Of a stretch of 38,145 bases of DNA, positions 1 to 38,145 are shown piece after piece. The notes under the pieces were generated by a model. The model was given only the letters and a program-made list of their open reading frames with translations. It made no database searches and was not told where the DNA came from. A program made the position numbers and the translations under genes. Every line of letters starts with the position of its first letter. Positions within the stretch are counted from its first letter, which is position 1. The stretch is from Gammaproteobacteria bacterium. GTDB taxonomy: Bacteria > Pseudomonadota > Gammaproteobacteria > SZUA-140. The stretch is taken from NCBI GenBank assembly GCA_015491865.1, contig WFVD01000023.1, positions 1-38,145 of the forward strand, written 5' to 3'.

Positions 1-1
1 A

Positions 2-157
2 CTCATGGTGGAGTGGACGCGTAATGCCCGCGCCCAGGGTGTTGGCATCACCTTTGTTAATATTCCGCAACAGATGATGGCGTTGATCCGCCTGAGCGGC
101 CTCGAAGAGGTTCTCTCTCTCTCTCCCTCCACCCCTTCAGCGGAAAAGGGCTTTTGA
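2..157 (+). CDS. mlaB: MlaB-like STAS domain protein, C-terminal part
   Basis: Open from the window edge to a TGA at 155-157, so only the last 51 residues are visible. The residues EWTRNARAQGVGITFVNIPQ, followed by LIRLSGLEEVL, have the helix-strand-helix end of STAS-domain proteins. MlaB is the cytoplasmic STAS subunit of the MlaFEDB complex, which moves phospholipids between the outer and inner membranes. The call rests on this weak family signature plus position: mlaFEDCB commonly sits directly before ibaG and murA. The tail (LSLSPSTPSAEKGF) is low-complexity and is partly encoded by a (TC)7 dinucleotide run at 112-125. The start lies outside the window. Confidence 0.75.
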   Translation, partial: LMVEWTRNARAQGVGITFVNIPQQMMALIRLSGLEEVLSLSPSTPSAEKGF

Positions 158-171
158 GCGCATGAACCGTC

Positions 172-201
172 TCGTTTTATGGCGAATTCTGGTACTATAA
201 C
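172..201 (+). promoter_or_regulatory. weak candidate promoter for ibaG-murA-his
   Basis: In the 89-base gap between mlaB and ibaG a good -10 like hexamer TATAAC lies at 196-201. The best -35 is only TCGTTT at 172-177, with an 18-base spacer. It could give ibaG-murA-his transcription independent of the mla operon. The -35 is poor, so this is tentative. Confidence 0.25.
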
Positions 202-246
202 GCGATATTTACGATAAACAGCATGGCGCTCAACAGAGATTGATAG

Positions 247-501
247 ATGCAAGTTGATGAAATAAAGAAGATGATTGAGGCGGGAATGGCAGGCAGCCAG
301 GTCAGCGTGAGTGGTGATGGCGCTCACTTCGAAGCCGTTGTTATCAGTGAGGCCTTTGATGGCAAAGGGATGTTGCAGCAACATCGCATGGTCTATGCTA
401 CATTGGGCGACAATATTGAAAATGCAGCGATCCACGCCCTTTCGATAAAGACCTACACCCCCGCCCAATGGGAAGAGGCGCAAAGGCGTCGCGTGCTTTA
501 G
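247..501 (+). CDS. ibaG: BolA/IbaG family iron-metabolism protein
   Basis: An 84-residue protein, the usual length for IbaG (YrbA). The class II KH-like BolA fold is shown by GDGAHFEAVVISEAFDGKG, followed by QHRMVYATLGD and the closing ALSIKTYTPAQW. The conserved His in GAHFEA is the family's metal/Fe-S ligand candidate. BolA-type proteins pair with monothiol glutaredoxins to handle [2Fe-2S] clusters; IbaG was also linked to acid stress in E. coli (family knowledge). It lies between mlaB and murA, a conserved neighbourhood. The ATG at 247 is preceded by a weak AGAGA. The call is firm; the exact cellular role here is inferred. Confidence 0.93.
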   Translation: MQVDEIKKMIEAGMAGSQVSVSGDGAHFEAVVISEAFDGKGMLQQHRMVYATLGDNIENAAIHALSIKTYTPAQWEEAQRRRVL

Positions 502-544
502 TCACGATTAACACCGGGTTTTCACCCACATCACTCCGACGTAA

Positions 545-1822
<1,278 letters not shown>

Positions 1823-1848
1823 TACTTTAGCAATAGCGAACAAATAAC

Positions 1849-2487
1849 ATGAGCGCAACCATTACCATCGCCCTCTCCAAGGGCCGTATCTTTAAAGAGA
1901 CGCTGCCGCTACTTGAACATGCCGGTATTATCCCGCTGGATGACCCAACCACTAGTCGTAAACTGATTCTGGATACCAACCTTGATGATGTGAAGCTGGT
2001 GGTGATTCGCGCCTCCGATGTGCCGACCTTTGTGGAATACGGCGCGGCGGATATGGGGGTCACTGGCAAGGATGTGCTGGTTGAATATGGCGGTGACGGC
2101 CTGTATGAACCTCTCGATCTGAAGATTGCCAGATGCCGCATGATGGTAGCCGGCCCCAAAGATGGCGTGGTTGATGAGAGCCGCATGCGTATCGCAACCA
2201 AATATGTCGAGACCGCCAAGCGCTATTTTGCCGCGCAGGGGCAGCAGGTCGAGATCATCAAACTTTACGGTGCGATGGAGCTGGCACCTATTGTTGGCCT
2301 TGCCGATCGTATTGTCGATGTGGTCGATACCGGTAACACCCTTAAGGCCAATGGGCTGGTGGCGATGGACCACATTGCCGATGTCAGTTCTCGTCTGATT
2401 GTGAATAAGGCATCAATGAAGATGAAGCACGAGCGTGTAAAATGTTATGTCGATCTGATCGCTGAGGCGGTAGCCAGTAAAGGTTAA
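1849..2487 (+). CDS. hisG: ATP phosphoribosyltransferase catalytic subunit, short form
   Basis: 212 residues, the short HisG(S) form lacking the C-terminal ACT-like regulatory domain of the roughly 300-residue long form. It condenses ATP with PRPP, the first step of histidine synthesis. Visible motifs are [18 protein letters not shown] at the N-terminus, then [14 protein letters not shown], and the PRPP-binding loop [15 protein letters not shown]. Short HisG enzymes work as a hetero-octamer with HisZ, a histidyl-tRNA-synthetase-like regulatory subunit that carries histidine feedback (family knowledge). No hisZ is in this window, so it must be elsewhere. The gene follows murA by 26 bases and opens the his operon. 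Confidence 0.97.
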
Positions 2488-2548
2488 ATGGAAATGGTAA
2501 GTGCTGATCGTCCCGATGACGGCTCTCAACATCTGATGGAGGTTGCCC

Positions 2549-3859
2549 ATGGTTAAAATTGTACGCCTGGATGCGGCTGCATCCGATTTCAGAAGCCGGC
2601 TTGATGCGCGTCTGGCGTGGGATAGCGTCTCAGATGAAGGGGTCAACCAGACCGTGCGCGAAATTATTGCCGAGGTGCGCCAGCAGGGTGATGCGGCGGT
2701 AGTGGAATACACCAACCGTTTTGATCGCCTCACCGCCGCTGATATGGGTGCGCTGGAGATTCCGCTGTCGCGCCTCAGGGCGGCACGCAAAAGTGTCGAT
2801 GCAGCTCAGTGCAAAGCGCTGGAGCTGGCGGCCGAGCGCCTTTACGCCTACCACGAGCATCAGAAGATGGCCTCCTGGTCTTATACCGAGGCGGATGGCA
2901 CGCTGCTGGGGCAGCAGGTGACACCGCTTGACCGAGTCGGACTGTATGTGCCGGGCGGTAAGGCGGTCTACCCTTCATCGGTGTTGATGAACGCCATTCC
3001 GGCTAAAGTAGCGGGGGTTGATGAGCTGATCATGGTGGTGCCCACGCCAGATAACGTTGTGAATGAGATGGTGCTGGCGGCGGCGGATATCGCCGCTGTT
3101 GACCGTGTTTTCACCATCGGTGGCGCGCAGGCAGTGGCGGCACTCGCTTACGGCACCGAATCGATTCCGCAGGTCGACAAGATTGTCGGCCCCGGCAATA
3201 TTTACGTGGCGACTGCGAAAGGCATGGTGTTTGGTGCAGTCGGTATCGACATGATCGCCGGCCCTTCCGAAATACTGGTGATTAGCGACGGTGGCACCGA
3301 CCCCGACTGGATCGCGATGGATCTCTTTTCGCAGGCGGAGCATGATGAAGATGCGCAGTCGATTCTGGTCTCGCCAGATGCCGCGCACCTCGATGCGGTG
3401 CAGGCGAGTATTGAAAAACTGCTGCCGACGATGGAACGAGCCGAAATTATCCGCCACTCACTGGAGGCGCGCGCAGCTTTTATTAAGGTGGTCGATCTGG
3501 AGCAGGCGGCCGCGATCTCGAATATAGTCGCCCCTGAGCATTTAGAGCTGTCGGTTGAAGAGCCACTTGCGCTGACGGAAAAAATCAGCCATGCCGGTGC
3601 GATCTTTATGGGGCGCTACACCGCTGAGGCGGTGGGCGATTACTGCGCTGGCCCTAACCACGTACTGCCGACCTCGCGCACTGCCCGTTTTTCATCGCCA
3701 CTGGGCGTCTATGATTTTCAGAAGCGTTCGAGTTTGATTATGTGTTCGGCAGAGGGAGCCTCAACGCTGGGTAAAACGGCATCAGTACTGGCGCGCGGCG
3801 AAGGGCTGACTGCCCACGCACGTTCAGCGGAATTTCGTATCAAAGGCGATAATGATTGA
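2549..3859 (+). CDS. hisD: histidinol dehydrogenase
   Basis: 436 residues from the ATG at 2549. An in-frame TTG at 2543 is rejected because GGAGG (2538-2542) abuts it but is 6 bases from the ATG. HisD is a zinc enzyme that oxidises L-histidinol to histidine in two NAD-dependent steps, the end of the pathway. Family motifs include [18 protein letters not shown], the Gly-rich [13 protein letters not shown], the GPSEILV strand, and APEHLEL with the catalytic Glu-His pair. Near the end, [19 protein letters not shown] is the conserved HisD block. The next 192 bases have no gene; in many relatives hisC stands there. Confidence 0.98.
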
Positions 3860-4051
3860 GTACGCTTTTAACGCCGCCAGAGGGCAAAAGAGCAATCGTG
3901 TAGAGGTCTCACAACCACTAAGCCGGCATTAACCTGATATTAATCTGGCATACGGGGTGAATGGTTCACACCGCTGTCGCTTTTCTCAATAGACAGATAA
4001 GAGTATGCTTAGCAGCAAGTTGCGATGACGCAGCGAGCAAGGAGAAGATCA
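3860..4051 (+). other. hisD-hisB intergenic region without hisC
   Basis: 192 bases with no usable ORF, in an otherwise tightly packed operon. It holds a short inverted motif ATTAA/TTAAT at about 3928-3944 and AT-rich stretches that could carry an internal promoter, but no clear -35/-10 pair. In Pseudomonas-like gene orders hisC (histidinol-phosphate aminotransferase) occupies the hisD-downstream position. I see no recognisable hisC remnant here. Confidence 0.5.
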
Positions 4052-4645
4052 ATGACTGCGCGTAAGGCCACAGTCAGTCGTAACACATCTGAAACTCAGA
4101 TCACCATTGCCATCAACCTTGATGGCAGCGGCGTCGCCAATTTCGAAACGGGTGTCCCATTTCTTGACCACATGCTGGATCAGGTAGCACGTCACGGCCT
4201 GATCGACATCGACATCAGGGCTGTGGGTGACCTGCACATCGATGCACACCACACCGTTGAAGATATCGGCATCACCTTTGGCCAGACGCTGGTGAAGGCG
4301 CTTGGTGACAAGCAGGGTATCCGTCGTTACGGTCACGCCTATGTACCGCTTGATGAAGCGCTGTCACGAGTGGTGATCGATCTCTCAGGCCGCCCGGGGA
4401 TTGAGTATCACGTCAACTATCCACGCGCCCGCATCGGTGATTTTGATGTTGATCTGCTGCTGGAGTTTTTTAATGGATTTGTCAATCACGGTCAGGTGAC
4501 GCTCCACATCGATAGCCTGCGTGGCAGCAACGCACACCACGTGGCCGAGACCATCTTTAAGGCGTTCGGACGCGCGCTACGCATCGCCGTTGAGGCAGAT
4601 GCACGCATGGCCGGCATTCTGCCATCGACCAAAGGGCATCTGTGA
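4052..4645 (+). CDS. hisB: imidazoleglycerol-phosphate dehydratase
   Basis: 197 residues from the ATG at 4052, the standard length of the monofunctional enzyme. GGAG at 4041-4044 is 7 bases upstream, so the in-frame ATG at 4025 is rejected. It dehydrates imidazole glycerol phosphate to imidazole acetol phosphate. The paired manganese-binding motifs are plain: [11 protein letters not shown] in the first half and NAHHVAET in the second. The family block [20 protein letters not shown] is intact. Unlike E. coli HisB there is no N-terminal histidinol-phosphatase domain, so that step needs a separate enzyme not present here. Confidence 0.98.
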
Positions 4646-4705
4646 TCCCGATTCGGAGATTCGTTTCAGTCGTGATTAATATCTGTAGAGGTTGAGAAAA
4701 GCGGT

Positions 4706-5353
4706 ATGGCAACAGTAGCGGTCATTGATTATGGAATGGGAAATATCCGTTCCGTTTCAAAGGCGTTAGAACATGTGAGTGGCGCTACACGGGTGGTCGT
4801 GACCCATGAGCCGGAAGCGGTAGTGCAGGCGGATCGGGTGGTGCTGCCTGGTGTCGGTGCCCTGCAGGACTGTGTGAGCGAGCTTAAGCGCCTCGGTCTG
4901 GATGAGGTGGTCAAGGAGAGCATTCGAAACAAACCTTTTTTAGGGATCTGCCTTGGCATGCAGGCGTTACTCGATAGCAGTGAAGAGAATGGCGGTACTG
5001 AGGCGCTGGGTATTATTTCCGGTGAGACGCACCACTTTAGTGACCAACTGAAAGCCGTTCCGGGAACTGATGCACTCAAGGTGCCGCACATGGGGTGGAA
5101 CCAGGTGCATCAGGTGAAGCGGCATCCGATGTGGCAGGGGATCCGTCAGGATAGCCGTTTCTACTTTGTGCACAGTTATTTTGTTGCCCCGGCGGATGAC
5201 GCCGTAGTGAGTGCGACCACGTCATATGGATTTGATTTCACCTCGGTGATCGACCAGGAAAATATTTTTGCAGTACAGTTCCATCCAGAGAAGAGTCAGC
5301 ATGCAGGGCTTGCGTTGCTGGCGAACTTTCTAAGCTGGGATGGAAGCAGTTAA
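4706..5353 (+). CDS. hisH: imidazole glycerol phosphate synthase, glutaminase subunit
   Basis: 215 residues, a class I glutamine amidotransferase. It hydrolyses glutamine and channels ammonia to HisF, with which it forms the IGP synthase. The nucleophile elbow GICLGMQ places the catalytic Cys at residue 82, and FHPEKS supplies His193 and Glu195. The N-terminal VIDYGMGNIRSV and the oxyanion region LPGVGA are typical of HisH. It begins 60 bases after hisB and is followed 41 bases later by hisA, in the usual hisB-H-A-F order. Confidence 0.98.
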   Translation: MATVAVIDYGMGNIRSVSKALEHVSGATRVVVTHEPEAVVQADRVVLPGVGALQDCVSELKRLGLDEVVKESIRNKPFLGICLGMQALLDSSEENGGTEALGIISGETHHFSDQLKAVPGTDALKVPHMGWNQVHQVKRHPMWQGIRQDSRFYFVHSYFVAPADDAVVSATTSYGFDFTSVIDQENIFAVQFHPEKSQHAGLALLANFLSWDGSS

Positions 5354-5394
5354 TCGATGACAACCACGAGAGCTAACTTGTTTGAGGAACAATC

Positions 5395-6132
5395 ATGTTA
5401 ATGATACCAGCCATTGATCTTAAGGATGGGAAATGTGTGCGCCTACGCCAGGGACGCATGGAGGACGACACGGTGTTTTCTGACGATCCGGTCGCTGTTG
5501 CAGGACGCTGGGCTGAGGCGGGGGCACGACGGTTGCACCTGGTTGATCTCAATGGCGCGATTGAAGGTAAGCCGCAAAATGCAGGTGTGATTCATGATAT
5601 TGCCGAGGCCTATCCCGACCTGCCGATTCAGGTTGGTGGTGGGATTCGAGATGAAGACACCATTCAGACCTACCTTGAGGCGGGCGTGAGTTACGTGATT
5701 CTCGGTACCAGCGCGGTGAATGAGCCCCATTTTGTCGGCGATGTCTGCAGTGCCTTTCCAGGGCATATCATTGTGGGGCTCGACGCCAAAAACGGCAAGG
5801 TGGCGATCAACGGCTGGTCCAAACTATCGCACCACGATGTGATCGATATGGCACAGCACTTTGAGCGCGACGGGGTTGAGGCGATTATCTTCACCGATAT
5901 CAGCCGTGACGGCATGATGGATGGTGTGAACGTTGAATCTACCGTTGCGCTGGCGCAGGCGATCACCATCCCCGTGATCGCCTCCGGTGGAATTAGCTCA
6001 CTGGATGATATTCGTGCACTGGGTGAGGTCTCGGAAGAGGGGATCTCAGGTGCCGTGATCGGTCGCGCACTCTATGAAGGTGCGTTTGATTTTGCCGAAT
6101 GTCAGAAGCTGGCAGACACCTTCACCAAATAA
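5395..6132 (+). CDS. hisA: phosphoribosylformimino-5-aminoimidazole carboxamide ribotide isomerase
   Basis: 245 residues. A TIM-barrel isomerase that opens the ribose of ProFAR to give PRFAR, an Amadori rearrangement. The first catalytic Asp is Asp8 in [15 protein letters not shown], and the second lies in [12 protein letters not shown] on the opposite half-barrel. Phosphate-binding glycine loops appear as [11 protein letters not shown] and [11 protein letters not shown], reflecting the internal half-barrel duplication. Start: ATG at 5395 after TTGAGGAAC. A second in-frame ATG at 5401 is possible. It sits between hisH and hisF. Confidence 0.98.
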
Positions 6133-6162
6133 AAAACCTTTGAATGTAAAGTTGGATCCAGC

Positions 6163-6933
6163 ATGAGTCTCGCTAAACGTATTATTCCCTGTCTCGATGT
6201 CGATAACGGGCGTGTGGTGAAGGGGGTTCAGTTCGTCGATATTCTTGATGCGGGTGATCCGGTAGAAGTGGCGCGCCGTTACGATGAGCAGGGTGCCGAT
6301 GAGCTGGTATTTCTTGATATTACTGCCAGCTCCGATGATCGAGAAACGATGGTGCATGTGGTCGAAGAGGTGGCGAGTCAGGTCTTCATTCCACTCACAG
6401 TGGGTGGTGGCATTCGTGAGCTGAGCGATATTCGTCGTTTGCTCAACGCCGGTGCAGATAAGGTCGGCATCAACACCACCGCGGTTAATAATCCCGAATT
6501 TGTTCGTCAGGCGGCGGCGCGCTTTGGTTCACAGTGCATTGTGGTGGCGATCGATGCCAAGCAGGTGGGTGAAGGGAGGTGGGAGATATTTACTCACGGT
6601 GGTCGAAAACCAACCGGCATTGATGCCATCGAGTGGGCCAAAAAAATGGCTAGCTTTGGTGCAGGTGAAATCTTGCTGACCAGTATGGATCGTGATGGCA
6701 CCCGAGACGGTTATGACCTGGCACTGACGCATGCGGTCAGCGAAGCAGTACCGATACCGGTGATCGCATCCGGTGGGGTCGGTACGCTCGACCACCTAGC
6801 CGATGGTGTGATTGAAGGCAGGGCCGACGCAGTGCTCGCAGCCAGCATCTTTCATTTTGCTCATCACACCGTGCAGGAGGCAAAAGATGCAATGAGTGCA
6901 CGTGGCATCGAGATGAGGGCGCTCGATGTCTGA
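6163..6933 (+). CDS. hisF: imidazole glycerol phosphate synthase, cyclase subunit
   Basis: 256 residues. A TIM-barrel lyase that uses ammonia from HisH to turn PRFAR into imidazole glycerol phosphate and AICAR; AICAR returns to purine synthesis. Key residues are Asp12 in [15 protein letters not shown] and the second Asp in [24 protein letters not shown] and [11 protein letters not shown] are the two phosphate loops. The C-terminus [10 protein letters not shown] is typical. Its last 8 bases overlap the start of hisI, which suggests translational coupling. Confidence 0.98.
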
Positions 6934-7312
6934 CTGGCTCGATGACGTGAAGTGGAGCCACGATGGACTGGTGCCAGCCATCGCACAGGATGCAGTGGAC
7001 AATAGCGTGTTGATGGTGGCGTGGATGAACCGCGAGGCGCTGGCACTAACGGTGGAGACAGGTCATGCGGTCTACTGGTCCCGTTCACGACAAAAATTGT
7101 GGCATAAAGGTGAAGCGTCTGGCTACCAGCAGAATATCAAAGAGATCCGTCTCGACTGTGACAACGACGTGATTCTGCTCAAGGTCGAGCAGCTCGGTGG
7201 AATCGCCTGCCACACCGGACGCCACGACTGCTTCTTTAAAGTTTACCGCGATGGTGAATGGGTAGAAGTGGCAGCGGTACTAAAGCGTCCCGAAGAAATT
7301 TATGGTGAGTAA
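6926..7312 (+). CDS. hisI: phosphoribosyl-AMP cyclohydrolase
   Basis: 128 residues, the monofunctional HisI length. It opens the adenine ring of PR-AMP, the third pathway step. Metal ligands are visible in LDCDNDVIL (Mg-binding Asp cluster) and [11 protein letters not shown] (zinc Cys residues), and WHKGEASG is the substrate loop. E. coli HisI is fused to HisE (PR-ATP pyrophosphohydrolase). Here the ORF ends without that domain, and the next gene is convergent, so hisE must be elsewhere. It overlaps hisF by 8 bases and closes the operon. An 8-base inverted repeat (GCTGGCTT 7316-7323 / AAGCCAGC 7367-7374) lies in the gap before the convergent kinase, but it has no T-tract. Confidence 0.97.
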
Positions 7313-7381
7313 CAGGCTGGCTTTAAATCGCCCAGTGTTGCATGGCTGTGAGTAGCGAAAAGGATCAAGCCAGCGCGGCTA

Positions 7382-9184
7382 TTATGGTCGTTCTTCTGCT
7401 GCCGTCAGTTCATCAAGAATAACTTTATACATCGTTTTAATATCGATGGGCTTGGGTATGTGGGCGCTCATGCCCACTGCATTGCACGCCTCAATCGTAC
7501 TCTGCGTTGCGTTGGCAGTGAGTGCGATGATGGGCAGTTTATCCCATTGCGGATTGTCTCGAATAGCTGTGGCGGCCTGAAAACCATCCATCACCGGCAT
7601 ATGAATGTCCATCAGGATGAGGTCGAATGAGAATGAGTCGAGTAGTGCTAGAGCCTCTTCCCCATTGCCTGCAACAGTAACGCAGAGGTTGATGCGTTCG
7701 AGTATCTTTTTTGCGATCAACTGGTTGGTTGTATTATCTTCTACCAGCAGGATGTTAGCTTTTAATGCGCTAAGTTTTTCTTCGTTGCTATCTGTTGTCG
7801 GCAGTACATTGTGTGGGCTAGCTTCTACTATTTTTACAGTGTTGAGATTTAACGAAAACGAAAATCTGCTGCCAACATTCGGGGTGCTTCTGACAGAAAT
7901 TTTACTCCCCATCAAGCCGAGCAACTGGTTGCTGATTGCCAGCCCTAAGCCAGTGCCACCATATTTTCGTGTAATGGAATTATCTGCTTGCTGAAAGGGC
8001 TGGAAAATAGATTTTAATTCACTCTCTGTTAGGCCAATGCCGCTGTCATTGACAGCGAAAAAAATAGTGGTGTGATTGTGTTTAACTGGTTGGGCACTTA
8101 CAAGAATGCGGATACCACCACTGTCAGTAAATTTAATCGCATTGTGAATTAAATTGGTGAGCACCTGTCTCAACCTCAGAGGGTCACCCACAACGACCAT
8201 TGTCTCTGGATAGGAGCATTCGGTGTTAAATGTGAGTCCTTTTTCTTCTGCACCTGTCTTGAATAGATCGACGACTTCATTGATGAGTTTGTCGAGCCTA
8301 AAGGGAAGTGACTCAATTGTTAATTTTCCTGCCTCAATTTTTGAAAGATCAAGGGTCTCATTGATGATAGCCAGTAAGCCTTTGCTGGCACTGGTCGCCT
8401 TTTCAATATATTCCCGTTCAGGTGCTGGCAGGTTGCCTTCGAGCGCGAGTATGTTGAAGTTAATGATCGCATTCATCGGGGTGCGAATCTCATGGCTAAT
8501 ATTGGCAAGGAAACGGCTTTTAGTCTGATTGGCCAGCTCTGCATTCTCCTTGGCGATTCGCAACTCTTTAGTCTGTCTGTTAACCGCAGTTTCCAGCTCC
8601 TGTCGGTACTCAATATTGGCGAGCGCCTGATTGGTTAATGGTGAAAATTTTTCCAGTAGCCTGACATGCTTCTTATTAAATTTAGCGGGTTCACTGTGGG
8701 TACAGACCAGGATGGCACGATGGTTCTGAGTGTGTAGTGGCGCGTGTAACGCAGATACAGTTATGGGGCCATGGTTGGGCTTGAGCGCTTGCTGCCAGGC
8801 TGGAATTGAATGGACATTGTGTGCGGCAATAACCTGTCCTGATAATATTCGCTGAATAAATCTGGAATTTTCCCAGTGAGTACTGGAGAAGGCGGGATGG
8901 GTGGTCATGCCGACGCGTAGTTCACCGTCCTCCTGTTCAAAGATGATAAATCCATTTTCAATCGGAATGAATTCAGTGAGCACAGCCAGTAGATTCTCAA
9001 ACATCTCCTGAGCGTTACGCGACGTGTTTAGAATACGCAGCCCTTCAAGCAGCCCTTCCGCCTCTCTGCGAAGGCGCTTTTCTCTTGAAATAATATGTTC
9101 AAGCTGAAGATGCTGTTCTATTAGCTCTTCGCGAGCAAACTCCTCAAGCCCCGGGATCGTGTCTGTGATGATTTTATTCGCCAT
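7382..9184 (-). CDS. hybrid sensor histidine kinase, NahK-like
   Basis: 600 residues. The order is an N-terminal coiled-coil (about 15-50), a GAF-like sensory region (about 55-190), and a second coiled-coil (190-225). Then come a HisKA dimerisation domain with phospho-acceptor His231 in ANISHEIRTPMN, and a HATPase_c domain with N-box Asn348, DSGIGL and GGTGLGLAI. A C-terminal receiver (about 475-595) has Asp526 in LMDIHMPVMDG and Lys578. No transmembrane segment is seen, so it is likely cytoplasmic. Its start overlaps the end of the FIST-domain gene by 11 bases, showing co-translation. The FIST plus hybrid-kinase pairing matches NosP/NahK of Pseudomonas aeruginosa, where NO binding to NosP controls kinase activity and biofilm dispersal. 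The function here is inferred from that pairing. Confidence 0.88.
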   Translation of the reverse strand: MANKIITDTIPGLEEFAREELIEQHLQLEHIISREKRLRREAEGLLEGLRILNTSRNAQEMFENLLAVLTEFIPIENGFIIFEQEDGELRVGMTTHPAFSSTHWENSRFIQRILSGQVIAAHNVHSIPAWQQALKPNHGPITVSALHAPLHTQNHRAILVCTHSEPAKFNKKHVRLLEKFSPLTNQALANIEYRQELETAVNRQTKELRIAKENAELANQTKSRFLANISHEIRTPMNAIINFNILALEGNLPAPEREYIEKATSASKGLLAIINETLDLSKIEAGKLTIESLPFRLDKLINEVVDLFKTGAEEKGLTFNTECSYPETMVVVGDPLRLRQVLTNLIHNAIKFTDSGGIRILVSAQPVKHNHTTIFFAVNDSGIGLTESELKSIFQPFQQADNSITRKYGGTGLGLAISNQLLGLMGSKISVRSTPNVGSRFSFSLNLNTVKIVEASPHNVLPTTDSNEEKLSALKANILLVEDNTTNQLIAKKILERINLCVTVAGNGEEALALLDSFSFDLILMDIHMPVMDGFQAATAIRDNPQWDKLPIIALTANATQSTIEACNAVGMSAHIPKPIDIKTMYKVILDELTAAEERP

Positions 9185-10370
9185 TAAAAACCACCATAGA
9201 GATCATCAGATTTCCATGAATGTTGCCGCCCTCGACAAAGCACCCCTGTTCGCCGAAAGTGAATGCACCGAGAAATGGCTTTCCTTCCAGTACCTGGTTG
9301 ATCGAGCTAGCCACCTTATCCATATCAGCTTGAATGGTGAGCATGCAGCCGGCACAAAATACGACTAATGCACCGTTGATATCAGCCGCCTGCAACTCAT
9401 CAACGTTAAGCACAGAGGAGGCAACGCGCCCGGCACGAGAGATCAGGCTGTTTCTGGAACCGTTCATTAAGACCAGCTGGTCGCCTTCTGATACCTCAGA
9501 AAAGAGGGTAAGTGCTCTATCCAGAGTAACTGCGCTGGGATGAGATAGTTTGTAATAGTCGACTTTGCCGACGCTTGTTACTTTCCGGCCAAGCGGGTGA
9601 AGGCTGGTCTGTGCCAGTACCCTTCCTCCATCATTAATGGTCTTATCTATGCCACCTTCAGACCATTCATTGTAGACTTCAGCAGCTGGTCGGTTGTCGA
9701 TCTCATAGACAACACGTCCCGCCGCTTTGGTGACAGTTCCTGAAGTGCTGGAGGGTGAATAACCGCTCTGGAACGTATATGAGATTTCAACAGAAGGAAA
9801 CATCACGGTAACGGCCACACCGTCGCTTGTCACTTCGTCATTGGCGATGATGGACCATTGGCCTGTGATGTGATTGTCGGCAGCACTGCCACCGATAATG
9901 GGCACATCACCACCAACGACATCCTGTATGCCAAGCATGACAGACTCTTCATTGCCTGGTGTGGCGCTGAGCCATATCAGATCTGGTACCTCACCGGTGC
10001 GCTGTGCATTGTTGAGCGCCAGTTCAACTGCTTCTCTCCCTGCCAGACGTGGAGCATCATTCATGGAGACTAGTGCAGAGCCATATGCCCCCTCGGGATC
10101 GTGAGCAGCCCAGATGCCGAGGGCTATTCCGTTGTTGCTGTGAAATCCATCTGAGCCCATTAAGGCCCGGCAGGTGGAGCAGCCGTGAAGCTGGGTTGTC
10201 GGTTGCTGATTGAGCGCAGCAATCAGTTCCCCGGGGTTATAGTTTTCTGTGTAATAAATTAACGTAAGGCTGGGATCGGTGCTGAGCGCTCTCTGTAGTG
10301 TACTGGTCACCTCTTGCAGTGCAGCATCAGGATCAGGGTCAGAAGAGAAAGCGGTTGTGATTTTCACCAT
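9174..10370 (-). CDS. FIST-domain sensor protein, NosP-like
   Basis: 398 residues with no signal peptide or membrane segment. The N-terminal half fits the FIST_N domain: LIYYTENYNPGELIAAL, then LHGCSTCRALMG at about 62-71, and PIIGGSAAD. The C-terminal half fits FIST_C: FCAGCMLTI, and GAFTFGEQGCFVEGG near the end. FIST proteins are intracellular ligand sensors; the NosP subgroup binds heme and nitric oxide and controls an adjacent histidine kinase (family knowledge). The overlapping hybrid kinase supports a NosP assignment. Several His (62, 77, 90) and Cys residues are possible heme or metal ligands; I cannot say which. The start ATG follows an AGAGAA. Alternative: a FIST sensor for another ligand such as an amino acid. 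Confidence 0.85.
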   Translation of the reverse strand: MVKITTAFSSDPDPDAALQEVTSTLQRALSTDPSLTLIYYTENYNPGELIAALNQQPTTQLHGCSTCRALMGSDGFHSNNGIALGIWAAHDPEGAYGSALVSMNDAPRLAGREAVELALNNAQRTGEVPDLIWLSATPGNEESVMLGIQDVVGGDVPIIGGSAADNHITGQWSIIANDEVTSDGVAVTVMFPSVEISYTFQSGYSPSSTSGTVTKAAGRVVYEIDNRPAAEVYNEWSEGGIDKTINDGGRVLAQTSLHPLGRKVTSVGKVDYYKLSHPSAVTLDRALTLFSEVSEGDQLVLMNGSRNSLISRAGRVASSVLNVDELQAADINGALVVFCAGCMLTIQADMDKVASSINQVLEGKPFLGAFTFGEQGCFVEGGNIHGNLMISMVVFNGE

Positions 10371-10613
10371 TAATTCTCTTCGATCGCTGGGTGGAAAAGA
10401 GAAGAGGAAGAGGTTTCCGTGGCTCTTTCCACAGCGGCATACGGTGCCTGAGTTGCAAGTAGTTGCTGTTTATAAAGATAGAGCTTGCTGTGACTGGGTG
10501 ATGCCATCTTTTCGTTCCAGAATGTTTGAGTGGCTAGCCGCACCTCCAAGGCGAATAGCTTAGCAAGTAAGCCAGCAGTATCCTACTATTAACTGTGTCG
10601 GACAATGAGCGAG

Positions 10614-10660
10614 AAACATAACTCTTTGATCTCCAGGTTTATGTTTAATTTGTTATGTTT
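10614..10660. repeat. 9-base inverted repeat AAACATAAC/GTTATGTTT
   Basis: Perfect arms at 10614-10622 and 10652-10660 with 29 bases between them. A third related copy of TTATGTTT lies inside the spacer at about 10639-10646. On the minus strand the right arm touches the stop codon of the small ORF. It could be an operator with repeated half-sites or a weak RNA hairpin. No T-tract makes it a convincing terminator. Confidence 0.5.
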
Positions 10661-10722
10661 TATTGAGGGTGGTCTGCTTTAACAGCGGGTTGCCACTCTA
10701 TTCGGGTTACACGATGCTGCAT
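10660..10722 (-). CDS. 20-residue small ORF with strong ribosome binding site
   Basis: An ATG at 10722 is followed by 20 sense codons (MQHRVTRIEW then QPAVKADHPQ) and a TAA at 10660-10662. GAGGAGG (10729-10735, complement) sits 6 bases before the ATG, one of the best Shine-Dalgarno sequences in the window. Directly upstream is a hairpin (10737-10772). I do not recognise the peptide. It may be a regulatory leader peptide for the downstream FIST/kinase operon, whose start is 289 bases on. Alternatively it is a small protein, or a gene fragment inside a dispersed repeat. Expression is not shown. Confidence 0.35.
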   Translation of the reverse strand: MQHRVTRIEWQPAVKADHPQ

Positions 10723-10736
10723 TGAAATCCTCCTCG

Positions 10737-10772
10737 GAACGCTCATTTGCATCAACAAGCAAACAGCGCTTC
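10737..10772 (-). promoter_or_regulatory. imperfect hairpin before the small ORF
   Basis: On the plus strand GAACGCT (10737-10743) faces AGCGCTTC (10765-10772) with one bulged base, and inner arms TTTGC (10746-10750) and GCAAA (10759-10763) enclose an 8-base loop. On the minus strand the hairpin ends one base before the GAGGAGG, so folding could affect ribosome access. It is not followed by a T-run. Confidence 0.5.
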
Positions 10773-10824
10773 TCGGCCGATTTTACCCTGCTTCATACGT
10801 GCCTGAACGAACTTCAGCGACCTG

Positions 10825-11832
10825 TTAGTGAGAGCGAGTTACCGAAAACTCAGCCAGTGCCAGCATTGCGTCTCGATAGAGCGATGCAGGCAGCCCACTG
10901 ATCGCCTCGGCAGCTTTTTCGGCTTCGATTCGTGCCGCGTCTGCTGTATAGATGAGCGCACCCGTCGAGTGAATTGTCTCAACCACCGCATCGATATTAT
11001 CAAGGCCGCTATTTTCAATCGCATTGCGAATCACCGCTGCCTCGGCAGGGCTGCCGTGACGCATGGCGTATATCAGTGGCAGGGTGGGTTTTCCTTCAGC
11101 GAGATCATCACCGATATTTTTCCCCATTTCGTCAGCAGTGGCGCTGTAATCCAGGACATCATCGATGAGCTGAAAAGCGGTGCCGAGGTACATGCCGTAA
11201 TTGGCCATCGCCTTTTCAGTGTGGGTATCGCTGCCACTGATGACCGCCCCGAGCTGGCAGGCGGCCTCAAATAATTTAGCAGTTTTGAAATGAATCACCT
11301 CCAGGTAGCGCTCCTCGGTCGTGCTGGCGTCGCCGCAGTTGAGCAGCTGTAGCACCTCGCCCTCTGCGATAATATTAGTCGCCTTTGACATGATCTCCAT
11401 GATGCGCATGTCACCAACACTGACCATCATCTGAAAGGCGCGTGAATAGAGAAAGTCACCAACCAGCACGCTAGCCTCGTTACCCCATACGGCATTGGCT
11501 GTCTCTTTGCCGCGGCGCATTTCGGAGGCGTCTACCACGTCATCATGTAACAGCGTGGCGGTGTGAATAAATTCGATAATCGCCGCGAGGTCGATCTGTG
11601 CTGTGCCACCATAGTTCAGAGCGCGAGCGCTGAGGAGTACCAGTAGCGGGCGGAGCCGTTTCCCGCCGCTATTGACGATATAGTGGCCCATCTGATTAAT
11701 CAGTGCGACTTCGGAGCTGAGACGGCTGTGGATGAGTTGGTTAACGGCACCCATGTCATCGCTGGTGAGCGCGCGAATAGCATCGATGCCATTGATTTCT
11801 CGTGGTTTTTCGAGTGGTAGATTCACAGTCAT
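10825..11832 (-). CDS. ispB: octaprenyl diphosphate synthase
   Basis: 335 residues from the ATG at 11832 (MTVNLPLEKPREI). A longer reading from a TTG at 11892 lacks family support. A trans-polyprenyl diphosphate synthase that makes the C40-range side chain of ubiquinone or menaquinone. Both Asp-rich motifs are present: LLHDDVVDASEMRRG (FARM) and QLIDDVLDYSA (SARM). GGKRLRP is the isopentenyl diphosphate-binding site, and GKPTLPLIYAM is the family signature. The product chain length cannot be read directly. It is divergent from rplU, an arrangement conserved in E. coli and Pseudomonas. Confidence 0.96.
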   Translation of the reverse strand: MTVNLPLEKPREINGIDAIRALTSDDMGAVNQLIHSRLSSEVALINQMGHYIVNSGGKRLRPLLVLLSARALNYGGTAQIDLAAIIEFIHTATLLHDDVVDASEMRRGKETANAVWGNEASVLVGDFLYSRAFQMMVSVGDMRIMEIMSKATNIIAEGEVLQLLNCGDASTTEERYLEVIHFKTAKLFEAACQLGAVISGSDTHTEKAMANYGMYLGTAFQLIDDVLDYSATADEMGKNIGDDLAEGKPTLPLIYAMRHGSPAEAAVIRNAIENSGLDNIDAVVETIHSTGALIYTADAARIEAEKAAEAISGLPASLYRDAMLALAEFSVTRSH

Positions 11833-11941
11833 ATCTTTCTTTATAATTATCGCCCGACGTTCGATTTTAGAATCCCCGCTGGGTTGTGGCAAGTTTCTTT
11901 CACGTTAGTCGAAGGCGGGCGGCAGGTGGGCCGATTCTGAT

Positions 11942-11970
11942 TTGACCTGGGGGGCTGATGTCGGTAAAAT
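11942..11970 (+). promoter_or_regulatory. promoter of rplU-rpmA
   Basis: TTGACC at 11942-11947 and TAAAAT at 11965-11970 are separated by 17 bases, close to the sigma-70 consensus. Transcription would start near 11977, leaving a leader of about 65 bases to the rplU ATG. It lies in the divergent ispB/rplU gap. Confidence 0.75.
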
Positions 11971-12042
11971 TGCCCGGCTTTGGTAAACGAACATTTTTAG
12001 TTTTACAGGTTAAGTTTTTTTCACGGATTTCTGGAGTGAAGC

Positions 12043-12357
12043 ATGTACGCGGTAATTAAGACCGGTGGTAAGCAGTATCGAGTGACTGAAGGTGAGACAC
12101 TCAAAGTAGAAAAAATCGTCGCTGAAGAGGGCGGATCGATTGATTTTGATGAGGTTTTGCTGGTTACCGATGGCGACGATGTAAAAATTGGCGCGCCTTT
12201 CGTCGCGGGTGGAAAGGTCAGTGCGACGGTTAAATCTCACGGACGCGGTGAGAAGATCAAGATCGTTAAATTTCGTCGTCGCAAGCACTCGCGCAAGCAG
12301 ATGGGGCACCGTCAGGCCTACACTGAAGTGCAGATCACCGCGATCGCAGCAGATTAA
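12043..12357 (+). CDS. rplU: 50S ribosomal protein L21
   Basis: 104 residues, one more than E. coli L21. L21 binds 23S rRNA in the large subunit. The N-terminal [17 protein letters not shown] and the basic [19 protein letters not shown] stretch (about 75-95) are diagnostic. CTGGAG lies 6 bases before the ATG. It is followed 18 bases later by rpmA, its invariant partner. Promoter at 11942-11970. Confidence 0.99.
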
Positions 12358-12375
12358 TTAAGGGGTTATTGAGCA

Positions 12376-12633
12376 ATGGCACATAAGAAAGCAGGCGGAA
12401 GTACCCGCAATGGTCGCGATTCTGAGTCCAAACGACTTGGCGTGAAGCGGTTTGGTGGTGAAAGTGTGGCGGCGGGTAACATCATCGTTCGTCAGCGCGG
12501 CACACATTTTCACGCCGGAGTCAACATGGGGCTAGGGCGTGACCACACTCTGTTTGCCAAGGCAGACGGCAAAGTGCTGTTTGAGAAGAAAGGCCCGAAA
12601 CAGCGCACATACGTCAGCATCGTTACTGCCTGA
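12376..12633 (+). CDS. rpmA: 50S ribosomal protein L27
   Basis: 85 residues. L27 reaches the peptidyl transferase centre with its N-terminal tail. The start [16 protein letters not shown] is the full gammaproteobacterial form with no cleavable extension. The later [23 protein letters not shown] and the [14 protein letters not shown] end fit the family throughout. A strong intrinsic terminator follows at 12662-12689, so rplU-rpmA forms a complete bicistronic unit, at least partly separate from obg. Confidence 0.99.
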
Positions 12634-12661
12634 GCAGTCACAACGCGGATGTATGAAAAGG

Positions 12662-12689
12662 CCCCGTCCAGTTGACGGGGTTTTTTTTT
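12662..12689 (+). terminator. intrinsic terminator after rpmA
   Basis: A perfect 7-base GC-rich stem, CCCCGTC (12662-12668) and GACGGGG (12674-12680), with a 5-base loop and nine T residues (12681-12689). This is a textbook Rho-independent terminator, 28 bases after the rpmA stop. Confidence 0.95.
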
Positions 12690-12717
12690 ATGATCACTGG
12701 GGGAAAGGGTAAAGAGC

Positions 12718-13891
<1,174 letters not shown>

Positions 13892-13913
13892 AGGTTATTT
13901 AGCGTAGAAAACG

Positions 13914-15044
13914 ATGGCAAGAGAGCAGGTGACAAAAGCGCGGCGCTGGGTGGTGAAGGTGGGCAGTTCGCTGTTGACCAATGATGGCGCCGGGCTGGAT
14001 CTGGAGCTAATGGCGCTATGGGTTGAGCAGATTCAGCGGCTGCGTGAGCGCGGTATCGAGGTGGTGCTGGTCTCTTCGGGCGCAGTTTCGGAGGGGATGA
14101 AGCGGCTTGGCTGGCGCGAGCGCCCACATGCACTATACGAGCAGCAGGCCGCCGCTGCGGTGGGGCAGATGGGGGTCGTGCAGGCGTATGAGACCTGTTT
14201 TCAGCGGCACGGACTGCACACCGCACAAATTCTGTTGACCCATGATGACCTTGCTGACCGACAGCGCTATCTCAATGCGCGCAGCACGTTGCGCACACTG
14301 TTGGCACTCAATGTGATTCCAGTCGTGAATGAGAACGACACCGTCGCAGTTGAAGAGATTCGCTTTGGTGATAACGACACGCTGGCGGGACTGGTCACCA
14401 ACCTGGTTGAGGCCGAATTGCTGGTGATGCTGACCGATCAGGAGGGGATGTATGAGAGCGACCCGCGCAATAACTCTGCCGCCAGGTTTATTCATGAAGC
14501 GCAGGCAGGTGACCCGGCGTTAGAGGAGATGGCTGCCGGCGGTGGTAGTGGGCGGCTGGGGCGTGGTGGGATGCTGACCAAGGTAAGGGCAGCCGAACGA
14601 GCGGCGCGATCGGGCGCACTGTCGATTATCGCCTCTGGGCGTGAGCCCGATGTGCTGGCGCAGATCGCTGATGGCAGAGCGCTGGGGACGATGATCGTAC
14701 CGGCAGCAGAGCCGTTGATGGCGCGTAAGCGGTGGCTGGCCAGCCAGCTCAACCTTAGCGGCAGGCTGGTGCTGGATGAGGGGGCAGTCAGCGTGCTGAA
14801 GGTGTCGGGCTCCAGCCTGCTGGCGGTCGGTGTGGTGGCGGTTGAGGGCGAATTCCAGCGCGGTGATGTGGTGGCCTGCGTTGACCAGGCGGGTGAGGAA
14901 GTTGCACGTGGTCTAGTCAACTATACTGCACAGGAGGCCCGCAAGATTCAGGGGTGCGCTAGCGAGCAGATTGAGACGCTGCTGGGTTACGTGGATGAGG
15001 CTGAGCTGATCCACCGTGACAACCTGGTGTTGATGGGGAAATAG
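13914..15044 (+). CDS. proB: glutamate 5-kinase
   Basis: 376 residues: an amino-acid kinase domain (about 8-255) and a C-terminal PUA domain (about 275-376). It phosphorylates glutamate with ATP in the first step of proline synthesis. Motifs are [13 protein letters not shown] at the nucleotide site, [24 protein letters not shown] for glutamate, and [12 protein letters not shown] near the end of the kinase domain. The PUA domain is typical of the E. coli-type enzyme that is feedback-inhibited by proline. obg-proB adjacency is shared with Pseudomonas. proA is not next to it. A bidirectional terminator follows. Confidence 0.98.
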
Positions 15045-15054
15045 ATTTTAGCCA

Positions 15055-15092
15055 ATAAAAAAGCCGCTCTCTTTCGAAAGCAGCTTTTTCTG
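15055..15092. terminator. bidirectional terminator between proB and rpsT
   Basis: An imperfect stem runs from AAAAAAGC (15057-15064) to GCTTTTT (15083-15089), with CTTTCGAAAG at its tip. T-runs flank the stem on both strands, so it can end proB on the plus strand and rpsT on the minus strand. The two genes are convergent. Confidence 0.8.
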
Positions 15093-15113
15093 TTACACAG
15101 CTCCGCTGATGAA

Positions 15114-15374
15114 TTACATCGCGTTGATGTGTTTATTCATGCGGCTTTTATGGCGTGCTGCCTTATTCATGTCGATGATCCCTTTGCGAGCCATCACATC
15201 AAGAATCGGCTTGGCGACCTTGTATGCCGCTTCGGCCTCTGCTTTGTTGCCAGCTTCGATTGCGTTGACGACCTTTTTGGTCGCGGTACGCATTTCAGAG
15301 CGCATGCTGGCGTTATGGGCGCGGCTCTTTTCGGCTTGCTTTGCGCGCTTTTTGGCTTGTGCTGAATTGGCCAA
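15114..15374 (-). CDS. rpsT: 30S ribosomal protein S20
   Basis: 86 residues, beginning at a TTG codon at 15374 (read as M, then [17 protein letters not shown]). AGGAG lies 8 bases upstream, and the longer frame to 15425 lacks family support. S20 binds 16S rRNA early in assembly. E. coli rpsT also starts with UUG, and there the weak start is part of translational autocontrol (established for E. coli), so the same control is likely. The protein is Lys/Arg/Ala rich as expected, ending [14 protein letters not shown]. It is transcribed from its own promoter opposite to its neighbours. Confidence 0.98.
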
Positions 15375-15445
15375 GGTTGTTGCTCCTGTTCTATTTTGCT
15401 GCGGGGTGATCTCCGTCAGCGTCACTATATTCGTAAAGGTCGCAT

Positions 15446-15474
15446 ACTATGCGGATTCTGGCCGGGTTTGTCAA
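15446..15474 (-). promoter_or_regulatory. promoter of rpsT
   Basis: Read on the minus strand, a perfect TTGACA (15469-15474) is followed after 17 bases by CATAGT (15446-15451). Transcription would start near 15439, about 65 bases before the TTG start. A shifted -10, TAGTAT, would give a 19-base spacer. Confidence 0.7.
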
Positions 15475-15589
15475 TCCTTGTGGCCAACTTTGGCGCTAAT
15501 AAATGAGCGCTGGAAGAATTGGCGATGTAGGGGTAAGATCTGGATTTTACAGGAAATTCAGAGGGAATAGCGAGTTTGGGACGCGCTAA

Positions 15590-17152
15590 GTGAGTAAAAA
15601 ATTACTGAAATCAACCGCCACCGTGGGTGGGATGACGTTGATTTCTCGCCTCCTTGGGTTGGTGCGGGATGTTATTTTTGCCCGTCTGTTTGGTGCCAGC
15701 ATGGGGGCGGACGCCTTTTTTGTCGCCTTCAAGATCCCCAACTTTTTTCGCCGCCTGTTTGCAGAGGGGGCATTTTCACAGGCCTTTGTGCCGATACTGT
15801 CGGAATACAAAAGCCAGCGCAAGCACAACGAGGTGCGCGGCCTGATCGATAGCACTGCGGTATGGCTGGCGAGTGTGCTGTTTATCGTCACGTTGATCTG
15901 TATCATTGCGGCACCGCTGCTGGTGATGGCCTTTGCGCCGGGCTTTCTTGATGATCAGCCTAAATATGAGCTGACCACTGAGCTACTGCGCATCACCTTC
16001 CCTTATCTACTGTTCATCTCGTTAACGGCGCTGGCCGGTGGTATTCTCAACACCTACGGAGAGTTTGCCGTGCCCGCCTTTACTCCGGTGCTGCTGAACC
16101 TCTGCCTGATTGGCGCGGCAGTGTTTATTGCGCCGCTGCTCGATGAGCCGGTGGTAGCACTGGCATGGGGTGTATTTTTTGCCGGGCTTGCACAGCTCGG
16201 TTTTCAGTTGCCGTTTCTGTGGCGGATGAAGCTACTGCCACGGCCACGTTTTGATCGTGCTCATGAAGGGGTCAAACGTATCTTTAAGCTGATCATCCCG
16301 GCGGTGTTTGGTTCGTCCGTGGCGCAGGTGAACCTGCTTTTCGACACCTTGATTGCGTCGTTTCTTGTGACCGGTAGCGTTAGCTGGCTCTACTACTCTG
16401 ACCGGTTAGTGGAGTTTCCACTTGGTGTGTTTGGCATCGCGGTGGCGACGGTGATTCTGCCAGCGTTATCGCGACGCTACTCCGAGGCGTCACCCGAGGC
16501 GTTTAGCCGCACCCTCGACTGGGCGTTACGGCTGGTGGTGATTATCGGTGTGCCTGCGACCATTGGGCTCTTTATACTGGCGGGGCCGATGCTCTCAACA
16601 CTGTTTCAGTACGGTGCGTTTACTGCTGCGGATGTGACAATGGCCAGCATGAGTTTGATGGCCTACTCGCTGGGGCTACTCGGTTTTATCTTTGTAAAGG
16701 TGCTGGCACCGGGTTACTACGCGCGCCAGGATACAAAAACCCCGGTGAAAATTGGGATTATCGCGCTGATTACCAATATGGGGTTAAATGTGCTCTTTGT
16801 GGCACCGATGGTGGTGTTCGACATCGCCGGCGCCCATACCGGGCTGGCGCTGGCAACCTCACTGTCGGCCTTTCTTAATGCGTGGCTGCTCTATCGCGGC
16901 CTGCGTTGCGATGGTCTTTACCAGCGAGAACAGGGGTGGGGCTGGGTGATATCGCGTGTGCTGCTGGGTGGTTTTCTGATGGCGCTGCTGTTGTGGTTTG
17001 GTATCGATGAGGTTGCTGCGTGGGAGATGTGGCCGTGGTGGCAGCGGATGCTGCAGCTGCTGATGTGGGTGGCGGCTGGTGGCGCGCTCTATTTTGCAGT
17101 GCTCTGGGTGATGGGGGTGCGGCCGCATCATTTGAAGATGGCTGATGATTAG
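15590..17152 (+). CDS. murJ: lipid II flippase MurJ
   Basis: 520 residues, a polytopic membrane protein of the MOP superfamily with about 14 hydrophobic segments. It moves lipid II across the inner membrane for peptidoglycan assembly. The N-terminal TLISRLLGLVRDVIFARLFG, then ADAFFVAFKIPNFFRRLFAEGAFSQAFVP, is the MurJ/MviN signature and carries conserved Arg residues of the central cavity. VLAPGYYARQDTKTPVKIG in the second half is equally diagnostic. The start is a GTG at 15590 with no clear Shine-Dalgarno. The residues MSKKLLKSTATVGGMT fit the family start. A GC-rich hairpin lies between it and ribF. Confidence 0.97.
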   Translation: MSKKLLKSTATVGGMTLISRLLGLVRDVIFARLFGASMGADAFFVAFKIPNFFRRLFAEGAFSQAFVPILSEYKSQRKHNEVRGLIDSTAVWLASVLFIVTLICIIAAPLLVMAFAPGFLDDQPKYELTTELLRITFPYLLFISLTALAGGILNTYGEFAVPAFTPVLLNLCLIGAAVFIAPLLDEPVVALAWGVFFAGLAQLGFQLPFLWRMKLLPRPRFDRAHEGVKRIFKLIIPAVFGSSVAQVNLLFDTLIASFLVTGSVSWLYYSDRLVEFPLGVFGIAVATVILPALSRRYSEASPEAFSRTLDWALRLVVIIGVPATIGLFILAGPMLSTLFQYGAFTAADVTMASMSLMAYSLGLLGFIFVKVLAPGYYARQDTKTPVKIGIIALITNMGLNVLFVAPMVVFDIAGAHTGLALATSLSAFLNAWLLYRGLRCDGLYQREQGWGWVISRVLLGGFLMALLLWFGIDEVAAWEMWPWWQRMLQLLMWVAAGGALYFAVLWVMGVRPHHLKMADD

Positions 17153-17157
17153 CGGGT

Positions 17158-17206
17158 AAGGCTAAATGGGGAGAGGGCTGTTGCTCTTCCCCCTCTCCCC
17201 CGCCTT
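17158..17206. repeat. GC-rich hairpin between murJ and ribF
   Basis: Perfect 10-base arms GGGGAGAGGG (17168-17177) and CCCTCTCCCC (17191-17200) enclose a 13-base loop. Outer arms AAGGC (17158-17162) and GCCTT (17202-17206) extend the structure. The T-content after it is weak (GCTTTATACT), so it may be a partial terminator or processing hairpin after murJ, or a small intergenic repeat. Confidence 0.65.
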
Positions 17207-17249
17207 GCTTTATACTCGCTGCTTTTATCTGCATTGGGCTGCCATCGGC

Positions 17250-18212
17250 ATGGAACTGATTCGAGGACTGTATAATCTGCGCCTGCACCATCGTGGTTGC
17301 GTGGCGACGATTGGCAACTTCGATGGCGTCCATCTCGGTCATCAGGCGGTGCTGGGGCAGCTGTCGGAGCAGGCTGATGAGCTGGGGCTGCCGCTGGTCG
17401 TGATCACCTTTGAGCCGTATCCTCAGGAGTTTTTTGCGCCTGCTGGCGAATCCCCCCCCCGCCTGACTCGCCTGCGTGAAAAACTACAGGTGCTGCGTCG
17501 CTACGGGGTTGACCGGGTACTGGTGCTCCGTTTTGACCGGGCGCTGTCGCAGATGTCGGCAGCAGCGTTTATCAAACGGCTACTGGTGGAGGGGCTTGAT
17601 GTGCGCTATCTGGTGGTGGGTGATGATTTCCATTTTGGCCATCGTCGTCAGGGAGATGTTGCAATGTTGCGTGCGGCGGGCGAAAAGCACGGCTTTCAGG
17701 TGGTTGAGATGTGCACCTTCAATATCGATAACGAACGGGTCAGTAGCACCCGTGTCCGTGAGGCGTTGAGTCGAGGTGAACTGAATCGTGCGGCACAACT
17801 GCTGGGTCGCGCCTATCGAATCTCTGGGTGCGTGGTGCATGGAGAGCAGCGAGGTCGAACGATCGGTTTTCCGACCGCCAACATCCACCTGCACCGGCGT
17901 GTCACACCTCTGCGTGGTGTCTATGCGGTGGAGATGTTTGGCCTCGCGGGTGACGAGGCGGTACCGCTAAAAGGTGTTGCCAATATCGGCCATCGCCCGA
18001 CAGTGAATGGTACGCGTTGCCAGTTGGAAGTCCATCTGTTCGATTTTGATCGCGAGATCTATGGTGAATATGTACAGGTAGCGTTCATCAAGCGGTTGCG
18101 GGATGAGATCCGTTTTGAGTCGATTACAGCACTCAGGGCGCAGATAGCGCTTGATGCAGCAGAGGCGCGGGCACTGTTTGCAAACGGCAGCGGCGATGAC
18201 GAGGCTGCATAA
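17250..18212 (+). CDS. ribF: bifunctional riboflavin kinase/FAD synthetase
   Basis: 320 residues from the ATG at 17250 (MELIRGLYNLRLHHRGCVAT). An upstream ATG at 17166 would run through the GC-rich hairpin and is unlikely. The N-terminal adenylyltransferase domain carries TIGNFDGVHLGHQAVL (nucleotide-binding HxGH-like) and ERVSSTRVREAL. The C-terminal riboflavin kinase domain has GRTIGFPTANI and the FDREIYGEYVQVAFIKRLRDE end. Together they make FMN and then FAD. A run of nine C residues (17452-17460) encodes part of the linker SPPR. It lies directly before ileS as in E. coli. Confidence 0.97.
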   Translation: MELIRGLYNLRLHHRGCVATIGNFDGVHLGHQAVLGQLSEQADELGLPLVVITFEPYPQEFFAPAGESPPRLTRLREKLQVLRRYGVDRVLVLRFDRALSQMSAAAFIKRLLVEGLDVRYLVVGDDFHFGHRRQGDVAMLRAAGEKHGFQVVEMCTFNIDNERVSSTRVREALSRGELNRAAQLLGRAYRISGCVVHGEQRGRTIGFPTANIHLHRRVTPLRGVYAVEMFGLAGDEAVPLKGVANIGHRPTVNGTRCQLEVHLFDFDREIYGEYVQVAFIKRLRDEIRFESITALRAQIALDAAEARALFANGSGDDEAA

Positions 18213-18270
18213 CGCTGTCGGACAAAAAAATTAGATAACTTTAAATACTGGAAAATCTAGCGTACATAAA

Positions 18271-21114
18271 ATGGCAGATTATAAAAGCACTCTGAACCTT
18301 CCGAAGACCGCCTTTTCAATGAAGGCGAATCTCGCAAATCGTGAACCAGGTTTTTTGAAAGCGTGGGAGGCGATGGATCTCTACGGAAAATTACGTGAAG
18401 CGCGAGCGGGCAGAGAGAAATTTATTCTGCACGACGGCCCGCCGTATGCCAATGGCGACATCCATATCGGTCATGCCGTTAACAAGGTGCTGAAAGATAT
18501 GATCATCAAATCAAAAAGCCTGGAGGGGTTTGATGCCCCTTATGTGCCGGGCTGGGACTGCCACGGTCTGCCGATTGAGCTGATGGTTGAGAAGAAGGTC
18601 GGCAAGGCGGGGCATAAAGTTGATGCGCCAACGTTTCGTAAGGCGTGTCGTCACTATGCAGCAAAGCAGGTCGATAAGCAGCGTGAAGATTTTAAACGTC
18701 TGGGTCTCTTTGCTGAATGGGAGAAACCCTATCTCACCATGGATTTCAAAACCGAAGCGGACATCATCCGTTCGATGGGCCGCATCGTTGAAGCGGGCCA
18801 TCTTCATAAAGGTTTTAAACCGGTACACTGGTGTAGTGATTGCGGCTCTGCGCTGGCTGAAGCAGAGGTTGAATACGAAGAGCGTGTCTCTCCTGCAATC
18901 GATGTCCGTTTTGAAGTGCTTGATGATGAAGTGCTGTTGCAGCGTTGCGAGCCGGTTGATGATGCGGCGGGTGACACCCGCAGTAAACTAAAGAGTTCGA
19001 TCGTTATCTGGACCACGACTCCATGGACGCTGCCGGCTAATCAGGCAGTCTCTGTTAACCCTGGTTTTGATTATGTACTGGTGCAGTGCCGTGGCGAACA
19101 TGGCCCGGAAAGATTGCTGGTTGCGGAGGTCCTGTTAAAGGAGGTCATGATGCGAAGCGGTATCGAAGAGTACCGTGTGGTCGCAACCTGCGTGGGTGAG
19201 CGCCTTGAAGGGCTGAAGCTGCAACACCCATTTTATGAGCGAGAGGTGCCGGTCATTCTCGGTGACCATGTTACGAGTGAAGCGGGTACTGGTGCAGTGC
19301 ATACCGCGCCGGGGCACGGCCAGGAAGATTATGTGGTGGGAATGCGCTACCACCTGCCGATCGACAACCCGGTCGATGGTAACGGTGTCTTCCTGCCCAA
19401 CACGCCACTGTTTGCCGGGCAGCATGTCTTTAAGGCAAATGACAAGGTGATTGAAGTGTTGAAGGCAAAGGGTGCGCTGCTGCATGAAGAGGCGCTACAC
19501 CACAGTTACCCGCACTGCTGGCGCCATAAAACGCCGATCATCTTTCGTGCAACACCGCAGTGGTTCATTGGTATGGACCAAAAGGGGCTACGCAGCGACG
19601 CGATGAAGGCGATCAAAAAAGTGGAGTGGTTGCCGGAATGGGGGCAGGCGAGAATCGAAGGGATGATCGAAAAGCGTCCGGACTGGTGCGTTTCGCGTCA
19701 GCGCACCTGGGGGGTGCCGATCACGCTGTTTCTGCATAAAGAGAGCGGTGAGTTGCATCCGGCAACGGCCGAGCTGGTTGAGCAGGTGGCCCAGCGTGTC
19801 GAAGCGCACGGCATCGATGCCTGGTTTGAGATGGAGGCGGCTGAATTGCTGGGTGATGAGGCGGATCAGTATGACAAAGTGAGCGACACGCTCGATGTCT
19901 GGTTTGATTCCGGTGTGACCCACTACAGTGTGTTGCAGCAGCGCGATGCGCTTGCGTACCCGGCCGATCTCTATCTGGAAGGGTCGGATCAGCATCGCGG
20001 CTGGTTTCAGTCATCCCTGTTGACAGCGGTGGCGATGAGCGGCGAGGCGCCTTATAAATCAGTGCTGACACACGGTTTTACTGTTGATGCCAAAGGGCGC
20101 AAGATGTCGAAATCACTGGGTAATGTGATCGCACCTCAAAAGATCATGAACTCACTGGGGGCTGATATTTTACGTCTGTGGGTGGCGGCAACCGACTACC
20201 GTACGGAGATGAATGTCTCGGATGAGATCCTTAAACGGATGGCGGACGCCTATCGTCGCATGCGTAACACAGCACGCTTTTTACTGGCGAACCTCAACGG
20301 CTTTGATCCCGTATCCGACATGGTTGAACCGGGCAATATGCTGGCGCTTGACCAATGGGCGGTAGCGCGCGCGCAGCAGTTACAGGAGGAGCTACGTGAA
20401 GCCTATGGGCGTTATGAGTTTCACCTGGTCTATCAGAAGATCCATAATTTTTGTGCCGTCGATCTGGGGAGCTTTTATCTCGACATCATCAAAGATCGTC
20501 AGTACACCACGCAGGCCGATAGTGTTGCACGCCGTTCAGCACAGACGGCGATGTACCACATTATTGAGGCGCTGGCGCGCTGGTTGTCACCGGTGTTGAG
20601 CTTTACCGCTGAAGATATCTGGAAGCATATTCCGGGTGATCGTAGCGAGTCTGTTTTTCTTGAGACACTTTACACATTTCCGGTGGTGATTGAGCAGCCG
20701 CTTAGTCAGGATGAGTGGGCAACCATCATTGCGCTGCGCGAATCGGTCTCCAAAGCGTTAGAGGGGTTGCGTTCAGGTGGTCTTATCGGTTCCGCACTGG
20801 ATGCCGAAGTGGACCTCTATTGTGATGATGCACTGCTGGCATTATTGACAAAACTGGGAGACGAGCTGCGTTTTGTTTTGATCACCTCCTATGCTCGAGT
20901 ACATGGGGTTGCTGAGAAAACAGAAGAGGCTATCGAGGTGACGCAGAAAGATCAGCCAGCGCTGTGGGTGGCGGTGAAGGCGTGTGAATATGCCAAATGC
21001 GACCGTTGCTGGCACCATCGTGAAGATGTCGGTTCAGATAGCGAGCATCCAGCACTATGTGGGCGTTGTGTTGAAAATGTCTCGGGTGACGGTGAGTCAC
21101 GTCAGTTTGCTTAA
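18271..21114 (+). CDS. ileS: isoleucyl-tRNA synthetase
   Basis: 947 residues, the bacterial class I IleRS form. It charges tRNA-Ile and edits misactivated valine. The signature HIGH is at residues 65-68 in [14 protein letters not shown], and KMSKS is at 611-615. The CP1 editing domain includes the threonine-rich [15 protein letters not shown] segment. The C-terminal zinc finger has Cys910, Cys913, Cys930 and Cys933, as in the mupirocin-sensitive type of E. coli. The 58-base leader after ribF is AT-rich. ribF-ileS-lspA-ispH is a conserved gammaproteobacterial operon. Confidence 0.99.
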
Positions 21115-21129
21115 AGGACAGGTGGCGCT

Positions 21130-21612
21130 ATGTTGAAGTGGCTATGGCTCTCCGCGCTAGTGTTAGTGCTGGACCAGGTGACGAAGTACCTGGTCACCGA
21201 TTCGTTACAGCTCTATCAATCGATACCGATTTTACCTTCATTGAATCTGGTGCTGGCCCATAACACGGGCGCGGCATTTAGCTTCTTGAGCGATGCGGGT
21301 GGTTGGCAGCGCTGGCTTTTTACCGTGCTCGCCATTGTAGTGAGCGCTGTTATCCTGGTGTGGATTGTGCGCCTTAAACAGCATGAGCTACGCCTGGCGA
21401 TTGCACTGTCACTGGTGCTGGGCGGTGCGATCGGTAACGTGTGGGATCGCATCACGCTGGGTTATGTGGTCGATTTTATCGATGTCTATTATGGTGACTG
21501 GCACTGGCCTGCGTTTAATGTCGCAGACTCAGCGATCTGTATCGGCGCAGTATTATTAATAATTGATGCGCTGTTTAATAAAGAAAATCAACAGCAGACA
21601 GAAAAGAAATAG
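21130..21612 (+). CDS. lspA: lipoprotein signal peptidase (signal peptidase II)
   Basis: 160 residues with four hydrophobic segments. An inner-membrane aspartic protease that cleaves the signal peptide of diacylglyceryl-modified prolipoproteins. Conserved blocks are [30 protein letters not shown], then VVDFIDVYY and [12 protein letters not shown], whose Asp residues form the catalytic dyad. It starts 15 bases after ileS. Its TAG stop ends two bases before the ispH ATG, so the two are likely translated together. The fkpB gene found between lspA and ispH in E. coli and Pseudomonas is absent. Confidence 0.98.
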
Positions 21613-21614
21613 TG

Positions 21615-22577
21615 ATGAACAACATTCAGGCAGAGCAGGTATTGTTAGCTAACCCACGAGGTTTTTGTGCAGGGGTTGAGCGTGCAATTGAAATTGTCGA
21701 ACGAGTGCTTGAGCAGTTCGGACGTCCCATCTATGTGCGTCACGAAGTAGTGCATAATAAATTTGTTGTCGAAGGGTTACGTGACAAAGGCGCTATTTTT
21801 ATCGAAGAAATTTCAGAGGTCCCCGATAATGCAACGCTGATTTTTAGTGCTCATGGCGTTTCTAAAGCGGTCAGAGAGGAGGCGAGTCAACGTGGCCTGC
21901 GCGTCTTTGATGCCACCTGCCCGCTGGTCACAAAGGTGCATCTTGAAGTGGTGCGTTATGAGCGTGATGGTCAGGAGTGTGTTCTGATCGGTCATGCCGG
22001 GCACCCGGAGGTTGAAGGGACGTTGGGGCAGTATAAAAACCCGGCGGGGGGCATCTACCTGGTGGAGTCGGTCGAAGATGTTGAACGACTGAAAGTGAAG
22101 AACCCTGAGAGGCTCTCCTTTGTGACCCAGACCACGCTGTCGATGGATGACACTTCTGTTGTGATCGAGGCGTTGCAAAAGCGCTTCCCCAATATTCAGG
22201 GACCGAGACGTGATGATATCTGTTATGCCACGCAAAACAGACAGGATGCTGTGAAAGCGTTAGCAGAAGCGTGCGATCTGATTTTAGTTGTGGGGTCGCG
22301 TAATAGCTCTAATTCAAATCGCCTGCGTGAGATGGCAGAGCGCCAGGGGGCAGATGCCTATCTGATCGATAATGCGAGCGAAATAGATGAAGCATGGCTG
22401 GCGGGTTCAAATGTTGTTGGAGTAACGGCGGGGGCATCGGTACCCGAAGTGCTGGTCGAAGAGGTGATTCGCTATTTGAAAGCGTTGGGCGTTACGCGTA
22501 TCGAAAATATAAAAGGTCGCGAGGAGAATATTGTATTTTCTCTACCTCGCGACCTGCAAAATCCATCTTTGGAATAG
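21615..22577 (+). CDS. ispH: 4-hydroxy-3-methylbut-2-enyl diphosphate reductase
   Basis: 320 residues from the ATG at 21615. A GTG one codon earlier overlaps the lspA stop. The last enzyme of the MEP pathway, making IPP and DMAPP with an iron-sulfur cluster. The three cluster Cys residues are Cys18 (RGFCAGV), Cys102 (DATCPLV) and Cys203 ([10 protein letters not shown]). The catalytic Glu lies in the FVTQTTLS / CYATQNRQ neighbourhood typical of the family. The 3' end contains a perfect 10-base inverted repeat (22515-22554) inside the codons for [16 protein letters not shown]. The next gene, pilE, is convergent. Confidence 0.98.
22515..22554 (+). repeat. 10-base inverted repeat inside the 3' end of ispH
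   Basis: GGTCGCGAGG (22515-22524) and CCTCGCGACC (22545-22554) are perfectly complementary. AGA/TCT inside them can extend the stem past a bulge. The spacer is 20 bases and AT-rich. It is within coding sequence, 21 bases before the stop, with no T-run after it. It could be an mRNA 3'-protecting structure or a chance result of conserved codons. Confidence 0.6.
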
Positions 22578-22629
22578 GGGGTGTTCACCGTCACCATCGC
22601 CCAGGTAATTTATTGTCTTGTAAAGAGCG

Positions 22630-23040
22630 CTAGTTCCAGCACTCCTCAACAGTGCCCGATCCTGATTTACCCTGCACGCCTGTACTGGTGAGCGTCAGAT
22701 TAAGGCATAAAGGGTCGGTCTGGCTGGCATTGGGGGTGGCCTGTAAGGTAAAACTTGTTGCGGTGATTGCCGGTGTTGTGATGGCGTAGTGCCCCTCCGG
22801 TGAAGTAGTATCAAATGAGCAGCTGCTATCGTTATAGGCGTTGTTTTCGCTATAGCAGCGCTCCAGGCTTTGCGCGGCCTCCATTAATGCGATTTTGCCA
22901 TCTGAGCGTTTTGCCTCTGTTACCTGGTTCACATAGGAGGGCATGGCGATAGCGGCCAGAATGCCGATGATCACGACAACAATCATCAGTTCGACCAGGG
23001 TAAAACCGGCGGATGTTTTGAGGGGTCGTTTTGAGTTCAC
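22630..23040 (-). CDS. pilE: type IV minor pilin PilE
   Basis: 136 residues from a GTG at 23040, with GGAGG 7 bases upstream. A class III signal, SAGFTLVELMIVVVIIGILAAIAMPSY, gives cleavage between Gly and Phe by prepilin peptidase PilD and has Glu5 in the mature protein. The globular part has Cys residues suited to a disulfide (CYSENNAYNDSSC, and a C-terminal ECWN). PilE is a minor pilin of the type IVa pilus tip complex in Pseudomonas, where it is the last gene of the fimU-pilVWXY1Y2E operon next to ispH; the same order is seen here. It could alternatively serve as a major pilin, but position favours the minor one. Confidence 0.93.
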   Translation of the reverse strand: MNSKRPLKTSAGFTLVELMIVVVIIGILAAIAMPSYVNQVTEAKRSDGKIALMEAAQSLERCYSENNAYNDSSCSFDTTSPEGHYAITTPAITATSFTLQATPNASQTDPLCLNLTLTSTGVQGKSGSGTVEECWN

Positions 23041-23082
23041 TTTTGTGCCTCCAGAGATACAGGTTGTCAGATCGCTTCATGG

Positions 23083-23427
23083 TTATTTTAAAGCTGGCCT
23101 TGAGAAAAACTTGGGTAGTATCCAGATTTCGGCAATTTCAGATTTTCCATTAATCGTATCGACTTTAAAGGCCAGATACGTTCCCTTTTTGAGGGTCTGG
23201 ACAGAGCTAAACTCGGTGCTCATCGAGTGAACCTTGACGTTCATCGAGAGTTTCCATGGTATATCATTGATTATGATACGGCCGGTTCTGATATCAATAT
23301 CATCTATATTGCCCTGCATATGGTTAAGTTTTTCTGGATAGTAGTCGGGTAGCCCCGATGCTGATATCGAGAGGGAAAATAGCATCAATAAAATGAGGCC
23401 GTTAGTTTTTAGTAGAATCGGTTTCAT
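23083..23427 (-). CDS. pilY2: PilY2-like small exported protein
   Basis: 114 residues with an N-terminal signal peptide (hydrophobic 9-23, cleavage probably near SASG). The rest is a single small domain with DIDIRTGRIIINDIPWKLS and then LKKGTYLAFKVDTINGKSEIAEIWILP, a beta-rich pattern. Position between pilY1 and pilE, and length, match PilY2 of P. aeruginosa (about 115 residues). Sequence identity to that protein cannot be judged here, so the name rests mainly on context. The PilY2 role in pilus biogenesis is poorly defined. TGGAG lies 8 bases before the ATG at 23427. Confidence 0.72.
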   Translation of the reverse strand: MKPILLKTNGLILLMLFSLSISASGLPDYYPEKLNHMQGNIDDIDIRTGRIIINDIPWKLSMNVKVHSMSTEFSSVQTLKKGTYLAFKVDTINGKSEIAEIWILPKFFSRPALK

Positions 23428-23475
23428 GATGATGGCTCCAGTTTTTTATCGTGTGCATAGCATGCTTGCCATGTG

Positions 23476-26400
23476 CTAACGTACTATTTCCTGCCATGAG
23501 ACGCGTCCTAATGTTGAGCTGCCCATGAAGTCGATCGTCGTTGAAGTGAGTTGGCCTTCGTCATCGGTGATCATCAGCAGGTTGCCAATGACGCCCAGCC
23601 CCCCAGGGATGCCCCCAACCCTGAAGCCACCCGCTACTTTACCATCGACCAAATCACTGCTATCAATAACTCCATCCCGGTTGACATCATAGGTAGGTAG
23701 TCCTGGCTGGCCGCCGTTGGTAGGGTCTACGACCATTACCCAGCCATCACCCTCTGGCAGACAGAGCTGTGAGCCAGGGATCAGGGTTGCAAAGATGAGT
23801 AATTTTCCGCGGACAATGGGGTCGACAGTGACACGTTCGCCATCGGTTGGCAGATCAAAAAACCACCCCATGTCAGAGGCGCTGTAGTCAATCGAGTGAT
23901 CGCTCATAACACGACTGGTAGTAGTAGAGCTAGCGCTATCCAGGGTCTGTTCAAGCAGGTCTGAGCGATTGAGATCATCAGCACCTTTATCCCAGATGCC
24001 GTAGAAGGTCTGTGTGTCGGTGCTTGTTTTATCGCCTGCGACAACATATTGCCCTGTGCCAAAGTAGACCATTAAATTAGGCTTATTCAGCAGAGAGGTA
24101 TTGACCTCATTTTGTCGCATGACAACCGGCCTTGAGGTGATTGGCTGAGGATTATTACTGTCATCCGTGGCGACAAATAGCGGTTGAGGTGTGATGCCCT
24201 GTTTGTAGGCGACCTTCCAGTCCGGGCTGCCTAGCGATGTATCTGTCAGGTCAAAGGCCCATAGGTTACCCAGTAGGTCGCCAGCGTAGACGCGGTCAGC
24301 AAGGAGATCGCCGGTGGTGTCGAGGGCGATAGGCGCAGAGAGACCATTGAGGGAGGTTAGTGAGCCCACTTCGGTATCGATTTTGAGGTAGTCAGAACCA
24401 AGTGTCCATTCACCATCCTGACCACCATCGAGGAAGATAATGAAGAGTTTGGCTCGGCCATCGCCACTACTGTTATAACCATTGCTGACGATGGCCGCCC
24501 ACCTGCCATTTGCCATTTTTGCGATAACAGGTTTGCTCATGGTGTAGCCAAGATCGGGGTCGTCATCGCTGGTGAATTCCCACTGCACTATCGATGAGGC
24601 GTTGGTTTCAGCATTGGCGAGTGCGGAAGGATCCGTGACATCGAGTGCAAAGATACCGCGGCCACCCGAACGAAGTCCCGCGACGAGCAAGGTGCGCCAG
24701 GATGAGTTAAGGTAAACATCTGCAATGGCCGGGCTGGCATCAACATAGTAGCGGTGGGTATAATTTGGGTCAGTGATGTAATGTAGCCCTTCGTTGGCGT
24801 TGTCAGAGAAAAGGACATTCGGGATGTAAGCGAATACCTCTTTGCCGGTATCCTCATCGAATGCGTGTAGCATGCCGTCATTAGCCCCGATATAGATAAG
24901 GCCATCACGGTTCGCATGGGTCGCTTTAAATTCAGAATAAAGGCTTCCTGCGGTAGTCGGGAATGGCGCAGCATCTGGATAGTTGGCGCGTGTTTTACCA
25001 ACAAAGACCGGGTTTGAATGAACCAGATCGCCGAGTACATTCGTACGGTCTCGGAAGCGCAATCCAGTCGATTCGTTGCTGCGATCACCTCTGAGGTAAT
25101 CGATTCTCTCTTGGCCGTTGCCATCTGCTGCCGATGGACCTCGATTGAGGTCTGCCTGTTGTTCAGGTGAGAGATCAGAGAGTGTTCTAAAGCGGATACC
25201 GGTTGAGTCTGAGGGAGTGCCCGTATCCTTTTTGTAGGTGATGACCTGGCGTGAGCTATAAGACTGAGTATTGAGCTGGTCGCCAGCATTCCATTTTGGA
25301 TTTGTGGCAAGAGAGCCATCAGGATTGATGTCAGTGGCAATCAGCTCTCCTTTCCAGTTATCAGAAGGGTTAAATAGTGCCTGGTAGACTGTTGAACCGG
25401 TATCGAGCGTGGAGGCATTAAAGGCGACGGCTGATGCGGAGCTTGCTCCTTTTGATGCGCTGACTATTGCAGCCTGAATGGCCGCAATCAGGTCATCCGG
25501 GTTTTGAGCACTAAAGAAATCTCCGCGACCATTAAAGGCGGTGTGCCACAGATCATCAATCCTGCCAGGATCTGTATTTGGGTTACGCCAGTCGAATCCT
25601 GGGTCTGATGGGTCTGAGTCTGTTGCATCGCCAGGTGTCTTGATATCACCTGGGTCAAGGTCACCGGTCACACCAAAGGCGACGGTATAGGTGGTCATGT
25701 GTTGGTGTGGTGCATCATCAATCCCAGAGGGCGGAACTTCATCGCTGAGGGCTGGCCTTAAGTCGCGCTCATAAAAGTGCATGGCAACATCTGCCAGAGT
25801 ATTACCCCACCCATCGGCGTAATCACCACCATCCCAGGGGCCTGCACCATCAGCATCTGTGTTGCCAACACCGGGGCCATCACCGTTATAAAAGCCATCC
25901 GTTAGCATGATGGTAAAATTCTTCTGGCACATGCCAAATTCGTCGGCAGGCAAGATGGGGCAGTCACTGCCACTCGCATCAAAAAAATTATCATCATCAC
26001 ATTCAAAGTAACGCCCAACATCTCTCAGATTTTGGCGTAATGGTGTGCCCCCATTAGAGCGGGTCAGGAATAGCCTGTCGAAAAGGGTTCTTTTGTTACC
26101 GACGCCAGGGTTAATATTCATTGTTTCAATCGGTAAGTTCACATCATCAATGTTATTAATAGTGCCATAGCCGATCTTTACGCCGGTGACGCCCTGCAGT
26201 GCTTGGCTGATAGCATACTTCACAACATATTCACGGCTGCGATGGTAGGTAAACCAGTTGGCAAAATTTTGTTGAGTGGTAGCATCCTGGTCTTTGATTA
26301 GAAATTCAGTCTGTTCGCCATCCTCATACAGACCGTCGCCATCGGTGTCGCTCCAGGTGTAATAGCGGAAGCCATCTGTTTTCAGGCGCTCTGTCCCCCC

Positions 26401-27048
26401 TTCATTGAATGTCCAGTTGTTTCCAGGGTCCAGGGTCCAGTTCCATCCCACTATAACTGCGGGGTCATCTGTGGTCAGGTTAATCCACTCGGTGGGGTTG
26501 TAGGGGTTGTTGGGGGCGTTCGTGAGTGATGCATCGGTATAAGGGTTACCTGAGGCATCAACACCCGCCCATGGTAGATAGGTTTTGGCAGGGTCAAAGT
26601 AGAGTGGGTTGAAGTCACTACTGCGAAAGCGCCACGCCTCTTCATCTGCCACAAAACAGCCTCTGACCCAGGTGCGATCAGGGAGGGCGATGTCGACCTC
26701 GGTCCATGAGAGATAGCTATTACTGCGAAACAGGGCGTTATAAGTATATGCAAAACCACAGTCAATAGTGCCATCATTAAAAAGATCGGTATGTCTATAC
26801 TCATTAACACCCATATTGGAGCCATCCGGCTGGGAGCCAGCAATAAGCCCATTTGGCGCAGTGACCATGCTCTCCCAGTGCATGCTGCCGGAGTCATCGT
26901 TAAGGAGCATGATGTTGGATTCTACTGCCGGGCCAACATAGAGCGGGGCCTGTTCGAGCACGCCTGGTGCGGCATGCGTTGTGTTCACCAGCGTGAGCGT
27001 GAGTAGTGATGCGAGACTCGAGATTAATAGCGATTTTTTTGCGATCAT
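23476..27048 (-). CDS. pilY1: type IV pilus tip-associated adhesin PilY1
   Basis: 1190 residues from the ATG at 27048 (AGGA 8 bases upstream); an ATG at 27081 would overlap the pilX stop. A signal peptide (about 1-28, ending THA) is followed by a von Willebrand A-like N-terminal region with the MIDAS motif DDSGS at 51-55. The C-terminal third is the PilY1/PilC beta-propeller, with WEFTSDDDPDLGYTMSKPVI and DRVYAGDLLGNLWAFDL. Two EF-hand-like calcium loops are visible: DTDGDGLYEDG from residue 234 and DVNRDGVIDSSD at 1121-1132. PilY1 is secreted to the pilus tip with the minor pilins. It controls extension/retraction, adhesion and, in Pseudomonas, surface sensing (family knowledge). Confidence 0.95.
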   Translation of the reverse strand: MIAKKSLLISSLASLLTLTLVNTTHAAPGVLEQAPLYVGPAVESNIMLLNDDSGSMHWESMVTAPNGLIAGSQPDGSNMGVNEYRHTDLFNDGTIDCGFAYTYNALFRSNSYLSWTEVDIALPDRTWVRGCFVADEEAWRFRSSDFNPLYFDPAKTYLPWAGVDASGNPYTDASLTNAPNNPYNPTEWINLTTDDPAVIVGWNWTLDPGNNWTFNEGGTERLKTDGFRYYTWSDTDGDGLYEDGEQTEFLIKDQDATTQQNFANWFTYHRSREYVVKYAISQALQGVTGVKIGYGTINNIDDVNLPIETMNINPGVGNKRTLFDRLFLTRSNGGTPLRQNLRDVGRYFECDDDNFFDASGSDCPILPADEFGMCQKNFTIMLTDGFYNGDGPGVGNTDADGAGPWDGGDYADGWGNTLADVAMHFYERDLRPALSDEVPPSGIDDAPHQHMTTYTVAFGVTGDLDPGDIKTPGDATDSDPSDPGFDWRNPNTDPGRIDDLWHTAFNGRGDFFSAQNPDDLIAAIQAAIVSASKGASSASAVAFNASTLDTGSTVYQALFNPSDNWKGELIATDINPDGSLATNPKWNAGDQLNTQSYSSRQVITYKKDTGTPSDSTGIRFRTLSDLSPEQQADLNRGPSAADGNGQERIDYLRGDRSNESTGLRFRDRTNVLGDLVHSNPVFVGKTRANYPDAAPFPTTAGSLYSEFKATHANRDGLIYIGANDGMLHAFDEDTGKEVFAYIPNVLFSDNANEGLHYITDPNYTHRYYVDASPAIADVYLNSSWRTLLVAGLRSGGRGIFALDVTDPSALANAETNASSIVQWEFTSDDDPDLGYTMSKPVIAKMANGRWAAIVSNGYNSSGDGRAKLFIIFLDGGQDGEWTLGSDYLKIDTEVGSLTSLNGLSAPIALDTTGDLLADRVYAGDLLGNLWAFDLTDTSLGSPDWKVAYKQGITPQPLFVATDDSNNPQPITSRPVVMRQNEVNTSLLNKPNLMVYFGTGQYVVAGDKTSTDTQTFYGIWDKGADDLNRSDLLEQTLDSASSTTTSRVMSDHSIDYSASDMGWFFDLPTDGERVTVDPIVRGKLLIFATLIPGSQLCLPEGDGWVMVVDPTNGGQPGLPTYDVNRDGVIDSSDLVDGKVAGGFRVGGIPGGLGVIGNLLMITDDEGQLTSTTIDFMGSSTLGRVSWQEIVR

Positions 27049-27080
27049 GATCGTATTCCTGGTTTCTTTATAACGCTTCA

Positions 27081-27623
27081 CTAGAAGATGCGGACATAGT
27101 TGGATTGAAGAAAGACGACGGCGCTATCACTGCCGCCTGTGCCACGGGCAGTAATGCGAAACACATAGGGGGTGCCGAGGGAGTCCAGTGTATCGTAGGA
27201 GCTGATGTTAAGGTCATCCGAACTTTCGTCTGCGAACGGGCCGGCAAACTCGATAATGAAACGGGGCTGTGAGGTGACGCCAGGATAGGTGCCGAAGGTG
27301 CCACGGTAGGCGATGGAGTTAACCCAGGTAGCATCTAACAGTACGGGTGGGTCTGAATCTAGTTCATAGAGCCCGAGTTCAGTGCCGTCGAAGGCGGCTG
27401 CGAGGGAGTTGATTTCAGTTTCGAGGTAGTTTTCACCATCCAGCAGTGCTGTTTCGGCGGTTTGTAACGCGAGCAGTGAATCGCGTGTGTTGCCTGCCAT
27501 CTTCTCTTCAAGGATGGTGCTGCGCATGGCAGTGACACCAATTAATGTCATGACAACCAGCAGCATCAGGCTGACGACCAATACGGCGCCGGTCTGTTTA
27601 GTGATGTGAGGGTATCTATTCAT
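27081..27623 (-). CDS. pilX: type IV pilus assembly protein PilX
   Basis: 180 residues from the ATG at 27623 (MNRYPHITKQTGAVLVVSL). A longer frame to 27731 overlaps pilW and has no pilin start. The N-terminal hydrophobic helix, then TAMRSTILEEKMAGNTRDSLLALQTAETALLDGE, is the PilX N-terminal signature. Like other PilX and GspK proteins it lacks the Glu5 of canonical prepilins; +5 after the Gly is Val. It probably caps the minor-pilin complex. It lies between pilW and pilY1 in the conserved operon. Confidence 0.92.
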   Translation of the reverse strand: MNRYPHITKQTGAVLVVSLMLLVVMTLIGVTAMRSTILEEKMAGNTRDSLLALQTAETALLDGENYLETEINSLAAAFDGTELGLYELDSDPPVLLDATWVNSIAYRGTFGTYPGVTSQPRFIIEFAGPFADESSDDLNISSYDTLDSLGTPYVFRITARGTGGSDSAVVFLQSNYVRIF

Positions 27624-27645
27624 AGCTCTTGTTATCCTGCTGAAA

Positions 27646-28617
27646 TTAGATGAGGCGATTGCGGATAGAGGTGGTTGATGTGTAGGTGCGTGTAATGCGG
27701 CCAAAGGTGCCATCAGACCTGTGGAGGTCATTCAGGGTAGAGAGTGTCAAGGTGATGCGAACGCTAACAACATCATTCATGTTGGTCACACTACTGGCGG
27801 GTTGATAGATTGTCGCAATCTGGTTGTTGTCAGTAGGGTCACTGTCGACGCCAAAGAGTATTTGCATATCCTGCACCCCTTCAACCAGTTCAACATTGTT
27901 GCCATTTTCATTACGAAACAGGGCGGGTTCACCGCTGGCACCTGCCTGGATGGAATAGGTGACGCTTTTTATGCGGTAGATGGTGCCGCTGTCATTATAT
28001 TCCAGCCCTGGGATGGTGGCGTTTCCAAAGCCGGGATCATTATTCCCCAGATTGGCTACGATGGTGTTATTGGTGCCTGAGTTTGCATTGGTGATTTCAA
28101 AGACATCTGCTTTTCTGCAATCAGTGGCAATCACCACATCTCGTTCATCAAGGCCATGGTTCACGGTTGTAACGTCAAATGAAGCGGCACTGACATTATG
28201 GGTTTCAATGCCTAACCCTTCACCGTAAGCGCCCTGCAGGACGAGTGTATCGGAGCCGTTTAGTCCGCTATTATCGGTTCCATCCACGCCACTGGTAGAG
28301 GGATCAACAGGGTGGTTAGCAGGCGTTGTGGGCGGATTGGGTGGATTAAGGTTGTTGGTAATGGTGATGTTTGGGTCGACTGATATGTTGGTGCACCCCC
28401 AGAAAGCGGCCATGCGGATCTCTCTGGCGATATGGTCCATTGCAAAGCGGCCATTCTCCTGTATCCGTGATAGCTCTTCGGTCAGACGATAGCTCTGCTT
28501 ATTGCCAACAAAGATCTGAACGACGCCCGCCAGTAAAATCAGGCTGATGGTGATGGCAACCATTATTTCAACCAGGGTCAGCCCCTGTTGTCTTTTTTTG
28601 TATGGAGGATAATTCAT
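27646..28617 (-). CDS. pilW: type IV pilus minor pilin PilW
   Basis: 323 residues from the ATG at 28617, whose first bases overlap the pilV stop (ATGA, 4 bases), showing translational coupling. The class III signal QQGLTLVEIMVAITISLILLAG has Leu at +1 and Glu at +5. The pattern continues with NKQSYRLTEELSRIQENGRFAMDHIAREIRMAAFWGC, the PilW signature. The C-terminal half is a large beta-rich domain with a proline-rich stretch (NPPNPPTTPANHP, around 107-119). It primes pilus assembly with PilV, PilX, FimU/FimT and PilE. Confidence 0.94.
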   Translation of the reverse strand: MNYPPYKKRQQGLTLVEIMVAITISLILLAGVVQIFVGNKQSYRLTEELSRIQENGRFAMDHIAREIRMAAFWGCTNISVDPNITITNNLNPPNPPTTPANHPVDPSTSGVDGTDNSGLNGSDTLVLQGAYGEGLGIETHNVSAASFDVTTVNHGLDERDVVIATDCRKADVFEITNANSGTNNTIVANLGNNDPGFGNATIPGLEYNDSGTIYRIKSVTYSIQAGASGEPALFRNENGNNVELVEGVQDMQILFGVDSDPTDNNQIATIYQPASSVTNMNDVVSVRITLTLSTLNDLHRSDGTFGRITRTYTSTTSIRNRLI

Positions 28618-29105
28618 AGTATTGTCACACTTATGGCTAGGCATTTAAGGTCGGTAGGTGTGGCTGAATTGCAACCAAGGCCGGTGGCTCCGTTGCGCAG
28701 CTCATCCCAGCGTACGGTGATCACGAATGTACTGCTGTTACCTACAACGGTGCCTGCGCCAGAAGGGAGTAGTTCGGCGAGCGCGGTGTTCCACTCACGG
28801 GCGTCGTAGTCGGCTAGTTGCTCTGCGGAGCAGCCTGTGGTGATGCAGCCTGGGTCGTCTGGGATGCCGCTAATATTGTTGTATTCGTTGTCACTAACCC
28901 CTTCGAGATTGGCGCGCATTCGGTTGGCCATATCATAGGCCATTAGCGCTGCCTGGCTCTGCAGGTAGGCGTTGTGGTTGTTTTTCAGGCTATTGGCCTG
29001 AAGGCCTGCTAGCCCGAGCAGGCCGATTGAAAGGATGACCATGGTGACCAGCATTTCAATCAGCGTGAAACCGGATGCAGCTTTATATTTGTTAGATAGT
29101 TTCAT
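28614..29105 (-). CDS. pilV: type IV pilus modification protein PilV
   Basis: 163 residues. The class III signal ASGFTLIEMLVTMVILSIGLLG has Phe at +1 and Glu at +5. QANSLKNNHNAYLQSQAALMAYDMANRMRAN is the PilV family block. A Cys-rich middle region (DDPGCITTGCSAEQL) and a late GLGCNSATPTDLKCL can form disulfides. The stop overlaps the pilW start by 4 bases. It begins 17 bases after the FimT-like gene ends. Confidence 0.94.
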   Translation of the reverse strand: MKLSNKYKAASGFTLIEMLVTMVILSIGLLGLAGLQANSLKNNHNAYLQSQAALMAYDMANRMRANLEGVSDNEYNNISGIPDDPGCITTGCSAEQLADYDAREWNTALAELLPSGAGTVVGNSSTFVITVRWDELRNGATGLGCNSATPTDLKCLAISVTIL

Positions 29106-29122
29106 TGCCTCTATCCCGGTTG

Positions 29123-29707
29123 TTAGCAGCTTGTGACAGAAACGGTGGCATCATTGGCCGGGGCGCTTCGAATCTGTCCGGATGCGTTGATGACGATGGC
29201 GCGCGCTTTATCACCGAACCCCCGGCTGTCACAGAGTACAAGGGTTCCTGACTGTGTGCCGCCACCCCCTACAATCTGCGAAGAGCCGTTGTAGGTATAA
29301 GAGACATAATTACCAACATTTCCAGTAACACCATTAAGAGTAGGGTTACCATCTAATGGGCCGTGCGTACGCAGGATCGTGTCGGTATTATTGACGGTAG
29401 CATCGCTATTACTGTCGGTAAAGATGATCCACCCCTGCTGCCAGCCGCCAGCCGTAGTACAACTGGTATTATTGGCACTTTTACAGATGGTCACCCGGTC
29501 ACCGCGTTTGACCGCTTCGCTACGGGTAATATTAAGCGAGGTGACCAGGTCGTTAGCCTGGGTCACGATACGGTTATCCTGGATCATTGTCGTAAAGCTG
29601 GGTACTGCCTGCGAGAGAATAATGGCAGCAATGGCTAACGTAACCATCAGCTCAGTTAAGGTGAAGCCTGTCTGTTTTCTGTTCATGGGTGATGTTTTAG
29701 CATTCAT
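29123..29707 (-). CDS. fimT: GspH/FimT family pseudopilin
   Basis: 194 residues from the ATG at 29707 with a modest GGA 6 bases upstream. A GTG at 29722 and an ATG at 29686 are also possible. The prepilin signal KQTGFTLTELMVTLAIAAIILSQAVPSF has Glu5. The GspH/FimT domain follows with NDLVTSLNITRSEAVKRGDRVTICKS, GGWQQGWIIFTDSN and a C-terminal VLCDSRGFG. It is either FimT or FimU; the two are hard to separate by eye. In Pseudomonas fimU heads the minor-pilin operon and fimT is next to thiO. Here a single gene occupies both places. It is the first gene of the operon. Confidence 0.88.
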   Translation of the reverse strand: MNAKTSPMNRKQTGFTLTELMVTLAIAAIILSQAVPSFTTMIQDNRIVTQANDLVTSLNITRSEAVKRGDRVTICKSANNTSCTTAGGWQQGWIIFTDSNSDATVNNTDTILRTHGPLDGNPTLNGVTGNVGNYVSYTYNGSSQIVGGGGTQSGTLVLCDSRGFGDKARAIVINASGQIRSAPANDATVSVTSC

Positions 29708-29877
29708 GGTTTTTCCGGTCACGCGAAAGGCGACGAGCTGTTATATTTGTCCGATAAACGGTCATCTGGGTTAGAATTCCCGGGTTTCAGTCCCGCTTCT
29801 GGACTATTCATCGGCGCATGGGCGGGTTTCTTTTAGGTTGCATTTTGAGGTGTGTGTGGTGAGACAGCGGGAAAGCG

Positions 29878-30972
29878 ATGAGGGATAAGACGGCAGAGTG
29901 TCTGGTCATAGGTGGGGGTTTGGTGGGAATGCTGAGCGCTTATGAACTGGCTCAGGCGGGCATGCGGGTAATGCTGCTGGAGCGGGGGCGCACCGGCCAG
30001 GAGTCTTCGTGGGCCGGGGGGGGGATTCTCTCACCGCTCTATCCATGGCGTTATCCCAATGCGGTGAACCAGTTGGCCGCCTGGGGGCAGGCGCGCTATC
30101 GAGCACTGGCTGAAACACTACATGAACAGTCGGGGATCGACCCCGAATGGCAGCAGAGCGGCCTGCTAATGCTCGATGTTGCAGAGCAGAATGAGGCCGT
30201 GGCATGGGCCCAGCATGAAGGCGTTGCGCTGAAACTATTGACTAATGAGGCAATATCTCACTGTGAGCCGGCACTACAGATAGCGGTTGAACGCGCCCTC
30301 TGGATGCCCTCGGTGGCACAGATTCGTAATCCACGGCTGCTAACCGCGCTACGCAACACACTGGAGCGGCAGGGGGTGACGTTCAGAGAGCAGAGCGAAG
30401 TGTTGGCACTGCAACAGCAGGGTGGACGAGTGACAGCTGTTGAAAGCTCGACTGGAGTGTACGATGCCGGGCAAGTGGTGATTGCCACCGGGGCGTGGAG
30501 CCGAGGTCTGCTGGATGGCACCCCTTTATCGATTGATATAGAGCCTGTGCGCGGGCAGATGCTGCTATATAAGGCTAAGCCTGGGCTGCTCAATACCATT
30601 GTGATGGCGGATGGCCACTATGCGATCCCGCGCCGGGATGGCCATATTCTGGTGGGAAGCACATTAGAACATGCTGGGTTTGATAAATCGATAACCGCTG
30701 CTGCAGCGACAACACTGCGTGAAATTGCGGAACGGTTAGTCCCTGCATTGGCCGGGATGAAAGTCGTGCGTCACTGGGCAGGGCTGCGTCCAGGGTCATT
30801 CGAAGGGGTGCCCTATATTGGTGAACACCCTGCAATTTCCGGGCTATATGTGAATACAGGCCATTTTAGAAACGGGGTAGTGCTGGGGCTGGCTTCAGCA
30901 AGACTGCTGGGTGATTTGATGTTGGGACGCGAATCCGTGTTTGATCCATCGCTCTATGCTGTTGAAAGATAA
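29878..30972 (+). CDS. thiO: glycine oxidase ThiO
   Basis: 364 residues, a soluble FAD enzyme of the D-amino-acid oxidase family. ThiO oxidises glycine to the imine used in thiazole formation for thiamine. The N-terminal dinucleotide fold is VIGGGLVGMLSAYELAQAGMRVMLLERG, and SWAGGGILSPLYPW is the ThiO signature. The closing HWAGLRPGSFEGVPYIGEHP and the NTGHFRNGVVLGLASARLL end fit the family. No other thi gene is adjacent; ThiO beside the pilin cluster is also found in P. aeruginosa. A nine-G run (30016-30024) encodes the conserved GGG. The gene is divergent from fimT. Confidence 0.93.
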   Translation: MRDKTAECLVIGGGLVGMLSAYELAQAGMRVMLLERGRTGQESSWAGGGILSPLYPWRYPNAVNQLAAWGQARYRALAETLHEQSGIDPEWQQSGLLMLDVAEQNEAVAWAQHEGVALKLLTNEAISHCEPALQIAVERALWMPSVAQIRNPRLLTALRNTLERQGVTFREQSEVLALQQQGGRVTAVESSTGVYDAGQVVIATGAWSRGLLDGTPLSIDIEPVRGQMLLYKAKPGLLNTIVMADGHYAIPRRDGHILVGSTLEHAGFDKSITAAAATTLREIAERLVPALAGMKVVRHWAGLRPGSFEGVPYIGEHPAISGLYVNTGHFRNGVVLGLASARLLGDLMLGRESVFDPSLYAVER

Positions 30973-31002
30973 GTGATAATTTTTTTCTTGACGAAGAACA
31001 AG

Positions 31003-31031
31003 TTGTTTAGCAGAGCGCCTTCTTTTATACT
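31003..31031 (+). promoter_or_regulatory. promoter of tRNA-Thr
   Basis: TTGTTT (31003-31008) and TATACT (31026-31031) are separated by 17 bases. They are followed at once by GCCCCGC, a GC-rich discriminator typical of stringently controlled stable-RNA promoters. Transcription would start near 31038, about 32 bases before the tRNA. Confidence 0.7.
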
Positions 31032-31069
31032 GCCCCGCTTGTCTTGATGGGTGCTCCCTGATCGACAGT

Positions 31070-31145
<76 letters not shown>

Positions 31146-31186
31146 CTTTACTGCTCTATTTTATCTGGCTGGATAGCCTGCAACGT

Positions 31187-31456
31187 TTAATCCCGACCCG
31201 TAATCCCGGCCTCCTTGAATATTGCAATGGCTTCATCAAGCGCTATCTGTGCTGTCTCCCTGTCTTTGAATGGGCCATGAGATTCACCGCCACGTACCAG
31301 AAAGTACCAGCCATCTTTTGAACTGTCGCCATTTTTATTGACTAATGAAGATTGATAAAAAAAACGGTCACTTCGATAGTAGAGCGCTTGTTCCGCTGGC
31401 GGTGAAGGTTCATCTTCCTGGGCGGTAAAGAGGGTCTCTTTTATTTTTTTCCACAT
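31187..31456 (-). CDS. small conserved protein, DUF6316-like
   Basis: 89 residues, no signal peptide or membrane segment. The central YYRSDRFFYQ, then DGWYFLVRGGESHGPFKDRETAQIALDEAI, resembles the small DUF6316 family (RSDRFF, WYF, GPF and an Ala-rich helix). I assign this from memory of the pattern, not a search. The function is unknown. An acidic proline-bearing stretch (EDEPSPPAEQ) precedes the domain. It sits between the tRNA and regA on the same strand as regA, 153 bases further on, so it may be a separate unit. Confidence 0.65.
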   Translation of the reverse strand: MWKKIKETLFTAQEDEPSPPAEQALYYRSDRFFYQSSLVNKNGDSSKDGWYFLVRGGESHGPFKDRETAQIALDEAIAIFKEAGITGRD

Positions 31457-31609
31457 AATTAAGTCTCAATTACAGGTGATAATATAACCATTGGTAGCGA
31501 TCACCAGAGGTTTTATCTGAAGGGTGATTCCCTGCCTGAAACATATAGCGTCATTTTATTAAGTGACTTCAGCAGAAATTTACTGTTTTTTGGGGATCTT
31601 ATAAAAAGA

Positions 31610-32182
31610 TTACTGCTTAAGAGGTCGTTTCTGAAGTTTTCGCTGTAATGTACGGCGGTGCATGCAGAGTTGTCGTGCTGCAGCAGAGATATTGCCGTTG
31701 CAGTCGGCGAGTACTTTCTGGATATGCTCCCATTCAACGCGGTTAACCGACATCGGTTTAGTGGTAACGGGCGTATTGCTATTGCCCTCTTCTCTGTAAA
31801 ACGCTTCGACCACATCATCGGCATCGGCTGGCTTTGAAAGGTAATGTGTAGCGCCGAGTTTTATCGCCTCAACAGCCGTCGCGATGCTGGCGTAACCGGT
31901 CAGAACCACGATTCGGGTGTGGGCATCGAGCACCTTCAGCCGTTCGACCAGCACCAGGCCGGATGCCCCAGGCATATTGAGGTCAACCACCGCAAACTCT
32001 GGCGAGTTCTGTTCTGCAAGTTTTACTGCATCATTGACATTGCTGGTGATGGTGACATCAAAGCCACGCTTGCTGAGCGCCTGACTCAACACATAACAGA
32101 AAGTTTCATCATCATCGACCAGCAGGAGTGACGGCGCATCGTTGAGCGGGCTGTTGCTGGTTTGCTCGCCTCCTCTATTCAT
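31610..32182 (-). CDS. regA: RegA/PrrA/RoxR-family redox response regulator
   Basis: 190 residues. A receiver domain (about 17-130) has the acidic pocket LLVDDDET, phospho-acceptor Asp67 in VVDLNMPG, the switch Thr in VVLTGYAS, and Lys in YLSKPAD. A Fis-type helix-turn-helix at the C-terminus reads NGNISAAARQLCMHRRTLQRKLQKRP, the RegA/ActR/PrrA signature. These regulators control respiration, photosynthesis, nitrogen and carbon fixation genes in response to redox state (family knowledge). It overlaps regB by 4 bases (ATGA), so it is translationally coupled to its kinase. Targets here probably include the divergent cytochrome. Confidence 0.93.
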   Translation of the reverse strand: MNRGGEQTSNSPLNDAPSLLLVDDDETFCYVLSQALSKRGFDVTITSNVNDAVKLAEQNSPEFAVVDLNMPGASGLVLVERLKVLDAHTRIVVLTGYASIATAVEAIKLGATHYLSKPADADDVVEAFYREEGNSNTPVTTKPMSVNRVEWEHIQKVLADCNGNISAAARQLCMHRRTLQRKLQKRPLKQ

Positions 32183-33456
32183 GCCGTCACCATTAGCGGT
32201 TTAAGTGGCAGCTGTATGTTAACACTTGCGCCGCCACCCTCACGGTTATTCATCGTGATATGGCCGCCGAGGCGTTCAATCACAGCCTGTGCCAGGAATA
32301 GCCCAAGCCCCTGCCCCTCTTTTTTCGTAGTGAAAAATGGGGTGCCGATGACGGCCTGTGTCTTTTCATTTAACCCCTCCCCACGGTCATTGATCTCAAC
32401 TGCTAGACGCTCACGATCCCAGCTGAAGATGATCTCAATCTGCTGCGGAGATGCATCGGCAGCATTGTTTAAGATGCTGGTGAGCGCCTGGCTCAGGGTG
32501 TCATCAACTACGATCAACGGTGCGGGTTGCGGGCCACACCACTGCGGTTGCAGGGTGACATTGGGACGTATCAGACACCACTGTTGCAGCACATCATTCA
32601 GGTAGCTGTCGAGTGGTTGCCGGATAGCACCTTCGGCACGCGATTGCCCTGCGCGTGCACTAATCTGTGTCAGTGTCTGTTTGCAGCGTTCAATCTGTTC
32701 GCGCAGCATTCGGGTCTGTTCCGTCATCTCGGGGCGGCTGGTTAGCTCATTCTGTAGCTCTTTGGTGATGACCGCCATCGTCGCGAGCGGCGTACCAAGC
32801 TCGTGCGCAGCACCGGCTGCAAAGGTGCCGAGTGACACCAGGTGCTCATCACGTAGCGCCTTCTCTCGCGCTTCGGCAATGGTCTGTTCTTGCTCGCGTA
32901 ACGTATCAGCCAGCTTTACAACAAAAAAGATGATCAACCCGGCGCCTAGTAAAAAACTAAACCACATGCCGATGATATGCTGGTTAAAATCACCACCCTG
33001 GTGCTCTCCGATGCTATGCATCGGGGTGAAGAAAAACATCAGCAGTGTATAGCAGGCGATGGTGATGGCCGCCATTCCCCATGCATAGAGGCGCGGCGCA
33101 GTGGTTGCCACAATAACCAGCGGTAGCAGCAGAAGTGAGACAAAAGGGTTGGTCGAACCACCAGAGAGGTAGAGGATGGCGGTGAGTACGACCACATCGA
33201 TGACCAATTGTATAAAAAAAGTGTTGATGTTAATAGCGTGTCGATGACGTAGCCGAAGCCATGAGACAACATTAAGGATGCCGTAGACAGAGATCACGGT
33301 AATCAGCGGCAGTAGCGGAATATGGAGGTGCAGTTTAAGCGAGGCGATGGAAGCTCCCAGTAAATAGCAGATAATCACCACGTTCCTGAGTACAAAGAGC
33401 TGTTTCAGGTTCTGCGCAATTGATGTGTCTGAGGTAGCGGTCGGCTGTATAAACAT
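32179..33456 (-). CDS. regB: RegB/PrrB/RoxS-family redox sensor kinase
   Basis: 425 residues from the ATG at 33456; a TTG at 33534 or GTG at 33459 is possible. Six hydrophobic segments span about residues 20-185. The quinone-binding heptapeptide GGxxNPF is present as GGSTNPF at 99-105. The H-box GAAHELGTPLAT has His218. The redox Cys lies at 258 in IERCKQ, exactly 40 residues later, the same distance as His225 to Cys265 of Rhodobacter capsulatus RegB. The catalytic domain has EINDRGEGL and GQGLGLFLA. It should autophosphorylate under reducing conditions and phosphorylate RegA. Confidence 0.94.
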   Translation of the reverse strand: MFIQPTATSDTSIAQNLKQLFVLRNVVIICYLLGASIASLKLHLHIPLLPLITVISVYGILNVVSWLRLRHRHAININTFFIQLVIDVVVLTAILYLSGGSTNPFVSLLLLPLVIVATTAPRLYAWGMAAITIACYTLLMFFFTPMHSIGEHQGGDFNQHIIGMWFSFLLGAGLIIFFVVKLADTLREQEQTIAEAREKALRDEHLVSLGTFAAGAAHELGTPLATMAVITKELQNELTSRPEMTEQTRMLREQIERCKQTLTQISARAGQSRAEGAIRQPLDSYLNDVLQQWCLIRPNVTLQPQWCGPQPAPLIVVDDTLSQALTSILNNAADASPQQIEIIFSWDRERLAVEINDRGEGLNEKTQAVIGTPFFTTKKEGQGLGLFLAQAVIERLGGHITMNNREGGGASVNIQLPLKPLMVTA

Positions 33457-33526
33457 CACAAAATAGTTAGTGGTTCTGGAGCGGGTTTGCCAAGTACCAT
33501 TGTAGCGTGTGGTTGGGGGTGTGTCG

Positions 33527-33543
33527 TGTGACAAGATGTCGCA
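33527..33543. promoter_or_regulatory. candidate RegA/PrrA binding site
   Basis: TGTGAC (33527-33532), five bases, then GTCGCA (33538-33543) forms an inverted repeat with 5 of 6 matches. It fits the GCGNC-N5-GNCGC type consensus described for PrrA/RegA, with one departure (GTGAC). It lies in the 192-base gap between divergent regB and the cytochrome gene, the expected place for autoregulation and cytochrome control. Match by eye only. Confidence 0.45.
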
Positions 33544-33573
33544 TCACCACTGGGTTGCACAGGGGGCTACAAT

Positions 33574-33602
33574 TTGTTGTGAGCAGGCGCGCCTGATAAG
33601 GT
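33574..33602 (+). promoter_or_regulatory. candidate cytochrome promoter with palindrome in the spacer
   Basis: TTGTTG (33574-33579) and TAAGGT (33597-33602) are 17 bases apart. The perfect 12-base palindrome CAGGCGCGCCTG (33584-33595) fills most of the spacer, where a bound protein would block or remodel RNA polymerase. Start of transcription would be near 33609, about 40 bases before the cytochrome ATG. Confidence 0.4.
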
Positions 33603-33648
33603 ATTCTCCTGTTTTGATTTATTCTGAAATTAAAGGTAGTGGTGGCTG

Positions 33649-34962
33649 ATGAAAGCTCGCTGGCGTGTTACGTCTTTTCTTTTTGTGGCGGTGTTATTGA
33701 GTAGTGGTGTCGCTACTGCTGAGGGTGATGAACCACGCTACGCGCAGCTGGTCTACTCCGGCAATCTCGATGGTGAACTGGAGCCGTGTGGTTGCAGTGA
33801 GTATGGTAATCAGGGCGGGATAAAACGGCGGGTTAGTAAGATTGATACATTGCGCGCAGCGAATCCGGATCTCTTTCTGGTTTCTGCGGGGGGGCTGCTG
33901 ATTAGCGATCTGCCGCAGGACCGCCTCACCAGTGACTATATCCTCAGAGGATTTGCCGCGCTCAATTACGATGCAGTAGGGGTGCAGTGGCAAGACCTCG
34001 CTTTTGGTGTTCCCTTTTTACAGTCGCACCATCTGCCGTGGGTAGCGAGTAACTGGCATGGTGAAACCTTCGCCACTGAAAAACAGATTCAACACGGCGA
34101 TGTGACATTGAGTTATTTTCAGTGGCTTGATCCTGCGCAGGCACCTCAGGGTGAGATGCAGGGGGGGCATCTACCGGTGACAGCAGATGTGGCTGAATTG
34201 GCTGAGCGACTTAATGTGGCGCGTAGGCGGGGTGATGTGACACTGTTGGCGACGACGCTGTCGTTAGCGGATGCGCAGCAGCAGTTGCCGCTGAATGATC
34301 TCTCGATCCTGGTGATTGAATCCAACTATGAACTTTATGCCGACCCCAGATTAGTCGATGGGGTGCTGGTACTGCAGCCCGGTTCGCGAGGTATGCGGCT
34401 GGCATCGATCAACCTTGAGATCGATAAAATAGGCCGCATCATCGCGTGGCAGCATGAGGTCATGCCGTTACCACCAGCCGTGGGTGATGCACCGCGTATG
34501 GCTGACTGGTACAACGCTTATAATGCAGAGGTGAAGGCGGCCTATAAAAAGAGCGTTGAACTGCGCAAGGCGCAGAAATCGGGTGAAAGCCCTTTTGCTG
34601 GCGCGCAGGCATGCAAAAGCTGTCATCAGGCTGAATATAAAAGATGGTCAAAGTCACGTCACAGCGATGCCTTTTACACCCTGCAGGATGTGAACAAGGC
34701 GTTCGATCCAAACTGTATTAGTTGCCATACGGTTGGCTTTAATCGAGACGGCGGTTTTATCGACCCCGACTCAACGCCCGCTCTGCTGCATGTGCAGTGT
34801 GAATCCTGTCACGGCGCGGCACGTGAGCATGTCGCATCCGCAGGGCGGATATCGCCCGAGTCTACCGGTAAAGCGAAGGCTGAGCGCTGTCTGCAATGTC
34901 ACAATGCAACCCATAGCCCACTTTTTAAAGTAGAGGATTACTGGCCGAAGATTAGCCACTAG
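33649..34962 (+). CDS. tetraheme cytochrome c with degenerate UshA-like N-terminal domain
   Basis: 437 residues. A Sec signal peptide (1 to about 24, VATAEG) sends it to the periplasm. Residues about 30-270 resemble the N-terminal part of UshA-type 5'-nucleotidases. The usual metal-ligand start is replaced by YSGNLDGELEPCGCSEYGNQGG with Cys47 and Cys49, so phosphatase activity is unlikely. The C-terminal part has four c-heme sites: CKSCH (322-326), CISCH (356-360), CESCH (384-388) and CLQCH (414-418), with extra His residues as possible distal ligands. This resembles the cytochrome c554 group. It probably carries electrons in the periplasm; substrate unknown. It is divergent from the redox kinase gene regB. 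Confidence 0.85.
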   Translation: MKARWRVTSFLFVAVLLSSGVATAEGDEPRYAQLVYSGNLDGELEPCGCSEYGNQGGIKRRVSKIDTLRAANPDLFLVSAGGLLISDLPQDRLTSDYILRGFAALNYDAVGVQWQDLAFGVPFLQSHHLPWVASNWHGETFATEKQIQHGDVTLSYFQWLDPAQAPQGEMQGGHLPVTADVAELAERLNVARRRGDVTLLATTLSLADAQQQLPLNDLSILVIESNYELYADPRLVDGVLVLQPGSRGMRLASINLEIDKIGRIIAWQHEVMPLPPAVGDAPRMADWYNAYNAEVKAAYKKSVELRKAQKSGESPFAGAQACKSCHQAEYKRWSKSRHSDAFYTLQDVNKAFDPNCISCHTVGFNRDGGFIDPDSTPALLHVQCESCHGAAREHVASAGRISPESTGKAKAERCLQCHNATHSPLFKVEDYWPKISH

Positions 34963-35050
34963 TGGGCGTATGCATTGTCTGTGGTTCTTGAGTACAATGT
35001 CTGCGAATTGAAAGTAATCGACAGTGACAAGATTCAGGGGTTGAGTGTCT

Positions 35051-35374
35051 ATGAGGTATCTCGTAATTGCGGCGGCGGTGATGGCTATTCTGGCCGGGGT
35101 GATCTTTAGTACCGCAGGCAAAAAGATGATGCATGTGACCAGTAGCGAGGTGGCTGTTGTGGAACTGCCTGAGCCGAATTCAGCCGGTGCCGGTCTGTTT
35201 AAACAGTATTGCGCGCAGTGTCACGGCCTGCCAGCAATCGACACGCATACCGCGGCGGACTGGCCGCGCGCGGTTGAGCGCATGATGACCAACATCTCGG
35301 CCAGTGGCAAGCAGATACCGAGTGACGGTGAGCGTGATCTGATCGTCAGTTACCTGGTTCGCCACGCGAAGTAA
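35051..35374 (+). CDS. membrane-anchored monoheme cytochrome c
   Basis: 107 residues from the ATG at 35051; a GTG at 35045 is also possible (CAGGGG is 4 bases before the GTG, 10 before the ATG). An N-terminal hydrophobic segment (about 4-20) without a clear cleavage site suggests a membrane anchor. A single heme site, YCAQCHGLPAI, is near residue 55. The axial Met is probably in VERMMTNI. The closing SDGERDLIVSYLVRHA is a typical small class I cytochrome helix. It follows the tetraheme protein by 88 bases and may accept electrons from it. Partner and pathway are inferred. Confidence 0.85.
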   Translation: MRYLVIAAAVMAILAGVIFSTAGKKMMHVTSSEVAVVELPEPNSAGAGLFKQYCAQCHGLPAIDTHTAADWPRAVERMMTNISASGKQIPSDGERDLIVSYLVRHAK

Positions 35375-35383
35375 TCCTGCTCG

Positions 35384-35929
35384 ATGCCCAATGTTATTGA
35401 TAACGGCTGGCTGAGCTCGGCCTGTCGCCGGCCTTCGCCCAACTGCGACGAACGCCCGAAAGATAGCGCCATCAACCTGCTTGTGATTCACGGCATTAGT
35501 CTGCCGCCAGGTGAGTTTGGTGAAGGGTGGATCGAAGACCTTTTCTGTAACCAGCTAGACCCAGAGGCTCACCCCGCTTTTGCCGGGCTCAGCGAGCTAC
35601 AGGTCTCTGCCCACCTGCTGATTCGACGCAATGGTTCGGTGGTTCAGTTTGTCCCCTTTGGGAAGCGTGCGTGGCATGCGGGTGAATCAGTATTTTCAGG
35701 GCGAGAACGCTGTAATGATTACTCGATCGGGATAGAGCTTGAAGGAACCGATGAGTGCCCCTACGCAGTCGCACAGTACCGCGTACTGGCGCGTCTGGCG
35801 CGACATCTGATGGAGTGCTACCCCGCGATTACTCCGCAACGTATTGTGGGGCATAGCGATGTTGCGCCGGGGCGCAAAACAGATCCCGGCCCCTCGTTTG
35901 ACTGGCCGCTGTTTCGTTCGATGCTGTAG
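35384..35929 (+). CDS. ampD: 1,6-anhydro-N-acetylmuramyl-L-alanine amidase AmpD
   Basis: 181 residues, no signal peptide, cytoplasmic. A zinc amidase that removes the peptide from 1,6-anhydroMurNAc-peptides during cell-wall recycling; its loss induces AmpC in species with AmpR (family knowledge). Zinc ligands fit His in LVIHGISLPPGEFG, His in VGHSDVAPGRKTDPGPSFDW and the Asp in the same block (KTDPGP). RAWHAGESVFSGRERCNDYSIGIELEG is the AmpD core. It begins 10 bases after the cytochrome gene, so it may be co-transcribed, but functional linkage is not evident. Confidence 0.96.
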   Translation: MPNVIDNGWLSSACRRPSPNCDERPKDSAINLLVIHGISLPPGEFGEGWIEDLFCNQLDPEAHPAFAGLSELQVSAHLLIRRNGSVVQFVPFGKRAWHAGESVFSGRERCNDYSIGIELEGTDECPYAVAQYRVLARLARHLMECYPAITPQRIVGHSDVAPGRKTDPGPSFDWPLFRSML

Positions 35930-35945
35930 GTTTATTCCAACCCTG

Positions 35946-36713
35946 CTAACCCTGTTTTTCAGCGATCGCTTTTAACTGCGGTGTCTCGATGCCGGCCTCT
36001 GTGGCGACTGCCAGCGTGCGTGCCAGGCGGGCTGGTGCCGAGCGCCCCATGCAGTTGTGGCCGGGATCACCCTCGAACGCCTCGACCATCCCGTTGATCA
36101 GTTTTTCACGCGGCAGTGGGGTGCGTGCCAGGTGCTCCTGAAGATCGATGATCTCATTGGCAACACGGGTCGCGATATCACGATGGTCAACCCACAACTC
36201 ACCCACCGTGCCGCCGGTTACCATGCCGGCAATATTAGTGGTGAGGATATAGACATTTTTTCGCACCAGTTCATAAAGTAACTCCTCACTATTACTGAGC
36301 ACTTTGCAGGCGATACCGATCGACTCCAGCCCGTCACTTATTAATGTTGCATGGGGGCCAAACAGCGGCGAGGGGATGATGACCTTACTATCTTGCCCTC
36401 TCTTTTTTTCGAACCACACTGAGATCACAGTGGGGTTATCTAGCTGGTGCTGCTGCCAGTCGCGTGGTAGCAATTCATTCTGTAGTAAGGCGAGTCGGTC
36501 ACGCCATACAGCCGGTATCTGCGTTAGCACGGAATGAAGGTCGCCCTCAGCGACGGCAACCAGCACCAGTTCGGGTTCAGGAGTGGCGTTGGCGGCAGCA
36601 ACGATATCTTCGCCGCGGGTGATGGGGTAGACTGGGTGTCCGCAGCGCAGAAAGCCGCGCGCAAAGACGCTACCCATTTCACCAATACCGATGACCACAA
36701 TTGCTGACTTCAT
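35946..36713 (-). CDS. ketopantoate-reductase-like NAD(P)-binding protein
   Basis: 255 residues. The N-terminal Rossmann motif is VVIGIGEMGSVFARGF (GxGxxG). A LVLVAVAEGDLHSVL strand follows, and LLQNELLPRDW resembles the N-rich loop of PanE-like enzymes. The C-terminal half is helical (KLINGMVEAFEGDPGHNCMGRSAPARLARTLAVATEAGI), as in 6-phosphogluconate dehydrogenase C-terminal-like folds. I cannot name the substrate. A true ketopantoate reductase would be somewhat longer and has a Lys/Glu active-site pattern that I cannot confirm. GGAGG precedes the ATG by 4-5 bases. Its neighbours give no pathway. It is convergent with ampD. Confidence 0.65.
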   Translation of the reverse strand: MKSAIVVIGIGEMGSVFARGFLRCGHPVYPITRGEDIVAAANATPEPELVLVAVAEGDLHSVLTQIPAVWRDRLALLQNELLPRDWQQHQLDNPTVISVWFEKKRGQDSKVIIPSPLFGPHATLISDGLESIGIACKVLSNSEELLYELVRKNVYILTTNIAGMVTGGTVGELWVDHRDIATRVANEIIDLQEHLARTPLPREKLINGMVEAFEGDPGHNCMGRSAPARLARTLAVATEAGIETPQLKAIAEKQG

Positions 36714-36781
36714 TATCCCTCCACCTCATGTTGTCTGATTTCGGGTAGTATAAAACAATCATGGCTTATTCTGGGGTCCCT

Positions 36782-37912
36782 TTAATACATCCGTTTTCGG
36801 AACAGCCACCCCGCCATGGCCAGAGTAGCGGCACCAATGAGGGCCATGGGCCAGAACTGATGCAACAGTAGCGCGAAGCCGTCGCCCTCCAGAGTGACAC
36901 CGCGCACAATAACCAGAAAATAGCGAAGCGGGTCAAGATAGGTGAGCCACTGCACCACCTCTGGCATGTTGGCGATAGGGGTGGTGAAGCCGGATAGAAT
37001 CACCGCCGGGACAATAAACAGAAAGGCGCCGAGGATGGCCTGCTGCTGGGTGACAGCAATGGAGGAGATCATCAGCCCCACACCCACTGTGGCGATGAGA
37101 AACAGCAGGATACCCAGGTAGAGGGCCGGAAGACTGCCACGCAGAGGGATATCAAAGATCCACACCATCAAGGCGATGATTAGCGTCGCCTCCAGCAGGC
37201 CGATGATGATGCCGGGGATCGCCTTGCCGAGTAGAATCTCCAGCGGTCGCAACGGTGTTACCATCAGCTGGTCGAAGGTGCCCTGCTCGCGCTCGCGCGC
37301 TACCGACAGGGCGGTGACCAGCAGCGTCACCACCAGGATCAGTGAGCCGATGATGCCGGGTACGATGAACCAGCGGGATTGCAGATTCTCGTTATACCAG
37401 GCGCGCATCTCCAGCTTGACCGGCGGCCCCGTCTGGCTATGTTTGCGCTGCCATTCGCGATTGAAATCGAGCACTACACTTTGCAGATAATTAAGCGCGA
37501 CCATGGCGGTATTGGAGTTACGCCCATCGATAACCAGCTGAAGTGATGCCGGTTCGCCACGCGCAAGGTCGGCGCTAAAGCGCTGGTTGAGGCGGATCAC
37601 CAGCAGCACCTTACGGTTATCGATGAGTGCTGCTACCTCAGTATCACAGTCGACCTGGTGGAGAATGGAGAAATGTGGTGAGCCCTCGATGCGCGCCAGC
37701 AACTCACGCGAGGCGCCGCCACTATCTTCGTTGTAGATCGCTACCGGTACATCATTGAGGTCATAGGTGGCGGCGAAGCCAAAGATAAATAGCTGCACGA
37801 TGGGCGGTACGATGATGACAATGCGGCTGCGTTTGTCACGCATCAGGGCGAGGAACTCCTTGGCGGCCAGGGCCAGGATGTTGGCGATGGTGTTGAAAAT
37901 GGTGTTGCGCAT
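36782..37912 (-). CDS. ABC-2 family transporter permease
   Basis: 376 residues with the ABC-2 membrane layout: an N-terminal cytoplasmic helix (ALMRDKRSRIVIIVPPIVQLFIFGFAAT), one early membrane segment, a large extracytoplasmic domain (about 50-175), then five segments. The typical SVAREREQGTFDQLMVTPLRPLEILLGKAIPG coupling region is at about 203-235. It resembles the YhhJ/YbhR/YbhS permeases that export drugs or lipophilic compounds with an HlyD-like partner. The upstream gene ends one base before this start, so the pair is likely a heterodimeric permease. No ATPase gene is within the window. Confidence 0.9.
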   Translation of the reverse strand: MRNTIFNTIANILALAAKEFLALMRDKRSRIVIIVPPIVQLFIFGFAATYDLNDVPVAIYNEDSGGASRELLARIEGSPHFSILHQVDCDTEVAALIDNRKVLLVIRLNQRFSADLARGEPASLQLVIDGRNSNTAMVALNYLQSVVLDFNREWQRKHSQTGPPVKLEMRAWYNENLQSRWFIVPGIIGSLILVVTLLVTALSVAREREQGTFDQLMVTPLRPLEILLGKAIPGIIIGLLEATLIIALMVWIFDIPLRGSLPALYLGILLFLIATVGVGLMISSIAVTQQQAILGAFLFIVPAVILSGFTTPIANMPEVVQWLTYLDPLRYFLVIVRGVTLEGDGFALLLHQFWPMALIGAATLAMAGWLFRKRMY

Positions 37913-37913
37913 G

Positions 37914-38145
37914 TCAATCCAGCCGCTTGTATGATTTCTTTGCTACCAACAAGGTGAGGATCACCAGCATCAGCAGCATGGCCCCCGCGTTGGACAGCAC
38001 CACCGGCCACACCGGCCCGGCAAGAAACAGGGTCTGTAGAATGGCGACAAAGTAGCGCGCCGGTACCAGGTAGGTAATAGTCTGCACCCACTCGGGCATG
38101 GAGTGAATGTCGAACAGAAAACCCGACAACAGAAAGCTGGGCAGG
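37914..38145 (-). CDS. second ABC-2 family permease, C-terminal part
   Basis: Open to the window edge; only the last 76 residues are visible, beginning LPSFLLSGFLFDIHSMPEWV. The segment LPSFLLSGFLFDI, then MPEWVQTITYLVPARYFVAIL and two closing membrane stretches, is the typical end of YbhS/YhhJ-like permeases. The closing KKSYKRLD is the short cytoplasmic tail. It parallels the same region of the downstream permease (SGFTTPIANMPEVVQWLTYL). The gene's start, and probably the ATPase gene, lie beyond 38145. Confidence 0.88.
   Translation of the reverse strand, partial: LPSFLLSGFLFDIHSMPEWVQTITYLVPARYFVAILQTLFLAGPVWPVVLSNAGAMLLMLVILTLLVAKKSYKRLD

Follow-up and report, generated by a model that had tools for sequence, protein, structure and literature searches.

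The PCGC-tetraheme gene and its surroundings

The gene considered here lies on the plus strand at positions 33649-34962 of the window (the whole stretch of 38,145 nucleotides that was analyzed), with its ATG at 33649 and its stop codon ending at 34962, and it encodes a protein of 437 amino acids, below called the PCGC-tetraheme protein. Judged by eye, residues 1-24 (33649-33720) form a signal peptide. This peptide is followed by a metallophosphatase domain of the UshA/SoxB type in which the metal ligands are replaced; profile comparison places it at about residues 28-305 (33730-34563). Near the start of this domain, the E-P-C-G-C segment (residues 45-49; 33781-33795) holds the sole non-heme cysteines of the mature protein, in the CGC triplet at residues 47-49 (33787-33795, codons TGT GGT TGC). 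The C-terminal domain (residues 313-437; 34585-34959) is cytochrome c554-like (PF13435, E 2.4e-15) and carries four CxxCH heme sites: C322-H326 (34612-34626), C356-H360 (34714-34728), C384-H388 (34798-34812), and C414-H418 (34888-34902). The coordinates, the CxC pair, and the four CxxCH sites given in the original prediction for this DNA are all correct on the open reading frame at 33649-34962.

A small monoheme c-type cytochrome (35045-35374, plus strand) is encoded 82 bp downstream of the gene, and ampD (35384-35929, plus strand) follows 9 bp after it. On the minus strand, and divergent from the gene, are a RegB/PrrB/ActS-type sensor kinase (32179-33534; 261.8 bits, cut-off 350) and a RegA/PrrA/ActR-type response regulator (31610-32182; 205.1 bits, cut-off 250). 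Downstream of the regulator, the same strand encodes a small DUF6316 protein (31187-31456; PF19837, E 3.9e-8). Two regions of the minus strand farther away were also noted. The region at 23476-29722 has a 1201-residue open reading frame, with no NCBIfam match at 1e-40, and then smaller ones with prepilin-like N-termini (FTLIEM, LTLVEIM, and FTLTELM); by eye it looks like a minor pilin/PilY1-type cluster. At 7385-9184, a 600-residue open reading frame has the look of a hybrid histidine kinase; it matches the BarA model with E 3.1e-108, far under the cut-off of that model.

Relationship to a catalogued selenoprotein family

Conservation was assessed in an alignment of 41 homologues that are 43-93% identical to the window protein. 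The fusion protein L093, which has KPCGC, the partial copies L057, L067, and L097, and a contig-split copy in genome G313 were left out of this alignment. One relative, at 93% identity, comes from a Chromatiales bacterium (metagenome assembly HyVt-459).

The window protein matches the NCBIfam model NF041198, "UshA-like (seleno)protein" (UshA_like_PCGU), with 208.6 bits (E 1.5e-61), which is below the curated equivalog cut-off of 275 bits. The match covers both halves of the model (profile positions 14-269 and 349-517 of 519), and all 41 aligned proteins match it as well; its cut-off is reached in none of the 369 genomes drawn from the class of the window. The two-domain architecture of NF041198, an UshA-like part and a C-terminal tetraheme part in one chain, is present in the window protein. 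The same holds for the PCG(U/C) motif, which reads PCGC in 41 of 41 sequences. What differs is the residue after PCG, selenocysteine there and cysteine in the window protein, and the score below the cut-off. On the strength of these matches, we regard the window protein as a Cys-form relative of NF041198, a catalogued selenoprotein family.

The Global Ocean Sampling study (PMC2398784) and two reviews (PMC13188914 and PMC9312934) include UshA-like selenoproteins with a CxU motif in their lists; the Global Ocean Sampling study distinguishes this group from families in which Cys redox motifs are conserved. The passages of these three papers that list the family name no function for it. In the open-licence literature, neither a function nor a heme fusion was found for NF041198-type proteins, nor was a characterized orthologue. 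The original prediction had called the architecture undescribed. That description has to be withdrawn, because the architecture is already on record in NF041198 and in the selenoprotein tables, albeit with no function attached.

A metallophosphatase fold with a replaced metal site

As a single sequence, the window protein has no Pfam match to Metallophos. The profile of the 41 homologues, however, finds 5′-nucleotidases in the PDB (3ivd, E 9.4e-9, and several CD73-type chains near 2e-6). Moreover, hhalign comparison of the N-terminal part of this profile with four intact UshA-type sequences gives a probability of 98.8 and an E value of 1.3e-16 over 262 columns. By these profile comparisons, through which alone the fold is recognized, the resemblance of the N-terminal half to UshA is one of real homology, and the half can be assigned the metallophosphatase fold that is shared by UshA, CD73-type 5′-nucleotidases, and SoxB. 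An AlphaFold2 model built from a two-sequence alignment (the window protein and L021) had a mean pLDDT of 32.9, too low to be informative.

In metallophosphatases of the UshA and SoxB type, the dimetal ligands are found in the motifs DxH, GD, NHE, H, and GHxH/Q. We take the metal and catalytic positions of UshA to be D41, H43, D84, N116, H117, H217, H252, and Q254. Each of them is replaced in the hhalign alignment, by N39, D41, G82, W114, Q115, T203, N226, and E228, respectively, of the window protein. The replacements extend to the family. In the 41 sequences, the column of UshA D41 has N in 37, D in three, and S in one, that of H43 has D in 33, N in seven, and L in one, and that of D84 has G in 38 and Q in three. 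The N116 column is W and the Q254 column E throughout; the H217 column has T in 27, A in six, and S in four, plus others, while the H117 and H252 columns are mixed. The dimetal ligand set of the UshA and SoxB enzymes is thus lacking from the window protein.

New residues have become invariant at the replaced site: E45, C47, G48, C49, W114, D116, E228, R247, and R250 are the same in 41 of 41 sequences. The CGC lies within a short insertion in the loop directly after the first metal motif. Hence, the window protein differs from UshA, CD73, and SoxB in that the metal ligands are replaced and CGC is inserted, and in that a tetraheme domain stands where those proteins have a C-terminal nucleotidase domain. 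Read from the alignment, the N-terminal half is a degenerate metallophosphatase domain that has lost its metal site. The reading of the protein as such a domain joined to a tetraheme cytochrome therefore holds, on profile homology, ligand replacement, and the four CxxCH sites; intact phosphatase ligands, the result named beforehand as refuting it, are seen at none of the metal or catalytic positions.

The CGC pair and the hemes

All 41 sequences have the segment EPCGC; with identities to the window protein that range from 43 to 93%, this conservation is far beyond chance. In all 41 mature proteins, every cysteine outside the CGC pair is one of the eight heme cysteines, which places the CGC outside any structural disulfide network. 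In addition, the second Cys position is occupied by selenocysteine in NF041198 relatives, and it matches the U of the CxU motif of UshA-like selenoproteins, an exchange that argues for redox chemistry and against a structural role. Together, these three observations bear out the suggestion in the original prediction that the CxC is a functional pair.

The C-terminal domain scores 57.7 bits against PF13435 (gathering score 20.8) and, with its four CxxCH sites, has what is expected of a c554-like domain. Profile comparison also relates it to cytochrome c554 of known structure (PDB 1bvb, E 1.7e-16), in a match that spans the first three heme sites. The window protein differs from cytochrome c554 in being fused to a dead phosphatase domain and in ending with an invariant His, H437 (34957-34959, plus strand). 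The four CxxCH sites and the residues H338, H394, H422, and H437 are invariant in 41 of 41 sequences, which makes these four histidines candidate distal heme ligands. Eight histidines for four hemes would fit bis-His hemes, and thus a role in electron transfer, as opposed to open catalytic hemes.

Five PCGC-tetraheme relatives from other classes of the phylum (L099, L101, L102, L103, and L105) lack the terminal motif YWPKIxH, and hence their eighth heme ligand may have moved elsewhere. Two genomes of the family of the window (G013 and G016) encode c554-like tetraheme proteins that stand alone, being about 200 residues long and lacking the phosphatase-like half (L018 and L019). At the other end of the chain, a lipobox-like motif replaces the ordinary signal peptide in nine of the 41 aligned proteins, so some relatives are probably lipid-anchored.

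Distribution and gene neighborhood

In the class of the window, 60 of 369 genomes matched the family search. Both halves are present in 40 of them, and the other 20 read as ordinary nucleotidases or lone cytochromes. In a draw of 299 genomes across the phylum, the gene appears in one other family, with four genomes, and in a single more divergent genome. A scan of viral contigs with the alignment gave no relative, and genome contigs gave one; plasmids were without a match. The PCGC-tetraheme protein is a strongly conserved, widespread, and real protein.

For the neighborhood comparison 47 loci were examined, and 43 of them were displayed with a core gene. The family accounts for 42; the remaining one (L098) is an ordinary UshA that had been drawn into the cluster by chaining and is left out of the count. 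A further three loci, which do carry the gene (L060, L065, and L092), were dropped from the comparison through the choice of open reading frame. Within the genus, the small monoheme cytochrome adjoins the gene in six of eight displayed loci, and it does so in no other sampled family. Outside the genus, neither the divergent RegB/RegA-type pair nor the small cytochrome nor ampD recurs. Among the displayed loci, no partner gene recurs across families that would point to a substrate, and the neighbors are mostly housekeeping genes. Five loci from another class of the phylum, four of which show the gene by pattern, share no partner either. Gene neighborhood was therefore rejected as functional evidence outside the genus.

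The proposal of a redox module that also includes the small cytochrome and the sensor has gene linkage behind it only within the genus; neither adjoins the gene in the other sampled families. Because the gene sits among unrelated, mostly housekeeping genes in those families, the protein probably needs no constant operon partner to function. Neighbors bearing CGPC and CSSC (at L076 and L087) were considered as thioredoxins and set aside, as no resemblance was seen by eye.

A DsbA fusion and the disulfide-forming oxidases

In one genome (G202), a single open frame of 643 residues (L093, 9444-11375) encodes the PCGC segment, the four hemes, and then, behind the heme domain, a DsbA-like domain (PF01323, E 2.4e-6, residues 476-608) whose CxxC is CSRC. 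The fusion was seen in this genome only and is absent from three other genomes of its family. Its existence is the reason why disulfide-forming oxidases were compared between 40 genomes that carry the gene and 39 that lack it; the set of 39 had been picked by completeness and size ahead of the tests. DsbA-family proteins are present in all 79.

Canonical DsbB, taken as PF02600 with E below 1e-15 (a limit set after the scores were seen), is found in 0/40 genomes with the gene and in 23/39 without it (Fisher 8e-10). In the class-wide draw of 369 genomes, a hand count gives 0/40 and 192/329, respectively. With 67 genomes placed on an rpoB tree, a Pagel test favors correlated over independent evolution by a likelihood ratio of 21.8, and one on the smallest clade holding all positives does so by a ratio of 11.4; each value was reached in 0/45 simulations. 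For 12 of 80 genomes, rpoB was not matched under the limit applied, and they are off the tree; G105, which was added once its DsbB status was known, is excluded from these tree figures. Tests of the Pagel type can mislead when events are few.

The outcome depends on how DsbB is defined. At Pfam's own cut-off, which includes weak BdbC-like PF02600 matches, the counts are 11/40 with the gene and 24/39 without it (Pagel p 0.10), and with VKOR added they are 18/40 and 24/39 (p 0.16). VKOR is commoner with the gene (9/40 versus 2/39; p 0.20 on the tree), and so are the weak BdbC-like matches (11/40 versus 1/39; p 0.016 on the tree). In the genome of the window itself, a BdbC-like gene, of the DsbB family by a weak PF02600 match, lies 6 bp ahead of a DsbA-like gene (contig 15 of G000, L111:4554-5705). 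DsbB, BdbC-type, and VKOR oxidases are all missing, at the limits used, from 22/40 genomes with the gene and from 15/39 without it. Because of the BdbC-like and DsbA-like pair in the window's genome and of these 15 gene-less genomes, replacement of DsbB is neither needed nor sufficient. The exclusion of canonical DsbB is thus an exploratory lead and no proof of replacement. Together with the DsbA fusion, it points, at this exploratory level, to periplasmic thiol oxidation. Because the association is not significant on the tree under the looser DsbB definition, the function of the PCGC-tetraheme protein is one that we infer.

A proposed mechanism and its alternatives

With confidence that is evenly balanced, we propose that the PCGC-tetraheme protein is a periplasmic thiol-disulfide/heme oxidoreductase. 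In this model, the metallophosphatase fold would be retained as a substrate-binding scaffold, and the lost dimetal site would have given way to a redox pair, Cys-Gly-Cys here and Cys-Gly-Sec in the known relatives. The CGC would exchange two electrons, taking or giving them, with a substrate that may be a thiol, a disulfide, or sulfane sulfur. A conserved His is available as second ligand for each of the four hemes, which would then relay single electrons between the CGC and a soluble cytochrome; in the genus, this partner is probably the adjacent small monoheme cytochrome. As to direction, we lean towards oxidation, with electrons running from substrate thiols through the CGC and the hemes to the respiratory chain.

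A different substrate is assumed if the protein is a sulfur-compound oxidoreductase, whose SoxB-like fold would handle thiosulfate, polysulfide, sulfite, or carrier-bound persulfide while the CGC holds sulfur and the hemes collect electrons. We consider this unlikely. The SoxB thiosulfohydrolase model TIGR04486 does match 33 of the 41 aligned proteins (best E 5.6e-12) and is, heme models aside, the commonest functional match after the NF041198 and NF049981 models. However, ligands of the SoxB type are not kept, and both DsrA and SoxB are absent from the genome of the window. Nor does either track the gene, DsrA being present in 11/40 genomes with it and 14/39 without it and SoxB in 12/40 and 16/39, so that a link to sulfur oxidation was rejected.

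The proposed thiol-disulfide/heme oxidoreductase can also be given a narrower form, in which it is a heme-linked periplasmic thiol oxidase: electrons would run from DsbA-type proteins to the CGC (or CGU) and on through the tetraheme wire, with cytochrome c replacing the quinone of DsbB and VKOR. So specific an assignment is quite unlikely to be right in full. Thiol oxidases of the DsbB, VKOR, and Erv1 type use quinone or flavin, whereas the window protein has c-type hemes. Their sequences are unrelated to it and no homology is claimed; alike is the proposed job only, the delivery of thiol-disulfide electrons into the respiratory chain.

The protein might instead be an electron-transfer scaffold and nothing else, with the phosphatase domain as a docking module, the CGC as a structural disulfide, and the hemes as a relay. 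Relay roles are common among c554-type tetraheme proteins, which speaks for this account, but a structural disulfide leaves the selenocysteine at the second position unexplained, as it does the invariance of the CGC together with E45, W114, D116, E228, R247, and R250, and we judge it decidedly improbable. Least probable is a metal- or metalloid-binding protein in which the CGC, E45, and nearby residues bind Cu, Zn, As, or Hg and the hemes alter its oxidation state: CxC pairs can bind soft metals and E45, D116, and E228 are invariant, but the relatives have selenocysteine, and no neighbor of any kind recurs across families among the displayed loci.

Significance for the family

The proposed thiol-disulfide/heme oxidoreductase gives a catalogued selenoprotein family without known function a testable job, in which a dead hydrolase would be reused as a heme-wired redox center. 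If the protein is truly a thiol oxidase, it would represent a further bacterial route to disulfides, via cytochrome c instead of quinones. It would then also help to account for those gammaproteobacteria that have no recognizable DsbB, BdbC-type, or VKOR oxidase, a group that includes the 22 gene-bearing genomes counted above.
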